Shown here in pieces: positions 1 to 64,000 of a stretch of DNA of 64,000 nt. A program made the position numbers and the translations under genes. The stretch spans positions 186,001-250,000 of the forward strand of contig NZ_JAOAMU010000003.1 in the NCBI RefSeq assembly GCF_025154075.1, given 5' to 3'. The stretch is from Chryseobacterium herbae (GTDB taxonomy: Bacteria > Bacteroidota > Bacteroidia > Flavobacteriales > Weeksellaceae). Position 1 is the first letter of the stretch. Every line of letters starts with the position of its first letter. Under the pieces are notes generated by a model, which was given only the letters and a program-made list of their open reading frames with translations, was not told the DNA's origin and did not search any database.

Positions 1-2704
1 TGAAAGATTCAACGTGTACAGCTTTCCGGTTGTGGATAAAGCCCTTGCGGATCAGTATCAGCTTGGATCATACGTGGGAGTAGGAATAGATGACCCTTCC
101 AAATATTTAAGATTTTCACTTGCTCCGAATGACTTTCAGTCTATGATCATTAAAGACGGAGTGTATCAGTTTATTGAACCACAGAATGCTTCTAAAACGG
201 TTTACGGTGTACATGCCAAAACCACGGACGCAGGATCACAAGGCTTCCTGTGTTCTATGGATGAAGATATTCTTTCTAAAAGTGAGATCGCAAAACTGTA
301 CAATACCAATAAATCATTTACCAACAATCCATCAGATTTTTCTAAATCTTCAGATAAAAAATACAGAACACTAAGACTGGCACTTTCAGTAACTGCAGAA
401 TATACAGCTTACTTTGGAGGTACCCAGGCTGGAGCGCTTGTAGCTATGAATGCAACGCTTTCAAGAGTGAATGGCGTTTTTGAAAAAGATATGGGATTGC
501 ATATGAATATGGTAAATTATCCTGCATTGGTTTATATGGATGCAGCTACTGACCCTTATTCTCCTGCCGCTCAGATGAACAACTGGAATGTTCAGCTTCA
601 GCAGACCCTTACCAGTGTGGTAGGAAACGAAAATTATGATATCGGCCACTTGTTCGGAAGAAGCGGAGGCGGTGGAAATGCTGGATGTATCGGATGTATC
701 TGTGTAAATCCTGCCACTCCCACTACCAAAGCAAAAGGTTCAGGATTTACTTCACCAGCGAATGCCATTCCACAGGGAGATACATTTGATATTGACTATG
801 TAGCTCACGAAATGGGACACCAGCTGGGAGCAAACCACACATTCTCCCATGCACTGGAATCTTCGGGAGTAAATATGGAACCCGGTTCAGGATCTACGAT
901 TATGGGGTACGCAGGTATTACAGGTGCCAATGTTCAGATGAACTCCGATCCTTACTTCCATGTAGTAAGTATTATTCAGATGCAGAATAATATGGTGGCT
1001 AAAACTTGTGATGTTGAAACTTCAGTGACCAACAATCCACCGGTAATCTCTGCATTAAATGACTATGCGATTCCAAAAGGGACAGCATTTGCACTTACAG
1101 GGAATGCTATCGATCCTGAAGGAAATCCTATGACCTATACGTGGGAGCAGTTTGATAATGCCGCTGCGACAGTAACTTCTGTTAATGGAAATACCGGAGT
1201 GGGGCCGCTATTCAGATCGATCCTTCCGTCTACTTCACTTACAAGATATTTTCCTAAACTAAATACCGTATTGGGCGGAAATCTTTCTTCTGCGGCAGAT
1301 TGGGAAACCGTATCAAGCAGAGCAAGATCTACCAATTTTGTATTTACGGCCAGAGATAACAGCCCGATTGCGGCAGAGCAGCAGACCAATTCTGCACTTC
1401 AGAAAATCAATGTAGGAAATGAAGGACCTTTTCAAGTGACTTCTGCTACAGTATATAATAATGCAGCCGGTGCTGTAACCTGGAATGTAGTCAATACCAA
1501 TTCCGGGATTTACAATGCTCCGAATGTTAAAATAGATTATACCGCAGATAACGGAGTTACATGGGTTGTGCTTACGCCATCCACTCCGAATGACGGAGCT
1601 GAAGCATTTACATTTTCTTCTCTTGCAACAGGAGCAGCTATAAAAATCAGAGTAAGTGCTGTTGGAAATGTTTTCTATGCTATTGGAAATGCCACAGTAG
1701 CAGCATCAATGGCAACATGTTCTTCTACAGCTACGACAGGAGTTGCTGCTTCAGGACTGACAATTTCTTCCGGAAATATCAGCTGGGCACCGGTTCAGGG
1801 AGCAACTTATTCTCTACGATACAGAAAAACAGGATCTACAACGTGGGTTACTGTAAATGTTCCTACGAACTCTTATTATATTGCAGGTCTTGCAGACACC
1901 ACTCAGTATGAAGTACAGGTGGCTAATATTTGCGGAAGCACTACCGGTGATTATTCTGCAAGTACGAATTTCAACACATTGGCTTATGCATTGTGTACCA
2001 ACAGTTCCGGAAATTTCGACGATGAGTTTATCTCAAATGTTTCTGTAACGCCGGTGGGAATGAGTGTTGTTTCAAATGCCAGTTCAGGCTCTTCTTATAC
2101 CGATTATACAGCGGATCCTTCAAAAGTAATTACCCTTAGACAAGGAAGTTCAGGCAATGCAATCAGTGTGACAAAAGCATGGACGGGGCAATCATACAAC
2201 GAAGGTGTATCCGCGTGGATAGATTTCAACAGAGATGGGAATTTTTCAGATTCTGAAAAGATCTTTACCAGTGCTTCGAATATGGTGACCCCGGTTTCCG
2301 GAACATTCTCTGTGCCTGCCAATGCATATACAGACAGCAAGGTGATTATGAGAGTCGCTATGTCTTACGAAAATCAACCTGAAAACGGATGTAACCCTTT
2401 TGCCTATGGTGAAATCGAAGATTATCCGGTTCAGATCCAATTGTCATTAGGAACAAATGAAGTGAATGGTGCCAATAACAACGGAATCCAGATCTATCCA
2501 AATCCGGTAACCGATATTCTGAATGTAACCAAAGTTTCAGATAAGGCAGCGTATAAAATTTACAATACCGCAGGTCAGCTTGTGGGTGATGGAAATATCA
2601 ACAGTGGAAAAATCAATGTTTCATCTCTGGTGAAAGGCGGATACGTCATCACAATAGATGAAAAGGGCAAAGAGCAATTCAGATCTAAGTTTATCAAAAA
2701 ATAA
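1..2704 (+). CDS. Secreted M12B-type zinc metallopeptidase with T9SS type A sorting domain (5' end outside window)
   Basis: The frame is open from base 2, so the start lies upstream. By comparison with the paralogue at 7946, about 77 residues including the signal peptide are missing. A metzincin zinc site HEMGHQLGANH is encoded near 806-838 (three His ligands plus the catalytic Glu), followed by a Met-turn IMGYAG. Then come a beta-sandwich region, one fibronectin type III domain (about 1700-1980), a domain ending in GEIEDY (about 2410-2430), and a C-terminal T9SS type A sorting domain beginning with YPNPV (about 2490-2701). The protein should be exported by Sec, moved across the outer membrane by the type IX system, and hydrolyse proteins outside the cell. 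Substrate is unknown. It is the first of three tandem related genes. Confidence 0.9.
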   Translation, partial: ERFNVYSFPVVDKALADQYQLGSYVGVGIDDPSKYLRFSLAPNDFQSMIIKDGVYQFIEPQNASKTVYGVHAKTTDAGSQGFLCSMDEDILSKSEIAKLYNTNKSFTNNPSDFSKSSDKKYRTLRLALSVTAEYTAYFGGTQAGALVAMNATLSRVNGVFEKDMGLHMNMVNYPALVYMDAATDPYSPAAQMNNWNVQLQQTLTSVVGNENYDIGHLFGRSGGGGNAGCIGCICVNPATPTTKAKGSGFTSPANAIPQGDTFDIDYVAHEMGHQLGANHTFSHALESSGVNMEPGSGSTIMGYAGITGANVQMNSDPYFHVVSIIQMQNNMVAKTCDVETSVTNNPPVISALNDYAIPKGTAFALTGNAIDPEGNPMTYTWEQFDNAAATVTSVNGNTGVGPLFRSILPSTSLTRYFPKLNTVLGGNLSSAADWETVSSRARSTNFVFTARDNSPIAAEQQTNSALQKINVGNEGPFQVTSATVYNNAAGAVTWNVVNTNSGIYNAPNVKIDYTADNGVTWVVLTPSTPNDGAEAFTFSSLATGAAIKIRVSAVGNVFYAIGNATVAASMATCSSTATTGVAASGLTISSGNISWAPVQGATYSLRYRKTGSTTWVTVNVPTNSYYIAGLADTTQYEVQVANICGSTTGDYSASTNFNTLAYALCTNSSGNFDDEFISNVSVTPVGMSVVSNASSGSSYTDYTADPSKVITLRQGSSGNAISVTKAWTGQSYNEGVSAWIDFNRDGNFSDSEKIFTSASNMVTPVSGTFSVPANAYTDSKVIMRVAMSYENQPENGCNPFAYGEIEDYPVQIQLSLGTNEVNGANNNGIQIYPNPVTDILNVTKVSDKAAYKIYNTAGQLVGDGNINSGKINVSSLVKGGYVITIDEKGKEQFRSKFIKK

Positions 2705-2723
2705 TAAGAATTAATACCAATAT

Positions 2724-2755
2724 AAAATCCTCAGGCTATTCTGGGGATTTTGTAT
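2724..2755 (+). terminator. Rho-independent terminator after the first metallopeptidase
   Basis: AAAATCC-TCAG and CTGG-GGATTTT form a stem of about 11 bp around a short loop, followed by TGTATTTT. It lies 20 bases after the stop codon at 2702-2704. Confidence 0.7.
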
Positions 2756-2836
2756 TTTAATGTATAAAAAATACTTTTATTGTGGAATTTTAACAAAAAA
2801 ATATTTGAATGAATGCATTAATAGTGAAAAAATTAT

Positions 2837-2844
2837 TAGATTTG
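2837..2844 (+). promoter_or_regulatory. Bacteroidota -7 element TAGATTTG for the gene at 3004
   Basis: TAGATTTG matches the TAnnTTTG consensus and lies 160 bases before the ATG, which implies a long 5' leader. I see no TTTG at the usual 17-20 base spacing. The same octamer stands before the paralogue at 7946. Confidence 0.45.
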
Positions 2845-3003
2845 TGTAATTATAAAATTGTTAGCGTATGAATTAAAAAATTATTCTTTTTAATACAGAA
2901 TATCTGTAAAAAAATGGATGTTTCAAAGAAAAACATTTGAACACCGAAAAATAGGAAACACTATACTTACTTACTATTGTTATCACTACTAAACTAAACA
3001 AAT

Positions 3004-6000
3004 ATGAGTGGATTTTTACTCTGTAAAGTGGGCAGGCCCTTTAGGGTGCTCATCACATTGCTGTGTATGGTCTTCGGACTGTTGTCACAGGCACAAACAA
3101 TCACTATTGGTACAGGAACCAGTACTCAGAGATATCCTTTGGGTCCCTATTACGGGCACCAGAGAGATGCTTCACTTTATACTGCAGCTGAAATAAATCT
3201 TCCTGCAGGCGGAAGTGTTCTGTCGGTAGGATGGAATGCTACAGTAGCTACGACGATCACTACTCCGGTTAAAATTTATTTAAAAACCGTTCCTGCCGCT
3301 ACGACTACCCTTCCTTCACAAAACTGGGCTACCTCCACTACGGGGGCTACTCTGGTGTACGACGGAAACATAGCCAGTATACCTACAGGATGGAATACAA
3401 TCGCGCTTCCAAACCCTTATTATTATAACGGGGTGGAAAACCTTGTGGTATTGGTGGAAACCAACTACGGAGGAACCGGAACCGGAACATTAGGTGGAAA
3501 TGCCTTTACGTATTCCAGTAATGCATCAAAGCACCAATATATCGAGGGTGACAACACGCCACCTACCACTACCGGGACAATTGATGGCAACAGACCAAAT
3601 ATTAGATTAATTTTTGGCCCGGCACCAACTTGTTTGCCTCCTATAGGATTAACTTCAGGAGCAACAACAGCCACGACAGCAGCGATCAGCTGGACTGCAC
3701 CTTCTTCTGCACCCGCAGGAGGATATGACGTATATTACAGCACAACAGCTACAGCCCCAACGGCTGCAACGGTACCTTCACAAACGGTTACTACCGGAAC
3801 AGGAGTAACCCTTTCCCCATTGGTACCTAATACAACATACTATATTTGGATAAGATCAAAATGTAGTGCGACTGACCAGAGTACTTGGATAGGACAGTTA
3901 ACTTTGACTACACCTCCTTCATGTATGGCCCCTACAGCATTAACTGTTGGAGCGGTTATACCTACAAGCGCCAATATCAGCTGGACAGCTCCTTCAATTC
4001 CGCCTGCGGGAGGATATGAAGTATACTACAGTACATCCGCTACAGCTCCAACAGCTGCAACAGTGCCTTCACAAACCGTGACTGGAACCACAGCAACACT
4101 TTCTCCATTGGTAGCCAATACTACTTATTATGTATGGGTGAGATCGAGATGTACTGCAACAGATCAAAGTACATGGACAGGACCTATGACAGTGCTTACA
4201 GGATACTGTGCACCAACTGGAGGTAGCAGCTCAACTTCATATTACCTGAAGACGATTAATACAACAGGAGGAATTACAAACTTAAACTATACAGCGAATT
4301 CCTATACAGCTTATGTGAATAACTCAGCTACTGTTTTCTCAGGGTTACCTACCAATACGATAACCATGAATTTGAACAGTGGAACCAGTACATACAATTA
4401 TTATGTTTGGATCGACTGGAATAACAATATGAGCTTTAACGATCCGGGTGAAACCATTCTGGCAACTCCTGGTTATGTGACTTCTGCAACAGCAACGATT
4501 AATATACCTGGAACACAGGCTCCTGGGAATTACAGAGTAAGAACGTCAACATCGTTTATTGGAACTAATGCTTCATGTGGACCTGCGCCGTATGGTAATT
4601 TTGTAGACTTTACATTAAATGTGATCGCTTTACAGCCTTGTACTACAGCGCCTCCGGGAAATATTACCGTTTCAAACCTTACGCCTACTACCGCTCAGAT
4701 AAACTGGTTGCCTTCAAATGGAGCTACATATGTGCTTCAGTACAGATCGCTGCCTGGAGGAGCATGGATACCGGTGAGTATTACGGCGCCACTTTCGAGT
4801 ACTTACACCATTACGAACCTTACGGAACAGACTCAGTATGAATTCCAGATAGCTACGGTTTGTGGAGGAACTCAGGGACCATTCTCTACAGCGACTCCTT
4901 TCACCACTCCGGCTATTACATATTGTACATCTGCTTCTACAAGTACTACGATTGACGGCTTTATCAGCAATGTTGCCGTAACTCCGAATTCTGCAATACC
5001 AATGAACAGTGCTTCGGGTTTCAGTAACTATACAGATTACAGTACAGATCCTGCGAGACTGGTTACTTTGGTAAGAGGTCTTGGAAGTAATACAGTGACT
5101 GTTAATAAATCATGGCCTGGAACTCAATGGTCTTTCGGAACAGGAGTTTGGATTGACTTTAACAGAAACGGAGTTTTTGAAGCCAGTGAGCAGGTATTGA
5201 ATTCACCGAGCAACACAACGAGTCCGGTTACAGCTATTTTTGCTGTTCCTGGTACTGGTGGCGGTGTTTACACAGGAAACCTTACGACCCGTATGCGTGT
5301 AGCATTGAGAGAAAGTGCTGCTGCTGCTGCTTGTGGAACTTTCACCTGGGGTGAAGTAGAAGATTATGCGGTAAAACTTATTGATCAGCCGCCTTGTACT
5401 ACAGCGCCACCTACAAACATTACAGTAACTAACCTTACAGCAACTACGGCTACAGTATATTGGTTCGGTGCTGCCAATGCTACTTATACCATCAGATGGA
5501 AACTAGCTACAGCAGGTACTTATACCATTCCACCGGTTGTTTTAGCACCTGGTGTGAATACGTATACCATTCCAGGACTTACTGAGCAGACTAAGTATGA
5601 TGTACAGATTTCTACTACATGTGGAGGTTCTACAGGACCATACTCTACAGCGGTACAATTTACGACACCACCACTTTCATACTGCCCTATGACAGGAACA
5701 GGAACTAACGATCACATTTCAAATGTAACTGTTACTTCTTCTAACCCTGGAGTGCCGGTAATGAATAATACAACGGTTCAGACTAACTATACAAGCTACA
5801 TCACACCTCAGACACTGATCACTCTTGATGCAGGTTCTTCAAATAATAAGATCTCAGTATCAAAAGGATGGACAGGGGCAACGAGCAATGTGGCAGTTTC
5901 AGCCTGGATCGATTACAACAGAAACGGAGTTTTTGAAACATCAGAACAGATTCTGAACTCGGCACCGAGTACTGCAACTCCTGTAACGAATCTTAACTTC

Positions 6001-7683
6001 GCAGTTCCTGCAACAGCTTATACAGGTCCGCTTACAACGACTATGAGAGTAGTGCTTAAACGTACAAGTGCTCCGGTATTATGTGTGGATCCTGTGAACG
6101 GAGAAGTGGAAGATTACGCAGTAAAAATCAGACCATGTGCTAACGGTACACCGAACCAACCGGGAATCACGGCAACACATAACTCTGCGACGCTTACCCT
6201 TTCAGGAGTTGCGAACACTACTACTTATCTGGTAAGATACAGACTTCAGGGACCTCCTCCGGGAGCCTGGACGGAAATATATGCTTCAGCATTGCTAAAC
6301 AACATTCCATTGGTGATAACAGGTTTAACGCCTGCTACCAATTATGAAGTTCAGGTTGCTGCAGTTTGTGGAGATGTTGTAGGTACATTTACGGCTATCA
6401 AACCATTTGTGACAAGATGCGACCCTACGCCTCCGAATGTTACGGTAAGTAATATTACTACCAACTCTGCACTGATTACATGGGCACCGCTTGCAGCGAG
6501 CTCTACGTATACCCTGGAGTGGAGAAAAGTAGGAGCGCCTGCATGGACTCAGGTGCCAAACATTGCTCCTCCTACCAATACTTATTTGTTAACAGGTTTA
6601 GACCCGTATACAAAATATGAAGTAAGAGTGGCTAACAAGTGTGTTGGAGAACTTACTCTTAACCCGTACTCAAATCCGAAAGTATTTACTACGGAAAGAA
6701 CATGTGAGCTTCCTCCTCCGGGATTAACAATTTTACAGCTTACTCCTACATCGGCTGAAGTGACATGGGATGGTTTCCCTGGTGCAACGTATGTACTGAG
6801 ATATAGAAAAGTAGGTATTCCTAGCTGGACGAATGTTCCTCTTATCACGAATACTTATACCATTACAGGATTATTGGAAGAAACGAAATATGAAATGCAG
6901 GTAATGAATATTTGTAACGGTACGCCGGGTACACCTACGCCTCCATACTATTTCACGACACCTACAGTAATTTATTGCCAGATGGGTGCTCAAAATTCTG
7001 TGAACGAGCATATCGCTAAAGTTACAGTGGTACCGAACGGAAGACCTAAAATGGAAAACGCTTCAGGACCATCAAGCTATACCAACTACACAGGAGTACC
7101 TGCAACATTTATAGAAATGGTTCAGGGATCTACAGGGAATCAGATCACGATTGAGAAAAAATGGAACGGAACGAATCATGATGAAGGGATCGCTGTATGG
7201 ATTGATTTCAACAGAAACGGATATTTCGATCTTGACGAAAGAGTATTCACATCACCTCCGAACACGACAAGTCCTGTGACAGGAACATTCAGTGTACCGG
7301 TAGATGCTTATATCAGTATGACAAACTATAAGTATGTTGTCATGAGAGTAGCAATGATGAGAGACGGAGTTCCGGTGAACTGTGCTAATTTTGCCAACGG
7401 GGAAGTAGAGGATTACTCAGTAAGAATCTCTAAACCGGGAATACCAAACTCTGTGAACCAGACTGAAATCCTGATTTACCCTAACCCGGTAAGCTCAGTA
7501 TTGTATGTGAAGAATATCAGCAAAAAAGCGAAATATAAGATCTACAATTCTGCAGGACAGGTTATCGGTGACGGTATCTTACTAAACAACCAGATCAATG
7601 TAAGCAAACTGATCAACGGAATTTATGTGATTGATATCGAAGACAACGGTATAACAGTTCAAAAGAAATTTATTAAAGAATAA
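3004..7683 (+). CDS. Giant secreted FN3-repeat protein with T9SS type A sorting domain, peptidase-less paralogue
   Basis: The protein has 1559 residues and starts with a Sec signal peptide (hydrophobic stretch to about residue 31, ending SQAQ). An N-terminal beta-rich domain (about 35-200) replaces the metallopeptidase of its neighbours. About seven fibronectin type III domains follow, many beginning with Cys-x-x-x-x-P-P, interspersed with domains ending in GEVEDY (three clear copies, one degenerate YGNFVDF). The C-terminus is a type A sorting domain (IYPNPV). No HExxH motif is present. From about residue 540 to the end it is closely similar to the next gene, and the last few hundred bases are nearly identical. 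A role as surface adhesin or binding protein is likely from architecture only. Confidence 0.85.
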   Translation: MSGFLLCKVGRPFRVLITLLCMVFGLLSQAQTITIGTGTSTQRYPLGPYYGHQRDASLYTAAEINLPAGGSVLSVGWNATVATTITTPVKIYLKTVPAATTTLPSQNWATSTTGATLVYDGNIASIPTGWNTIALPNPYYYNGVENLVVLVETNYGGTGTGTLGGNAFTYSSNASKHQYIEGDNTPPTTTGTIDGNRPNIRLIFGPAPTCLPPIGLTSGATTATTAAISWTAPSSAPAGGYDVYYSTTATAPTAATVPSQTVTTGTGVTLSPLVPNTTYYIWIRSKCSATDQSTWIGQLTLTTPPSCMAPTALTVGAVIPTSANISWTAPSIPPAGGYEVYYSTSATAPTAATVPSQTVTGTTATLSPLVANTTYYVWVRSRCTATDQSTWTGPMTVLTGYCAPTGGSSSTSYYLKTINTTGGITNLNYTANSYTAYVNNSATVFSGLPTNTITMNLNSGTSTYNYYVWIDWNNNMSFNDPGETILATPGYVTSATATINIPGTQAPGNYRVRTSTSFIGTNASCGPAPYGNFVDFTLNVIALQPCTTAPPGNITVSNLTPTTAQINWLPSNGATYVLQYRSLPGGAWIPVSITAPLSSTYTITNLTEQTQYEFQIATVCGGTQGPFSTATPFTTPAITYCTSASTSTTIDGFISNVAVTPNSAIPMNSASGFSNYTDYSTDPARLVTLVRGLGSNTVTVNKSWPGTQWSFGTGVWIDFNRNGVFEASEQVLNSPSNTTSPVTAIFAVPGTGGGVYTGNLTTRMRVALRESAAAAACGTFTWGEVEDYAVKLIDQPPCTTAPPTNITVTNLTATTATVYWFGAANATYTIRWKLATAGTYTIPPVVLAPGVNTYTIPGLTEQTKYDVQISTTCGGSTGPYSTAVQFTTPPLSYCPMTGTGTNDHISNVTVTSSNPGVPVMNNTTVQTNYTSYITPQTLITLDAGSSNNKISVSKGWTGATSNVAVSAWIDYNRNGVFETSEQILNSAPSTATPVTNLNFAVPATAYTGPLTTTMRVVLKRTSAPVLCVDPVNGEVEDYAVKIRPCANGTPNQPGITATHNSATLTLSGVANTTTYLVRYRLQGPPPGAWTEIYASALLNNIPLVITGLTPATNYEVQVAAVCGDVVGTFTAIKPFVTRCDPTPPNVTVSNITTNSALITWAPLAASSTYTLEWRKVGAPAWTQVPNIAPPTNTYLLTGLDPYTKYEVRVANKCVGELTLNPYSNPKVFTTERTCELPPPGLTILQLTPTSAEVTWDGFPGATYVLRYRKVGIPSWTNVPLITNTYTITGLLEETKYEMQVMNICNGTPGTPTPPYYFTTPTVIYCQMGAQNSVNEHIAKVTVVPNGRPKMENASGPSSYTNYTGVPATFIEMVQGSTGNQITIEKKWNGTNHDEGIAVWIDFNRNGYFDLDERVFTSPPNTTSPVTGTFSVPVDAYISMTNYKYVVMRVAMMRDGVPVNCANFANGEVEDYSVRISKPGIPNSVNQTEILIYPNPVSSVLYVKNISKKAKYKIYNSAGQVIGDGILLNNQINVSKLINGIYVIDIEDNGITVQKKFIKE

Positions 7684-7704
7684 TATGTAAATTTCAAATA
7701 TAGG

Positions 7705-7732
7705 AAGCCCTCAGAAATGAGGGCTTTTTTTT
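7705..7732 (+). terminator. Rho-independent terminator
   Basis: GCCCTC and GAGGGC (7707-7712, 7719-7724) surround the loop AGAAAT, extended by AA/TT, followed by eight T residues. Almost the same sequence follows the next gene. Confidence 0.9.
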
Positions 7733-7908
7733 ATTTTTATAAGGTTCCTTCGAACCGGATTAAAAGTTTTTTAATTAATAATTCAATAACAGTTGAATTT
7801 TTTACTTATAATTAAAGTTTTATAGTTATTTTTTTAATCTTTTTGATGCTTTATTATTCATTTGTCAATAAATTAATGGTATGTATTTTTTTTTATTAAA
7901 AAATATGC

Positions 7909-7916
7909 TAGATTTG
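7909..7916 (+). promoter_or_regulatory. Bacteroidota -7 element TAGATTTG for the gene at 7946
   Basis: TAGATTTG stands 30 bases before the ATG. A T-run near 7885-7894 occupies the -33 position. The octamer is identical to that before the upstream paralogue. Confidence 0.55.
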
Positions 7917-7945
7917 TCAGATTATTACAAAATATTGAAAAAGTT

Positions 7946-10900
7946 ATGAGGAAAATTTCTATTTCTTTCTTTTTCCTTTGTTTGTTTGCAATGATCCATG
8001 CACAATGGGCACCTGCAGTATATAATGGAAAAGGAGCTAATGATGGCTCAAAATCAGACAGCTATTTCTCTTTGGACATTTCACAGCTGAAATTACAGCT
8101 TGCCAAAGCAGAGGAAACTGGTAAAAATGCAAAACCAGTAATCATATCTCTCCCGACCATGAATGGGAAGATTGAAAAATTTGCAGTCTACAGCTTTCCG
8201 GTTGTAGCAAAAGAACTTGCAGATCAGTATCAGCTAGGCTCTTATGTTGGAGTAGGGATGGATGACCCCTCCAGATATTTGAGGTTCAGTTTAGCACCTA
8301 ATGATTTTCAATCCATGATCATTCAGGATGGAAATTATGAATTTATAGAACCTGCCAATCCGGCAAAGACAATCTACAGGGTTCATCAGAAAACAGGAAA
8401 AGACAAAAAAGGATTTGTATGTTCGTCAGAAGAAACTGAAGGCGCGAGACATGATATTGATGAGCTTCGCCAGCAGGGGAAAGCTTTTTTTAATCAGCCT
8501 GCCGACTTTGCAAAAAACTCAGACAAGAAGTACAGAACTTTAAGACTTGCCCTTTCAGTATGCGGAGAATATACGCAATACCATGGAGGTACCGTGGCCG
8601 GAGCACTGGCTGCGATGAATGCCACGATCACAAGAATCAATGGAGTCTATGAAAAAGATTTTGCACTCCATATGAATTTACAGAATTATCCAAATTTAAT
8701 TTATACCAATCCTGATACAGATCCTTATTCAGCAACTGAAGGAGGAACTGTCAATGGTATTGCTGGCTGGAACTCTCAGGTGCAGAATGTAATTACAGCT
8801 GGGGTAGGGAATGCAAACTATGATGTAGGACATCTATTTTCTCCTCCGGGAGCCGGTGGAAACGCTGGATGTATCGGATGTATATGCAGGGATAATTTAA
8901 CGCCTACGGCTAATGATAAAGGATCAGGATGGACATCTCCTGGCGGCGGCCCTCCTGTCGGAGATAATTTTGACATTGACTATGTAGCTCATGAAATAGG
9001 TCACCAGTTGGGGGGCGTTCACAGCTTTTCATATTCTGCTCCTCAGTTAGGTTCTTCCACCAGTGTAGAGCCGGGCTCAGGATCAAGTATTATGGGCTAT
9101 GCCGGGATTACCGGACCCACTACTGATGTACAGCCACATTCAGATCCTTATTTTAATATTACCAATATCACCCAGATTCAGGCGAATCTGATCAGTAAAA
9201 CATGTGATATAGAAACAGTGATTACCAATACACCTCCGGTAATCGCGGCGCTTCCTACCTATAATATTCCAAAAGGAACAGCGTTTGTTCTTACAGCCTC
9301 TGCTACAGATGCTGAGAATGATCCTATGACTTTTAACTGGGAGGAGGTAGATATTGCCAATGTAGTGATCAATAATGCTAACTTAGGAGATACACCGAAT
9401 GGTCCGTCTTTTAGATCTGTTGCTCCAACAGTAAGTCCTACCCGTTATTTCCCGAGATTTTCTTCAGTGCTTGCAGGTGTTTTAAATAATGCCAATAATC
9501 TTTGGGAAGCTGTATCTACAGTGGCAAGAACCACCAAGTTTACGGTTACTGCAAGAGATAATAATCCGGCTGCCAATCAGCAGCAGACGCAATCAGCAAC
9601 ACAGACTATTATTGTAGGCAATAATGGTCCTTTTAAAGTAAACCCAACAGTAATATATAACAACGGACCTACGACTGTTACCTGGGATGTTGTGAATACC
9701 AACGCGGCTCCTTACAATGCTCCCAATGTAAAAATAGATTTTACAACAGATAACGGAGTTACGTGGAATGTCGTAGCTGCGTCAACACCGAATGACGGAA
9801 CTCAGGCTTTGGATTTTAGTGCCTTTCCTTTAACAGTAGGAGGTACCGCCAAAATCAGGGTGAGCGCCATCAATAATGTATTCTACGCGATAGGAACTGC
9901 GACCATTGAAACGCTTCCTATCTGTACTACTGCAGCACCGGGAGGAATTGTAGTTTCAGCGATTACACAGACGCAGGCGACAGTGACCTGGAATGCATCA
10001 TTTAATGCAACCTATGTTTTCCAATATCGTGTTGCAGGAACTACAGCCTGGACAACAGTTACTCCTGCGCCTATTACCAATACAGTGACCCTTTCCGCTC
10101 TTACAGCGGGAACCCATTATGAATTCCAGATCGCCAATGTGTGTGCAGGAATACAGGGAGCCTTTTCACCGGTTTCAATTTTTGTAACCCTGTACTGTGC
10201 TGCAGCCTCTACCAATACGGATAATGGATATATTTCCAATGTCACAGTTGGTGCTACGAACTCATATACGATGAGTAATAATTCAGCAGCAGCTAATTAT
10301 ACAGATTATTCATCTGACATTACAAAACTGATAACACTGGTTCGCGGATCAGCCAATAATAGTGTTTCAATTTCCAAATCATGGCCGGCTGCGATATCAA
10401 GCAAAGCAGTAAGTGTCTGGATAGATTTTAATAAGAACGGTACTTTTGAGACCATTGAAAGGGTTTTAAATGCGGCGAATAATACAACAACTCCGGTCAC
10501 TGCAACATTTCCAGTACCTGCTGCAGCTTATTTAGGACCGCTTACAACCCGTATGCGTGTTGTCCTTAGAGATTCTGCTAATCCTGCCGCATGTGGTAAC
10601 TTTACCAATGGTGAAGTGGAGGATTATGCAGTAAAACTAATAGATCAAGCTGGTTGTACTACGGCTCCGCCAACCAATATTACCATGACCAACCTTACTC
10701 CTGTTACAGCTGATGTTTCATGGCTGGCAACAACAGGTGCAACGTATGTATTGCGATACAGAAAAGTGGGAACTACCGTTTGGACAACCGTAGATCCTGT
10801 ACCGGCTCCAGGAAATACCTATACAATTCTGAACTTAACAGAACAAACTCAATATGAAGTACAGGTGGCGACAAAATGTAATGGTAGCCAGGGTGCTTTT

Positions 10901-12922
10901 TCACCTTCTACACAATTTACAACGCCGCCTATTACGTATTGTCCTATGACAGGCACCGGAACGAACGACCACATTTCAAATGTAACCGTGACCTCCATAA
11001 ATCCTGCGCTTGCAGTAATGAATAATACTTCTGTACAAAATAACTACACGAGCTATAATACACCGGCTACCCTTATTACCTTGGAAATAGGTTCTGTTGG
11101 TAATAAAATCTCTGTGGCAAAAGGATGGACAGCAGCAACCGCCAGTGATGCAGTGAGTGCCTGGATCGACTTTAACAGAAACGGAGTTTTTGAAACATCA
11201 GAACAGATCCTGAACTCAGCAGCAAGTACTATAACTCCTGTTACAGCTAATTTCGGGGTTCCTGCCGGAGCTTATAACGGACCGCTGACCACAACAATGA
11301 GAGTCGTATTGAAACGTTCAAGTGCTCCTATAATGTGTCAGAATGCAGTAAACGGGGAAGTGGAAGACTACGTAGTAAAGCTAAAACCATGCAGTACAGA
11401 TACACCAACCAATCCTACGTTTACAGCAGTAACTCATAATTCAGCTGTTATTAACTGGACAGCTGCAACGAATAACCTTACTTATCTGCTTCAATACAGA
11501 ATATTAGGAACTACTGCATGGACATCAGTATATGTTACCGCTGTTCCATATACGTTGACCAACCTGGTTCCTTTTACGACCTATGAAGTACAAATTGCTG
11601 CAAACTGTGGAACTTCAACAGGTACCTTTACGCCGATCAGAGCATTTAATACAAAATGTGATCCTACGCCTCCTAGTGTTTCAGTGACCAATATCACGAC
11701 TAACTCTGCGTTGGTTACATGGACCCCATTGGTTACAGGTTCTACCTATGTGATGAGATGGAGAAAAGTTGGTGCAACGGTATGGAATCTCGTTAACCTG
11801 CCAGCTCCACCTAGTAATACTTATGCATTAAATAGTTTAGATCCGTATACGAAATATGAAGTACAGGTAGCCAATCAGTGTACGGGAGAAAGCACACCTA
11901 ATCCATATTCAAATCCTGTAGTGTTTACTACACTGAGAACATGTGAATTGCCTCCTCCGGGATTAACCATTAATCAGATTACCCCTACGACAGCTGAAGT
12001 GATATGGGATGGATTCCCGGGAGCTACGTATATCCTGAGATATAGAAAAGTGGGTATTCCGAGCTGGACTAATATTCCGGTAGCAACTAACGCTCACACG
12101 ATAACAGGATTGCTGGAAGATACCAAATACGAAATGCAGGTAGTCAATATCTGTAACGGTACACCAGGAACTTATACTCCTCCGTATTATTTCACGACAC
12201 CTACCGTGATCTATTGTCAAATGTCTTCTCAGAATTCTGTGAATGAACATATAGCCAAAGTTACGGTAACACCGAACGGAAGACCTAAAATGGAAAACGC
12301 TTCAGGACCTTCAAACTATACAGATTACACCGGAGTACCTGCCACATTTATAGAGATGGTTCAGGGATCTACAGGAAATCAGATCACGATTGAGAAAAAA
12401 TGGAACGGAACGAATCATGATGAAGGAATTGCCGTTTGGATAGATTTCAACAGAAACGGATATTTTGATATCGATGAAAGAGTATTCACATCACCTCCGA
12501 ATACTACAAGTCCTGTTACAGGAACATTCAGCGTACCTGCTGATGCCTTTGTAAGCATGACAACGTATAAATATGTAGTGATGAGAATCGCTTTAATGAG
12601 AGATGGAGTTCCGGTAAACTGTATGAGATTTGCGAATGGGGAAGTAGAAGATTACTCAGTAAGAATCTCTAAACCTGCAGTAGCGAATCCGGTAAACCAG
12701 ACGGATATTATGATTTATCCTAACCCGGTAAGCTCAGTATTGTATGTGAAGAATATCAGCAAAAAAGCGAAATATAAGATCTACAATGCAGCCGCGCAGA
12801 TCATTGCTGAAGGGATCTTACTAAACAACCAGATCAATGTAAGTAAACTGATCAACGGAGTTTATGTGATAGATATCGAAGACAACGGTAAATCCGTACA
12901 GAAGAAATTCATCAAAGAATAA
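7946..12922 (+). CDS. Secreted M12B-type zinc metallopeptidase with FN3 repeats and T9SS type A sorting domain
   Basis: The protein has 1658 residues. A signal peptide (1-20, ending IHAQ) precedes a propeptide-like region, then the metallopeptidase with zinc site HEIGHQLGGVH at residues 349-359 and Met-turn IMGYAG. A CIGCIC cluster lies before the active site, as in the gene at window start. Five fibronectin type III domains and three domains ending in GEVEDY follow, then a type A sorting domain (IYPNPVSS). The N-terminal half matches the gene at 1-2704 and the C-terminal thousand residues match the gene at 3004, so this gene combines both architectures. It should act outside the cell or be anchored at the surface. 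The natural substrate cannot be read from sequence. Confidence 0.9.
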   Translation: MRKISISFFFLCLFAMIHAQWAPAVYNGKGANDGSKSDSYFSLDISQLKLQLAKAEETGKNAKPVIISLPTMNGKIEKFAVYSFPVVAKELADQYQLGSYVGVGMDDPSRYLRFSLAPNDFQSMIIQDGNYEFIEPANPAKTIYRVHQKTGKDKKGFVCSSEETEGARHDIDELRQQGKAFFNQPADFAKNSDKKYRTLRLALSVCGEYTQYHGGTVAGALAAMNATITRINGVYEKDFALHMNLQNYPNLIYTNPDTDPYSATEGGTVNGIAGWNSQVQNVITAGVGNANYDVGHLFSPPGAGGNAGCIGCICRDNLTPTANDKGSGWTSPGGGPPVGDNFDIDYVAHEIGHQLGGVHSFSYSAPQLGSSTSVEPGSGSSIMGYAGITGPTTDVQPHSDPYFNITNITQIQANLISKTCDIETVITNTPPVIAALPTYNIPKGTAFVLTASATDAENDPMTFNWEEVDIANVVINNANLGDTPNGPSFRSVAPTVSPTRYFPRFSSVLAGVLNNANNLWEAVSTVARTTKFTVTARDNNPAANQQQTQSATQTIIVGNNGPFKVNPTVIYNNGPTTVTWDVVNTNAAPYNAPNVKIDFTTDNGVTWNVVAASTPNDGTQALDFSAFPLTVGGTAKIRVSAINNVFYAIGTATIETLPICTTAAPGGIVVSAITQTQATVTWNASFNATYVFQYRVAGTTAWTTVTPAPITNTVTLSALTAGTHYEFQIANVCAGIQGAFSPVSIFVTLYCAAASTNTDNGYISNVTVGATNSYTMSNNSAAANYTDYSSDITKLITLVRGSANNSVSISKSWPAAISSKAVSVWIDFNKNGTFETIERVLNAANNTTTPVTATFPVPAAAYLGPLTTRMRVVLRDSANPAACGNFTNGEVEDYAVKLIDQAGCTTAPPTNITMTNLTPVTADVSWLATTGATYVLRYRKVGTTVWTTVDPVPAPGNTYTILNLTEQTQYEVQVATKCNGSQGAFSPSTQFTTPPITYCPMTGTGTNDHISNVTVTSINPALAVMNNTSVQNNYTSYNTPATLITLEIGSVGNKISVAKGWTAATASDAVSAWIDFNRNGVFETSEQILNSAASTITPVTANFGVPAGAYNGPLTTTMRVVLKRSSAPIMCQNAVNGEVEDYVVKLKPCSTDTPTNPTFTAVTHNSAVINWTAATNNLTYLLQYRILGTTAWTSVYVTAVPYTLTNLVPFTTYEVQIAANCGTSTGTFTPIRAFNTKCDPTPPSVSVTNITTNSALVTWTPLVTGSTYVMRWRKVGATVWNLVNLPAPPSNTYALNSLDPYTKYEVQVANQCTGESTPNPYSNPVVFTTLRTCELPPPGLTINQITPTTAEVIWDGFPGATYILRYRKVGIPSWTNIPVATNAHTITGLLEDTKYEMQVVNICNGTPGTYTPPYYFTTPTVIYCQMSSQNSVNEHIAKVTVTPNGRPKMENASGPSNYTDYTGVPATFIEMVQGSTGNQITIEKKWNGTNHDEGIAVWIDFNRNGYFDIDERVFTSPPNTTSPVTGTFSVPADAFVSMTTYKYVVMRIALMRDGVPVNCMRFANGEVEDYSVRISKPAVANPVNQTDIMIYPNPVSSVLYVKNISKKAKYKIYNAAAQIIAEGILLNNQINVSKLINGVYVIDIEDNGKSVQKKFIKE

Positions 12923-12943
12923 TATGTAAATTTTAAATACAGG

Positions 12944-12969
12944 AAGCCCTCAGAAATGGGGGCTTTTTT
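12944..12969 (+). terminator. Rho-independent terminator, near-copy of the one at 7705
   Basis: GCCCTC (12946-12951), loop AGAAAT and GGGGGC (12958-12963), then a T run. It differs from the upstream copy by one base that turns an A-T pair into G-T. Confidence 0.85.
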
Positions 12970-13142
12970 GATGGGCAACAGGTAATGAATAATGGGTAAT
13001 AAGGTGGGAAATATTGAATTTTAGGATTAATTTTTAATTTTTAGCGAAAGGTTCCAGTCTTGAACTTTTCGTTCTTTTGTTTCAAGACAAAAGGACAAAA
13101 AGAATATTGATAAAATGCATTTTCCGTGTCAACCCCGGAAAT

Positions 13143-13177
13143 AAAAAAACCTCGCTAGAGCTATTCTAACGAGGTTT
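13143..13177 (-). terminator. Rho-independent terminator of the ruvB-coaE operon
   Basis: On the minus strand CCTCG pairs with CGAGG (13170-13174 with 13150-13154), with an inner TAGA/TCTA extension, and is followed by seven T residues. It lies directly after the coaE stop. Confidence 0.85.
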
Positions 13178-13180
13178 CTT

Positions 13181-13810
13181 TTATTCAATACTGAAGATGA
13201 TCCGTTCGGTCTGTTCCTTAAGATCCTCCAGATTGGTATTGTTGTGAATAATGCAGTCTGCCAGTTTGATTTTATCCTTTTCAGACATCTGTTTTTCCAT
13301 GACGGATTCTACTTCCCGGTAGGTTTTTCCGTCTCTGTCCATTACTCTTTTTGCTCTGATATTATCTTCGGCAGTCACCAGAAGAGACTTATAACACTGT
13401 CTGTTCAGCTTTAATTCAAACAACAATGCTGTTTCTTTAAAGACTAGATATTTCGTCTGTATTTTCAGCCATTCTTCAAAATCGATCTTTACAGCAGGGT
13501 GTATGATTTCATTTAATTCGTGCAGCTGTTCCTTGTTGTTGAAAACCTTTTCTGCGACAAATTTTCTGTCATAAAGGCCGTTGGCGTCATAAGCTTCCTC
13601 ACCAAGGAGTTCTTTGATCCTGATCTTTAAGTCTTCACTTTCATTCACGATCATTTTTGCTCTGTCATCGGAATAATAAACCGGGAATCCAAACTCTTCA
13701 ATGAAATGGGCTACGGTCGTCTTTCCTGAACCTATACCACCGGTAAGCCCGATGATCTTGGGTGACGGTTCCGGTTCTGCTTTCTGGGTCTCTGAATGTA
13801 ATTCTTCCAT
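13181..13810 (-). CDS. coaE: Dephospho-CoA kinase
   Basis: CoaE phosphorylates the 3'-hydroxyl of dephospho-CoA with ATP, the last step of coenzyme A synthesis, in the cytoplasm. The P-loop GLTGGIGSGKTTVA lies near the N-terminus, followed by the family pattern FGFPVYYSDD and NEIIHPAV. The length of about 209 residues is normal. I take the ATG at 13810 as start. A TTG two codons upstream would add only two residues. The gene is last in a tightly packed minus-strand operon with ruvB, and a strong hairpin follows its stop. Confidence 0.95.
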   Translation of the reverse strand: MEELHSETQKAEPEPSPKIIGLTGGIGSGKTTVAHFIEEFGFPVYYSDDRAKMIVNESEDLKIRIKELLGEEAYDANGLYDRKFVAEKVFNNKEQLHELNEIIHPAVKIDFEEWLKIQTKYLVFKETALLFELKLNRQCYKSLLVTAEDNIRAKRVMDRDGKTYREVESVMEKQMSEKDKIKLADCIIHNNTNLEDLKEQTERIIFSIE

Positions 13811-13819
13811 AATCAAAAA

Positions 13820-14686
13820 TTAATATCCAAAAACATCATTAAAACTGTGAATTTCGTCCAATCTTACTCCCTTTTCAGTCATCTTAAGACTGGCTAGTTC
13901 ATTATGGGCATCGTGCTCAAAGAACAGTAAATATTCATTATCTACGCACTGTTTCAGGAATTTCCCTTTCTCTTCCACGGTAAGAAGAGGTCTTGTATCG
14001 TATCCCATCACATAGACCTGGTTGATGTGTCCTGCAGTAGGAATAAGGTCTGCTGCGAAAACAATCGTTTTTTCCTGGTACTGGATCACCGGAAGCATTT
14101 GTTTTTCCGTGTGTCCGTCTACAAAGATTACATCCATTTTCAGATCAGGAGCAAAACCGTAATTTCCTGTTGTAGGAAGAGGCAGGAAGTTCAACTGTCC
14201 GCTTTCCTGGATCGGAAGAATATTTTCCTTCAGGAAACTTGCTTTTTCTCTTGGATTCGGTTCTGTAGCCCATTTCCAGTGGTTTTCATTAGTCCAGAAC
14301 TGTGCGTTTTTAAAAGCCGGTCTGTAACCGGTTCTGTCGTCATTCCATTCGATAGCGCCACCACAATGGTCAAAGTGAAGGTGCGTAAAGAATACATCCG
14401 TAATATCTTCTCTTATGAAACCGAATTTCTTTAAATTTTTATCAAGATTGTCATCTCCCCAAAGCGAATAATGCCCGAAGAATTTATCATCTTGTTTATT
14501 GCCGAGACCACAGTCCACAAGGATCAGTTTCTTGCCGTCTTCTATAAGCAGGGATCTTGTTCCCAGTTCAATCAGGTTTTTTTCGTCTGCAGGATTCGTT
14601 TTTTCCCACAAACTCTTTGGGACGACTCCAAACATGGCACCGCCATCCAGTTTAAATTTTCCACATTGTATTGGATATAGCTTCAT
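13820..14686 (-). CDS. Metallo-beta-lactamase-fold hydrolase
   Basis: The protein has 288 residues and a binuclear metal signature THLHFDHCGG near residue 100, with further conserved His and Asp in VDGHTEKQ and FAADLIPTAGH. No signal peptide is visible, so it is cytoplasmic. The overall layout resembles MBL-fold enzymes of the lactonase/AHL-lactonase-like group, but the substrate cannot be assigned. It lies 14 bases downstream of the PaiB-like gene and just upstream of coaE, so it is cotranscribed. The ATG at 14686 is the only sensible start. Confidence 0.85.
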   Translation of the reverse strand: MKLYPIQCGKFKLDGGAMFGVVPKSLWEKTNPADEKNLIELGTRSLLIEDGKKLILVDCGLGNKQDDKFFGHYSLWGDDNLDKNLKKFGFIREDITDVFFTHLHFDHCGGAIEWNDDRTGYRPAFKNAQFWTNENHWKWATEPNPREKASFLKENILPIQESGQLNFLPLPTTGNYGFAPDLKMDVIFVDGHTEKQMLPVIQYQEKTIVFAADLIPTAGHINQVYVMGYDTRPLLTVEEKGKFLKQCVDNEYLLFFEHDAHNELASLKMTEKGVRLDEIHSFNDVFGY

Positions 14687-14700
14687 ATATATTTTGATTA

Positions 14701-15312
14701 TTATTTCTTTATTAATTTCATCTTTTCAGCGATCTTCCTTCCGTTCTCATCCGAATTTTCCAGTTCCGAAATGATATTTTGAAAATCATGATCCTTTCTG
14801 TTCTGAGAAAGTTTCTGCTTGATGGATATTTCTGTCGGAAATATTTTCATTCCGAAAGCACCTTTCATTTCCTTTTCCACAAATTCGCGTCCCATATCTT
14901 TTACCATCATCGGACATTTCTGGAAATTTTCATATTTGGAAGTTAATTTTTCCAGATGACTATACAGTTCTTCGTTATTCATGAGTTGCACTTTTCCATG
15001 AATCTGCACCGCTTCATAATTCCATGTCGAAACATTGATATGATCATACCAGCTGCTCGAAATATAGGCATGAGCTCCCAGGAAATCACACAGCACTTCA
15101 TCTCCGTCCTTTATGGTCTTTGCCTGAGGATTGGCTCTGGAAATATGAGTTTCCACATACATATTCTCAGGATCATCTTCATTGAGCATCATCATAGCAT
15201 GAGTCGCCCTTATTTTTTCAACCGAAGAAATAAGTAAGGCAAAGGCATTTTCCCTGATGATTTCTTTCATCAGATCATGATCTTCGCTTCTGTATAATTT
15301 GGGAATAAACAT
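14701..15312 (-). CDS. PaiB-like FMN-binding protein
   Basis: The protein has 203 residues. The opening MFIPKLYR followed by a segment ending FALLIS matches the PaiB/FMN-binding negative regulator family, which adopts the split-barrel flavin-binding fold of pyridoxine-phosphate oxidases. The conserved middle segment with AHAYISSSWY and the VQIHGKV strand are also family features. In Bacillus PaiB affects sporulation and protease genes. Here the role is unknown, and DNA binding is not evident from sequence. Six bases separate it from ruvB. Confidence 0.8.
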   Translation of the reverse strand: MFIPKLYRSEDHDLMKEIIRENAFALLISSVEKIRATHAMMMLNEDDPENMYVETHISRANPQAKTIKDGDEVLCDFLGAHAYISSSWYDHINVSTWNYEAVQIHGKVQLMNNEELYSHLEKLTSKYENFQKCPMMVKDMGREFVEKEMKGAFGMKIFPTEISIKQKLSQNRKDHDFQNIISELENSDENGRKIAEKMKLIKK

Positions 15313-15318
15313 ATGTTA

Positions 15319-16341
15319 TTAAAATAATTCTCCGGGACTTCTTGGTCTGGTTATGTTTAAATGCTGATAAGCTTTGTCAGTTACTTCTCTTCCTCTTGGC
15401 GTTCTGATAATGAATCCTTCCTGAATCAGAAACGGCTCATAAACCTCTTCCAGCGTTTCAGGATTTTCAGCAATTGAAGTCGCCAGCGCGGAAATTCCTA
15501 CCGGTTTTCCTTTGAAATTTTCAATCATGACACGCATGATTTTATTATCCATTTCATCTAAACCGAATTCATCCACGTTAAGAGAATTCAATGCATATTT
15601 TGTAATGTTGATTTCAATTTCTCCGTTCCCTTTGATCTCAGCAAAATCACGGACTCTTCTTAACAAAGCATTCGCGATTCTCGGCGTTCCACGGCTTCTT
15701 CTTGCAATTTCTATGGCTGCATCTTCATAAATTTTAATGCCTAAAACCCTCGAACTTCTCTGAATGATCATCGATAAAAGCTCAACAGAATAATATTCAA
15801 GTCTGCTTTGAATACCGAATCTGGCCAGCATCGGCTTTGTTAGCATTCCGCTTCTTGTGGTAGCTCCCACCAGAGTAAAAGGATTCAGCCCGATTTGAAC
15901 ACTTCTTGCATTAGGTCCGCTTTCGAGCATAATATCTATTTTATAATCCTCCATGGCAGAATACAGATATTCCTCTACGATAGGAGACAGACGGTGGATC
16001 TCATCAATAAAAAGAACGTCATTTTCCTCCAGATTCGTCAGTAAGCCGGCTAAACTTCCCGGTTTGTCAAGAACAGGACCGGAAGTGATCTTACAACCTA
16101 CACCAAGTTCATTCGCGATAATATTGGCTAAAGTGGTTTTACCCAGACCCGGCGGACCATGCAAAAGAACATGATCAAGGGCACCACCACGTCTTTTGGC
16201 AGCACTTACAAAAACTTCAAGGTTTTCCAAAGTTTTTCTCTGCCCCGCAAAGTCCTTAAAACTCTGGGGACGGATCTGCTCCTCCTGCATAAGCTCTTCA
16301 TGCGAGTAGTTTTCCTTATCTGGATGTAAAAAATCTGGCAT
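15319..16341 (-). CDS. ruvB: Holliday junction branch migration helicase RuvB
   Basis: RuvB is the hexameric AAA+ motor that drives branch migration of Holliday junctions with RuvA. The 340 residues include Walker A ([11 protein letters not shown]), Walker B ([10 protein letters not shown]), the sensor segment [18 protein letters not shown], and the C-terminal winged-helix domain with TPRGREVT. Length is typical. ATG at 16341. First gene of a four-gene minus-strand operon ending with coaE; ruvA and ruvC are not in the window. Confidence 0.97.
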
Positions 16342-16360
16342 TAATTCATTTCATTTACCT

Positions 16361-16377
16361 CAAAGATAACAAATTTA
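16361..16377 (-). promoter_or_regulatory. ruvB: Two overlapping -7 elements upstream of ruvB
   Basis: On the minus strand TAAATTTG (16377-16370) and TATCTTTG (16368-16361) both fit TAnnTTTG, 20-30 bases before the ruvB ATG. The region upstream of them runs into the inverted repeat beside the four-helix-bundle gene. Confidence 0.5.
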
Positions 16378-16463
16378 GACTAAGGTTAAGGTTTAGACTG
16401 AGAAATTTCAGGGATAGAAAAAAGGCTGAGATAGAGGCTGAGGTAAAGGCTAACTTGGATTTA
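16376..16463 (+). repeat. Left degenerate repeat flank (TTAAGG and GGCTGAG words)
   Basis: Contains AAGGTTAAGG, TAGACT twice, and GGCTGAG / AGGCTGAGG repeats. Its reverse complement resembles the sequence just after the four-helix-bundle gene (16885-16930). Confidence 0.5.
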
Positions 16464-16488
16464 GAGGATTAATATATTTTAAGTATTT

Positions 16489-16884
16489 TTGAGAGGAAAA
16501 ATTATAAATGACGATTTGATAAAAGATTTTACCGAAATGCCGGTTTGGCAAAAAGCAATGGATATTGCCGAGCGGTGTTTCCTTATATCTGCTGACTTAC
16601 CTAAAAAGGAAGATTATGCACTCACTTCGCAACTGAGAAGATCTGCGCAAAGTATTCCTGCCAATATTGCTGAAGGTTTTGGGAGAAGAAGTGCCAATGA
16701 TAAAAGCAGATTCTACGATATTTCCAGAGGGTCAGCATTTGAAACGAAAAGCCACCTGATATACGGAAACAGAGTAAAATATTTTTCAGAAAACGATTGT
16801 TTAGAAATACAAAAATTGATTGATGAAGTGATATTCGATTTAAATAAAATTACGAACTATCTCAAAAATAATAATCAGTCTTAA
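16489..16884 (+). CDS. Four-helix-bundle protein (S23 / IVS-encoded family)
   Basis: The protein has about 131 residues and is all-helical. The pattern MPVWQKAMDIAE near the start, then LTSQLRRSAQSIPANIAEGFGR and a helix-rich end, is typical of the S23-like four-helix-bundle family, first known from intervening sequences in 23S rRNA genes and related to the Avd proteins of diversity-generating retroelements. Function is unknown. No ATG is available before the conserved region: the frame offers TTG at 16489 or later codons, so the start is uncertain. The gene is bounded by matching inverted repeats and sits between ruvB and hutI. Confidence 0.75.
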   Translation: MRGKIINDDLIKDFTEMPVWQKAMDIAERCFLISADLPKKEDYALTSQLRRSAQSIPANIAEGFGRRSANDKSRFYDISRGSAFETKSHLIYGNRVKYFSENDCLEIQKLIDEVIFDLNKITNYLKNNNQS

Positions 16885-16930
16885 CTTAATCTAAACTCAA
16901 CCTTAGCCTTAACCTTAACCTAAACTTTAT
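16885..16930 (+). repeat. Right inverted-repeat flank of the four-helix-bundle gene
   Basis: CTTAACCTTAACC and CCTTAGCC words are inverted relative to AAGGTTAAGG on the left side. It ends a few bases before the hutI start codon. Confidence 0.5.
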
Positions 16931-16932
16931 CA

Positions 16933-18159
16933 ATGAAATTAATAGGACCCTTTAAACAGATTGTAACCTTAGCAGACCTTCCACTGAGAGGGAAATTATC
17001 TGATGAACAATTACAAGTTATTACGGACGGAGGAATTGTAGTGAATGACGGCAAAATTCAGAAAATCGGAAACTTCGAGGCATTGAAATCTGAAAATCAG
17101 AATGTAGAGATTGAAACCATTGAAGGAGAGCAGATTGTTCTTCCCGGGTTTGTAGATGCCCATACCCATATCTGTTTTGGAGGAAACCGGGCCAATGATT
17201 TCGCGATGCGTAATGCAGGGAAAACCTATCTTGAAATTGCAGAAAGTGGCGGTGGAATCTGGAGTTCCGTACAGCATACAAGAAATGCCTCAGAAGAAGA
17301 ACTGCTTAGAACTTTATTAGAAAGGATCGCGTTTCTTTTATCATTGGGAATTACGACGATTGAAATAAAAAGCGGTTATGGATTAGACGTGGAAAACGAG
17401 CTGAAAATGCTTAGAATTATAAAGAAAGCACAGGATCAGACGAAAGCTAAATTGGTTCCTACGTGTCTTTCCGCACACCTGAAGCCAAGAGATTTTGAAG
17501 GAAGCAATACAGAATATCTCAACTACATCCTTACCGAAATTTTACCCAAAGTAAAAGAAGAAGGATTGGCTCAGCGTGTAGATATCTTTATCGAAAAATC
17601 TGCGTTCCAGCCGGAAGAAAGTAAAGATTTTCTTCTTAAAACTAAAGATTTAGGTTTTGATATTACCGTTCATGCAGACCAGTTTACACCGGGAAGTTCA
17701 AGAATTGCCGTGGAAGTAGGAGCGAAGTCTGCAGACCATCTGGAAGCAACTATTGACGAAGATATTGAGTTTTTAGCACAATCAGATACTGTGGCTACAG
17801 CACTTCCGGGAGCAAGCTTAGGATTAGGCGAAAAGTTTACTCCAGCCAGAAAATTACTGGATGCCGGAGCGATTGTAGCCATCGCCAGTGACTGGAATCC
17901 GGGTTCTGCACCGATGGGAAATTTAATTACCCAGGCTTCCATTTTAGCCACATTTGAAAAATTAACGACCGCTGAGGTATTGGCCGGAATGACTTTCCGT
18001 GCTGCCTATGCATTAGGTCTTGAAGACATAGGAAAGCTGGAAACCGGTAAAAAGGCAGATTTTGTAACTTTTAAAACCGATAATTTCCAGAACGTTCTGT
18101 ACAATCAGGGAAGTCTGAATGCAGAGCATGTGTATATCGGTGGAACTCAAATTCATTAG
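16933..18159 (+). CDS. hutI: Imidazolonepropionase
   Basis: HutI hydrolyses 4-imidazolone-5-propanoate to N-formimidoyl-glutamate, the third step of histidine breakdown. The 408-residue protein has the amidohydrolase metal motif VDAHTHICFGG, the KSGYGLD segment, HADQF and SADHLEA, all characteristic of HutI. It is cytoplasmic. ATG at 16933. hutG, which acts on the product, lies about 3.5 kb downstream on the same strand; hutH and hutU are not in the window. The next gene begins three bases after its stop. Confidence 0.95.
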   Translation: MKLIGPFKQIVTLADLPLRGKLSDEQLQVITDGGIVVNDGKIQKIGNFEALKSENQNVEIETIEGEQIVLPGFVDAHTHICFGGNRANDFAMRNAGKTYLEIAESGGGIWSSVQHTRNASEEELLRTLLERIAFLLSLGITTIEIKSGYGLDVENELKMLRIIKKAQDQTKAKLVPTCLSAHLKPRDFEGSNTEYLNYILTEILPKVKEEGLAQRVDIFIEKSAFQPEESKDFLLKTKDLGFDITVHADQFTPGSSRIAVEVGAKSADHLEATIDEDIEFLAQSDTVATALPGASLGLGEKFTPARKLLDAGAIVAIASDWNPGSAPMGNLITQASILATFEKLTTAEVLAGMTFRAAYALGLEDIGKLETGKKADFVTFKTDNFQNVLYNQGSLNAEHVYIGGTQIH

Positions 18160-18162
18160 AGT

Positions 18163-19260
18163 ATGGGGATTTTTGATAAGATTCTGGGTAAAAAACAGCC
18201 GGAAAAAGAAACCAGAACCTATAAAGAGTTTTGGGATTGGTTTTTGACCAAAGAGAAAACATTTTTTGAAGTGGTTAAAAACAGAGAACATATTGAAGGA
18301 CAGTTTTTTGATGTTATGGCTCCGGAGCTTTCCAAAATACATGAGGGGTATTATTTCCTCTCGGGAATGTCTGATGACCAAACGGCAGAGCTTATCATTA
18401 CGGTAGAAGGCGAGATTAAAAAAATGATTTTTGCGGAGGAACTTGTTGCCGCTGCTCCAAAGATGGAACGCTGGAAAATAACTTCCCTTAAGCCAGAAAC
18501 AGATATTGAAAACGTAGGAATCCGGATGAATGACTGCGAGTTCACAAAAGATAATATCTTCTTTTACTCCAATGAAATAGACGGATATCCGGATGAGATA
18601 GATTTGGCATTCGTCTATAATGATCTGAATGAGGAAAACAGAGGTTCAGCCACAACAGGAATCTGTATTTTCCTGGATAATTTCTTAGGTGAATTGAATT
18701 TCGCCACTCAGATTGATACTTTCAGTGTAATTGGTAAAAATGAAGCTGAACAGGAACTTATTCCGATAGAAAAGTTAAAAGAATTTCTTCTCTGGAGAGA
18801 AAGGGAGTTCACGGAAAAGTATAAAGATATGAAGATGTTGGAAGGTGAAGATCAGTTTTCCCTTCTTGAAGCCACTTTGGAAAACGGGATGCCGCTTATG
18901 GCTACTGTGAATGCTTCTTTACTGAAATACAATGCAAAAGCTTCGTATCCATGGATCTCGGTGCTGAAGATTTCTTACGACGGAAACAGGAATGATGGTT
19001 TCCCGGAAGAAAAAGATTACAATACGATGAACATCATCGAAGATTATGCAGCAGAAGTTCTGACTCCTGACAATGGCCATCTGTACATCGGGAGAGAAAC
19101 GGCAGACAGCTGTAAAAGTATTTATTTTGCCAGCAAAGACTTCAGACAACCCTCAAAAGTCTTTGACCAGATCATAAAAGACAACCCTCAGTATAAAATT
19201 TCACTCGAAATTTATAAAGATAAATACTGGCAAAGTTTTGAACACTATAACGTCAATTAA
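18163..19260 (+). CDS. DUF695-like protein of unknown function
   Basis: The protein has 365 residues, without signal peptide or membrane segment. The C-terminal part (about 225-360) fits my recollection of DUF695: an ENGMPLMATVN strand, YPWISVLKISYDG, and a final pattern GRETADSCKSIYFAS. The N-terminal 200 residues are acidic and less familiar. It starts three bases after the hutI stop, suggesting cotranscription, but no link to histidine metabolism is evident. A strong terminator follows. The DUF assignment is from pattern only. Confidence 0.65.
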   Translation: MGIFDKILGKKQPEKETRTYKEFWDWFLTKEKTFFEVVKNREHIEGQFFDVMAPELSKIHEGYYFLSGMSDDQTAELIITVEGEIKKMIFAEELVAAAPKMERWKITSLKPETDIENVGIRMNDCEFTKDNIFFYSNEIDGYPDEIDLAFVYNDLNEENRGSATTGICIFLDNFLGELNFATQIDTFSVIGKNEAEQELIPIEKLKEFLLWREREFTEKYKDMKMLEGEDQFSLLEATLENGMPLMATVNASLLKYNAKASYPWISVLKISYDGNRNDGFPEEKDYNTMNIIEDYAAEVLTPDNGHLYIGRETADSCKSIYFASKDFRQPSKVFDQIIKDNPQYKISLEIYKDKYWQSFEHYNVN

Positions 19261-19275
19261 AGCAGATTTTATGTG

Positions 19276-19326
19276 GGCTGGGACAGGCGAATGAGACCGA
19301 ATCCCAGCCTTGATTTTTATTTTTTT
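19276..19326 (+). terminator. Rho-independent terminator after the hutI-DUF695 pair
   Basis: GGCTGGGA (19276-19283) and TCCCAGCC (19302-19309) form a perfect 8-bp stem with an 18-base loop, followed by a T-rich tail. Confidence 0.8.
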
Positions 19327-19353
19327 ATATAAGTTTCCTTATATTGTGCCCCC

Positions 19354-19385
19354 GTTACTGTTCAATCTTTGAAGAAAACAGTAAC
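19354..19385. promoter_or_regulatory. 9-bp perfect inverted repeat upstream of the BCCT transporter
   Basis: GTTACTGTT (19354-19362) and AACAGTAAC (19377-19385) are separated by 14 bases. It sits 124 bases before the transporter ATG and may be an operator or mRNA hairpin. Confidence 0.35.
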
Positions 19386-19508
19386 TTTCTATAGTTCTTA
19401 AGTACACTCCTTGATAAGGAAAATAAAGCAGTCATATTATTCTTTGAGTACTTCAGCCAGGGCTATGCCAGGTGTCTGTCAATATTAAAATACGAAAAAA
19501 TAAAGGTG

Positions 19509-21521
19509 ATGAAATTTAAAAATCTAAAGTCTACTTTCAACAAAGGTGTTACTATTCCAAGTCTCATTTTTATTATCGGAACATGTTTTCTTTCGGCTCT
19601 TTATCCTAAACCCACGGAAAATATTTTAAACGGGATTAAGCAGTTTATATTTGTTAATCTGAATTGGGTGTATGTCTGGGCGGTCACTTTGTTTGTGGTC
19701 TTCTTGGTTTACCTGCTCTTCAGTAAATATGCGAATATAAAGTTGGGAGCCAACGACAGTAAGCCGGAATACTCCTTTTTTTCCTGGATTTCAATGCTGT
19801 TTGCCGCAGGAATGGGAATCGGGCTGATTTATTTTAGTGTAGCAGAACCTATGCAGCACTATTCTTCCGAAGTTTTTGCCGATAATCATTACGTAAGCAG
19901 AGCCAAGCAGGCACAATTATATACGTTTTTTCACTGGGGAGTTCATGCCTGGGCTATTTATGGAGTCGTAGGACTTTCTTTATCATACTTTGCTTATCGT
20001 TACAGACTGCCGCTTTCCTTACGAAGCTGTTTTTATCCATTGCTGAAAGATAAAATTAATGGTAAATGGGGAAATGCCATTGATGTATTTGCACTATGCT
20101 GTACTTTCTTCGGATTGACCACGACTTTAGGATTTGGAGTAGTGCAGATCAGTTCAGGATTAAATATACTTCATATCACCGCAGAAAACAGTTTTACCAA
20201 TCAGGTGATTATTGTGATCAGTCTTATTGCTCTTTCTGTTTTTTCAGCGATTAGCGGAGTAGATAAAGGGGTGAAAATTTTAAGCAACATTAATGTAATG
20301 AGTGTCATTGTACTCTTACTTTTTGTCCTGATATTAGGACCGACGGTCTATCTGATAGGAAGTTTTACGGATGGATTGGGAAACTATATCAATAATTTTT
20401 TCAATCTTACTTTCAATACCCATGTTTACGAGAAAAATGCATTGCCATGGTTTTATGACTGGACTATTTTATACTGGGCGTGGTGGATTTCATGGTCGCC
20501 TTATGTAGGATTGTTTATCGCACGAATTTCAAAAGGACGTACCATCAGGGAATTTATTCTCGCAGTTTTAGTTCTCCCTACATTGTTCAATTTTATCTGG
20601 ATGTCTGTATTTGGAAACAGTGCCATCTGGTTCGATTTAAATGTAGCTAATGGAAAACTAAGTCAGCTGGCGTCCGATCCTGATGCATTGATGTTCCGGT
20701 TTTTAGAATATATGCCTTTGTCAACCCTGACCGGATTTTTTGTTATTGCCATCATTATTATTTTCTTTGTGACCTCCGCCGATTCGGGAATATTTGTCAT
20801 GAACAGCATCGCTACTAAAAATTCCACTAAATCTCCGAAATGGCAGATCGTATTCTGGGGTATTTTACTCGCCGTGCTTTCCCTTTTACTGTTAAATGCT
20901 GGAGGATTAAAAGCACTCCAAAGCATGACTTTAATTACGGCATTGCCCTTTTCAATCATTGTCCTTTTATTTATAGTAAGTCTGATGAAGGGACTGATCA
21001 TTGACCAGAAATATTATGATACTAATTTTTCTGCTTCAACCGTTCCCTGGTCAGGAGAATTTTGGAAAGAGCGTTTAAAAAATATTGTCTCCTTTAAAGA
21101 TAATTCGTCAGTAGATCATTTTATTCAGGTTAAAACAAAAGAAGCCTTTACAGATCTGCAGCAAGAATTTGCAGCTAATGGAATTGAAGCGCAAATAAAC
21201 CATTACGAAAATCCTGTCAGAACAGAAATAGAAATCCACCAGGGAGTCGTCAATAATTTTATCTATGGCGTTGAAAATAAGGTGAAAACCGTTTCCGAAT
21301 ACATGATCAATGAAGAAAATCTTCCCGATCTGGATGATAAGAAAACCCACTATCCAAGATCCTATTTTGGAGATGGAAGAGAAGGCTATGACGTTCAGTA
21401 TTTTACAAAGAATGAACTCATTTCTGATGTCCTCAAGCATTATGAGCGGTTCCTGGAAATTGTTTCGGAAGAGCGCAATGAAATGTTCATCAGCAGTAAT
21501 GCCAATCAGGGGAAAGAATAA
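19509..21521 (+). CDS. BCCT-family betaine/choline/carnitine transporter
   Basis: About 670 residues forming an inner-membrane protein with roughly twelve hydrophobic segments. The family signature runs through YWAWWISWSPYVGLFIARIS (about residue 320), with GMGIGLIYFSVAEP earlier. The BCCT family imports trimethylammonium solutes, usually with Na+ or H+, for osmoprotection. A hydrophilic C-terminal extension of about 150 residues resembles the regulatory tails of BetT-type members. I choose the ATG at 19509; a GTG directly precedes it. A terminator and an inverted repeat upstream make it a separate transcription unit. Which substrate it takes cannot be stated. Confidence 0.92.
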   Translation: MKFKNLKSTFNKGVTIPSLIFIIGTCFLSALYPKPTENILNGIKQFIFVNLNWVYVWAVTLFVVFLVYLLFSKYANIKLGANDSKPEYSFFSWISMLFAAGMGIGLIYFSVAEPMQHYSSEVFADNHYVSRAKQAQLYTFFHWGVHAWAIYGVVGLSLSYFAYRYRLPLSLRSCFYPLLKDKINGKWGNAIDVFALCCTFFGLTTTLGFGVVQISSGLNILHITAENSFTNQVIIVISLIALSVFSAISGVDKGVKILSNINVMSVIVLLLFVLILGPTVYLIGSFTDGLGNYINNFFNLTFNTHVYEKNALPWFYDWTILYWAWWISWSPYVGLFIARISKGRTIREFILAVLVLPTLFNFIWMSVFGNSAIWFDLNVANGKLSQLASDPDALMFRFLEYMPLSTLTGFFVIAIIIIFFVTSADSGIFVMNSIATKNSTKSPKWQIVFWGILLAVLSLLLLNAGGLKALQSMTLITALPFSIIVLLFIVSLMKGLIIDQKYYDTNFSASTVPWSGEFWKERLKNIVSFKDNSSVDHFIQVKTKEAFTDLQQEFAANGIEAQINHYENPVRTEIEIHQGVVNNFIYGVENKVKTVSEYMINEENLPDLDDKKTHYPRSYFGDGREGYDVQYFTKNELISDVLKHYERFLEIVSEERNEMFISSNANQGKE

Positions 21522-21660
21522 CCTGAAAAAGCACATTTTTTGGAATGACGGATGTCATGGAACACCGTTGAAATTGAATACAGGTGCGTTTTAATATGTA
21601 AACAATATTATTTAGATTTACCGGATAAAACGATGTCATTAAAAATTTAATTTAAATTCT

Positions 21661-22584
21661 ATGTTTCAGGACACTTGGCAAGGCAGATTAGACGGAGAAG
21701 AACTTCTTTTCCACAGAATATTTCAGAGAGTTAAAGAAGAACATAATTACGACCATATTGCTGCAGATGATTTTGTCCTGCATGGTTTTGCGGTAGACGA
21801 AGGAGTAAGAAGAAATAAAGGACGTCAGGGGGCAAAAGATGCTCCGGATGTGATCCGGAAAAATATGTCTAATTTCCCGGTGATCCGTCCTGATTTTTCT
21901 CTTTTGGATTTCGGAAATGTAACCTGTGAAGATGGCGATCTCGAAAGCACCCAGAACAGCCTTGCTAAAAATGTATCCAAAGTATTGCTGAAAGGTGGAA
22001 AATCAATTGTTTTAGGTGGCGGTCATGAAGTAACGTATGCCCATTATTTAGGCGTAAAAACAGCTTTTCCGGAACAGAAAATAGGGATAATTAATATCGA
22101 TGCTCATTTTGACAACAGACAGCCTGAAGAAGGAGTCGGACCAAGCTCAGGAACCGGATTCTGGCAGATCGCACAGGAAGGACAGATCAACTCACTGCAT
22201 ATCGGAATTCAGAGAAATTCAAATACCCTGAAACTCTTTGATACAGCCCATCAGTACGGAATGAAATACATCCTTGCAGACGAACTCTTTTTTGAGAATC
22301 TTCCTTCGATTTATCAGCGCATCGATGAACTTACGGAAAGTGTAGATTTTATTTATCTTACCATCTGTATGGATGTTTTCAATGCATCAATCGCTCCAGG
22401 GGTTTCCGCTTCCGCATATAATGGTATCTTTGCAGATACGCCTTTTATGCATTTGTACAGGCATATTTTAAAAAGCAAAAAACTCATAGCACTGGATGCA
22501 GCAGAAGTCAATCCTTCCCTTGATATTCAGGAAAGAACGGCGAGGCTTGCTGCGTGTCTTGTGAATGAATGGTTTATGATCTAG
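21661..22584 (+). CDS. hutG: Formimidoylglutamase
   Basis: HutG hydrolyses N-formimidoyl-glutamate to glutamate and formamide. It is a 307-residue arginase-fold enzyme with the manganese motifs GGGHE, NIDAHFDNR and ICMDVFNASIAPGVSA, in which the His and Asp residues bind the metals. The MDVF form of the third motif favours HutG over arginase or agmatinase, and hutI nearby supports it. Cytoplasmic. ATG at 21661, 139 bases after the transporter. Confidence 0.9.
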   Translation: MFQDTWQGRLDGEELLFHRIFQRVKEEHNYDHIAADDFVLHGFAVDEGVRRNKGRQGAKDAPDVIRKNMSNFPVIRPDFSLLDFGNVTCEDGDLESTQNSLAKNVSKVLLKGGKSIVLGGGHEVTYAHYLGVKTAFPEQKIGIINIDAHFDNRQPEEGVGPSSGTGFWQIAQEGQINSLHIGIQRNSNTLKLFDTAHQYGMKYILADELFFENLPSIYQRIDELTESVDFIYLTICMDVFNASIAPGVSASAYNGIFADTPFMHLYRHILKSKKLIALDAAEVNPSLDIQERTARLAACLVNEWFMI

Positions 22585-22934
22585 ATAGAAATTATAAACC
22601 CATAGAGCATTTTGAATTCTCGTATTTCGGAAATAAGTGAAACGCTCTTGTTTATCTTAGTGTAAAGAAATCAGAATCAATTTTGTCTTTCTTTGCGTTT
22701 AATAATCACAAGGTAAAAGAAAGGCATTTCATTTAAAAAAGTAAAACAAAAAGATACTGCTAGTTATCAGATATTTAAAATTACTTTCAAAATATACAGA
22801 AGGTTATATTATTTCGATAGAGAAAATCATTCCTTTATTTAGCCTTTAAGGAACAAAATTTGTTACTTTCACGGTGCTTTTTAGAATAAAGGCATTAAAA
22901 AATTCATTTTTGAATTTAAAACAGAAATTAGATT
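22585..22934. other. Intergenic region, 350 bases, possible weak promoter only
   Basis: AT-rich spacer between hutG and the next gene. TACTTTCA near 22865 matches the -7 consensus at seven of eight positions, 70 bases before the next ATG. I see no other gene, RNA or clear hairpin. Confidence 0.4.
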
Positions 22935-24227
22935 ATGGAACAGTTAATTGAAAATAAGCTTATTAAAGCAGATAAGACATTTTCAGAATGGAGAAAAGTA
23001 CCGTTTGAAGAAAAGCAGAAGCTGATCGCAAAAGCGGCAGAAATTTTAAAGAATAATTCGGAGAAATTTGGCAGGATCATCACGACAGAAATGAATAAAC
23101 CTATTTCAGAGTCGATTGCTGAGGTTGAAAAATGTGCATTAATGATGAATTATTATGCAGATGCTGAAAATATTTTAAAACCCGAAAAAGTTGAATCTGA
23201 ATTTTCTTATTCTGAAGTTCATTATGTTCCGAAAGGTGTGATTTTAGGAGTAATGCCGTGGAATTTTCCTTTCTGGCAGGTACTGAGATTCGCTACACCA
23301 GCAATTTTGGCTGGAAATACCGTAGTTCTGAAACATGCTTCCATCTGTTTCGGAAGTGGAAATGCTATTGTAGAAGTTCTTTTGGAGGCAGGTTTTCCGG
23401 AAGGTGTTTTCCAGAATCTGGAAGTGGGGCATCAGGCTGTAAAAGAAATTCTTGAACACGATGCTGTAAAAGGAGTAAGTCTTACAGGTAGCGGAAAAGC
23501 GGGTGGAGAAGTAGCTTCTATTGCCGGTTTAAATATTAAAAAATCTTTATTGGAATTAGGTGGAAGTGATGCTTTCATTATTTTCGATGATGCAGATTTA
23601 GATGCAGCAGCAAAAGCAGGAGTGAAATCCAGACTTCAAAATTGCGGACAAACCTGTACTGCCGCTAAAAGATTTATTATTGATGAAAAAATTGAAGGTG
23701 AATTTTTACCGAAATTCATTGAAGAATATAAAACGTATGAAGTGGGAGATCCTTTAAATAAGGAAACTAAATTAGCGGGAATGGCAAGACCGGACCTCGC
23801 TGATGAGTTGGAAGCTCAGTTCAACCGCGCACTGGAAAACGGTGCTGAAATTATTATTCCTTTGGAAAGAATTTCTGAAAATGAATTTAAACCCGGTTTA
23901 ATTCGTGTTCAGGAAGGAAATCCTATTTTAAAGGAAGAACTTTTTGGCCCTCTGGGAATGATCATGATTGCTAAAAGTGATGAACAGGCTTTGCAAATGG
24001 CGAATGATATTCCTTTTGGACTTTCAAATTCCGTTTGGACGAAGAAAACAGACCGTCAGTTATTTTTTATTGAAAACCTGGAATCAGGAACGGTCAATAT
24101 CAATAGAATGACGAGCTCAGATCCGCGTTTTCCATTCGGTGGAAGCAAAGGTTCGGGATATGGAACGGAGTTGTCTTTATTGGCTTTAAAAGAGTTTGTG
24201 ACGGCAAGAACGATCGTGGGGAACTAG
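22935..24227 (+). CDS. NAD(P)-dependent aldehyde dehydrogenase, succinate-semialdehyde dehydrogenase-like
   Basis: The protein has 430 residues, about 20-25 fewer than usual for the Sad/GabD-like group because the N-terminal strand region is short; it opens directly in the helix before the FSEWRKVPFEEKQKL segment. Present are the cofactor segment MPWNFPFWQ, the LLELGGSDAF segment with the general-base Glu, and NCGQTC with the nucleophilic Cys. The likely reaction is oxidation of succinate semialdehyde to succinate, but this is by family resemblance. ATG at 22935; no in-frame upstream start is obvious. A bidirectional terminator separates it from pyk. Confidence 0.85.
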   Translation: MEQLIENKLIKADKTFSEWRKVPFEEKQKLIAKAAEILKNNSEKFGRIITTEMNKPISESIAEVEKCALMMNYYADAENILKPEKVESEFSYSEVHYVPKGVILGVMPWNFPFWQVLRFATPAILAGNTVVLKHASICFGSGNAIVEVLLEAGFPEGVFQNLEVGHQAVKEILEHDAVKGVSLTGSGKAGGEVASIAGLNIKKSLLELGGSDAFIIFDDADLDAAAKAGVKSRLQNCGQTCTAAKRFIIDEKIEGEFLPKFIEEYKTYEVGDPLNKETKLAGMARPDLADELEAQFNRALENGAEIIIPLERISENEFKPGLIRVQEGNPILKEELFGPLGMIMIAKSDEQALQMANDIPFGLSNSVWTKKTDRQLFFIENLESGTVNINRMTSSDPRFPFGGSKGSGYGTELSLLALKEFVTARTIVGN

Positions 24228-24232
24228 TGATA

Positions 24233-24293
24233 ATGTACAATGTAAAAAGTATAATTGTAAAAAGTAAAATGTACAAAGTATAATGTAAGTTTA
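24233..24293. repeat. Low-complexity direct-repeat island after the aldehyde dehydrogenase
   Basis: Words ATGTACAA, GTAAAAAGTA and AGTATAAT each occur twice within 61 bases (for example ATGTACAA at 24233 and 24269). Confidence 0.55.
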
Positions 24294-24306
24294 CGGTTAT
24301 CAATAT

Positions 24307-24342
24307 AAAAAATCCCGGAAATAGATATTTTCGGGATTTTTT
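24307..24342. terminator. Bidirectional terminator between two converging genes
   Basis: A 15-bp stem, AAAAAATCCCGGAAA with TTTTCGGGATTTTTT, surrounds a six-base loop. It has T runs on both strands and so can stop the aldehyde dehydrogenase (+) and pyk (-). Confidence 0.85.
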
Positions 24343-24364
24343 GTATGCTGGTCAAAAAGTAATT

Positions 24365-24406
24365 TTGCTTATTGCTTATTGCTTATTGCTTATTGCTTAT
24401 TGCTTA
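24365..24406. repeat. Six perfect copies of the heptamer TTGCTTA
   Basis: Six head-to-tail copies run from 24365 to 24406. On the minus strand the unit is TAAGCAA, and the first TAA is the pyk stop codon (24404-24406). Confidence 0.95.
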
Positions 24407-25849
24407 AACTGTTGTCAGCCTAAGTGTATTCGTTTTTCCGCCTTCGTAAGATGGAGTAGCATTGATGTTGATTACAAAATCTCCGCTTTCGATATACCCA
24501 TGGTTGTGAGTCAGCATATTCACCTGAATGATCGTCTCATCCGTAGACTTTTTCATGTCATAGTAGTAAGCATGAACGCCCCAAAGAAGGTTCAACATGG
24601 TGATCACTCTTCTGTTTCCACTGTATACAATGATCTGAGAATTCGGTCTGTGAGCGGCAAGCTGGAATGCTGTATATCCTGAGTGCGTCAATGTAACGAT
24701 TGCAGAAACGTTAGTAGTTTTAGCAATTCTTACAGCTGCAAGACATACTCTGTTCGTGATAAATCTTTCGTCGATGCAGTTGTAATCTTTTTCCATAGGC
24801 TCATTTTTATGTTGGTAAAAATGAGTGGTCTCGATATTCTTTACAATTTTCGTCATGTTTTCAACGACCTGAATCGGATATCTTCCTACAGAAGTTTCTC
24901 CTGAAAGCATTACGGCATCAGCACCATCCAATACAGAGTTGGCAACGTCATTTACTTCCGCTCTGGTAGGCGTAAGACTGTTGATCATAGTTTCCATCAT
25001 CTGTGTAGCGATAATCACCGGCTTTGAATAGAATCTTGCCTTCTCTACCAAAGTTTTCTGGATAGCAGGAACTTCTTCCATCGGAACTTCCACACCAAGG
25101 TCACCACGGGCAACCATCAGTCCGTCACATTCCAATAGAATTTCGTCAATATTTTTAACGCCTTCCGGCTTTTCAATCTTAGCAATGATCGGCGTTTTGA
25201 ATTTTCCGTTCGGATGGCTGTCAATCAATTTTTTCAGGTCAATGATATCCTGAGCATGACGTACAAAAGAAAGTGCAATCCAGTCAACCTCCATGTCAAG
25301 CATGAAATTGGCATCCTGAATGTCTTTTTCCGTAAGAGCAGGAAGAGATACATTGGTATTTGGCAGGTTCACCCCTTTCTTGGAACTTAGAGGTCCCCCT
25401 TGAATGGTCTTTGCTTTTACCGTATCTATTTCGTTGGTTTCAATAACTTCCAACATCAGTTTTCCGTCATCAATAAGGATTTTCTCCCCAACTTTTACGT
25501 CCTGAGGAAACTGCTGGTAGGTCATGTAAACCTTAGTAGAATCTCCCTCTATTTTCTCATTCGTAAAGGTAAGGATATCACCAGGGTTCAGGTAGGAACC
25601 TTCTTTTACAACGCCCACTCTCAGTTTCGGGCCCTGAAGGTCTCCTAAGATCCCTATAGAATAGCCATATTCCTGATTAAGCTCTCTGATAATTTCAATA
25701 TTATTTCGAACTAAGTCGTAGTCTGCATGTGAAAAATTTATTCTGAAAATATCAACACCCGCTTTCATTAGTCCTAACATTACCTCCTTCGATGATGAAG
25801 CAGGCCCTAGTGTTGCAATAATTTTTGTCTTCTTTAAATACTTATTCAT
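24404..25849 (-). CDS. pyk: Pyruvate kinase
   Basis: Pyruvate kinase converts phosphoenolpyruvate and ADP to pyruvate and ATP, the last step of glycolysis. The 481 residues include KIIATLGPAS at the N-terminus, the signature IIAKIEKPEGVKNIDEIL with the catalytic Lys, GDLGVEVP, and the MLSGETSVG segment. A C-terminal alpha/beta domain is present. Cytoplasmic tetramer in the family. ATG at 25849 overlaps the end of the next gene upstream by eight bases, so both belong to one operon with rnc. Confidence 0.97.
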   Translation of the reverse strand: MNKYLKKTKIIATLGPASSSKEVMLGLMKAGVDIFRINFSHADYDLVRNNIEIIRELNQEYGYSIGILGDLQGPKLRVGVVKEGSYLNPGDILTFTNEKIEGDSTKVYMTYQQFPQDVKVGEKILIDDGKLMLEVIETNEIDTVKAKTIQGGPLSSKKGVNLPNTNVSLPALTEKDIQDANFMLDMEVDWIALSFVRHAQDIIDLKKLIDSHPNGKFKTPIIAKIEKPEGVKNIDEILLECDGLMVARGDLGVEVPMEEVPAIQKTLVEKARFYSKPVIIATQMMETMINSLTPTRAEVNDVANSVLDGADAVMLSGETSVGRYPIQVVENMTKIVKNIETTHFYQHKNEPMEKDYNCIDERFITNRVCLAAVRIAKTTNVSAIVTLTHSGYTAFQLAAHRPNSQIIVYSGNRRVITMLNLLWGVHAYYYDMKKSTDETIIQVNMLTHNHGYIESGDFVININATPSYEGGKTNTLRLTTV

Positions 25850-26315
25850 AATATTGGATAATTTGATAAAGTTCCTCTTCAGAACTCAGTGTATAGTCTT
25901 GTATCGGAAATACAAGATTTTCCGGGAGCAAAATTACGGAAAAATCAGGAATTTGTTCCGATGTATGCAGAATATATTCCACATCTACCTGATTATTTAA
26001 TAAAAATTTAATGTTTTCTTCTTCTGTGAAGAGCTCGGTCTGCAGTTTTTTTTGCTTACTTTCCGAAGACCGGTTTGAAATGAACGTAAAACACGTTTTC
26101 GTAAACTTATGGTAAGCTTCAAATCTTGGAAAAAAGTAGTCGTAATAAGCCCCGTGAATGATCACATCTTTTTTTCGGGAAAAAGCGAGGCCGTTGATTT
26201 GATTAATCTTGTAGAAAAACTCATGAGCAGGTACATCTTTTGCTAATCTTACCAATCCTATGGCAATATCTTCAAATTCTATATCGTCTAGATCATAAAG
26301 TTTTTGGATTTCCAA
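25842..26315 (-). CDS. Small conserved protein, probably the IPExxxVDY family
   Basis: The protein has 157 residues, is soluble, and has no signal peptide. In Bacteroidota a small IPExxxVDY-family protein of unknown function usually sits between rnc and pyk. Position, length and the opening DLDD-x-EFEDIAIGL fit, but the naming motif is not intact: the nearest match is LLPENLVFPIQDY near residue 130. It overlaps rnc by 23 bases and pyk by 8 bases, so translation is probably coupled. The function is not known. Confidence 0.6.
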   Translation of the reverse strand: MEIQKLYDLDDIEFEDIAIGLVRLAKDVPAHEFFYKINQINGLAFSRKKDVIIHGAYYDYFFPRFEAYHKFTKTCFTFISNRSSESKQKKLQTELFTEEENIKFLLNNQVDVEYILHTSEQIPDFSVILLPENLVFPIQDYTLSSEEELYQIIQYYE

Positions 26316-27054
26316 GTATGTTTTCTTTTTTGTTTAAAATATAAAATGCTCTCTGCGCTGCCTTTTCTTCTGCCTTCTTTTTGGAAGTTTCCGTCGCATT
26401 GGCGATTTTTTCTTCTCCCAGCCAGACATGACACCTGAAGACGATTGCTTTGTTAGCCTGAACTTCTTCGCAGGTTTCGTATTTTATATTTACTTTTTTC
26501 TTCTGGCTCCATTCAAGCAGAAGGCCTTTGTAGCTTACAATTTTATTTTCAAGCTTATTAATTTCAGAAGGCGTCAGTAATCTTTCCAGAATGATCCTTT
26601 TACAGGCGTCATACTGGAAGTCCAGATAAATGGCACCAATAAGTGCCTCAAATAAATTTCCGGAGATATTTTCGCCCAAGGCTGCGGATCCCTGCTTCTG
26701 CAAGAGATCGATAAGCTTCAGGTCTTCACCTAATTTATTAAGATTCTTCCTATTAACAATTTTAGATTTCATCTGTGTGAGATATCCTTCGTTGGCCTGA
26801 GGATAAGTCTGGAACAGATGACAGGAAATAATTGTACCCAAAACAGAATCTCCCAAAAATTCAAGTCGTTCGTAATTACTGTCTTGATTTTTAGAAGAAC
26901 TTTTTAAAGAAAAAGCTTCCCGGTAAAGAGCTATATTCTGAACCTCGGCGCCCAGCATTTTTTTCAGCTCGGTACTGAGGAAATAGTCTCTCTCCGTTAA
27001 TTTTCTTTTTCTTTGTCTGAGAAGGAATTTAGAAAAGTATTTCTGTAACTCCAT
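26293..27054 (-). CDS. rnc: Ribonuclease III
   Basis: RNase III cleaves double-stranded RNA, including rRNA precursors. The 253 residues carry the catalytic signature ERLEFLGDSVLG near residue 65 with the acidic metal ligands, a second acidic site FEALIGAIYLD, and a C-terminal double-stranded-RNA-binding domain ending in KKKAEEKAAQRAF. ATG at 27054, nine bases after the fabF stop. Operon acpP-fabF-rnc-small gene-pyk. Confidence 0.95.
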   Translation of the reverse strand: MELQKYFSKFLLRQRKRKLTERDYFLSTELKKMLGAEVQNIALYREAFSLKSSSKNQDSNYERLEFLGDSVLGTIISCHLFQTYPQANEGYLTQMKSKIVNRKNLNKLGEDLKLIDLLQKQGSAALGENISGNLFEALIGAIYLDFQYDACKRIILERLLTPSEINKLENKIVSYKGLLLEWSQKKKVNIKYETCEEVQANKAIVFRCHVWLGEEKIANATETSKKKAEEKAAQRAFYILNKKENILGNPKTL

Positions 27055-27063
27055 TCATTGAAT

Positions 27064-28308
27064 TTAGATTTTCTTAAATAGAACGCAAGCGTTGTGCCCG
27101 CCAAATCCAAAAGTATTGCTCATGGCTACTTTTACATCTTTCTTCACAGCATTAATGAATGTGAAATTCAGTCTGCTGTCAATGTTTTCATCATCAGTAA
27201 AATGGTTGATGGTAGGCGGAACGATACCATGAATAATAGTTCCTAATGCAGCGATAGCTTCAATAACTCCAGCTGCACCCAGAAGGTGACCGGTCATTGA
27301 TTTTGTAGAATTGATCTGAATATCAAAAGCGTGCTCGCCTAATAATTTCGAAATTGCGTTGGATTCTGCAATATCTCCTAATGGAGTAGAGGTACCATGC
27401 ATGTTGATATGGTCTACTTCATCAGCAGTTAAGCCTGCGTCTTCCAAACAGTTTTTCATTACCAGATAAGCGCCTAAGCCTTCAGGATGTGGGGCAGTCA
27501 TATGGTGTGCATCTGCACTCATACCGCCACCTAGCAATTCTGCATAAATGGTAGCACCACGTTTTACCGCGTGCTCATATTCTTCAAGAATGATCGTTCC
27601 TGCACCTTCACCTAAAACAAAGCCATCTCTGTCTTTATCAAAAGGTCTTGAAGCAGTGGTAGGGTCATCATTTCTTGTAGAAAGTGCCATCATCGCATTA
27701 AATCCACCGACACCACTTGCTGTAACGGCTGCTTCAGAGCCTCCGCACACAATAACGTCTGCTTTTCCTAGCTGGATAATCATCTTGGAATCAATTAAGG
27801 CATTGGCTGAAGATGCACAGGCTGATACCGTAGTATAATTCGGCCCGTGAAAACCGTACTCAATTGAAATGTGTCCAGGAGTGATATCCGCGATCATTTT
27901 AGGAATAAAGAAAGGGTTGAATCTTGGGATTTCCGTATTCGCCCATCCTAAAACCTCAGTTTCGAAAGTCTCTAAACCTCCGATACCGGAACCCCAAATT
28001 ACACCGACTCTGTTTTTATCAACATTGTCTTCCATAATTCTGGAGTGTGCTACCGCTTCTCTTGCGGCTACTAGCCCAAGCTGAGTATTTCGGTCCATTT
28101 TCTTTGCTTCTTTCTTATCGAAATGCTGCAGCGGATCGAAACCTTTTACTTCGCAAGCGAACTTAGTTTTAAAGTTTGTGGCATCAAAAAGAGTAATCGG
28201 AGCAGCACCGCTCTCACCTTTAAGAAGATTTTCCCAGTATTCTTTTGCATTATTTCCAATCGGTGTTATTGCGCCAAAACCGGTTACAACTACTCTTTTT
28301 AATTCCAT
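27064..28308 (-). CDS. fabF: Beta-ketoacyl-ACP synthase II
   Basis: FabF condenses malonyl-ACP with an acyl-ACP in fatty acid elongation. The 414 residues include the active-site Cys in TVSACASSANAL, the His residues in HGTSTPLGD and TGHLLGAAG, and the C-terminal SNTFGFGGHNAC. Length is typical. It lies 33 bases downstream of acpP, whose product is its substrate carrier. Confidence 0.97.
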   Translation of the reverse strand: MELKRVVVTGFGAITPIGNNAKEYWENLLKGESGAAPITLFDATNFKTKFACEVKGFDPLQHFDKKEAKKMDRNTQLGLVAAREAVAHSRIMEDNVDKNRVGVIWGSGIGGLETFETEVLGWANTEIPRFNPFFIPKMIADITPGHISIEYGFHGPNYTTVSACASSANALIDSKMIIQLGKADVIVCGGSEAAVTASGVGGFNAMMALSTRNDDPTTASRPFDKDRDGFVLGEGAGTIILEEYEHAVKRGATIYAELLGGGMSADAHHMTAPHPEGLGAYLVMKNCLEDAGLTADEVDHINMHGTSTPLGDIAESNAISKLLGEHAFDIQINSTKSMTGHLLGAAGVIEAIAALGTIIHGIVPPTINHFTDDENIDSRLNFTFINAVKKDVKVAMSNTFGFGGHNACVLFKKI

Positions 28309-28341
28309 AAACTTTTAAAATTTTCTTTTTGTTGAAGAATA

Positions 28342-28581
28342 TTATTTATTTACTACTTCTTCGATGTAAGCGATAGCGTGACCTACAGTAGTAATTTTTT
28401 CAGCCTGATCATCAGGGATTTGAATGTTGAATTCTTTTTCAAATTCCATGATTAACTCAACTGTATCCAATGAATCAGCTCCTAAATCGTTAGTGAAGCT
28501 AGCTTCAGGAGTTACTTCTGTTTCTTCAACGTCAAGCTTATCAGCGATGATAGCTTTTACTCTTGATGCAATGTCTGACAT
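28342..28581 (-). CDS. acpP: Acyl carrier protein
   Basis: A 79-residue acidic helical protein with the phosphopantetheine attachment Ser in [11 protein letters not shown]. It carries growing acyl chains in type II fatty acid synthesis. ATG at 28581. First gene of the minus-strand operon, with a good promoter just upstream. Confidence 0.97.
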
Positions 28582-28612
28582 AGTAAATTATTTTTTTAAT
28601 TGTTAGATGGTG

Positions 28613-28640
28613 CAAATATATAAAATTCTTCACGATAAAA
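28613..28640 (-). promoter_or_regulatory. acpP: Promoter of the acpP-fabF-rnc-pyk operon
   Basis: Minus-strand TATATTTG (28620-28613) with TTTT 16 bases upstream (28640-28637). The -7 element is 32 bases before the acpP ATG. Confidence 0.7.
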
Positions 28641-29028
28641 CATTTTTTTAGTCTTTTTTGTGGGTAGACTATACTTATTTTATAGTGAGAAGTTTTAGTG
28701 TTTTCGTTTTCAGGTATTTATGTTTACTATGCAAATCATAAGTAAAATGGATGGTCGGGGAAGGTAAAGAAAGTGCGTAAATGGTTTGTAGCAGAAGGCT
28801 GATCGAATATATTTCAGCCTGAAAAAGGATCAGCTGATGCGGATTAAAAACTAATTTCTTTTTTGTGAAATTTGAGTATTAAAAGATCATTTTAAATTTT
28901 CATCGGAGAAACAGACGTTCAATTTTATAGGTTTTGTGAGCTTTTTAGCAAAGTTGAATTGAGCCATGGGACAAAGTACTTCCTTCGTAATTGTAAGAAC
29001 TTTGTCCTGTAAAATTAAAATAAACAAT
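28641..29028. other. Intergenic region without recognisable gene
   Basis: AT-rich divergent spacer between acpP (-) and an aldehyde dehydrogenase (+). No hairpin, RNA gene or coding stretch stands out. An in-frame ATG at 28966 could extend the downstream gene but is judged unlikely. Confidence 0.5.
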
Positions 29029-30444
29029 ATGAAACGTATAGAACAAGCTTACATCAACGGTGAATTTGCCATATTACACGGAACAGAAGTATTCGATCTG
29101 ATTAATCCGTCCAACCATGAAAAAATAGGGGAAGTAGTTTTAGGAGATGAAACCGATACTCAAAAAGCTATTGCAGCAGCGAAAGAAGCTTTTAAAACAT
29201 TTTCAAAAACGACTATTGAAGAGCGTATTGAAATTCTTAAGAACTTAAAGAAGGCTGTAGAAAATCGTGAAGAAGAACTTATCGAAACCATGATCCTGGA
29301 GTACGGCGGAACGCGACAGTTCTGCACGGCAGGCTTCCAAAATATGGTAGGAGCTTTTGAACACATGATTGAAACCCTCCGTGATTTTGAATTTGAAAGG
29401 AAAGCAGGGAAAACCCTTGTACAGATGACTCCCATTGGAGTAGTCGGCATTATTACCCCATGGAATTCCAGCAACGGTTTTATATGCAGTAAATTCGCCA
29501 CAGCAGTTGCTGCAGGTTGTACAGTCGTTGTAAAGCCCAGTGAAATGAGCGCACTTCAGACCCAAATCATTGTAGAATGTTTTCATGAAGCAGGTTTACC
29601 AAAAGGAATTTTCAATGTCGTAAACGGATTGGGAAATGTCGTGGGAAATGAAATTGTTAGCCATCCTGATATCGCTAAAATCTCTTTTACCGGTTCTACC
29701 CAAACAGGAAAAATGATTGCTAAAGGCGCTGTAGACAGTATGAAAAGAGTAACCCTGGAACTTGGTGGGAAATCGCCCAATATTATTTTAGATGATGCTG
29801 ATTTTACGCAGGCAATTCCCCAGGCTGTCTTTGGAGCTTATATGAATAGCGGACAGGCCTGTATTGCACCGACCCGTTTACTGGTTCCTCAGTCGAGACT
29901 GGAAGAAGTTAATAAAATTGCGAAAGAAACAGCGCTTCAGGTTGTCGTAGGAAATCCTACCAATGAAAATACAAATGTAGGTCCGATGGTTTCTGAAAAA
30001 CAGTATGAACGCGTACAAAGTTATATTCAGTTAGGTCTGGAAGAAGGGGCAGATTTGTTAGCGGGTGGTATCGGAAAACCGGAAGGTCTTGAAGATGGAA
30101 ATTTTGTTAAGGCCACTATTTTTACCAATGTCAGAAATGATATGCGTATTGCTCAGGAAGAAATTTTTGGACCCGTACTTTCGATCATCGCTTATGAAAA
30201 TGAAGAAGAAGCTATTGCAATTGCGAATGATACTCCTTATGGATTGGCTGCTTATGTGACTTCTTCGGATGAGAGTCGTGCCATCAGGGTAGCTTCTCAG
30301 ATTGAAGCGGGAAGAGTTTGTGTGAATGGTTTTAAACACGATCCGCTGGCACCGTTCGGAGGATTCAAACAATCGGGAATTGGTAGGGAATTCGGAGCAT
30401 TTGGTCTGGAAGAATATTTGGAACCGAAATCAATTTTGGTGTAA
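29029..30444 (+). CDS. Aldehyde dehydrogenase family protein
   Basis: From the ATG at 29029 the protein has 471 residues, the usual length for a class I-type dehydrogenase; an ATG at 28966 would add 21 residues that do not look like the family. Motifs: GIITPWNSS, the glycine-rich SFTGSTQTGK, the LELGGKSPNIIL segment with the general base, and NSGQACIAPTR with the nucleophilic Cys. It oxidises an unspecified aldehyde with NAD(P)+. An AraC regulator follows downstream on the same strand. Confidence 0.88.
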   Translation: MKRIEQAYINGEFAILHGTEVFDLINPSNHEKIGEVVLGDETDTQKAIAAAKEAFKTFSKTTIEERIEILKNLKKAVENREEELIETMILEYGGTRQFCTAGFQNMVGAFEHMIETLRDFEFERKAGKTLVQMTPIGVVGIITPWNSSNGFICSKFATAVAAGCTVVVKPSEMSALQTQIIVECFHEAGLPKGIFNVVNGLGNVVGNEIVSHPDIAKISFTGSTQTGKMIAKGAVDSMKRVTLELGGKSPNIILDDADFTQAIPQAVFGAYMNSGQACIAPTRLLVPQSRLEEVNKIAKETALQVVVGNPTNENTNVGPMVSEKQYERVQSYIQLGLEEGADLLAGGIGKPEGLEDGNFVKATIFTNVRNDMRIAQEEIFGPVLSIIAYENEEEAIAIANDTPYGLAAYVTSSDESRAIRVASQIEAGRVCVNGFKHDPLAPFGGFKQSGIGREFGAFGLEEYLEPKSILV

Positions 30445-30497
30445 ATCATCATTAAAAAATACCTGATTTCGGGAAGATATTTCAGTTTTTATTATGA

Positions 30498-30665
30498 TGT
30501 AAGGAAGTCAGAAGCTTGAAGAGGGAAGTTGTTGAAGTCCAAAGATAGAAATACAGATTGTTTTTATTCATCTTTTTAAAACTATTTCAATAAATTTAAA
30601 AGGAATTGTTAAGTGCTTACTGCCCAATAGTAACTTCCATCATCCAGCTTCCATCTTCCAACCTT
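30498..30665. repeat. Degenerate inverted repeat of GAAG / CTTC words
   Basis: A purine-rich arm (30498-30543, repeated GGAAG, GAAG) and a pyrimidine-rich arm (30628-30663, CTTCCATC, CTTCC) face each other with about 85 bases between. No gene is visible in 30445-30758. Confidence 0.45.
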
Positions 30666-30714
30666 TTAATCTTAACTTTTTATCCCAAACTCAGGTTAAA
30701 ATATTATATTGAAC

Positions 30715-30742
30715 AGTCAAGTCAGAGTTTTTTGGCTTGACT
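30715..30742. promoter_or_regulatory. Inverted repeat AGTCAAG / CTTGACT before the AraC-type regulator
   Basis: Perfect 7-bp arms at 30715-30721 and 30736-30742 lie 17 bases before the regulator ATG. It could be an operator for autoregulation or a leader hairpin. Confidence 0.35.
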
Positions 30743-30758
30743 TTAATTACGAAAAGAA

Positions 30759-31553
30759 ATGTCCGAAAATATCGATTACATCAATTATTCCTGCTACTTC
30801 GCCGTTTTTCGTGAAGGGGAACAGTTCGTTTCCTATAATGCTTTGTCGATGGTGATTTCAGGAGAAATGGAACTTAATGATGGCGTTCACCGGAAAATAT
30901 TCCGGAGTGGAGACGTCTATCTTGTCCGGAAAAATCAATTGTTGAAATTTCTGAAAAAGCCGGGCGAAGAAGTAGGATTTAAATCATTATCGATTAGGTT
31001 TGACGATGAACTGCTGAAGGAAATGAGCTTGGAAGAACATTTTGTACTCCCGGAAAGATCAAAAACGTCCGCTTTTACTGATGTTTCAGAAGTAAAACAT
31101 TTGAAATACTTTATGGAATCTTTGCTTCAGTACCAGGATCTGTTGGAAAACAAATCTCCCGAGCTGGCTCTGTTGAAACAGAAAGAAGCTTTGTTCCTTT
31201 TATTTGGACATGATCCGTCATTAAAAAATATTCTGTATGATATTTCTGATCCGCATAAAATAGATCTCGAAGGTTTTATGCAGAAGAACTATCATTTTAA
31301 TGTAAAGCTGGACCGGTTTGCTTATCTGACAGGAAGAAGTCTCGCAACCTTTAAACGGGATTTTGAAAAAATATTCGGAACTGCGCCAAGAAAATGGCTG
31401 CTCGAAAAAAGACTGCAGGAAGCCCGCTACCTTTTGGAAAAAGGAAAAAAGGCGACGGATATTTATCTGGATCTGGGCTTTGAAGATCTTTCCCATTTTT
31501 CATTTGCTTTTAAAAAACAGTATGGGTTGCCACCGAGCAGGTTATCCATATAA
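30759..31553 (+). CDS. AraC-family transcriptional regulator
   Basis: The protein has 264 residues. The N-terminal part (about 1-120) looks like a cupin-type sensor domain with the pattern MVISGEMEL and GDVYLVRKNQLLKF. The C-terminal AraC helix-turn-helix pair (about 165-262) includes LAYLTGR-like and TAPRKWLLEKRLQEARYLLE and ends DLGFEDLSHFSFAFKKQYG. It is a cytoplasmic DNA-binding protein, and its target is unknown; the aldehyde dehydrogenase 314 bases upstream is a possible neighbour target. ATG at 30759. Confidence 0.9.
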   Translation: MSENIDYINYSCYFAVFREGEQFVSYNALSMVISGEMELNDGVHRKIFRSGDVYLVRKNQLLKFLKKPGEEVGFKSLSIRFDDELLKEMSLEEHFVLPERSKTSAFTDVSEVKHLKYFMESLLQYQDLLENKSPELALLKQKEALFLLFGHDPSLKNILYDISDPHKIDLEGFMQKNYHFNVKLDRFAYLTGRSLATFKRDFEKIFGTAPRKWLLEKRLQEARYLLEKGKKATDIYLDLGFEDLSHFSFAFKKQYGLPPSRLSI

Positions 31554-31586
31554 AATAAAAACCTTCAATAAACGAGTATTGAAGGT
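31552..31586 (-). terminator. Terminator of the three-gene secreted-protein operon
   Basis: ACCTTCAATA (31561-31570) and TATTGAAGGT (31577-31586) form a 10-bp stem with a six-base loop. On the minus strand the tail is T-rich; on the plus strand it is not. Confidence 0.65.
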
Positions 31587-31681
31587 CTACAGATTTCTAT
31601 TAAATGTAATGACAGGTTTTATTCTGCAGGAACTTTATTTTTAAAGGTTAGACTTGTTAATAATATTTCCGGGATTGATAA

Positions 31682-32449
31682 CTACAGTATTTTTTCAAAG
31701 CTTACGTTGCTTTCCGCTGTTCCTCCGAACGTATAGCTTGATATTGAGAACGCACTGTTGTCGATGGATATTCTGAAATTTACATTATTATTCACATCCA
31801 GAAACAATACCGTATCTGCAGAAACGGCATAGCTGTCCAGGCTTATAAATGCTGCATTAGCAGACATGTACGCTTTTTGTTCCCCATTCACCAATATGGC
31901 AATATTGATTTTAGTTCCGGTAAATCCTACGTTGATTCCTCTGAATAAAGTGTTGAAATTGATTCTGTAAATTCCTTTCTGGCGCATACGAAAAGTGTCT
32001 GCCGAATGCCGGATCGATAAATGATCTGCAAACTGAGGATCATTAGCCGGAATAGAAAGCGGCAGGTTGTTGGAGCTGCACAAAATAGAAAGACAGGCTG
32101 CTGAAGCAGATTCTATTCTGGCACGAGTCCATGTGGTTGCCGTATGTTCAGGGATGAAAGCTTGGTTCCACGAAGAGCCATCATAAACTTTGGTGAGCTG
32201 GGCTTTTTTATCATACATAAGCATTCCTTCCATGGTAGGATCGTCATTATATCCGTCCGTTTGGGATGTATTATATTGAGGCAAAGAAGTATTGTTGTCT
32301 GCTGCCGGAAGTATTAATACCTTTTTTCCATCCGTATTTTGAAGCTCCAGTTGGGTGTAAGGATTAGAAAGCTTGCTTCCTCCTATGATGATCTGTGCGT
32401 TGATAAGAGTACAGGTGATTATGCTGAATAATGATAAATATTTTTTCAT
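31682..32449 (-). CDS. Secreted protein, jelly-roll-like (third of a tandem trio)
   Basis: The protein has 255 residues with a signal peptide (1-19, ending INAQ). A head region follows with the pattern of a short QLELQ strand, a KVLILPAAD segment and GMLMYDKKAQLTKVYDGSSW, as in many Bacteroidota surface or tail-fibre-like proteins. The C-terminal half (about 140-255) starts GIYRINFNTLF and ends in paired strands, resembling a C1q/TNF-like beta-sandwich; this is a fold guess. No T9SS sorting domain is seen. It is 17 bases after its paralogue, and a terminator follows. Confidence 0.75.
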   Translation of the reverse strand: MKKYLSLFSIITCTLINAQIIIGGSKLSNPYTQLELQNTDGKKVLILPAADNNTSLPQYNTSQTDGYNDDPTMEGMLMYDKKAQLTKVYDGSSWNQAFIPEHTATTWTRARIESASAACLSILCSSNNLPLSIPANDPQFADHLSIRHSADTFRMRQKGIYRINFNTLFRGINVGFTGTKINIAILVNGEQKAYMSANAAFISLDSYAVSADTVLFLDVNNNVNFRISIDNSAFSISSYTFGGTAESNVSFEKIL

Positions 32450-32466
32450 TGTTTCGGAATGAAGGA

Positions 32467-33339
32467 TTATTTTAATTTTTTGATATTGATAAAAGTGTCT
32501 TTATGACCTGTAGAGCTTGAATACACAGATACTACTGCCTCTGTGGAAACCGATGCGGCTAGCCTTATTCTTGCATTAGCCGGTAAAGTAACTGTTGCAG
32601 AAACACTGGCACTTTTATCACCGGCCTGACCTACATCTATAAAAAGACCACCATACTGAAGGGTTTGGCTAAGGGCTAAAGTATTCCAGGTGCTACCATT
32701 ATCATAGCTCACGTCCAGATTCACCCAATAAGAAACATTATCTCCTAAACCTAAAACACTGGTTCCGCTAAATCCTACAACCCCTGAAACATGATAGAGC
32801 CCAGCGGTAGGGATTGTAACGTAGTCGGCTCCTGTTGCCAGATTTAAATTGTTAACCAGCAATTGAGAACGGTTAGTAGTAGTAGATAAAGGAATAATTT
32901 TTCTGTTATTGGTTCCGAATAATTGGCCCAGGCTGCAAGTGTTAAGTCCGGGTAAACCAATACATGACCATTGTTCTGAGGTATTTGCTTTTTGGCGGGT
33001 TTCAAAAGGATTATAGAATGCACCAAGCTGAAGTGCCGGGATCCAGACAGTTCCGTCATATTTGTAGTACTGTTTGTCTTCTTTGTTGTAAATAATAGCG
33101 CCTTCCAATGATGGCAGATCACCGAAAAAATCCTCCTCAAGGTTGTTGTACAAAGGAAAACTGCTGATATTGTCTGCTTTTGTAAAAATAGTGCCCTTTT
33201 TAGAATCCTTTATATCCAGTAAAGCATTAGGATGCGGGTTAAAGATTCCCGGAGTATTGGAAATCATTATCTGTGAAGTTGCCCTGATTCCGAATATGAT
33301 GGTGAAAATCAGACTGTAAACGAGTTTTTTAGTTTTCAT
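32467..33339 (-). CDS. Secreted protein, jelly-roll-like (second of a tandem trio)
   Basis: The protein has 290 residues with a signal peptide to about residue 23 (ATSQ). Next comes a head with HPNALLDIKDSKKGTIF, then GAIIYNKEDKQYYKYDGTVW. The C-terminal half contains AGLYHVSGVVGFSG and LPANARIRLAASV, suggesting a beta-sandwich like C1q/TNF domains. Related in layout to both neighbours; 18 bases after the first gene of the trio. Function unknown; export to the envelope or outside is likely. Confidence 0.75.
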   Translation of the reverse strand: MKTKKLVYSLIFTIIFGIRATSQIMISNTPGIFNPHPNALLDIKDSKKGTIFTKADNISSFPLYNNLEEDFFGDLPSLEGAIIYNKEDKQYYKYDGTVWIPALQLGAFYNPFETRQKANTSEQWSCIGLPGLNTCSLGQLFGTNNRKIIPLSTTTNRSQLLVNNLNLATGADYVTIPTAGLYHVSGVVGFSGTSVLGLGDNVSYWVNLDVSYDNGSTWNTLALSQTLQYGGLFIDVGQAGDKSASVSATVTLPANARIRLAASVSTEAVVSVYSSSTGHKDTFINIKKLK

Positions 33340-33357
33340 TTTATCTTTTTATATCGA

Positions 33358-34173
33358 TTATAGAATGACTTTTTCAAAAATAAACTCACCCGTTCCGTAT
33401 GTGCTTCTATTTTGGAAAACAGTAGAAGAAGTAATAATCGGAGACAAACCAGATTCCATATAACCCTGGAGTCGGAATTTATCGCCGGCGCTTGCCTGTA
33501 ATACGATGGAACCATTAAACACCGGATTATAGTCTAATCCGTCATTGGTATCCGTAAATTCTTTATAATCGATAGTGGTGAAATTATTGGGTGCTGCAGA
33601 ATTTGCTTTCTGAAGTCGAAGCTGGATCAAATCTGTATTGAGCCCCTGAAAAACTGCGTAAGAGCGATAGGTGATTCTGTAGGTACCGGCTTCATTGACT
33701 GTAACGATATTCGATGCGATGGATAATTTAATTAAATTCCCTATGAAATCTGATGGACCTGTGCCGGTGAGTGGAATGATTCCATCTGCTGAACATCCGT
33801 AAGGAGGAAGAATACCTGATGAGCAGGATAAATTCAGGTCAGAAGGTCTTGAAAAATGAGCCAGATACTGAGGTTGGAGCTCTGCGGTGTATTGATAAAC
33901 ACTTCGCCAGTTTGTCCCGTCATGTTCATAGATGGAGCCATTGCCTTTATTGTAGATAATGGCTCCTTTAAAAGCTTCATCTCCGTCGGGGTCTGCTGCA
34001 TTTCCTATCTGTGTAACTGTTGGAAGCATGACCGCTTTGGCGGGAGTGGTTGATTTTACATCGAGTATTGCATTGGGATGAGGCTGCTGATCGGCCGGAT
34101 TGTTGGAAATGCCTACTTGGGCATAAGTACTCAACCCTGATGAAAAGAGAAGAACATAATACATTTTTTTCAT
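33358..34173 (-). CDS. Secreted protein, jelly-roll-like (first of a tandem trio)
   Basis: The protein has 271 residues with a signal peptide (1-18, ending STYAQ). The mature start VGISNNPADQ then HPNAILDVKSTTPAKAVMLP is the head pattern common in Bacteroidota secreted proteins, followed by GAIIYNKGNGSIYEHDGTNW. The C-terminal part begins EAGTYRITYRSYAVF and contains SAGDKFRLQGYM, a probable beta-sandwich. First of three cotranscribed paralogues. The upstream leader contains a strong hairpin that may control the operon. Confidence 0.75.
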   Translation of the reverse strand: MKKMYYVLLFSSGLSTYAQVGISNNPADQQPHPNAILDVKSTTPAKAVMLPTVTQIGNAADPDGDEAFKGAIIYNKGNGSIYEHDGTNWRSVYQYTAELQPQYLAHFSRPSDLNLSCSSGILPPYGCSADGIIPLTGTGPSDFIGNLIKLSIASNIVTVNEAGTYRITYRSYAVFQGLNTDLIQLRLQKANSAAPNNFTTIDYKEFTDTNDGLDYNPVFNGSIVLQASAGDKFRLQGYMESGLSPIITSSTVFQNRSTYGTGEFIFEKVIL

Positions 34174-34266
34174 ATTTGTTTTTTATTGTGAACAGGAAAT
34201 AAGCTGCCTGAAGCTATGGTGTACAGCTCCTAATCGGAAATATTGATAATTGTGAAAAAAAAATAA

Positions 34267-34665
34267 CTAAAGGCCAGGTGGCGGGCGTGAAAAATAAGAA
34301 ACGGAAAATCTATTTTCAGAAAGTTGTCTCTGGGTAGAAAGAACTTCGATCTTTTTCGCAAAGTAACACAGCAAAATGACTCTTTTTGAAAAATCTGAAA
34401 ATATACTTTTCTTTAAGACTGTTTGAAGTCCGGATTTCGGAAATACGGCTTTCAGACAGCGAGTTGTAGAGGTGTGATTAAAACTGGAGTATATATTTTT
34501 ACCGTTTTCAGGTTTATGATTAAATAGGAGGAAATGTTGACTGGTCGTATTCGGTGAATAAGACTTACAATCAGGAGTACTGAAAAAAAGTAAAGCAAAA
34601 ACAATTGTTGGGAGACTTTTAAAAAGCTCCCACAATTGTACTGTATATGAAATTGTGCTTTCCAT
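34267..34665 (-). CDS. Doubtful small open reading frame with one hydrophobic segment
   Basis: 132 codons from an ATG at 34665, with one hydrophobic stretch (about residues 14-30) and ending SYFSRPPPGL. I do not recognise it. A promoter-like element lies 123 bases upstream, which would favour a gene. However, codons 9-22 coincide with a long hairpin that looks like a terminator or attenuator, which speaks against it. It may be leader RNA of the trio operon rather than coding. Confidence 0.3.
   Translation of the reverse strand: MESTISYTVQLWELFKSLPTIVFALLFFSTPDCKSYSPNTTSQHFLLFNHKPENGKNIYSSFNHTSTTRCLKAVFPKSGLQTVLKKSIFSDFSKRVILLCYFAKKIEVLSTQRQLSENRFSVSYFSRPPPGL
34601..34639 (-). terminator. Strong hairpin, candidate attenuator of the secreted-trio operon
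   Basis: ACAATTGT-GGGAG-CTTTT arms pair over about 18 bp with only two single-base bulges (34601-34620 with 34621-34639). On the minus strand the hairpin is followed by TTTTTGC and further T runs. It lies between the candidate promoter at 34788 and the operon start at 34173. Confidence 0.5.
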
Positions 34666-35215
34666 TATTTTTTATTGCCAGGATTCTATACTTTCTTATT
34701 CAAAAAAGGAGTTTATTGAAAGTGAAAGACCTTATATCTTACTTTGAAATGTGGCTTCGGATAAAATAATAAGATCTTTTCGGTAGTCAAATATAAATAG
34801 TAAAACTCTATAAAAATTTCATCTATCTTAAAATCCATCATATAGTTTTTGATTTTAAAAATCCTTTAAAATATGCTGTTTCAGGCATTTTATCAAGTGG
34901 TGGAAATAGGATGTGATCATAATATGGTAATGATTTGTGAAAATCCTGATAAGGTGAAATTTAAAGTTCTACTAATTTTGTAGGGTATACATCTGGCTGG
35001 ATAAAAAAGTCTCTGGAATTCTATTGAAAGAAAACCTGATTTTTTTTGATTTAATGAATATTGTTTGGCTAATGATGGTATAAAAATAACCCTTTTGAAG
35101 ACCTTACGATGATCCCGGTAAGGCTTAGATTAGGTTGAATTTTAATCATTTTAAAAAAATCTCTGAAAATTGCTTGTCACTGGGATAGTACATTTTTCGG
35201 ATCATAAAACTTGAC
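34666..35215. other. Intergenic region, 550 bases
   Basis: AT-rich. It holds the minus-strand promoter at 34788, a plus-strand TAATTTTG (34973-34980) without a -33 partner, and a short CCTTAC/GTAAGG inverted repeat (35102-35123). No gene is recognised. Confidence 0.4.
34788..34795 (-). promoter_or_regulatory. -7 element TATATTTG upstream of the trio operon
   Basis: Minus-strand TATATTTG (34795-34788), with a T-rich stretch about 19 bases further upstream. It would give a leader of about 600 bases before the first gene of the trio. Confidence 0.5.
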
Positions 35216-35785
35216 ATGAAATTACGATTGTACCTTCAGAATGAAATAGGCCTGATGCCAGAGGCCGTCACAGCACTGGATAATTTATTCGCCTATAAAG
35301 AGCTGCCTAAAAACCATATGTTATGTTCCAATGGAAGCCGTTCAAAAGATGTTTTCTTTATAGAAGAGGGATTGGCCCGTTCTTTTTATCACAAGGACGG
35401 TAAAGATATTACCGACTTTTTTTATAAGGAAAAGGTGTTTTTTCTGTCGGTGGAAAATATATTTCTTAATAAGGAAGATCATTGTGATTGTGAACTGTTG
35501 GAAAGAAGTAAAATAAGAATGGCAAATTACAGCTTACTGGAACCATTTCTGGATAATGTTCCAAAACTGAATTATTTCATGCGTAACAATATGGCTTATC
35601 ATATTAAACTATTGAATGACCGTTTGTATGATATTCAGTTTCAGTCTGCTGAATACAGGTATCAGAAACTGATGAGGGATTCTCCAGACCTTATTTTGAG
35701 GGCTTCTCTGGGACATATAGCATCTTATCTGGGAATTACTCAGCAGACTCTTAGTGTGATAAGGGCGGGCAAAAAACTAAAATAA
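35216..35785 (+). CDS. Crp/Fnr-family transcriptional regulator
   Basis: The protein has 189 residues. An N-terminal cyclic-nucleotide-binding-like barrel (about 20-115) is suggested by SKDVFFIEEGLARSFY and the ITDFFYKE segment. A C-terminal helix-turn-helix (about 150-189) reads LGHIASYLGITQQTLSVIR. The canonical cAMP-binding Arg/Glu pattern is not obvious, as in most Flavobacteria homologues, so the ligand is unknown. It resembles the short Crp/Fnr regulators common in this group. ATG at 35216. Confidence 0.88.
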   Translation: MKLRLYLQNEIGLMPEAVTALDNLFAYKELPKNHMLCSNGSRSKDVFFIEEGLARSFYHKDGKDITDFFYKEKVFFLSVENIFLNKEDHCDCELLERSKIRMANYSLLEPFLDNVPKLNYFMRNNMAYHIKLLNDRLYDIQFQSAEYRYQKLMRDSPDLILRASLGHIASYLGITQQTLSVIRAGKKLK

Positions 35786-35816
35786 TTTTTCGTTAATATG
35801 ATTTTAAAGTACTGTT

Positions 35817-36566
35817 TTATAGTATGATAGGAGTCCTGTATTCGTTCGTGAATTTTTCCTGAACGAGATCTTCGGTTTCAGATAAAATGTCGTCCAGATT
35901 ATGAGTTGTGTAAATTAATCCCAATTCACCGAGCGCTTTTTTGGTATTCTTTCCAATCTGGCCATCGAGGTTGCCGATTTCTTTCCCAAGTCTGATAAGA
36001 TTAGCCTGTATCATCGCCTGTTTTTGATTGTCTCCAAAGAAATCCACATGTACTCCAATAGAAAGAATAGCACTTGCTGCCGCTGCTTTGTATGGTTTGA
36101 AATTTTTGCCTTTTTTTGCGTTGTAATAATCATAGACGACCTGATGGCTTCCTCTGCATTCAAAATGCCACGCTTCGGAGATGCTTTTTTTAGGTTCATC
36201 GATGATGGGTACAACACCATGTTTTTTGGCGATTTTCCAGAAATCAGATAATGAAACTTTAATGGAGCTTAAATCCAGATCAAAAGCCCTTCCCGCTTCA
36301 TGGAAGCTTCCGCCCGGAGCAGGACTGAAAGCGCTCTTTTTTCCGGATATGTAATCGTTGTGGGATTGTGCCTGCATTTCATAACTTCTGAACAGGTCGC
36401 TGAGGATCAGTTTTCCGCCTTTTGCTTTAAGTTCGATAGAAATGTTGATTAATGCAGTATAGGTATCAGCTGTACACTTGGCCATTCTCATCGGTAAAGG
36501 AAGAAGATCTCCAAGTTTATTTTTATAGATCGAGATAATCTCAATCGGGAATAAGGGTGATTTCAT
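35817..36566 (-). CDS. M15-family peptidase (D-Ala-D-Ala carboxypeptidase/endolysin-like)
   Basis: The protein has 249 residues. The zinc motifs of the M15 (VanY/LAS) family are present: SFHEAGRAFDLDL around residue 87 and EAWHFEC around residue 132. The family cleaves peptidoglycan cross-links or stem peptides. There is no signal peptide (it starts MKSPLFPIEII), which is unusual for a wall enzyme of the host and resembles phage endolysins. The C-terminal part DGQIGKNTKKALGELGL looks like a short peptidoglycan-binding helix motif. A good promoter lies immediately upstream. Confidence 0.8.
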   Translation of the reverse strand: MKSPLFPIEIISIYKNKLGDLLPLPMRMAKCTADTYTALINISIELKAKGGKLILSDLFRSYEMQAQSHNDYISGKKSAFSPAPGGSFHEAGRAFDLDLSSIKVSLSDFWKIAKKHGVVPIIDEPKKSISEAWHFECRGSHQVVYDYYNAKKGKNFKPYKAAAASAILSIGVHVDFFGDNQKQAMIQANLIRLGKEIGNLDGQIGKNTKKALGELGLIYTTHNLDDILSETEDLVQEKFTNEYRTPIIL

Positions 36567-36588
36567 GATGGTGTATTTTTTAGATGAT

Positions 36589-36619
36589 CAAATTTACCAT
36601 GCTTATTTCTAATATGAAA
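36589..36619 (-). promoter_or_regulatory. Promoter of the M15 peptidase gene
   Basis: Minus-strand TTTC (36619-36616), 19 bases, TAAATTTG (36596-36589). The -7 element is 23 bases before the ATG. Confidence 0.6.
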
Positions 36620-36696
36620 TACTTCTTTTGTGTGATTTTGTAGTTTTTTTTAATGTATTATGGGGGAAATATTTATTGTACTTAATGGTATAAATG

Positions 36697-36730
36697 AAAA
36701 AGGTTGCTTTCCAATGAAAACAACCTTTTT
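36697..36730 (-). terminator. Rho-independent terminator after the fourth metallopeptidase
   Basis: AAAAAGGTTG (36697-36706) and CAACCTTTTT (36721-36730) form a 10-bp stem with a 14-base loop, just beyond the stop of the minus-strand protease gene. Confidence 0.75.
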
Positions 36731-36758
36731 TATCAAATTTGTAGATTCTTAAATAAGC

Positions 36759-38993
36759 TTATTCTTTTACCCATTTAATGGTTTTATCCATAGTTTTGGT
36801 TTTAATTTTAACCAGATAATCTCCAGTAATTAACTGGCTTAAGTTGAAGGTTCCAACTTTACCTGCGTCTAATTTATTATTCAGCTTACTGAATACTAAT
36901 TTCCCACTTGTATCATACACGATGATATCGTAGTTCTCATTTGAATTGGTAAATTTAATATTCAGAAGTTCTTTACTAGGATTAGGATAAACCACGAAAA
37001 CGTCTTTATCTCCGGCTACTTCACTCACAGCCAATACCCGGTTGATTGTGAAATTAATAGGGTTAATATTGTAAAAGACATTACCTTGTCCTGCAACCAT
37101 AATTCTGGCTTGTGTAGTAGCTATATTAGGAATTGTAATAGTCTCTGAGCCGTCATTTGGCGTAGATGCCAGGATAGTGGTAGGATAAGTAAGGCCTCCG
37201 TCTGTAGAAAGGAAAATGCTTACATTGGCGCAATTCACGGGAGCTGCAGTTGTATTGGCTACATTCCATGTAAGAGTCTGAGTAGAATTACCTGCCCAGT
37301 TTACGGCTGTAGTGGGCGCTGTAACTGTAAATGGTCCGGAATTTCCGTCAACTGTAACGATTGCATCATCATTGGCAACCCCTGCGCAGCCTGCGTTATT
37401 ATCTCTTACTGTTAATCTGAACTCCATAGTTCTGCCATATGAAGGTAAGATCTCTCCTCTGGTTGTCGTGTTGTTAATGACATCTGAAAGTTTTGGGAAA
37501 TATCTGTAGGGAGCAGTTACCGGGACAAATGATCTGAATATAGCAGCATTTCCTGATGGAGCATTCCAGTTACTTGCTAGTCCTACATCGTTTTGTTCCC
37601 AGGAATAGGTAAGTGGATTATTTTCAGCATCGGTTGCAGAGCCTGTTAATTTAAATGGAGTCCCTTTAGGGATGGTATAGTTATTTCCTGCATTAACAAC
37701 CGGGGCTGTATTGGCAACTGGAGTTGTCACCTGGCAGGTAGTTGACTGAACTGTTGTTGTGATCGACTGGAATGAGCGGGTGTGGAAGGTAGGAATACTG
37801 TTTGGAGCCAGATTATTGGTGGAGCCACAGATACCGGCATAAGCCATAATAGTGATTCCGCTTCCGGGTTCTACAGCTGTGGCTGCATTACGATTGCCTC
37901 CTCCACAACTTCCCGTTGTTGAATTGAATGTATGAGGACCTCCAAACTGATGTCCCACTTCGTGAGCAACATAATCTATATCATAAGGATCTCCAACAGG
38001 GTTAGGTGAACCGGTAATTCCGCTTCCTTTGTCGCCGTTACTGCAGATAACTCCCAATCCGGCTAATCCACCACCTCCGGTACTGAAAGTATGGCCTATA
38101 TCGTAATTCTCGCTTCCTATCAATGCGTCAATCTGAGCTTGACTTTCATCAATTAATGTATACGCATCATCATTACCATTAAAAGGATCGGTAGCAGGAT
38201 TTGTAAAGATCACATTGGTTTCAGTTGGAACTAATATCAATCTTACAGCTACTTCCTGTTCGTATACCCCGTTTACTCTGTTTACAGAAGTCACAATGGC
38301 CGACAGCGTTTGTGCAACAGTAGGTGAAGCTAATCCCGTTGCAGCTTGTGCATATTCTCCGGTACAGGCTACTGCAAATCTGAAAACTCTAATTTGAGTT
38401 CCTACGCTTGGAGTTACTGTTTTTTGTGCATTTTTTTTTTCTGATTGGCTGTCTTCGTCTTTTGTTCCACAAATCCTTGGGGTTTTGTCAATCAAATCGC
38501 TTTTCTTGTAAATAATATAATTATTAACATTATTTTTTGCATAAGGATCAATATAAGTATCACCCGTTATGACAGACTTTATTTGGGCATGAAACCCTAA
38601 TTCTGTAAAATCCAACTTAATAGTAGCGTATTGATCATCTACTCCTTGTCCCGTGAAGGTAACCAATTGAGGGAACTTCTGAGCCAATTCAGGAGCCATT
38701 ACTGAAGATTTCCAGATTCTAAATTTTGCTTTAGTTCCGTCAGGCATCGGGAGCAGGATGATAGGTGCTTTGTCTTTAAGATCAGTATCTTTCAGTTCAG
38801 GCACTGAATTAAAGTAGCTTTTCATTCCAGCTACATCTAATGCATAAGTCTGGGACTTTTCGGGTTGTACCGTTCTGTTTTTCGGATCAGCTTTAATAGA
38901 TCTCTCATTGATTGGGGTAAAAAAATCCTGTGCTTTTCCAAAGGATATGGATAGGATAAATATCCCCAAATAAGATAATTGTTTAATTCTCAT
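36759..38993 (-). CDS. Secreted M12B-type zinc metallopeptidase with T9SS type A sorting domain
   Basis: The protein has 744 residues and a signal peptide (1-21, ending FGKAQ). The prodomain-like region is followed by the metallopeptidase with zinc site HEVGHQFGGPH near residue 345 and Met-turn IMAYAGI. A beta-sandwich (PKGTPFKLTGSATDAENNP) and a second beta domain follow. The C-terminal sorting domain begins VYPNPSKELLN and ends VKIKTKTMDKTIKW. It lacks the FN3 and GEVEDY domains of the cluster at 1-12.9 kb but shares the catalytic part. Extracellular or surface protease; substrate unknown. Confidence 0.9.
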   Translation of the reverse strand: MRIKQLSYLGIFILSISFGKAQDFFTPINERSIKADPKNRTVQPEKSQTYALDVAGMKSYFNSVPELKDTDLKDKAPIILLPMPDGTKAKFRIWKSSVMAPELAQKFPQLVTFTGQGVDDQYATIKLDFTELGFHAQIKSVITGDTYIDPYAKNNVNNYIIYKKSDLIDKTPRICGTKDEDSQSEKKNAQKTVTPSVGTQIRVFRFAVACTGEYAQAATGLASPTVAQTLSAIVTSVNRVNGVYEQEVAVRLILVPTETNVIFTNPATDPFNGNDDAYTLIDESQAQIDALIGSENYDIGHTFSTGGGGLAGLGVICSNGDKGSGITGSPNPVGDPYDIDYVAHEVGHQFGGPHTFNSTTGSCGGGNRNAATAVEPGSGITIMAYAGICGSTNNLAPNSIPTFHTRSFQSITTTVQSTTCQVTTPVANTAPVVNAGNNYTIPKGTPFKLTGSATDAENNPLTYSWEQNDVGLASNWNAPSGNAAIFRSFVPVTAPYRYFPKLSDVINNTTTRGEILPSYGRTMEFRLTVRDNNAGCAGVANDDAIVTVDGNSGPFTVTAPTTAVNWAGNSTQTLTWNVANTTAAPVNCANVSIFLSTDGGLTYPTTILASTPNDGSETITIPNIATTQARIMVAGQGNVFYNINPINFTINRVLAVSEVAGDKDVFVVYPNPSKELLNIKFTNSNENYDIIVYDTSGKLVFSKLNNKLDAGKVGTFNLSQLITGDYLVKIKTKTMDKTIKWVKE

Positions 38994-39296
38994 ATTTTAT
39001 AATATTTAGTTTCGATGTTATTAAAAAGTAGAAGGTTTTTAATTTAAGACACAATGACCCTTAAAATTAATTAAATCTAGGCAATAAACATAATAAAAAG
39101 ATAATAATGGATTTTTTTTAGCAGAAACTACCAGTATTGATTAATAATGAAGCTCTTGATGATTGCATGATACTGTGGATAAACATTGCTTGGGACTGTT
39201 AATTAATCAGAGTTCAGGATACGGAGGATTTTTGAGATTTACCTTCTGAAGAATATATTCAACACCGGATCAGTGCTGAATGGAGAGATGTTAAAT
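38994..39296. other. Intergenic region, about 300 bases, AT-rich, no gene seen
   Basis: Lies between the protease start and the tmRNA terminator. I find no TAnnTTTG on the minus strand that would serve the protease, and no coding stretch. Confidence 0.4.
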
Positions 39297-39331
39297 AAAA
39301 ATCCCTGTAAATGTTTTATTTACAGGGATTT
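39292..39331 (-). terminator. tmRNA terminator
   Basis: A perfect 14-bp stem (AAATCCCTGTAAAT at 39299-39312 with ATTTACAGGGATTT at 39318-39331) and a five-base loop, followed on the minus strand by a T-rich tail. Confidence 0.9.
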
Positions 39332-39334
39332 AAG

Positions 39335-39730
39335 TGGAGTTGGAGGGATTCGAACCCTCGTCCAAACAAGCAATACATAAGATTTCTACATGCTTATTCT
39401 ACCATTGGTTTTCGACTGAAGGCAGAGGGCAGACACCCAACTTCCAGCTTATCTTCTAAAGTTTTCGAGTTTCAGCCGAAGCATCTGAAACCTTATTTCT
39501 ACATTCCTATATCTCAGGATCAAACGCCGTAGAACGGAGCATTTGTGAGATATCTTGCTTCCTTACTATCTTCAGGAAAGCGCTTGAATCTTACTTTATT
39601 CGGATTAAGCTGCAAGAGCGAACTCTTCGTTGCCAGTTAAAGTTGTGTAGCAAGGGATTTAAGAGATCGCGCTACGGTTCTCTGCATGCTTACTTACCCA
39701 TTGATCTTGCTGTCGAAACCAGTCAACCCC
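39335..39730 (-). ncRNA. ssrA: Transfer-messenger RNA
   Basis: tmRNA rescues stalled ribosomes and tags the unfinished protein. On the minus strand the 5' end GGGGTTG (39730-39724) pairs with the 3' CAACTCC (39342-39336), and the T arm reads GAGGGTTCGAATCCCTC next to the 3' end. The tag frame, starting at GGC (39634-39632), encodes GNEEFALAA and stops with TAA at 39607-39605; the ALAA end is the expected degron. CCA is not encoded: the 3' end is a single A before CTT. A perfect terminator follows and a TATCTTTG element precedes. The 5' half matches the usual GACTGGTTTCGAC segment. Confidence 0.93.
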
Positions 39731-39746
39731 ATGAATAAAGTGAATG

Positions 39747-39754
39747 CAAAGATA
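39747..39754 (-). promoter_or_regulatory. ssrA: -7 element TATCTTTG of tmRNA
   Basis: Minus-strand TATCTTTG lies 17 bases before the mature 5' end, consistent with a short processed leader. No clear -33 element. Confidence 0.55.
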
Positions 39755-39871
39755 GAGATTTTTGTTTACATACGCTTAATGTCATGCATTGCTTTTGAAA
39801 TAAACTCAGTTTTTAAAGGAATTATACATAAAACCAGCCGGCAATAAGTACTGCCGGCTGGTGAAGATTGA

Positions 39872-42800
39872 TTAATCTCTGTTTTTTAAAAGAACCCATC
39901 CCGAGATTTCTACCGGTTTTTTAGTGATCTTGTCTTCCCAGAATAATCTATACCAATAGGTGTCGGAAGGGAGAGGTCTGTCCAGGTACCTTCCATCCCA
40001 GATGGGAGTTTTTGTACTGATTTTGAAAACCACCTTTCCATACTTGTCAAAAATGCTTCCCTCGAAATTTCCATACTTGCTGATTTCAGTGAAATTAATG
40101 ACATCATTTTTACCGTCGCTGTTGGGAGTGATTACATTCGACATAAAGAAGGTGTAATAAGTGGCGTTCGTTTCACATAATGCGCCTCTGTTTCTTACTT
40201 TGATAGAATACTGGGTATTCCTTAGAACATGGGTAAATACATTCGAAGACTGCCAGGTCACTCCTCCGTCAATGGAATATTCCGCAGGAAGATTTCCACT
40301 GTTCTTTATATTGATAGTTAAAGTAGGATCTTTATATACGATAGTCAGGATTTCAGGAGTAACAATGTATTTTACGGTAGCCGTAAATGTTTTTGAACAA
40401 ACACCGTTGCTTATCGTTACAGAATAAGTTCCTGCCAATTCTACATTGATAGTACGTGTTGTTGCACCGGTGCTCCAAAGATAGGTATAGTTGGGGCCTG
40501 TTCCCGCGTCCAGTATGGATTTATCGCCTTTACAGATCTCAATATCATGTAATGTGGAAACGATTTCAGGAACTACTTTAATCGTTATGGTGGTTGGTGT
40601 TTGTGCTGTACATCCATTAGCTCCGGTTCCTGTTACCGTATAAGTTGTAGTTGTGGTTGGTGACACTATTTGTGTATTTCCGGTGCCGGAAAGTCCTGTC
40701 CATGTATAGGTAGCAACGCCTGTTGCTGTTAATGTTACTGATTCTCCCAGGCAGATCGTCAATTTAGGTGCAGAAATACTTATGGCAGGCGGAGTGGTAT
40801 TTTTTATGACGGTTACAGAGGCCTGATTGGTACATCCTAAAGGCGTTGCGCTGGTGATCGTAAGAGTATAAGTTCCACCGTTGTTGACTGTTGGTGTTAA
40901 AGTATTCGCTCCCGAAACAATAACGCCTCCGTTGCTGGTGGTCCATGCAAATGTAGAACCCGGTTGGTAAACCGAAGCAGTAGCATTTAAGGTAACCTGT
41001 GGATTGGGACAAGTGATCTGGGCCGGAGAAGCAATATTGACAATAATCGCCGCATCCATAACCACTGTCGCAGATTTTTGATAGACGCAGCCGGCGGGTG
41101 TGGTTATCGTAACGGTGTAAGTTCCTGGTGTATTTATAGTATTCGTAGCTCCGTTTACACCATTTGACCAAACAAATGTATTCCCTGTTCCCTGAGCAGA
41201 TGCGTTGAGTGCTGTTGAAGATCCCTGGCAGAAAGTCAGATTTCCCGTGATGGTAACGTTGGGATTGTTTTCCGATGAAATAGTCACAGACGCCGGTGTG
41301 CTGGCACATATTCCGTTCGATCCGGTTAAAGTATAAATTCCCGGACTGGTAATCGTGATGGATGGCGTCGTTGCACCTGTCGACCATGTATTTCCTGTGG
41401 CATTGCTTGAGGTTAAAGTAACGCTTCCTCCATAGCAGATCGCTGTAGATGATGCAGTAATAGTCGGTACAGGAAATTGTGTGATGGAAAGCTGTAATTG
41501 GGCAACTTTAAAACATGTTGAAGATTGTACACGGACATAGATCGTCGCGTTCCCTGATGCGTAAGTTGTGGGATTCGCAATCGTGTTCGGATTTCCTGCG
41601 AGAGCATCTGCCTGATTAACATAATAAGCAAAACTTACCGATGCTGTTGTACTGATGTTCTGCTGTGATAAGGTAAGATCAAAAACAGCCGTTGCCGAGT
41701 TAGAGCATTGACTTAAACTCGAATTCTGAACAGTCGGAACAACACCTTGTGTTACGGTTACAGATTTTGTGTATTCGCAATTCGCCGGTGTTTTTACCGT
41801 GACGGTATACGTTCCCGGTGCCGTAACTGAAACGGTATTTCCAGTTGCACCCGTAGACCATGTGTATATATTTCCGGTTCCGTTTGAAGAAGCGGTAAGC
41901 TGAGTACTCGTTGATTCGCAAAGCAATAAATTTCCGGTAACGTCTACATTTGGATTGCTTTCCTGGGCGATCGTGACAGTGGCTGGAGTGCTTGTGCAGG
42001 TTCCGCTTGTGTTGGTTAAAGTGTACATTCCGGGAGAAGTGATGGTGATCGACGGTGTTGTTGCGCCATTTGACCATGTATTTCCCGTTGTAATACTCGA
42101 TGTTAAAGTAACATTTCCGCCATGGCAGATCGTTGTAGAAGACGTTGTAATGGCTGGAGTGATAGATTGAGTGATGTTTAAGTGTAATTGAGCGACTTTA
42201 AAACAAGTTCCCGATTTTACACGTACATATATGGTAGTATTTCCCGAACTGTAAGCTGTCGGAGTTGCAATGGTATTGGTGTTTCCGGCAAGAGCGTCCG
42301 CCTGATTGACATAATAATCAAAACTGACATTGGCGGTGGTGCTGATGTTGGTCTGCGCTGAGGTAAGATCAAAAACGGCAGTCGTTGAATTGGAACATTG
42401 ACTTAAACTTGAATTTTGAACAACCGGAACAGTCCCTTGCGTCACCGTTACAGATTTTGTGTACTGGCAATTGGCCGGTGTTTTTACCGTCACCGTGTAA
42501 ATTCCGGGTGCCGAAACTGAAATGGTATTCCCTGTTGCACCCGTAGACCAAGAATAGGTATTTCCGGTTCCGTTTGAAGAAGCCGTAAGCTGCGTGGCTG
42601 TGGATTCGCAGAGTACCAGATTTCCGGTTATGTCTGCGCCAGGATCTGTGTCCTGGGTAATAGTAACAGAGGCAGGACTGCTTGTACAGATCCCGTTCGT
42701 ACTCGTTAAAGTATAGGTTCCGGGAGCTGTTATGGTAACCGTTGGCGTGGTGGCTCCTGTAGACCATGTATTCCCGGTAGCATTATTTGAGGTTAGGGTA

Positions 42801-43705
42801 ATATTTCCTCCCGCACATAAAACCGTAGATGAAGGCGTGATAGCTGCGGTTAAGCTTTTATTTCTGAAAACAATAGCATTCGTTTGTTTACACGCATTGA
42901 TAGTGCCGGTTGTGCTGTTCGGATCGTGATAATTAATGTTATAATAATAGGTAGTCGTAGTATTTACAGTAACCGGTGCCATGATAGGGTTGGTTCCTGT
43001 GGCTGCGTTATTAGCGCTGTTAAAATAGGTTACCGTAAAATTCGGATTTCCATTTAATATGCTGGCCGATAAAGTACTGAAGTTGAAAAGAGCAGTGGTG
43101 CCACAAATTCCGATTTCCCGTGGAGAGTTGGCATTTGGGCCTGGTGTTCCCGGTGGAATAAACGGATTCGGGGCTGCTGTAGAATTATTGAAAGGGGAAA
43201 CAAACGTCGCTGTTCCTCCCCATGTCAGGTTAAAAGTATACACCGTTGTAGACCAGTTATCCAGATAGAGATAGTAAGTCTGCCCCGCCACAACATCCAT
43301 ATACCGGCAGTAAGGATCAGTGTTTCCGCCCGCTGATGTTGTGTTGTTGTTGGTCATATTCATTCCTGTGCTGGTAAGGTCGCCGGATGCGTTACACCGG
43401 ATGGGTGATCCCAGGTTGTTGCAGGTTGCATTGGGTCCGTAAATGGCCCAGTCATAATCCACAGGCCCTGTAGGAACAAGATTAAAAGTAAGTGTACCGC
43501 TTGTTGCAATGGTAAATTTGTACCAGACGGAATGATGTTCACCGGATAAGCATCCTCCCACATCTTCGTTGATATTTCCAATTCCGGAAGGGGTGTAATT
43601 GATATTAGAGTTTCCGCACACCGTTATAGCCGAGCTACAATCTTCCTGTGCAGAAAGGGATATATAAAAAATGAATAAAAAGAAGAGGAGTAGTTTTCTT
43701 GTCAT
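39872..43705 (-). CDS. Large secreted protein with T9SS type B (gliding-motility-associated) C-terminal domain
   Basis: About 1277 residues from the ATG at 43705; an upstream TTG at 43744 would add 13 residues ahead of a good signal peptide (MTRKLLLFFLF to SLSAQ). An N-terminal domain (about 20-160) with HHSVWYKFT and DYDWAIYG patterns is followed by repeated Ig-like beta domains of the type GNTWSTGATTP. Two long units of about 230 residues repeat almost unchanged, with a partial third. The end carries the type B sorting domain: VITPNSDGKNDV, FDKYGKVVFK, WDGRYLDRPLPSDTYWYRL. This domain directs outer-membrane translocation by T9SS. Probably an adhesin-like surface protein; gliding itself cannot be inferred. 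Confidence 0.88.
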   Translation of the reverse strand: MTRKLLLFFLFIFYISLSAQEDCSSAITVCGNSNINYTPSGIGNINEDVGGCLSGEHHSVWYKFTIATSGTLTFNLVPTGPVDYDWAIYGPNATCNNLGSPIRCNASGDLTSTGMNMTNNNTTSAGGNTDPYCRYMDVVAGQTYYLYLDNWSTTVYTFNLTWGGTATFVSPFNNSTAAPNPFIPPGTPGPNANSPREIGICGTTALFNFSTLSASILNGNPNFTVTYFNSANNAATGTNPIMAPVTVNTTTTYYYNINYHDPNSTTGTINACKQTNAIVFRNKSLTAAITPSSTVLCAGGNITLTSNNATGNTWSTGATTPTVTITAPGTYTLTSTNGICTSSPASVTITQDTDPGADITGNLVLCESTATQLTASSNGTGNTYSWSTGATGNTISVSAPGIYTVTVKTPANCQYTKSVTVTQGTVPVVQNSSLSQCSNSTTAVFDLTSAQTNISTTANVSFDYYVNQADALAGNTNTIATPTAYSSGNTTIYVRVKSGTCFKVAQLHLNITQSITPAITTSSTTICHGGNVTLTSSITTGNTWSNGATTPSITITSPGMYTLTNTSGTCTSTPATVTIAQESNPNVDVTGNLLLCESTSTQLTASSNGTGNIYTWSTGATGNTVSVTAPGTYTVTVKTPANCEYTKSVTVTQGVVPTVQNSSLSQCSNSATAVFDLTLSQQNISTTASVSFAYYVNQADALAGNPNTIANPTTYASGNATIYVRVQSSTCFKVAQLQLSITQFPVPTITASSTAICYGGSVTLTSSNATGNTWSTGATTPSITITSPGIYTLTGSNGICASTPASVTISSENNPNVTITGNLTFCQGSSTALNASAQGTGNTFVWSNGVNGATNTINTPGTYTVTITTPAGCVYQKSATVVMDAAIIVNIASPAQITCPNPQVTLNATASVYQPGSTFAWTTSNGGVIVSGANTLTPTVNNGGTYTLTITSATPLGCTNQASVTVIKNTTPPAISISAPKLTICLGESVTLTATGVATYTWTGLSGTGNTQIVSPTTTTTYTVTGTGANGCTAQTPTTITIKVVPEIVSTLHDIEICKGDKSILDAGTGPNYTYLWSTGATTRTINVELAGTYSVTISNGVCSKTFTATVKYIVTPEILTIVYKDPTLTINIKNSGNLPAEYSIDGGVTWQSSNVFTHVLRNTQYSIKVRNRGALCETNATYYTFFMSNVITPNSDGKNDVINFTEISKYGNFEGSIFDKYGKVVFKISTKTPIWDGRYLDRPLPSDTYWYRLFWEDKITKKPVEISGWVLLKNRD
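41060..42860 (-). repeat. Long tandem repeats inside the type B surface protein
   Basis: Two units of about 700 bases (roughly 42855-42170 and 42169-41470) and a partial third (41469-41060) encode nearly the same sequence, including TGNLLLCEST and NQADALAGN segments. Confidence 0.8.
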
Positions 43706-43880
43706 AGTGAAAGAAGTATTTATAGAAAAAAAGTTTTTTAACAAATTGTTATTCCCTTATGAATGAATGGTTTGGGTAGTAGAGGTGTGGGGGTTTATAA
43801 GTAAGAAAGGAGTAAGGATGAAAGGAGTGTTCTTTTCCTGAGGTTTCATAGCAGTCTGGTTTTTAGAGTTTTAATAATTA

Positions 43881-43888
43881 CAAATCTA
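43881..43888 (-). promoter_or_regulatory. -7 element TAGATTTG of the type B surface protein gene
   Basis: Minus-strand TAGATTTG, 176 bases before the ATG at 43705. It is the same octamer as before the surface protein genes at 3004 and 7946. The rest of 43706-44049 is very AT-rich and shows no gene. Confidence 0.45.
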
Positions 43889-44049
43889 TTGAAATAAATT
43901 TATTTTAATAGATTTCGGTTATATTTTAAATTAATTTGATAATTAAGTTAAAATTGTAAACATTTTATACTAAAAACAATTAAATAATACTGTTTAAATA
44001 ATCAATTGAGTTAAAATAATATCGGTGAAAATATTTTTAAAGAATATAA

Positions 44050-44080
44050 TTTGTGAATTAATGAAAAAATGCTAACTTTG
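44050..44080 (+). promoter_or_regulatory. rpsU: Promoter of rpsU
   Basis: TTTG (44050-44053), 19 bases, TAACTTTG (44073-44080), ending 23 bases before the ATG. A full match to the Bacteroidota consensus. Confidence 0.85.
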
Positions 44081-44103
44081 CAATCCAAAATGAGATGTAA
44101 AAT

Positions 44104-44301
44104 ATGTTAATAATTCCAGTAAAAGATGGGGAATCCATCGACAGAGCATTAAAAAAATATAAAAGAAAATTTGATAAAACGGGTACAGTTCGTCAATTGA
44201 GATCTAGACAAGCGTTTATTAAGCCTTCTGTAACTTTAAGACAATCTAGACTGAAAGCCGCTTACAAACAAAGAGGCCTTAGTAAGGAAGAACAGGCTTA
44301 A
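44104..44301 (+). CDS. rpsU: 30S ribosomal protein S21
   Basis: A 65-residue basic protein of the small ribosomal subunit near the 3' end of 16S rRNA. MLIIPVKDGESIDRALKKYKRKF and RQLRSRQAF are the family pattern. ATG at 44104, strong promoter upstream. In this group it begins a conserved block with a Xer recombinase and hpf. Confidence 0.97.
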   Translation: MLIIPVKDGESIDRALKKYKRKFDKTGTVRQLRSRQAFIKPSVTLRQSRLKAAYKQRGLSKEEQA

Positions 44302-44342
44302 GATTTTTCTTAACCACATATAATTCACTTCTTAAATATTCG

Positions 44343-44350
44343 TATATTTG
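44343..44350 (+). promoter_or_regulatory. -7 element TATATTTG before the recombinase gene
   Basis: Located 30 bases before the ATG. No clear -33 match, so it may add to read-through from rpsU. Confidence 0.45.
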
Positions 44351-44379
44351 AGAGGTGAATTTTTGTTTTTATACCTTAC

Positions 44380-45270
44380 ATGATGCTGGATAAATATATA
44401 GAATACGTACAGTTCGAAAAGAGGTATTCGCCTCATACCGTTACAAGCTACAAAAAAGACCTTGACGATTTTTCTCATTTCTACCTCAAAACAGAAGGTT
44501 CCGAAGATATTTCCAAAGCCGATAAAAAAGTCATCAGAAATTTTATTGTTGAACTAAGTGAAAATAATATTTCAAAAAGGAGTATCAATAGAAAATTATC
44601 TACTCTTCGAAGTTTTTATTTATTTCTTCTAAAAATCGGAGAAATCAAAGTTTCTCCCGCAGAAAGCATTCCATCCCTTAAGTTTTACGCTGAAAAACAG
44701 ATTCCTATCTCACAGGAAGAAATGCAGGCCCTTAGCGATCGTGTTCTCCCGGAGCATCATGATCTCCTTGATCAATGCATTATTGAAGTACTATATCAGA
44801 CCGGAATGCGTAAAGCTGAGCTTTGTGGCCTGATGTTTGAGTATGTTAATTTAAGCGGAAACGAGCTTAGGGTAATAGGAAAGGGAAATAAAGAACGCTT
44901 TATTCCCATCTCCGACGATCTGTCTCATCTGCTGGAAAGTTACCTGAAAATAAGGAAACCGGAAGACCCATATAAATCATATTTTTTCGTTAACAAAAAG
45001 GGTAAAAAACTCGCTGAAAAATTTGTTTATGTGGTAGTTAATAAGTACCTTAGTCTTGTAACAACGAAAGAAAAAAGAAGTCCTCACATCCTTCGGCATA
45101 GCTTTGCTACGCATGTTTTGGATAATGGGGCGGAGATCTCCAAAGTAAAAAAAATATTAGGGCATTCCAGTCTTGCAAGTACTCAAGTCTATACGAATGC
45201 CAATATTGAACAATTGAAAAAAGTGTTTAATCAGGCTCACCCTCGAGCATCTAAAAAAGAAGAATTATGA
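44380..45270 (+). CDS. Tyrosine recombinase, XerC/XerD type
   Basis: The protein has 296 residues. An N-terminal SAM-like core-binding domain (about 1-90) starts DKYIEYVQFEKRYSPHTVTSYKKDL. The catalytic domain carries Arg in GMRKAELCGL, HILRHSFATH, the LGHSSLASTQVY segment with the nucleophilic Tyr, i.e. the R-H-R-H-Y set. Xer recombinases resolve chromosome dimers at dif. Length and the rpsU-hpf setting indicate the housekeeping enzyme rather than an integrase. Two adjacent ATG codons (44380, 44383) are possible starts. Its stop overlaps the hpf start by four bases. Whether XerC or XerD cannot be told. Confidence 0.9.
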   Translation: MMLDKYIEYVQFEKRYSPHTVTSYKKDLDDFSHFYLKTEGSEDISKADKKVIRNFIVELSENNISKRSINRKLSTLRSFYLFLLKIGEIKVSPAESIPSLKFYAEKQIPISQEEMQALSDRVLPEHHDLLDQCIIEVLYQTGMRKAELCGLMFEYVNLSGNELRVIGKGNKERFIPISDDLSHLLESYLKIRKPEDPYKSYFFVNKKGKKLAEKFVYVVVNKYLSLVTTKEKRSPHILRHSFATHVLDNGAEISKVKKILGHSSLASTQVYTNANIEQLKKVFNQAHPRASKKEEL

Positions 45271-45557
45271 AGATTACAGTTCACTCAATTGGTTTAACTC
45301 CACACGAACCATTAGAATCACACATTGACAAAAAAGTAAGCAAGTTGGAAACCTTCTATGATAAAATTCATGAGTGTAAGGTGTTCCTAAAAGTTGAAAA
45401 CGCTTCGGATAGAAACAATAAAACTACCGAGCTTATCCTGGCCGTTCCGGGTGACGATATCGTTGTAAAAAAGACATCTGAAACTTTTGAAGAAAGTTTA
45501 GACCTTTGCGTTGATACTGCTAAAAAGCTACTAATCAAGAAAAAAGAGATGGCGTAA
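45267..45557 (+). CDS. hpf: Ribosome hibernation promoting factor
   Basis: A 96-residue short-form HPF/RaiA-like protein that binds the decoding region of idle ribosomes. MKITVHSIGLTPHEPLESHIDKKVSKLETFYDKI is represented by its start and the basic/acidic beta-alpha pattern. The start overlaps the recombinase stop (ATGA), indicating coupled translation. A tRNA operon promoter follows at once. Confidence 0.92.
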   Translation: MKITVHSIGLTPHEPLESHIDKKVSKLETFYDKIHECKVFLKVENASDRNNKTTELILAVPGDDIVVKKTSETFEESLDLCVDTAKKLLIKKKEMA

Positions 45558-45587
45558 GAAAAAAAGATAAAAAAAGTCATAAAAAAG

Positions 45588-45619
45588 TTTGAGAATTCAA
45601 AAAAACCGTTCTATATTTG
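45588..45619 (+). promoter_or_regulatory. Promoter of the tRNA cluster
   Basis: TTTG (45588-45591), 20 bases, TATATTTG (45612-45619), 46 bases before tRNA-Thr. Confidence 0.8.
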
Positions 45620-45665
45620 CACTCGCAAAAAGGGAACAGCGTTCTTTTGAATTCTTTTTGTTTAT

Positions 45666-45739
45666 GCCTCCATAGCTCAGTTGGCTAGAGCAGCTGATTT
45701 GTAATCAGCAGGTCGTGGGTTCGAGTCCCTCTGGAGGCT
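45666..45739 (+). tRNA. tRNA-Thr(TGT), copy 1
   Basis: Acceptor GCCTCCA/TGGAGGC, anticodon stem GCTGA/TCAGC with loop TTTGTAA giving anticodon TGT. 74 nt; CCA not encoded. Confidence 0.97.
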
Positions 45740-45757
45740 CTTTTAATATAAACATTC

Positions 45758-45838
45758 GGGAAGATTCCAGAGTGGCTAAATGGGACTGACTGTAACTCAG
45801 TTGCTTCGGCTTCGCAGGTTCGAATCCTGCTCTTCCCA
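45758..45838 (+). tRNA. tRNA-Tyr(GTA), copy 1
   Basis: Acceptor GGGAAGA/TCTTCCC, anticodon stem ACTGA/TCAGT with loop CTGTAAC giving GTA, and a long variable arm (class II). 81 nt; CCA not encoded. Confidence 0.97.
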
Positions 45839-45862
45839 CAGTTTATATTTTAAAAAAAAGTC

Positions 45863-45893
45863 TTGCAGATTTCAAGAAATTTTCTTAGATTTG
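45863..45893 (+). promoter_or_regulatory. Internal promoter before tRNA-Gly copy 1
   Basis: TTG (45863-45865), 20 bases, TAGATTTG (45886-45893). The same arrangement is kept in the duplicated copy at 46291-46321. Confidence 0.65.
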
Positions 45894-45928
45894 CAAACCG
45901 TTAAACCAATAGTTTTGGAAACAAAATT

Positions 45929-46001
45929 GCGAAAGTAGCTCAGTTGGTAGAGCGTCAGCCTTCCAAGCTGAATGTCGCGAGTTCGACCCTCGTCTTTCGC
46001 T
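45929..46001 (+). tRNA. tRNA-Gly(TCC), copy 1
   Basis: Acceptor GCGAAAG/CTTTCGC, anticodon stem TCAGC/GCTGA with loop CTTCCAA giving TCC. 73 nt; CCA not encoded. Confidence 0.97.
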
Positions 46002-46093
46002 CAAAAAGTCAGACTGAAAAGAATGATTTTTTTAACTACTGAAAAGCTTAGAGTAGAATTTTCTCAAAAGCTTTCAGTCAAAACATTAAAATT

Positions 46094-46167
46094 GCCTCCA
46101 TAGCTCAGTTGGCTAGAGCAGCTGATTTGTAATCAGCAGGTCGTGGGTTCGAGTCCCTCTGGAGGCT
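46094..46167 (+). tRNA. tRNA-Thr(TGT), copy 2
   Basis: Identical to the copy at 45666-45739, 428 bases downstream. Confidence 0.97.
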
Positions 46168-46187
46168 CAATTTTAATATAAACTTTT

Positions 46188-46268
46188 GGGAAGATTCCAG
46201 AGTGGCTAAATGGGACTGACTGTAACTCAGTTGCTTCGGCTTCGCAGGTTCGAATCCTGCTCTTCCCA
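46188..46268 (+). tRNA. tRNA-Tyr(GTA), copy 2
   Basis: Identical to the copy at 45758-45838, 430 bases downstream. Confidence 0.97.
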
Positions 46269-46290
46269 CTATTTTATATTAAAAAAAATC

Positions 46291-46321
46291 TTGCAGATTT
46301 AAAAGGATTTTCCTAGATTTG
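46291..46321 (+). promoter_or_regulatory. Internal promoter before tRNA-Gly copy 2
   Basis: TTG (46291-46293), 20 bases, TAGATTTG (46314-46321). Spacing identical to copy 1 although the spacer sequence has drifted. Confidence 0.65.
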
Positions 46322-46355
46322 CAAAGCGTTTACCAATAGTTTTGGAAACAAAATT

Positions 46356-46428
46356 GCGGAAGTAGCTCAGTTGGTAGAGCGTCAGCCTTCCAAGCTGAAT
46401 GTCGCGAGTTCGACCCTCGTCTTCCGCT
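46356..46428 (+). tRNA. tRNA-Gly(TCC), copy 2
   Basis: Same as copy 1 except the fourth acceptor pair, A-T in copy 1 and G-C here (GCGGAAG/CTTCCGC). Confidence 0.97.
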
Positions 46429-46434
46429 CAAAGA

Positions 46435-46463
46435 AAATCACGCTGATTAGTGTGATTTTTTTT
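46435..46463 (+). terminator. Terminator after the duplicated tRNA set
   Basis: AAATCAC (46435-46441) and GTGATTT (46452-46458) around a 10-base loop, followed by T residues. It lies between tRNA-Gly copy 2 and tRNA-Thr(GGT). Confidence 0.65.
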
Positions 46464-46470
46464 AGTTAGT

Positions 46471-46542
46471 GCCGACTTAGCTCAGCGGTAGAGTGCTTCC
46501 TTGGTAAGGAAGAGGTCACGGGTTCAAGTCCCGTAGTTGGCT
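46471..46542 (+). tRNA. tRNA-Thr(GGT)
   Basis: Acceptor GCCGACT/AGTTGGC, anticodon stem CTTCC/GGAAG with loop TTGGTAA giving GGT. 72 nt; CCA not encoded. Confidence 0.97.
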
Positions 46543-46551
46543 CTCCAGATT

Positions 46552-46578
46552 TCCCGAATTTCTTTCGGGATTTTTTTT
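46552..46578 (+). terminator. Terminator after tRNA-Thr(GGT)
   Basis: TCCCGAA and TTCGGGA (46564-46570) around a five-base loop, followed by eight T residues. Confidence 0.8.
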
Positions 46579-46596
46579 GCCCAAAAATTTCCAAAC

Positions 46597-46800
46597 TTAA
46601 AATTTAACGAAGCCAAATAATAAACCTACAGATAAAACGATCTCCTGGTTCGTATCAATGTAACAATACTTTCCCCGCCATTCCTTATAGTATTTGATAT
46701 CTGTGAAAGAAACAGGATGCAGCTTCTCTCCCGATTTTAAGACCTGCCTGACGAATATATTATGAACCGAATAATAATTAATGTTAAAAGCTGATTTCCC
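46597..46800 (-). pseudogene. C-terminal fragment of an unidentified protein gene
   Basis: A minus-strand frame open for 67 codons, from a TGA just before 46800 to TAA at 46599-46597. It has no ATG, GTG or TTG start. The translation reads like real protein: it includes VRQVLKSGEKLHPVSF, KYYKEWRGKYCYIDTNQE and ends VLSVGLLFGFVKF, with an alternating hydrophobic end that could be a last membrane strand. I infer the remnant of a truncated gene; the family is not recognised. Confidence 0.45.
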
Positions 46801-46826
46801 TCATGTGTGATATTTGAGATGAAACA

Positions 46827-46834
46827 TATATTTG
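46827..46834 (+). promoter_or_regulatory. -7 element TATATTTG of the Cys-rich peptide gene
   Basis: Located 30 bases before the ATG; TGTG lies 19 bases upstream in the -33 position. Confidence 0.55.
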
Positions 46835-46863
46835 TTATCTAAACTTTAAACCAAAGTATAACA

Positions 46864-47082
46864 ATGAAAAACTTAAAGAAGATTTCAAGAACAGATTTGA
46901 AAGAAATTATTGGTAACGGAGGCGGTATGACATGCCGTGGTGGAGAATGTATGGGTGGTACTGGTGATGATGGGGGTGAAGTAAGATACGTCAGATGCTG
47001 TAAAGAGTTCGCAAATCCTCCTCAGTGTGGAGATTCTTGCGGAACAACATGTGGTAAGGGATATTATGCTCAATACTGTTAA
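46864..47082 (+). CDS. Cys-rich bacteriocin-like precursor peptide
   Basis: The peptide has 72 residues. The first 17 (MKNLKKISRTDLKEIIG) are the typical leader of double-glycine-type peptides in Chryseobacterium, which usually read LSR-x-x-L-K-x-I-x-G-G; here the junction is IIGNGGG, so the cleavage site is uncertain. The remaining 50 or so residues are rich in Gly and carry eight Cys, including one CC pair, and no transmembrane segment. NCBI names such proteins bacteriocin-like; activity is unproven. No peptidase-ABC exporter or modifying enzyme lies nearby. A terminator separates it from a GLPGLI gene. Real gene status is supported by the promoter, leader and terminator. Confidence 0.75.
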   Translation: MKNLKKISRTDLKEIIGNGGGMTCRGGECMGGTGDDGGEVRYVRCCKEFANPPQCGDSCGTTCGKGYYAQYC

Positions 47083-47094
47083 TTAAAAAATCAG

Positions 47095-47120
47095 GCTCCC
47101 GAACAGGGAGCTTATTTTAT
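47095..47120 (+). terminator. Terminator between the peptide gene and the GLPGLI gene
   Basis: GCTCCC (47095-47100) and GGGAGC (47106-47111) around loop GAACA, followed by TTATTTTAT. It would make the peptide mRNA more abundant than the downstream gene. Confidence 0.75.
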
Positions 47121-47125
47121 ATATC

Positions 47126-47938
47126 ATGAAAAAATTTCTTCCAAGACTTATTTCTTTTGTTGTTATTTTTTTTCTGAGCGCTAAGGCTTATTCTCAAAAC
47201 TTAATGTTGGTATATGACTACACGTACAAACCAGACAGCTTATCGGAGAACTCAGAAAAAGAACCTATGTTTTTGTGGATCAACAATAAGCAGTCTACAT
47301 TTGCCAGCTATGAAAGACTGAAAACAGATTCACTCTATCTGCAGGACAAGAAGACCGATTTTACCAATGGGAAAATTTTCTGGAAGATCAATAAAAACCT
47401 TAGTTCCCGAGAAATTACCGAAACTCAGTATTCCTATCCCGTCATGTATTTATTTCCGGATGAAGTAAAATTGAACTGGGAATTAATTGACGAGACAAAA
47501 GAATCTTTCGGATATATGCTCTATAAAGCGAAAACCCGTTTTAGAGGGAGAATCTGGGAAGCCTGGTACTGTCCTAAAATACCCATCAGTGACGGACCTT
47601 TCAAGTTTAGTGGTCTGCCGGGGATAATATTTGAAATTTCTGATACCAGGAATCATCATAGGTTTTCATTAATAAAACTGTACAAAACAGATTTCGATGT
47701 CCTAGGTTTAAAAAGTTCCCTCTTTATAGAAAAGCAGCAAAAAATTTCAAAGAAGGAATATCTGAAATTGAGAAAAATTGAAATAGACGATCCGGCGAGA
47801 GGTTTTAAAGCAGATGTATACAACGGAAAGATTGTTCTGAAAGACAGAGATCCGAAGGAGATCATCAGAGGAATCGAAAAGAAAGCTTTGGAAGACAGGA
47901 AAAAGAATAATAATCCCATTGAACTGAATCAGCGTTAA
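47126..47938 (+). CDS. GLPGLI-family protein
   Basis: The protein has 270 residues with a signal peptide (1-23, ending AKAYSQ), so it is periplasmic or outer-membrane associated. The name-giving motif appears as SGLPGIIFE near residue 160, after WYCPKIPISDGPFKF, a typical arrangement for this Bacteroidota family of unknown function. The gene starts 43 bases after the Cys-rich peptide, and I have seen this type of pairing described for bacteriocin-like peptides in the group, but a functional link is inference. ATG at 47126. Confidence 0.88.
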   Translation: MKKFLPRLISFVVIFFLSAKAYSQNLMLVYDYTYKPDSLSENSEKEPMFLWINNKQSTFASYERLKTDSLYLQDKKTDFTNGKIFWKINKNLSSREITETQYSYPVMYLFPDEVKLNWELIDETKESFGYMLYKAKTRFRGRIWEAWYCPKIPISDGPFKFSGLPGIIFEISDTRNHHRFSLIKLYKTDFDVLGLKSSLFIEKQQKISKKEYLKLRKIEIDDPARGFKADVYNGKIVLKDRDPKEIIRGIEKKALEDRKKNNNPIELNQR

Positions 47939-48000
47939 ATCTAATCTTTAATTTTAATACTCCCGGAAGAAAACGATTGGATACAGCATCGCCAATTAAC

Positions 48001-48030
48001 TTGAATACTCATAAATTTTCGTTAAATTCG
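48001..48030 (+). promoter_or_regulatory. Candidate promoter of the two-component genes
   Basis: TTG (48001-48003), 19 bases, TAAATTCG (48023-48030), seven of eight matches to TAnnTTTG, 18 bases before the ATG. Confidence 0.45.
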
Positions 48031-48047
48031 TATCAAATAAATTTTTG

Positions 48048-48728
48048 ATGAATATTCTTTTATTGGAAGATGACCTTATTCTCTCGGCAGAACTCTGCAG
48101 GTTTTTGGAATCGAACAGCTTTACCTGTGACAAAATCTATGATGGTGAAACCTTTCTCCGTCAGATCAAAAACAATACTTACGACCTGTATTTGCTGGAT
48201 ATTAATGTTCCCAAAATAAACGGGCTGGATGTCTGCCAGACCATCCGTTCTTTCGATAAAAATACACCCATCATCATTATTTCGGCTTACGGAGATATTT
48301 CCGATAAAAAAGATGCCTTCACAAGACTGGCAGACGATTATCTGGTAAAACCTTTTCAGTTTGAGGAGCTCTTGTTAAGAATCAATTCCCTATTGAGACG
48401 AAAAGCACCATCTGATGCGGCGGATCAGGATATCATCAGAGTAGACGACCTTATCATCAATAAAACAGAACAGAAGGTGTACAGAGCAGGCAATGAGATT
48501 GCACTTACACTAAAAGAATTCCAGTTGCTGGTGTATCTTGCCGAAGCGCAGGGAAGGACTGTTTCCAAACAGCAGATCACCGAACACGTATGGGAGCATA
48601 ACTTCAATACGAATACCAATACGGTAGAAGTCTACATCAACTTTCTGCGAAAAAAGATCGATAAAGATTTTAAACTGAAACTGATACACACCCGTTCCGG
48701 TTTCGGATATTACCTAAGCCCATTGTAG
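48048..48728 (+). CDS. OmpR-family response regulator
   Basis: About 226 residues. The receiver domain has acidic residues in LLLEDDLIL, the phosphoacceptor Asp in LYLLDINVPKING, and the Lys in LVKPFQFEEL. The C-terminal winged helix includes LTLKEFQLLVYLAE and NTVEVYINFLRKKID. The ATG at 48048 is preferred over the TTG just before it. It ends directly before the sensor kinase start at 48729, and the efflux genes follow, so it probably controls them, like CusR or CzcR. Confidence 0.93.
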   Translation: MNILLLEDDLILSAELCRFLESNSFTCDKIYDGETFLRQIKNNTYDLYLLDINVPKINGLDVCQTIRSFDKNTPIIIISAYGDISDKKDAFTRLADDYLVKPFQFEELLLRINSLLRRKAPSDAADQDIIRVDDLIINKTEQKVYRAGNEIALTLKEFQLLVYLAEAQGRTVSKQQITEHVWEHNFNTNTNTVEVYINFLRKKIDKDFKLKLIHTRSGFGYYLSPL

Positions 48729-50099
48729 ATGTCTTTAAAAAGAAAGATAGCATTAACGATCAGTATCGCTTTTTCCCTGCTTTTTGCAATGGTGATGGCG
48801 GTTATCTATCTGTCTTTTAATGATTTCAGAAGAGATGAATTCAAGGAAAGGTTCAGACAGCGTCTTGAATTTACCTCCCACTTCATTTCAAAGTCTAAAG
48901 ATTTCGAAGAAGAAGCCCCGATCTTTTTTAACGAAAACTCAGATAACATCCTTCTCAACGAAACCATCTTAATTTTCAACAGCGAGAAAGAGTTAATCTA
49001 CAGCACGATTAAAGACCGTAATGTAACCTGGGACAGTGCCCTTCTCAAGGAGCTGGATGAAAAGAAAATCATATACACGGAAAAAACAGTTCCCGAAATC
49101 TATGCGGCGCTCCGGAATATCAATGGTGAAAATTATTACATCCTCACCAGCGCACTAGATACCAACGGAAAATCGAAACTGGAATACCTGAAATACCTTT
49201 TGATCACAGCTTATGTAATGAGTACTCTTCTGATCGGGTTTTTCAGTTATTACTTTATGGGACAGTTTCTACGCCCTCTGGAAGATCTGAATACCGAAAT
49301 TTCGGAAGTCACAGCTCATAAACTCACCACGCAGATTCCCGTTCAGGAGTCGGACGATGAAATCAATGTTCTGGCTAAATCATTTAATACCATGATTGCA
49401 AGGCTGGATGATGTCTTTCAGTCGCAGAAAGATTTTACGGCAAGTGCTTCCCATGAAATCAGGACTCCTATTACCAGAATGGCATTTCAGCTGGAAAACC
49501 TGATTAAATTTGAGGAACATTCACCAGAGACTTTAACTTCCTTAAAACAGATTCAAAAAGATGTTTATCAATTGTCGGATCTTACCAATTCTCTTTTACT
49601 CCTCACCAAATTTGATAAGGAAAATATTCAGAGTATTTATGAAGAAGTAAGAATTGACGAAGTTATTTTTGAAGCCTTCGAAGCCGTAGAAAAAAGCTAC
49701 CCGTCACTTAAACTGGATTTCCTGATCTCTGAAGATACTTCTGAAAATGGTCTTCTGACGATAAGCGGTATCCAGTCTCTGCTGGTCATCGTCTTTATTA
49801 ATCTTTTTAAAAACGCAGCGGTTTATTCCGATGATGAAGAAGTGGATGTTCTGATTACGGAAACCAACGATCAGCTTACGGTAGATGTTATTTCCCGCGG
49901 CAATACGATTCCTGAAGAAGAACAGGCTAAATTATTTGAAGCCTTTATGCGCGGAAATAATTCTCAAAATATTTCCGGCTCCGGTCTTGGACTTCGAATT
50001 GTAAAAAGAATTCTTGAATACCACGGCGCAGAGATCATATATTCATCTCCTGCTGAACAGACCAATACGTTCAGTATCATCTTTAATAAGCAAATATAA
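48729..50099 (+). CDS. Sensor histidine kinase
   Basis: The protein has 456 residues. A first membrane helix (about 8-28) and a second (about 155-178) enclose a periplasmic sensor domain. HAMP follows, then the dimerisation helix with the phosphorylated His in SASHEIRTPITRM, and an ATPase domain with a SGSGLGLRIVKRIL glycine box. It should phosphorylate the adjacent response regulator. The start codon follows the regulator's stop without a gap. Setting beside a metal efflux system suggests metal sensing, by inference. Confidence 0.93.
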   Translation: MSLKRKIALTISIAFSLLFAMVMAVIYLSFNDFRRDEFKERFRQRLEFTSHFISKSKDFEEEAPIFFNENSDNILLNETILIFNSEKELIYSTIKDRNVTWDSALLKELDEKKIIYTEKTVPEIYAALRNINGENYYILTSALDTNGKSKLEYLKYLLITAYVMSTLLIGFFSYYFMGQFLRPLEDLNTEISEVTAHKLTTQIPVQESDDEINVLAKSFNTMIARLDDVFQSQKDFTASASHEIRTPITRMAFQLENLIKFEEHSPETLTSLKQIQKDVYQLSDLTNSLLLLTKFDKENIQSIYEEVRIDEVIFEAFEAVEKSYPSLKLDFLISEDTSENGLLTISGIQSLLVIVFINLFKNAAVYSDDEEVDVLITETNDQLTVDVISRGNTIPEEEQAKLFEAFMRGNNSQNISGSGLGLRIVKRILEYHGAEIIYSSPAEQTNTFSIIFNKQI

Positions 50100-50217
50100 T
50101 TACGTCCTCGCTTTGTACTTCTGTAGTACATAGGCTTCCTGTCTTCTATCCTCCATCCTGTGATTTTCCCAACAAATACAGCATTTATCGATGTTCATAA
50201 GTCAAATTTAATTTTTT

Positions 50218-50263
50218 TTTAAGGCTCCTTTAAGGTCGTTTTAATCGTATAGCGGCAATTTTG
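50218..50263 (+). promoter_or_regulatory. Phased direct repeats and promoter before the efflux genes
   Basis: TTTAAGG at 50218 and 50229 and TTTAATC at 50240 are spaced exactly 11 bases apart, as for OmpR-type regulator sites. CAATTTTG (50256-50263), seven of eight matches to TAnnTTTG, lies just downstream, so the repeats cover the -33 area. Confidence 0.55.
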
Positions 50264-50282
50264 TACCATAAATAAAGATAGA

Positions 50283-51524
50283 ATGAACAAAATTGCAGGG
50301 CTGTTTATTGCCATCTCCTCATTCATGGCAGGGCAGCAACAGATGTCACTTTTGGACTGTGAAGAGGCTTTTCAGAAAAACAATCTTCAGCTTCTCGCAG
50401 AACAGTACAACATCAACATGGCCGATGCAGATATCCTGCAGGCTAAGATATGGCAACTTCCACAGCTGAGCGGACAGATCAATGCCTACAATCCTGAAGG
50501 TAAGAAAGCCTTTGATATAGGACATGCCAAAGGAGCAGAGATCACCCAGCTGATTTACATGGGCGGAAAAAAGAAAAACGAAATTGCTTTTGCAAAATCA
50601 AACAAAGAACTGGCACAGCTTCAGTTTTCGCAGCTTCTGGTGGATCTTAGAACCCAGCTTCACGCAGCGTATTTCAATCTGTATTACGAAAAACTGAAAC
50701 TGGATAACACCAATAAGCAGTTGGGATACATGAATGATCTTTTGAGTGCTTACCGTGCACAATCTGCCAAAGGTAACGTTTCCCTTAAAGACGAAGTAAG
50801 ACTGCAGAGTCTCGTGATCCAGCTTAATAATGATAAACTGGGAATCAATAAAAATATCCTTGAATTTGAACAGAGTTTAAAAGTCCTGACTGGAATATCA
50901 GATGATATAGAACCCCAGCTTTCCGATGTAGATGCCAAAGAAATTCTTGCGACTCAGCCTTTCGGAGATGAAAATGAATTAAAGAAAAAAGCCCTGGAAA
51001 ACAATTCCGACTACCAGTATTTCTTAAAATTAATAGACAACAGTAAACTATACGCACAATGGCAGAAATCTCTGAATGTTCCGGATCTTAACGTAGGAGC
51101 CGGATGGGACCAGAATGGAGGAACCTTTAAAAACGAGGTCAATCTGATGGTCGGTATTCCGTTGCCCTTATGGAAATCCAATCAGGGAAATATGGTAAAA
51201 GCGAATTTCGCGATTCAGCAGAACGAGAAAAATGCAGATTATCAGAAACTGAACCTTGAAACCAAAGTGCAGTCTGCCTACAAAACCTGGAAAAGCCAGT
51301 ACGATCAGCTTGCCGAGATCAAATCCACAGACCTTAGCAATATGGAACTGGTGTATGACGGAATGCTGAAAAATTTCAGAAAAGGAAACGTCAACCTTAT
51401 AGAATTTACAGATTTCATGGATAGCTACAGACAAACAGCGCTCCAGATCTATGATATGAAGAATGAAATCATGCAGTCGGCAGAACAACTTAATCAACTA
51501 ATACAAACGAAAATCTTCTATTAA
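50283..51524 (+). CDS. TolC-family outer membrane efflux protein
   Basis: The protein has 413 residues with a short hydrophobic signal (1-17) and no lipobox. It is rich in long coiled helices, as in the outer-membrane channel family used by RND pumps; CusC/CzcC-type members have this length. It ends three bases before the periplasmic adaptor. Expected role: outer-membrane duct of the metal efflux pump. ATG at 50283. Confidence 0.88.
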   Translation: MNKIAGLFIAISSFMAGQQQMSLLDCEEAFQKNNLQLLAEQYNINMADADILQAKIWQLPQLSGQINAYNPEGKKAFDIGHAKGAEITQLIYMGGKKKNEIAFAKSNKELAQLQFSQLLVDLRTQLHAAYFNLYYEKLKLDNTNKQLGYMNDLLSAYRAQSAKGNVSLKDEVRLQSLVIQLNNDKLGINKNILEFEQSLKVLTGISDDIEPQLSDVDAKEILATQPFGDENELKKKALENNSDYQYFLKLIDNSKLYAQWQKSLNVPDLNVGAGWDQNGGTFKNEVNLMVGIPLPLWKSNQGNMVKANFAIQQNEKNADYQKLNLETKVQSAYKTWKSQYDQLAEIKSTDLSNMELVYDGMLKNFRKGNVNLIEFTDFMDSYRQTALQIYDMKNEIMQSAEQLNQLIQTKIFY

Positions 51525-51527
51525 GCT

Positions 51528-52613
51528 ATGAAAAAATATATAATCCCTGTACTGATAGCACTTTCATTACTGTCATGTGCAAAAAAAGAGGAAGAAAAAG
51601 CACCACAGGCAAAGAAAGGTTTTGAACTGAGCAACACCATGCTTAATTCCATCGCTCTGGCTAAAGTGGAAACGAAAAATATAGAAGACCAATACAGTTT
51701 TTACGGAAAGATTTCTGCCGATAAAAACAGTTATATCGATGTATATCCTTTAGTGGGTGGAAATGTCTTAAGTGTGAATGCTGAACTTGGAGATTATGTG
51801 AGAAAAGGGCAGGTACTGGCTACCATCAGAAGTACGGAACTGGCCGAAGTTCAGAAAGATGTGAGTGATGCAAAGACAGATTTGGTCGTGGCCCAAAATA
51901 ACCTGCGTGTCGCCAAAGAAATGTACGAAGGAAAGCTGAATACGGAAAGAGAAGTTCTTGAAGCCAGAAGTGTCGTACAGAAAGCCCAGGATCAGATGCA
52001 GAGAGCCACAGCCGTAAGCACGGTGTACAATGTGAAAAAAGGAAATATCTATAGCGTTCTTGCGCCTATCAGCGGATACGTCGTTCAGAAGAACATCAAT
52101 AAAGATATGCAGCTGAGAAGCGACAGAAGTGAAAATATTTTTGACGTTGCCAATACGACAAATGTATGGGCCATCATGAATGTGAATGAAGCTGATATTG
52201 ATAAAATAAGCCTGGGAATGAAAGCACAAGTTTCCACACTGTCTTACCCGGATAAAGTTTTTGACGGAAGAATTGATAAAATATTCAAGATCATTGATCC
52301 GGAAACCAATTCCATGCAGGCAAGAGTCGTGCTGGATAATGCCAACGGCCTGCTGATTCCGGAAAGTAAAGCAACCATCAAAGTGTCCAGTTCAGAGAAT
52401 AGTACAGCGCTTACCATACCTTCAAAAGGCGTAATCTTCGATGACAACAGAAGTTTTGTAGTCGTTTTCAAATCCAGAACCGATATAAAAGTGAAAGAAA
52501 TAAAGATATTAAAGCAGGTGGGAGATATCACCTACATAGCCGGAGGTCTGTCTGAAGGGGAAGAAGTGATCACCAATAATCAGCTGCTGATCTACCGTTC
52601 CCTGAACAGTTAA
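51528..52613 (+). CDS. Periplasmic adaptor of an RND efflux pump (CusB/CzcB type)
   Basis: The protein has 361 residues and a lipoprotein signal: hydrophobic stretch then LLSC, giving a lipidated Cys near residue 17. A biotinyl-lipoyl-like half (VYPLVGGNVLSVNAELGDYV), a coiled-coil hairpin (about 95-155), and barrel domains follow, as in HlyD-type adaptors. It links the inner-membrane pump to the TolC duct. A gap of 242 bases before the pump gene is unusual. Confidence 0.9.
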   Translation: MKKYIIPVLIALSLLSCAKKEEEKAPQAKKGFELSNTMLNSIALAKVETKNIEDQYSFYGKISADKNSYIDVYPLVGGNVLSVNAELGDYVRKGQVLATIRSTELAEVQKDVSDAKTDLVVAQNNLRVAKEMYEGKLNTEREVLEARSVVQKAQDQMQRATAVSTVYNVKKGNIYSVLAPISGYVVQKNINKDMQLRSDRSENIFDVANTTNVWAIMNVNEADIDKISLGMKAQVSTLSYPDKVFDGRIDKIFKIIDPETNSMQARVVLDNANGLLIPESKATIKVSSSENSTALTIPSKGVIFDDNRSFVVVFKSRTDIKVKEIKILKQVGDITYIAGGLSEGEEVITNNQLLIYRSLNS

Positions 52614-52649
52614 ATTTTTAGTTGAATGTAATTTAAAACATTAAGAATT

Positions 52650-52765
52650 ATTGAAATGTTGAAGTAAGAAGTTAAGTTGAATTAAGAAAAACATCTGAAG
52701 ATATTTTTAAGCACTCCGCTTACCCAAATTCGCTTGCGAATTGCTTAACTATTCTTCACCTCTTC
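52650..52765. repeat. Degenerate inverted repeat in the efflux operon gap
   Basis: GAAGTAAGAAGTTAAG on the left faces CTTAAC...CTTCACCTCTTC on the right, with a perfect AATTCGC-TT-GCGAATT palindrome (52727-52742) between. Same type of element as at 30498. Confidence 0.45.
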
Positions 52766-52855
52766 ATTTCCTTAATGGTTCAGAAAACATATTGAAAAAA
52801 CAGGAAGAATCGAAAATTTTTCAACGGCTTTTTTAGGTCACCAATTTAATCTATC

Positions 52856-55800
52856 ATGAATAAATTCATTAAAAATATAATTGCTTTCTCGTTAAAAAAC
52901 AAAGCATTTACCTTTATCTGGGTAGCTATTTTGGCCATTGCGGGTTTTATAAGTTTCAAAAATATGCCCATTGAAGCTTTCCCCGATGTTACCAATACCC
53001 AGATCGTCATTATAACCCAATGGAATGGACGTAGCGCAGAGGAAGTGGAACGTTTTGTCACTACGCCCATCGAATTGGCTATGAGCCCGGTTCAGAAGAA
53101 AACGAGTGTGAGAAGTACCACCATGTTTGGGCTCTCTATCGTTAAAATTCTTTTCGACGATGGGGTGGATGATACTTTCGCCAGAAATCAGGTGAATAAC
53201 CAATTAAGAACCGTAAGCCTTCCTGATGAGGTAGATCCGGAAGTTCAGCCACCCTACGGGCCTACCGGGGAAATTTTCAGATATACCCTGGAAAGTAAAA
53301 CGAAAGATTCCAGAGAGCTGCTTACCCTTCAGAACTGGGTGATCGACCGTGCACTGAGAGGGGTTCCGGGAGTGGCTGACATCAATGTTTTCGGAGGTCA
53401 GGATAAAGTTTTCGAATTAAGTATTGATCCGAGAGCTTTAGATAAATACAATCTGACGCCGCTTCAGGTGTATGATGCCGTTACCAAAAGCAATTTAAAT
53501 GTCGGAGGTGATGTGATTGAGAAAAACGGACAGGCCTATGTGGTAAGAGGAATCGGTCTTGTAAAATCTGTCGCAGACATTGGAAATATTACTATTCAGA
53601 ATGACAGCGGAAACCCGGTATTGGTAAGATATGTAGCAGACGTTCACGAAAGTTCTATGCCGAGAGTAGGGCAGGCCGGTCTTAATAAACATGAAGACAC
53701 GGTAGAAGGAATCGTGGTGATGAGAAAAGGGGAGAACCCGAGGGAAGTGCTGGTTGGAGTAAAAGCGAAGATCAAAGAACTTAACGAGAAGGTTCTTCCG
53801 AAAGACGTCAAAATGGTAACATTCTACGACCGTGACAACCTGATGGACTTCACCACACACACCGTGATGCACAACCTGATCGAGGGAATCATCCTGGTTA
53901 CCGTGATCGTCCTGATCTTTATGGCCGACTGGAGAACTACTTTTATCGTTTCCATTATCATTCCGTTGTCCTTATTATTTGCATTTTTATGCTTAAAACT
54001 GGCGGGAATGAGTGCGAACCTGCTTTCATTGGGAGCAGTAGACTTTGGGATCATCATTGACGGAGCCGTCGTCATGGTGGAAGGGCTCTTTGTGATGCTC
54101 GACCACAAAGCCCTCAAATATGGGACAGAAAAATTTAATAAACTCTCAAAAGGAGGCTGGATCAAGCAGACGGGAACCGGCTTAGGAAAGGCGATTTTCT
54201 TTTCAAAATTAATTATCATCACCTCTCTGATCCCAATTTTCTCATTCCAGAAAGTGGAAGGAAAAATGTTCTCACCGCTGGCATTTACATTAGGATTTGC
54301 GTTGATAGGAGCATTGATATTTACCCTAACGCTGGTTCCGGTTCTTTCCCACATCTTATTAAACAAGAATGTAAGAGAAAAAAACAACCCGTTTGTGAAT
54401 TTTTGGGACAGAATTGTACTGAAAGGATTCAACTATACTTTTAAACATAAAAAAATGAGTTTAATTGTTGCCATATCCTTCATGGTCGTAACCTTGTTCT
54501 CCGGAAAATTCCTAGGAACAGAATTCCTGCCGCAGCTGAATGAAGGCTCACTTTGGATCACAGCAGAAATGCCGATGAGCTCATCATTAAAAGAATCATT
54601 GAAAACAGCAGATCTTTTAAAGAAAGACATTATGAGCTTTTCCGAGGTCACCGATGTTTTGGCTCAGACAGGACGCAGTAATGACGGAACAGACCCGAAC
54701 GGATTTGGATTTGTGCAGTTTGCGGTCAATCTTAAGCCTAAGGATGAATGGAAACGGAAGATCAGCTATGAAGAACTGATTGAAGAGATTGATAAAAAAC
54801 TCAGAAGTTACCAGGGAATTACTTTTAATTATTCCCAGCCGATCTCAGATAACGTGGCAGAAGCGGTAGCCGGTTTCAAAGCAGAAAACGGGATCAAGAT
54901 TTATGGGGATAATCTGGAAACCTTAGATAAGTTAGCTGATCAGGTTTTAAAACAGATCAAAGATGTAGAAGGGGTAAAAGATCCGGGAATCATTAAAAAT
55001 ATCGGACAACCGGAGGTAAGCGTGGTGCTGGACAGAGATAAAATGGCGGCTTACGGTGTGATGCCGGATGATGCACAGTCTGTACTGGAAATGGCATTCG
55101 GAGGGAAAACCGCTTCAGAAATGTTCGACGGCGAAAGAAAATTCCCAATCCGTCTCCGTTACTCTCAGGAATACAGAAAAGATGAAAATGATATCGCTTC
55201 ATTGATGGTTCCTACACAGGGCGGAGCAAAAATTCCGCTGAAAGAGATCAGTACCATTGTAAAAGATAACGGAGCAGCATTTATTTACAGAGATGATATT
55301 AAACGATACATCGGGGTTAAATTCTCGATCCGTGACCGTGACTTAGGAAGCACCATTGCCGATGCACAGAAAAAAGTAGCCAATATCGATCTTCCGGATG
55401 GCTATTCCATTGGCTGGACCGGTCAGTTTGAAAACCAGCAGAGAGCTTCACACAGACTGGCGCAGGTGGTTCCGATCAGTATTCTGGGAATTTTCTTCTT
55501 ATTGTTTATCCTGTTTGGAAATATGAAAGACTCATTACTGGTATTGGCGAATGTACCTTTCGCATTGATTGGGGGAATTATTGCCCTTCACCTGACCAGA
55601 ATGAATTTCGGAATTTCCGCAGGAGTAGGAATGATTGCCCTCCTCGGAATCTGTATCCAGAACGGGGTCATCCTGATCACAGAGTTTCACCAGAATGTCA
55701 AGGACGGATTGAGTTTGGATAATGCCATATTAAACGGCGTAAAATCTAGAACACGTCCTGTTATCATGACGGCGCTGATGGCTTCGATAGGATTGATGCC

Positions 55801-55954
55801 GGCTGCATTGTCCACAGGTATCGGTTCGGAATCTCAGAAACCTTTAGCCATCGTAATTATCGGAGGTTTGATTACAGCGACCGTATTAACTCTGTTGATC
55901 TTCCCGATTATCTTCTGGATCTTCAACAGGACAAAGAAGTCCCAACAGATTTAA
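52856..55954 (+). CDS. Heavy-metal RND efflux transporter (CzcA/CusA family)
   Basis: The protein has 1032 residues, normal for the HME-RND inner-membrane pump. Twelve membrane helices are expected, with two large periplasmic loops. The helix-4 segment DFGIIIDGAVVMVE matches the divalent-metal (Czc-like) signature DFG-x3-DGA rather than the copper type. Other family segments: VTNTQIVIITQW, RSAEEVERFVTTPIE, and GGLITATVLTLLIFP at the end. It exports metal ions by proton antiport. Together with the TolC and adaptor genes it makes a complete pump. Which metal is not certain. Confidence 0.93.
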   Translation: MNKFIKNIIAFSLKNKAFTFIWVAILAIAGFISFKNMPIEAFPDVTNTQIVIITQWNGRSAEEVERFVTTPIELAMSPVQKKTSVRSTTMFGLSIVKILFDDGVDDTFARNQVNNQLRTVSLPDEVDPEVQPPYGPTGEIFRYTLESKTKDSRELLTLQNWVIDRALRGVPGVADINVFGGQDKVFELSIDPRALDKYNLTPLQVYDAVTKSNLNVGGDVIEKNGQAYVVRGIGLVKSVADIGNITIQNDSGNPVLVRYVADVHESSMPRVGQAGLNKHEDTVEGIVVMRKGENPREVLVGVKAKIKELNEKVLPKDVKMVTFYDRDNLMDFTTHTVMHNLIEGIILVTVIVLIFMADWRTTFIVSIIIPLSLLFAFLCLKLAGMSANLLSLGAVDFGIIIDGAVVMVEGLFVMLDHKALKYGTEKFNKLSKGGWIKQTGTGLGKAIFFSKLIIITSLIPIFSFQKVEGKMFSPLAFTLGFALIGALIFTLTLVPVLSHILLNKNVREKNNPFVNFWDRIVLKGFNYTFKHKKMSLIVAISFMVVTLFSGKFLGTEFLPQLNEGSLWITAEMPMSSSLKESLKTADLLKKDIMSFSEVTDVLAQTGRSNDGTDPNGFGFVQFAVNLKPKDEWKRKISYEELIEEIDKKLRSYQGITFNYSQPISDNVAEAVAGFKAENGIKIYGDNLETLDKLADQVLKQIKDVEGVKDPGIIKNIGQPEVSVVLDRDKMAAYGVMPDDAQSVLEMAFGGKTASEMFDGERKFPIRLRYSQEYRKDENDIASLMVPTQGGAKIPLKEISTIVKDNGAAFIYRDDIKRYIGVKFSIRDRDLGSTIADAQKKVANIDLPDGYSIGWTGQFENQQRASHRLAQVVPISILGIFFLLFILFGNMKDSLLVLANVPFALIGGIIALHLTRMNFGISAGVGMIALLGICIQNGVILITEFHQNVKDGLSLDNAILNGVKSRTRPVIMTALMASIGLMPAALSTGIGSESQKPLAIVIIGGLITATVLTLLIFPIIFWIFNRTKKSQQI

Positions 55955-55978
55955 AATTTCTTCTATCTATATTAAGTG

Positions 55979-56007
55979 AAGCGCGGAAAACATAGTTTTC
56001 CGCGCTT
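55979..56007. terminator. Hairpin between the converging efflux and DUF4394 genes
   Basis: AAGCGCGGAAAA (55979-55990) and TTTTCCGCGCTT (55996-56007), a perfect 12-bp stem with a five-base loop. Tails are not T-rich, so activity in either direction is likely but not certain. Confidence 0.6.
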
Positions 56008-56038
56008 CTTGGTATCGAAATAATTATTATGAGTCTTT

Positions 56039-57541
56039 TTAAAATCCTAAGCCTACGGCAAAAGCTTTTACAGCATTAGGGTAATCAGAAACGGCTGTAG
56101 CAGCTCCCGATGTCGTATTGACGGTATATAATTTCGTTGAGGTTCCCACCGTAGCCATCAGGTAGGCTTTCTGGCTTACACTGCCGATATCAAAACCGTT
56201 AGCATTCGTAATATTGATGCCTAAAGAACCGGTTTCTACCAGAGTTCCGTTATTGGGAGGCGTTTGTTGGTATAATTTATCTGTATTATGATCGATCACG
56301 AATAGAGTAGTAGCCGTAGTTCCGACAAAATTATTCGTATAAGCGGCTGCACCAATCATTGCTGTAACCGGACTGATGGCTGTATCTACCGCTGTGATGC
56401 CTCCGGTAACAGGATCTAAACGAAGATTTTGTCCGGTGTTACTCACTACCCGTATTTTATCAACCATTGGATTGAAATCAAATCCGAAATCCGTGCCTGC
56501 CAGTAAAGTGGCGAAAGGTGAACTTCCCACAGCTGTGGCAGCACCGGTTCCTAAATTAATAGTGTAAATTCTGCTTGAACTTCCCAAAGCATACAGCTGC
56601 CCGTTCAAAGGACGGAAATCGATCCCCAGAATATTTTCTCCGGTCTGAAGTCCTGCCACAGTTTTTGAAACCGGCATCGGGCTGTTCGGATTGAAAATCT
56701 GCAGATTGTTTGAATTGTCAATAGCATAGGCTACCGCTTCTGTAGGAATCGCAAGATCGATAATCGCTTGCGGAAATGATCCTATAAAAGTCGCTTTACC
56801 ATTATTCAGGTCCAGCACATGTAATTTTTCGTTTAAAGCCAGTAAAGCTGTACTGTTATCAAATTTAATATCAAAAGCGGCCTGTCCTGAGAAGGTAGCT
56901 CCAAGACTTCCTACTTCCACTAAAGTTCCGTTATTCGGAGGATCCTGCTTAAATAACTTTCCGGAAACGGGATCAATATCGTATAAAACAGTGGAGGAAG
57001 CACCTGCTTTGCTGTTCGTATAGGCTACACCGTTGATACTTGGCGTTCCGGCACCTGAGATATTGGTATCCGTTGCTGCTACTGCTCCGGTTTCAGGGTG
57101 AAGTCTTAAATTTTGTCCGGTATTACTCACCAACCGGATTCTGTCTACCGTTGGATTAAAATCAATGGAAGCTATCGTTCCGGAAACGGCAGGCGTGAAA
57201 GCTGTAGCGCTTACCATTCTTGCAGAAGCACTGGCTGTATTGATGATGTATAATTTGCTGGCATTCGACAGAGCATATAATTCTCCGGTAGCCGGTCTGA
57301 AATCGATGCTCATTAGTTTTTCGCCGGTTGTAATTCCTGTAATGGCTGTTTTAGCGGCAAATGTTTTAGGATTATTGGCATTGAAAGAAACCAGTTCATT
57401 CATTCCTGTAAGTCCGTAAGCCATAAGATCCGGCCCGGTTACATTGCTGTCCGGTATCATCATCGGATCATCGGAATTGTCGCACGAAAAAAAAGTTGTC
57501 ACGGTCATCAGGACCAGAAAGAAGTGTAATAATGTTCTCAT
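56039..57541 (-). CDS. DUF4394 lipoprotein
   Basis: The protein has 500 residues and a lipoprotein signal with FFSC, lipidated Cys at about residue 20. Two DUF4394 units follow (about 40-270 and 275-500), each with the same pattern: GEKLMSIDFRPATGELYAL, then RLVSNTGQNLRL and a PPNNGTLVE segment, suggesting a beta-propeller-like repeat. Function unknown; surface or periplasmic location expected. ATG at 57541. It converges with the efflux genes. Confidence 0.88.
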   Translation of the reverse strand: MRTLLHFFLVLMTVTTFFSCDNSDDPMMIPDSNVTGPDLMAYGLTGMNELVSFNANNPKTFAAKTAITGITTGEKLMSIDFRPATGELYALSNASKLYIINTASASARMVSATAFTPAVSGTIASIDFNPTVDRIRLVSNTGQNLRLHPETGAVAATDTNISGAGTPSINGVAYTNSKAGASSTVLYDIDPVSGKLFKQDPPNNGTLVEVGSLGATFSGQAAFDIKFDNSTALLALNEKLHVLDLNNGKATFIGSFPQAIIDLAIPTEAVAYAIDNSNNLQIFNPNSPMPVSKTVAGLQTGENILGIDFRPLNGQLYALGSSSRIYTINLGTGAATAVGSSPFATLLAGTDFGFDFNPMVDKIRVVSNTGQNLRLDPVTGGITAVDTAISPVTAMIGAAAYTNNFVGTTATTLFVIDHNTDKLYQQTPPNNGTLVETGSLGINITNANGFDIGSVSQKAYLMATVGTSTKLYTVNTTSGAATAVSDYPNAVKAFAVGLGF

Positions 57542-57800
57542 AATATTATTTTTAGTGGTTTATAGTATGTACGAGAAAACATTTAAAGCGGTTTTTTTAT
57601 CATGAATTTAATGGATAAAAAAATATTTTTGGGTTCTATATTATTCAGAACGAATCAGATAGTTTACAATTTGGAATAAAAACGTTTGAGATGATTTTTT
57701 TCAATCCGGAAATTTGTGTAAATTTGCAGTCTCAATACATTGAAATATAAGGTTTGTGCTTCTTTGATTTGAATATTGAAATTTTTTTAATGAAAAAGGT
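57542..57800. other. Intergenic region before tuf
   Basis: AT-rich, with no gene seen and no TAnnTTTG for the minus-strand lipoprotein. The tuf promoter follows at 57801. Confidence 0.4.
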
Positions 57801-57829
57801 TTTGGTATTTAAAAAAATCATTATATTTG
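57801..57829 (+). promoter_or_regulatory. tuf: Promoter of tuf
   Basis: TTTG (57801-57804), 17 bases, TATATTTG (57822-57829), 44 bases before the ATG. Confidence 0.85.
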
Positions 57830-57873
57830 CACACCGAAAAATTGAAAAATAATAAAATAAATAATTTTAAATC

Positions 57874-59088
57874 ATGGCAAAGGAAACGTTTAATCGTAAC
57901 AAACCACACTTGAACATTGGTACTATTGGTCACGTTGACCATGGTAAAACTACTCTTACAGCTGCAATTTCTGCTGTATTAGCTAGCAAAGGTCTTGCTG
58001 AGAAAAAAGACTTCTCTGCAATTGACTCTGCTCCAGAAGAAAAAGAAAGAGGTATTACTATCAATACTGCTCACATCGAATACGAAACTGAAAAAAGACA
58101 CTATGCTCACGTTGACTGTCCAGGTCACGCGGATTACGTAAAGAACATGGTAACTGGTGCTGCTCAAATGGACGGAGCTATTGTAGTATGTGCTGCAACT
58201 GACGGTCCAATGCCTCAGACTAGAGAACATATCCTACTTTGTCGTCAGGTAAACGTACCTAGAATCGTTGTTTTCATGAACAAAGTTGACATGGTAGATG
58301 ATGCTGAGTTATTAGAGCTTGTTGAAATGGAACTTAGAGACTTATTGTCTACTTACGATTTCGACGGTGATAACTCTCCAGTAATTCAAGGTTCTGCACT
58401 TGGTGCTCTTACAGCTGCTACTGCAGAAGGAGGTGCTAAGACTGATGACCAATGGTTCAAGAGCGTTGAGGAATTAATGGATGCTGTTGATACTTGGATC
58501 GAGCAACCACCAAGAGATACTGATAAGCCATTCTTGATGCCAATTGAAGACGTATTCTCTATTACAGGTAGAGGTACTGTTGCAACTGGTAGAATTGAAG
58601 CTGGTATCATCAACACTGGTGATCCTGTTGATATCATCGGTATGGGTGAAGAAAAATTAACTTCTACTATTACAGGAGTTGAGATGTTCAGAAAAATCCT
58701 TGACAGAGGTGAAGCTGGAGATAACGTAGGTCTATTGTTGAGAGGTATTGAAAAAACTGACATCAAGAGAGGTATGGTAATCGCTAAGAAAGATTCTGTT
58801 AAGCCACACAAAAAATTCAAAGCTTCTGTTTATATCCTTTCTAAGGAAGAAGGTGGACGTCACACTCCATTCCACAACAAGTACCGTCCTCAGTTCTACG
58901 TAAGAACTACTGACGTTACAGGTGAGATCTTCTTACCAGAAGGTGTAGAAATGGTAATGCCTGGTGATAACTTAGAGATCACTGTAGAATTGTTACAGCC
59001 AATCGCTCTTAACGTAGGTCTTAGATTTGCGATCAGAGAAGGAGGTAGAACAGTTGGTTCAGGTCAGGTAACTGAAATCTTAGACTAA
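57874..59088 (+). CDS. tuf: Elongation factor Tu
   Basis: EF-Tu delivers aminoacyl-tRNA to the ribosome. 404 residues with GTP-binding motifs [18 protein letters not shown] and a NKVD site. The protein is about ten residues longer than usual because of an insertion near [14 protein letters not shown] (around residue 190). Typically cotranscribed with tRNA-Trp, secE and nusG. ATG at 57874. Confidence 0.98.
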
Positions 59089-59106
59089 TCATCTTAAAAT
59101 AAATAA

Positions 59107-59138
59107 AGCTTCCGAAGGGAAACTCTCGGAAGCTTTTT
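59107..59138 (+). terminator. Terminator after tuf
   Basis: AGCTTCCGA (59107-59115) and TCGGAAGCT (59126-59134) form a perfect 9-bp stem, followed by TTTT. tRNA-Trp begins four bases later, so some read-through is probable. Confidence 0.85.
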
Positions 59139-59142
59139 ATCT

Positions 59143-59213
59143 ACGGGCATCGTCCAATGGTAGGATACCGGTCTCCAAAACCGTTGATCAGGGTTCGAAT
59201 CCTTGTGCCCGTG
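59143..59213 (+). tRNA. tRNA-Trp(CCA)
   Basis: Acceptor ACGGGCA/TGCCCGT, anticodon loop CTCCAAA giving CCA. 71 nt, 3' CCA not encoded. Position between tuf and secE is conserved in this phylum. Confidence 0.96.
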
Positions 59214-59225
59214 CAAATATTAATT

Positions 59226-59432
59226 ATGAGTTCATTTGTTGATTTTTTAAAAGGTTCTTATAACGAATTCAGACATAAAGTTGAATGGCCAAAATGGGCT
59301 GATCTTCAGTCTTCGACTATTGTAGTAACTATCGCTACGGTGATTTTGGCATTGTTTACCTTTGGAGTTGATGAATTGTTTTCAAAAGCAATCAGCAACA
59401 TAATCGGAATGCTAATTAACGTATTCAACTAA
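59226..59432 (+). CDS. secE: Preprotein translocase subunit SecE
   Basis: A 68-residue inner-membrane protein: an amphipathic N-terminus with FRHKVEWPKWADL and one membrane helix. It stabilises SecY. ATG at 59226; an apparent longer frame from 59157 would run through tRNA-Trp and is rejected. Confidence 0.93.
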   Translation: MSSFVDFLKGSYNEFRHKVEWPKWADLQSSTIVVTIATVILALFTFGVDELFSKAISNIIGMLINVFN

Positions 59433-59449
59433 AAAAGTATTTTCCCATA

Positions 59450-59992
59450 ATGAGCGAATTGAAATGGTATGTGCTGAAAGCAATCAGCGGACAGGAAAAT
59501 AAAGTGAAAAACTATATTGAGACAGAAATCAAACGTCTAGGGTTTGAGCAGTACGTTACTCAAGTGGTTATTCCTATGGAAAAGGTTATACAGATTAGAA
59601 ACGGTAAAAAAGTTCCTAAAGAGAAACCTTACTATCCTGGATACCTGATGATCGAAGCTGATCTGATGGGTGAAATTCCTCACGCGATTAAGAATATTCC
59701 GGGAGTGATATCTTTCCTTAGCTTAACGAAAGGAGGTGATCCTGTTCCAATGAGAAAGTCTGAAGTAAACAGAATGTTGGGAAGAATGGATGAGCTTTCA
59801 GAGTTTGCAAGCGATATTGAAATCCCATACATTGTAGGTGAAAACGTTAAAGTAATTGACGGGCCTTTCAATGGATTCAACGGTACTGTTGAGAAGATTC
59901 TTGAGGATAAGAAGAAAATTGAAGTTTCTGTATTGATCTTCGGTAGAAAAACTCCAATGGAGTTGAGCTATATGCAGGTAGAAAAAGTATAA
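59450..59992 (+). CDS. nusG: Transcription termination/antitermination factor NusG
   Basis: The protein has 180 residues. NGN domain from the start (LKWYVLKAISGQENKVKNYI), then a KOW domain with GPFNGFNGTVEKI. Links RNA polymerase to Rho or ribosome. Lies 17 bases after secE. A strong terminator follows, separating it from rplK, which normally comes next. Confidence 0.97.
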   Translation: MSELKWYVLKAISGQENKVKNYIETEIKRLGFEQYVTQVVIPMEKVIQIRNGKKVPKEKPYYPGYLMIEADLMGEIPHAIKNIPGVISFLSLTKGGDPVPMRKSEVNRMLGRMDELSEFASDIEIPYIVGENVKVIDGPFNGFNGTVEKILEDKKKIEVSVLIFGRKTPMELSYMQVEKV

Positions 59993-60012
59993 TTCATACT
60001 TTTAAAATATAC

Positions 60013-60040
60013 AAAGACCGCTGAAAAGCGGTCTTTTTTT
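60013..60040 (+). terminator. Strong terminator after nusG
   Basis: AAAGACCGCT (60013-60022) and AGCGGTCTTT (60027-60036) around GAAA, with a T run to 60040. Confidence 0.92.
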
Positions 60041-60585
60041 GTGTCCAAAATGTAGAATCTGTTGCAAGATTTTGAGAGAATATATGCTTATCACCTAACA
60101 AGTAACTTGATTCTGGGAATTATTTACGGTAAGAAATACAAAAAGGAAATATCAGATTAGATGATTCTAGGAAGAGGTAGTATGCATCGGTTTAGTTAAT
60201 CGTTCTCTATTTATCCCAGCTAATTTTTTTTTAATAAGTATTTTCATAAAAATGAATCGGTGGAGAGGCTAATTTATTAAAATGCGGTGTGGTAAAAAAT
60301 GTTCATTGTGAAGTTCGTATAAAAGGGAGTTTGTTTTTATTTAGTTATCACTGATTTGTGAAAAAGTAGTAGATTTTTATCGAGATAAAGATTTATTTTT
60401 TGATTTATTTTCATGTGGCATGCTTCTTGTAAAGTTGTATCCAGTTAATCCATAAAGTTTTATCCTTTTAAATGGTTATACCTGCACATTGCAGAGTATG
60501 GGCAATTGTTATGTTTTTCAAAACAGAAAAAGAGATAAAATAATAGAAGATTAGTAAAAAAAAACAAACACAATACACAAGTCCA
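60041..60585. other. Intergenic region before the second secreted trio, about 545 bases
   Basis: AT-rich. Possible weak -7 matches such as TAAAGTTG near 60430 and TAGATTTT near 60370, neither with a convincing -33 partner. No gene seen. Confidence 0.4.
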
Positions 60586-61203
60586 ATGACTAAAATTATT
60601 TCGATGGTGCTTCTTGCATGCACTACACTCATGAACGCTCAGGTTGGTATAAATACCTCTAAACCTGAAAAAGATCTGACCGTAAATGGAACCATGAAGA
60701 CCTCAGGAATAGTCTTCAAAAATCCTTTGGAAAAATTAGGAGCTGATGAAAATTATACTTTCGTGATCAAGTCTCCCGCTCCGGAAAACAAAATTACGGC
60801 TTACAATGATACTTTTGTACCCAACTCTCCAGCACCCATCAATCTTATTCAGTTTAAAATCACCTGTGACCCTTCAGATAAAGACTGGGTGAATCAGTTT
60901 GATACCAAGATCAATTCAAACAAATTTCTTGTGGTGATCTCTTCTTTCGGATTTACGCAGGCGGTAAGAACTTATTCTGCAGACTGGCTGACTCCGGTAC
61001 CGCAGATCTTTGCTTATTCTTCCGGTGGAACATGGAAACTGAAAGCAGACTACCAGGGATTTGCTCCGGATAATTCTTTTCCAACAGGTGAATGGACGTT
61101 GAATCTACTGGTTTTTGACAAAGCCTACGCAAAAGAACTGAATACTACACAAGATCTCGGAGCTTCTACCACCGGTGCAGCTGCAACTCCATTACTTCAA
61201 TAA
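60586..61203 (+). CDS. Small secreted protein (first of a trio between nusG and rplK)
   Basis: The protein has 205 residues with a short signal peptide (1-18, ending LMNAQ). The mature start VGINTSKPEKDLTVNGT is the head pattern shared with its two neighbours and with many Bacteroidota secreted proteins. The rest contains DTKINSNKFLVVISSFGF and GGTWKLKADYQGF, which the others also show in recognisable form. No sorting domain or lipobox. Function unknown; probably envelope or extracellular. ATG at 60586, 593 bases after nusG. Confidence 0.75.
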   Translation: MTKIISMVLLACTTLMNAQVGINTSKPEKDLTVNGTMKTSGIVFKNPLEKLGADENYTFVIKSPAPENKITAYNDTFVPNSPAPINLIQFKITCDPSDKDWVNQFDTKINSNKFLVVISSFGFTQAVRTYSADWLTPVPQIFAYSSGGTWKLKADYQGFAPDNSFPTGEWTLNLLVFDKAYAKELNTTQDLGASTTGAAATPLLQ

Positions 61204-61216
61204 AAAACATAACATA

Positions 61217-61864
61217 ATGAAAAAATTAATCACATTCTTTCTTGTGGCGGGTACTTTTTTTGCCGCAAGAGCTCAGGTTGGAATTAATACCGCAAATCCT
61301 CAGGGAACTTTAGATGTAGCCGGAGAAACTTTGGTAGAATCTTACCTTGTAGATACCGTAAACTCACCGGCAAGAGGAAACTATTTTCTTTTGACCCGTT
61401 CAAAAGATACTTCTCCTGTAGGAAAAATTAAAATGCTTGACATTTCGCTGCGTAATGTAGCACCGGTGAATACCTATAATGTCATTCTGAAAAATGTAAG
61501 CCAGGACGAGGTTATTAATCTGAATACAGGCTTAGAAACCAGTAAATATGTGGTAGCGATTACCGGAGCAGTTTTCTCTAACGCCGTTTCAGCAGCGAAT
61601 ACTTCCACAAGTCCTAAATCTTTCGGAGCTTATTCTACGGAAGTGACTCAGGTGACGAGCGGAGGAAAGACTTATCATGCTATTAATTTAAGCTTTAAAG
61701 GAGCAGGCACGGTGTCTTCTACAAATGGAACATGGACGCTTACCCTTAATGTCTTTGAAAAATCTCTGGTAAAAGAATGGGGAACATTCACGGGATCTGT
61801 TTCGGCTTCGGCTTCACCGATTTATTCAGGAGTTTCAACTAACACGCCTTTAGGGCTTCAATAA
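61217..61864 (+). CDS. Small secreted protein (second of the trio)
   Basis: About 215 residues. I use the ATG at 61217 because it begins a clean signal peptide (MKKLITFFLVAG to ARAQ); a frame start at 61175 would add 14 non-signal residues. The mature start VGINTANPQGTLDVAGE and the GLETSKYVVAITGAVF and NGTWTLTLNVF segments parallel the first gene. It lies 13 bases after it. Function unknown. Confidence 0.75.
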   Translation: MKKLITFFLVAGTFFAARAQVGINTANPQGTLDVAGETLVESYLVDTVNSPARGNYFLLTRSKDTSPVGKIKMLDISLRNVAPVNTYNVILKNVSQDEVINLNTGLETSKYVVAITGAVFSNAVSAANTSTSPKSFGAYSTEVTQVTSGGKTYHAINLSFKGAGTVSSTNGTWTLTLNVFEKSLVKEWGTFTGSVSASASPIYSGVSTNTPLGLQ

Positions 61865-62541
61865 TGATGATCATGGAAAAAAGAATTTATATTATAATGA
61901 TAGTATTTCTGGGAATTATGATGAATGCCCAGTCCGGAAGAGTAGGAATCAAAACCACCAATCCGCAAGAAACACTGGATGTAAACGGCCAAACGTATAC
62001 AAACTCTCTGTATCTTAGAAATCCTGGAGAACCTACTATGACCGGAGGAAGCTTTCTGGCTACTTCCGAAAATTCACTTCAGCTTTATGATCCGACTTTG
62101 GAAAGCAGCGGACTGTTTAATTATCTCAAACTTTCACTTACCGGAATTTCAGGAGCTGGAATTTCAGATTATGACACTAAGATTGATGCTGATAAGTTCC
62201 TTGTCGTTGTTCATAATTATTCATTTAAAATGAATGACGGAACCACCAACGTGGCGCTTGACTATGGCGATAACGGGACAAATGACAACAGACAGGGATC
62301 TCCGGATGTGACTGCATTTAAAAGTAAAGGGACATGGCATGTCAGAGCAAGGTTTACAGATAGCAAGCTTATTGCCCTTACCTCTGCAAATCCTGGAAGA
62401 ACATATAATAATTTTACAGTAGATCTTTATCTTATGGCCTATAAAAGACTGATCACAAAGCAGAATATCACCGATATCAATACTGATCTCGGAGGAACCA
62501 ATGGTTCTGCACGTACAGTGAACAAACCTTCAGGGTTTTAA
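61864..62541 (+). CDS. Small secreted protein (third of the trio)
   Basis: 225 residues. ATG at 61864 overlaps the preceding stop by one base (TAATG); an ATG at 61873 would give MEKRIYIIMIVF and is also reasonable. Signal peptide ending MMNAQ, then VGIKTTNPQETLDVNGQ. DTKIDADKFLVVVHNYSF matches the first gene closely. Translationally coupled to the second gene. A terminator follows. Confidence 0.75.
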   Translation: MMIMEKRIYIIMIVFLGIMMNAQSGRVGIKTTNPQETLDVNGQTYTNSLYLRNPGEPTMTGGSFLATSENSLQLYDPTLESSGLFNYLKLSLTGISGAGISDYDTKIDADKFLVVVHNYSFKMNDGTTNVALDYGDNGTNDNRQGSPDVTAFKSKGTWHVRARFTDSKLIALTSANPGRTYNNFTVDLYLMAYKRLITKQNITDINTDLGGTNGSARTVNKPSGF

Positions 62542-62571
62542 TCAGGAAAGAAACATCTTAACATATACTCT

Positions 62572-62601
62572 AAGCCATATCTGATGATGTGGCTTTTATT
62601 T
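62572..62601 (+). terminator. Terminator after the secreted trio
   Basis: AAGCCATATC (62572-62581) and GATGTGGCTT (62586-62595) form a 10-bp stem with one G-T pair and a four-base loop, followed by TTATTTG. Confidence 0.7.
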
Positions 62602-62814
62602 GCGTAATAACATTTGAGAAGATGTATTCTGAGTAGGTATTGGTTCTGTATTAGTGGATTTCATATGGTGATTGAGTCATTTTGCTTTGATACTCCAACA
62701 AAATATTAAAAAACACACATAAAAGTAAATGGTACAGTTTTATGGATTTCGTTTTTAGTAAATGTAGAAAAAAAATAATTATTTGTAATTCTTTCTAAAA
62801 ATCAACACATTCCA
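62602..62814. other. Intergenic part before the rplK promoter, no gene seen
   Basis: AT-rich leader region between the trio terminator and the rplK promoter. Confidence 0.4.
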
Positions 62815-62845
62815 TTTGCTAATTCAAAAATATTTCATAATTTTG
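62815..62845 (+). promoter_or_regulatory. rplK: Promoter of rplK-rplA
   Basis: TTTG (62815-62818), 19 bases, TAATTTTG (62838-62845). It gives a 97-base leader before rplK. Confidence 0.85.
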
Positions 62846-62941
62846 CAGTCCGAAAAGTAGATTTACTGTATGTGAGTCGGTAATCTGCTGAATAATAAAT
62901 GCTTCCAAACTCATTAATTATTCAAACTAAAAAAATTAAAA

Positions 62942-63388
62942 ATGGCTAAGAAAGTCTTTAAAATGGTAAAACTTCAGGTGAAAGGTGGCGCAGCTAACCC
63001 TTCTCCACCAGTAGGTCCAGCATTGGGTTCTGCAGGTGTGAACATCATGGAGTTTTGTAAGCAATTTAACGGGAGAACCCAAGATAAGCCAGGGCAAGTT
63101 TTACCTGTAGTAATTACAGTATACGAAGACAAATCTTTTGAATTCGTTATTAAAACTCCACCTGCAGCGATCCAGTTAATGGATGCAGCTAAGATCAAGG
63201 GAGGTTCCGGTGAACCAAACAGAAACAAAGTAGGTTCTGTGTCTTGGGATCAGGTGAAGAAAATCGCTGAGGATAAAATGACTGACCTTAACTGCTTTAC
63301 AATCGATTCTGCAGTTTCTATGGTTGCAGGTACTGCTAGATCTATGGGATTAAGAGTAACAGGAACTAAACCAACTTTTAACGCTTAA
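62942..63388 (+). CDS. rplK: 50S ribosomal protein L11
   Basis: The protein has 148 residues: [23 protein letters not shown] is the family start (shown here by its first part), with [19 protein letters not shown] and a C-terminal [10 protein letters not shown]. Binds 23S rRNA at the GTPase-associated centre. ATG at 62942; 11 bases before rplA. Confidence 0.97.
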
Positions 63389-63399
63389 AACTAATAGAA

Positions 63400-64000
63400 A
63401 TGGCAAAATTGACTAAAAAGCAAAAGGAAGCTTTAAGCAAAGTAGAAAAAGGAAGAATCTATAGCCTTGAAGAAGGTTCTGCTCTTGTAAAAGAAGTAAA
63501 CACTACGAAGTTTGATGCTTCTGTAGATATCGCTGTAAGATTGGGTGTAGATCCAAGAAAAGCAAACCAAATGGTAAGAGGTGTAGTATCTCTTCCTCAC
63601 GGAACTGGTAAAGATGTTAAAGTTTTAGCTCTTGTTACACCAGATAAAGAAGCTGAAGCTAAAGAAGCTGGAGCTGACTATGTAGGTCTTGACGAATATT
63701 TACAGAAAATAAAAGAAGGTTGGACAGACGTTGACGTTATCGTTACGATGCCAGCTGTTATGGGTAAATTAGGTCCATTAGGTAGAGTATTAGGTCCAAG
63801 AGGTTTAATGCCAAACCCTAAGTCAGGAACTGTAACCATGGAAATTGGTAAAGCAGTAGCTGAAGTAAAAGCAGGTAAAATTGATTTCAAAGTAGACAAG
63901 TATGGTATCATCCATGCTGGTATTGGTAAAGTATCTTTCGATGCTGCCAAGATCAAAGAAAATGCTCAGGAATTAATTTCGACATTGATCAAAATGAAAC
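63400..64000 (+). CDS. rplA: 50S ribosomal protein L1 (3' end outside window)
   Basis: The ATG at 63400 opens a frame that runs past base 64000 (200 codons seen). [18 protein letters not shown] and the L1 signature [18 protein letters not shown] are present. L1 forms the L1 stalk near the ribosomal exit site and often represses its own operon. No L1-binding mimic was searched for successfully in the leader. Confidence 0.96.

Follow-up and report, generated by a model that had tools for sequence, protein, structure and literature searches.

The window, a 64,000-nucleotide stretch of the Chryseobacterium herbae genome, carries a gene for a Cys-rich precursor peptide, a terminator-like hairpin, and a gene for a GLPGLI protein, in this order and on one strand (Table 1). 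This arrangement, with eight Cys residues in the peptide, had been read from the sequence alone and is confirmed by the open reading frames (ORFs), profile scores, and a hairpin scan. The putative -7 element (TATATTTG) resembles TAnnTTTG, the consensus -7 element of Bacteroidota promoters; no -33 element was seen by eye at the usual spacing.

Table 1. Features of the peptide-GLPGLI locus, in window coordinates
Feature	Position	Strand	Basis
Putative -7 element, TATATTTG	46827..46834	+	Read by eye; resembles TAnnTTTG of Bacteroidota promoters
Cys-rich precursor peptide, 72 aa, 8 Cys	46864..47082	+	ORF, leader domain, purifying selection, relatives
Leader, residues 1-18	46864..46917	+	NF047798 leader_Chryseo, aligned 1-17, E 1.8e-07
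Presumed core, after GGG run; start approximate	46927..47079	+	Peptide alignment A1, Cys counts
Terminator-like hairpin, possible attenuator	47093..47113	+	Scan: 8 pairs, loop 5; similar hairpins in related pairs
GLPGLI protein, 270 aa, N-terminal signal-like helix	47126..47938	+	TIGR01200 / PF09697 Porph_ging; structure model; fold matches

The pair is flanked on one side by a cluster of seven tRNA genes, ending in tRNA-Thr(ggt) (46471-46543; tRNA scan), and on the other by a conserved response regulator gene found in 39 of 40 genus genomes. Among 30 loci fetched around this regulator, two of which end early at a contig end, the pair is present in 2 (the window and G191) and missing within the 1.5-kb flank from 28. 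In 10 of 16 loci scanned for tRNAs, tRNA-Thr(ggt) lies about 0.2 to 0.75 kb upstream of the regulator, which leaves no room for the pair. Chryseobacterium oleae (L074) and C. antibioticum (L073) carry the pair at the same site as the window. Given the variability of the site, the two genes behave as one cassette that is gained or lost together. The tRNA-Thr-to-regulator interval (window 46544-48044) varies across loci L226-L255, and in G060 (L237) it is occupied by a GLPGLI gene on the opposite strand with no leader. The response regulator and kinase genes follow the pair (window 48045-50099). In Riemerella anatipestifer, five GLPGLI genes are listed as directly PhoP regulated in the accessible text of PMC9603813.

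The leader scores 31.2 bits against the NCBIfam model NF047798 (leader_Chryseo), above its cutoff of 23.5, and the peptide scores 16.5 bits against NF047792 (CCPGW putative bacteriocin), below its cutoff of 80 and over residues 1 to 18 only. The core has no match in Pfam or NCBIfam, and the whole peptide has no Pfam match at E values up to 1. A core-family profile (A1) was built from six related peptides and used to score at most 19 candidates per genome; in the alignment, the presumed core of the window peptide comprises a six-Cys block and an extra Cys pair upstream. C39-type double-glycine leaders carry Gly-Gly, Gly-Ala, or Gly-Ser at the cleavage register. The window leader has Gly-Asn at positions 17 and 18 and a GGG run at positions 19 to 21, and the residues at positions 17 and 18 in 17 core-family peptides are GG (10 peptides), GL (3 peptides), GN (3 peptides), or out of register (1 peptide). 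The term "double-glycine type" in the sequence-only reading is apt for the leader class, but this leader has GN rather than GG, and the predicted cleavage site of the window peptide is uncertain.

Cys residues are mostly even in number. The 17 core-family peptides have 6 Cys (10 peptides), 8 Cys (6 peptides), or 7 Cys (1 peptide), giving an even count in 16, and the count is even in all 24 leader-like peptides recovered by pattern from 20 fetched stretches of the same genome, a set that includes some peptides below the family cutoff and not all 42 hits above it. These 42 leader_Chryseo hits over the cutoff often occur in tandem, and most leader hits in the fetched stretches stand, by eye, without a codirectional partner gene.

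Both ORFs evolve as genuine genes under purifying selection. In comparisons of the window with the syntenic loci L073 and L074, dN/dS was 0.19 to 0.23 for the peptide and 0.12 for the GLPGLI gene; the corresponding values were 0.008 to 0.029 for the downstream regulator and kinase and 0.044 to 0.128 for an integrase-like gene upstream. Positive selection on the peptide was sought and not found (dN/dS of 0.19 to 0.27).

The GLPGLI ORF scores above the cutoffs of TIGR01200 (134 bits; cutoff, 50) and PF09697 (42.1 bits; cutoff, 25) and below that of PF22252 (23.1 bits; cutoff, 27.6). By eye, its N-terminal sequence is signal-like and lacks a lipobox. The structure model (m790712acb939; pLDDT, 86.6; pTM, 0.80) has its best fold match in the N-terminal bowl-like domain of PNGase F-II (PNGF-II; 4r4z and 4r4x; Z, 16.8; rmsd, 2.8; 172 residues aligned), followed by a related PNGase (7zgn; Z, 14.8). 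PNGF-II was also the sole hit in a profile search (E, 7e-05). A Thermus protein, VioE, LolA, ependymin-related proteins, and RseB match at Z scores of 8 to 10; LolA, RseB, and VioE gave no sequence hit in the profile search, and their half-barrels resemble the model at a Z of about 8 to 9, which may mean a common arrangement only. In PNGase F-II the bowl domain is fused to the PNGase, and its function is reported as unknown in the accessible text of PMC9522356. No Cys occupies an invariant or nearly invariant column across 45 GLPGLI proteins, so the GLPGLI protein is not a thiol enzyme in its own right. In Pfam the family is annotated as being of unknown function, and 14 Chryseobacterium genomes contain 4 to 35 GLPGLI matches each.

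A terminator scan of a 1.6-kb stretch found three sites, compared with 1.0 ± 1.0 in shuffled sequences, and two of the three are the intergenic hairpin on both strands. An intergenic stem is present in all 17 parsed core-family rows (15 with GLPGLI, two of them the same locus, and 2 with a thioredoxin-like partner), as judged from folds of the native sequences, and is less clear in L020. Stem sequences differ between lineages of core-family pairs. Inverted repeats are visible by eye in the unparsed rows (2 with GLPGLI and 1 with thioredoxin). A pair with another core (L134) also has an intergenic stem, and the L078 pair has merely a 10-bp gap.

The pair recurs beyond the window. With the window peptide as the sole query, matches were found in 4 of 296 family genomes, including its own, and GLPGLI lies downstream in all four. 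In a second collection, 9 named loci matched, and GLPGLI directly follows the peptide in 4 (L073, L074, L076, and L078); the remaining matches cover mainly the leader, and L080, whose core resembles that of L078, has no GLPGLI gene after it. Profile A1 matched at 20 loci, spread over 16 of 320 family genomes, all within Chryseobacterium. The gene directly downstream on the same strand encodes GLPGLI in 16 matches, a thioredoxin-like protein in 3, and neither in 1. The three thioredoxin-like partners (L020, L092, and L097) have 372 to 375 residues and a domain matching Thioredoxin_8 (E, 4e-17 to 1e-15), and that of L020 is ResA/TlpA-like; the core of the exception (L093) is of another kind and contains an internal stop. 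In one of the 16 GLPGLI loci (L091), a stop at codon 4 breaks the peptide frame, and the neighboring GLPGLI gene appears to be full length. Core-family pairs are found at the tRNA-regulator site, in the VKOR exporter cluster, and in other places. Random association of such peptides with GLPGLI genes, named beforehand as the outcome that would count against a joint system, was thus not what the core-family loci revealed.

The sequence-only reading had noted no known modifying or export gene next to the pair and considered processing in trans. Both points are supported, as no such gene was seen among the ORFs neighboring the peptide, and the genome encodes plausible machinery elsewhere. It has three C39 matches and one VKOR match, and a cluster on contig C8 contains, in order, a core-family peptide, GLPGLI, VKOR-thioredoxin, a leader peptide, a C39-ABC exporter, a leader peptide, and HlyD. 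The peptide-GLPGLI pair that heads this cluster is a paralogue of the window pair, and the VKOR gene is the sole VKOR match in the genome. The other two C39 matches belong to further peptide systems, one locus with lantibiotic dehydratase and LanC-like genes and one with a radical-SAM gene (C13:17000-33000 [L142] and C12:112000-126000 [L143]). Motifs had suggested a degenerate C39 domain at the N terminus of the VKOR-thioredoxin protein, but this idea was dropped for want of support (profile probability, 0.04% with shallow profiles; poor model, pLDDT of 43.7). At E values up to 1e-60, the VKOR protein was found in 174 of the 320 family genomes and, among the matches listed, in 161 of 173 genus genomes. 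Co-occurrence of VKOR with the core family is uninformative as evidence, because all 16 peptide genomes have VKOR, as do 161 of the 173 genus genomes listed.

The peptide is most likely bacteriocin-like and disulfide bonded, and served in immunity or maturation by an envelope partner of its own. The leading, if tentative, reading is that the window pair is a cassette for a secreted peptide of this kind and its cell envelope partner, which would depend on the C8 cluster for export. The leader would be recognized in trans by the C39-peptidase ABC exporter, which would remove it and export the core together with HlyD, and the VKOR-thioredoxin protein would drive the formation of three or four disulfides. 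Gene order, recurrent pairing, the exporter cluster, the hairpins, and the fold match are observations; export through C8, disulfide bonding, peptide binding, and immunity are deductions from them, the first two being well-motivated predictions. The hairpin would hold the GLPGLI protein at a level below that of the peptide. In the periplasm or outside the cell, the bowl- or LolA-like half-barrel of the GLPGLI protein would bind the peptide, most likely protecting the producer through immunity by sequestration. In favor of this reading are the frequency of GLPGLI after core-family peptides in varied settings, its pairing with other cores, the paralogous pair at the C8 cluster, the even Cys counts, the intergenic stems, the fold match, and the likeness to bacteroidetocins. 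The GN of the window leader, the L080 core lacking GLPGLI, the presence of GLPGLI after only 4 of the 9 named loci, and the scarcity and clustering of pairs among GLPGLI genes count against it. The position of GLPGLI and the lower expression expected for it point to immunity; the thioredoxin-like substitution, and GLPGLI genes that lie close to VKOR with no peptide in front, point to maturation. With low confidence, immunity is placed slightly ahead for the GLPGLI protein.

It is conceivable, if rather doubtful, that the GLPGLI protein is instead an accessory of maturation or export, acting in folding, selection of disulfide isomers, or periplasmic carriage. The thioredoxin-like protein that replaces it in 3 of the 20 core-family loci, with its domain confirmed in all three, fits maturation better than immunity. 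The exporter loci of other genomes also bear on this role. Sixty VKOR/exporter loci were hand-picked down the matches listed, regardless of GLPGLI and leaving out the seven core-family genomes with the pair at the VKOR cluster. The exporter and HlyD are both present in 55, and 44 have a leader-like peptide by pattern; peptide labels in these loci, which may reflect only the leader, were excluded from the core-family counts. A same-strand GLPGLI gene occurs in 14 of these loci, compared with about 1.0 expected, and the associated P value is only a guide because the genomes are related. In 12 of the 14 it lies upstream of VKOR, 8 within 200 bp and 4 at 0.7 to 2.1 kb, in keeping with such an accessory. 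A leader peptide ahead of GLPGLI was recognized in 2 of these 12 (L198 and L225); its absence from the other 10 speaks for an accessory and also against the reading of the pair as a C8-dependent cassette. However, 45 of the 60 loci have no GLPGLI gene in the fetched stretch and one more has it on the opposite strand, and a protein without conserved Cys would not itself be the thiol enzyme.

It is improbable that the peptide and the GLPGLI protein are functionally unrelated neighbors brought together mainly by shared descent of a few cassettes and insertion at a variable site. Pairing is rare among GLPGLI genes: in seven other genomes, a leader hit lies directly upstream in just 3 of 98 GLPGLI rows (E values up to 3e-4; some rows partial or broken), and in the window genome in 3 of 18. 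The tRNA-side site also holds other genes, such as the opposite-strand GLPGLI gene of G060. Nevertheless, the chance expectation for the seven genomes is 0.41 (P, 0.008; assuming 0.92 genes per kb), and eight genomes, including the window genome, which was not randomly drawn, give 6 observed against 0.57 expected (P, 3e-05; same gene density). In addition, several GLPGLI lineages and core types are paired; other cores precede GLPGLI in L078/L148, L198, L146/L147, L134, and L225, and a longer leader-like peptide does so in L210. A quick tree was built from the 81 GLPGLI proteins of the fetched loci, which are not a random sample; its long branches make placements unsure. On it, the "paired" label changes 8 times (gains or losses), with at least 5 changes forced by starred branches, and clusters much more strongly than under shuffling (mean, 18.8; none of 500 shuffles as low). 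The strong clustering indicates that many pairs share descent, and the changes and clustering together point to both recurrent pairing and shared descent. The association is not a strict one, since most GLPGLI genes stand unpaired and a related core has no GLPGLI gene after it. Genome G220, with 22 GLPGLI matches and neither a leader hit nor a VKOR match at the thresholds used, implies that GLPGLI also has uses unrelated to the peptide system.

Single GLPGLI genes were also seen with a small Sec-type two-Cys protein (by eye) within 35 to 216 bp in L064 and L068 (C11:179600 and C13:122130 of the window genome), L119, and L123. The L064 and L068 proteins align with each other at a score equaled by 43 of 2,000 shuffles; homology of these Sec-type peptides to the leader-type cores of L146 and L147 lacks support, as 125 to 780 of 2,000 shuffles scored as high.

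A role for the peptide as a signal, perceived by GLPGLI as a receptor or sensor in the envelope and relayed to the adjacent two-component system, is highly improbable. In its favor, the genes that directly follow the pair encode, by sequence, a response regulator and a histidine kinase; the fold matches include the periplasmic stress sensor RseB; and L078 has by eye a regulator-like gene about 0.8 kb downstream. Against it, the regulator is present in nearly all of the 40 genus genomes while most of its fetched sites lack the pair within the 1.5-kb flank, and the flanks of other core-family pairs show by eye no such neighbor.

Beyond the window cassette, GLPGLI proteins and the bowl domain may be peptide-binding envelope proteins that recurrently serve disulfide-rich exported peptides of Bacteroidota as cognate partners in immunity or maturation; this generalization is unlikely, and if true it would give the large GLPGLI family its first function. 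The link to Cys-rich leader peptides and the VKOR/C39/HlyD cluster makes GLPGLI function directly testable, and its recurrence points to many uncharacterized, probably disulfide-bonded peptides in Chryseobacterium. The accessible text of papers using the term GLPGLI gives no function for it, the term is absent from PMC10352776, and no paper treating GLPGLI jointly with such peptides was found by title or abstract start in literature mostly outside subscription journals and without bioRxiv.

The sequence-only reading put the pair forward as a candidate for an undescribed secreted-peptide system. The leader class of the peptide is already known in NCBIfam, where NF047798 (leader_Chryseo) is named "bacteriocin-like protein"; the model spans 18 leader positions, and the core, the GLPGLI partner, and the exporter lie outside it. 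As described in the accessible text of PMC6671954, bacteroidetocins, the proposed class IIf bacteriocins, share with the window system a leader, paired Cys, a C39-type double-glycine peptidase exporter, a thiol oxidoreductase, and an origin in Bacteroidota. Deletion of the thiol oxidoreductase attenuates bacteroidetocin activity, and reduced bacteroidetocins migrate differently (PMC6671954). By that description, bacteroidetocins have four Cys and a 42-residue core, whereas window-type peptides have six to eight Cys, and the bacteroidetocin machinery lies beside the peptide, whereas that proposed for the window peptide is on C8, with none seen adjacent. The same text makes no mention of GLPGLI and reports that producers are self-inhibited and that no immunity protein was found, which counts against the immunity reading of the window pair.
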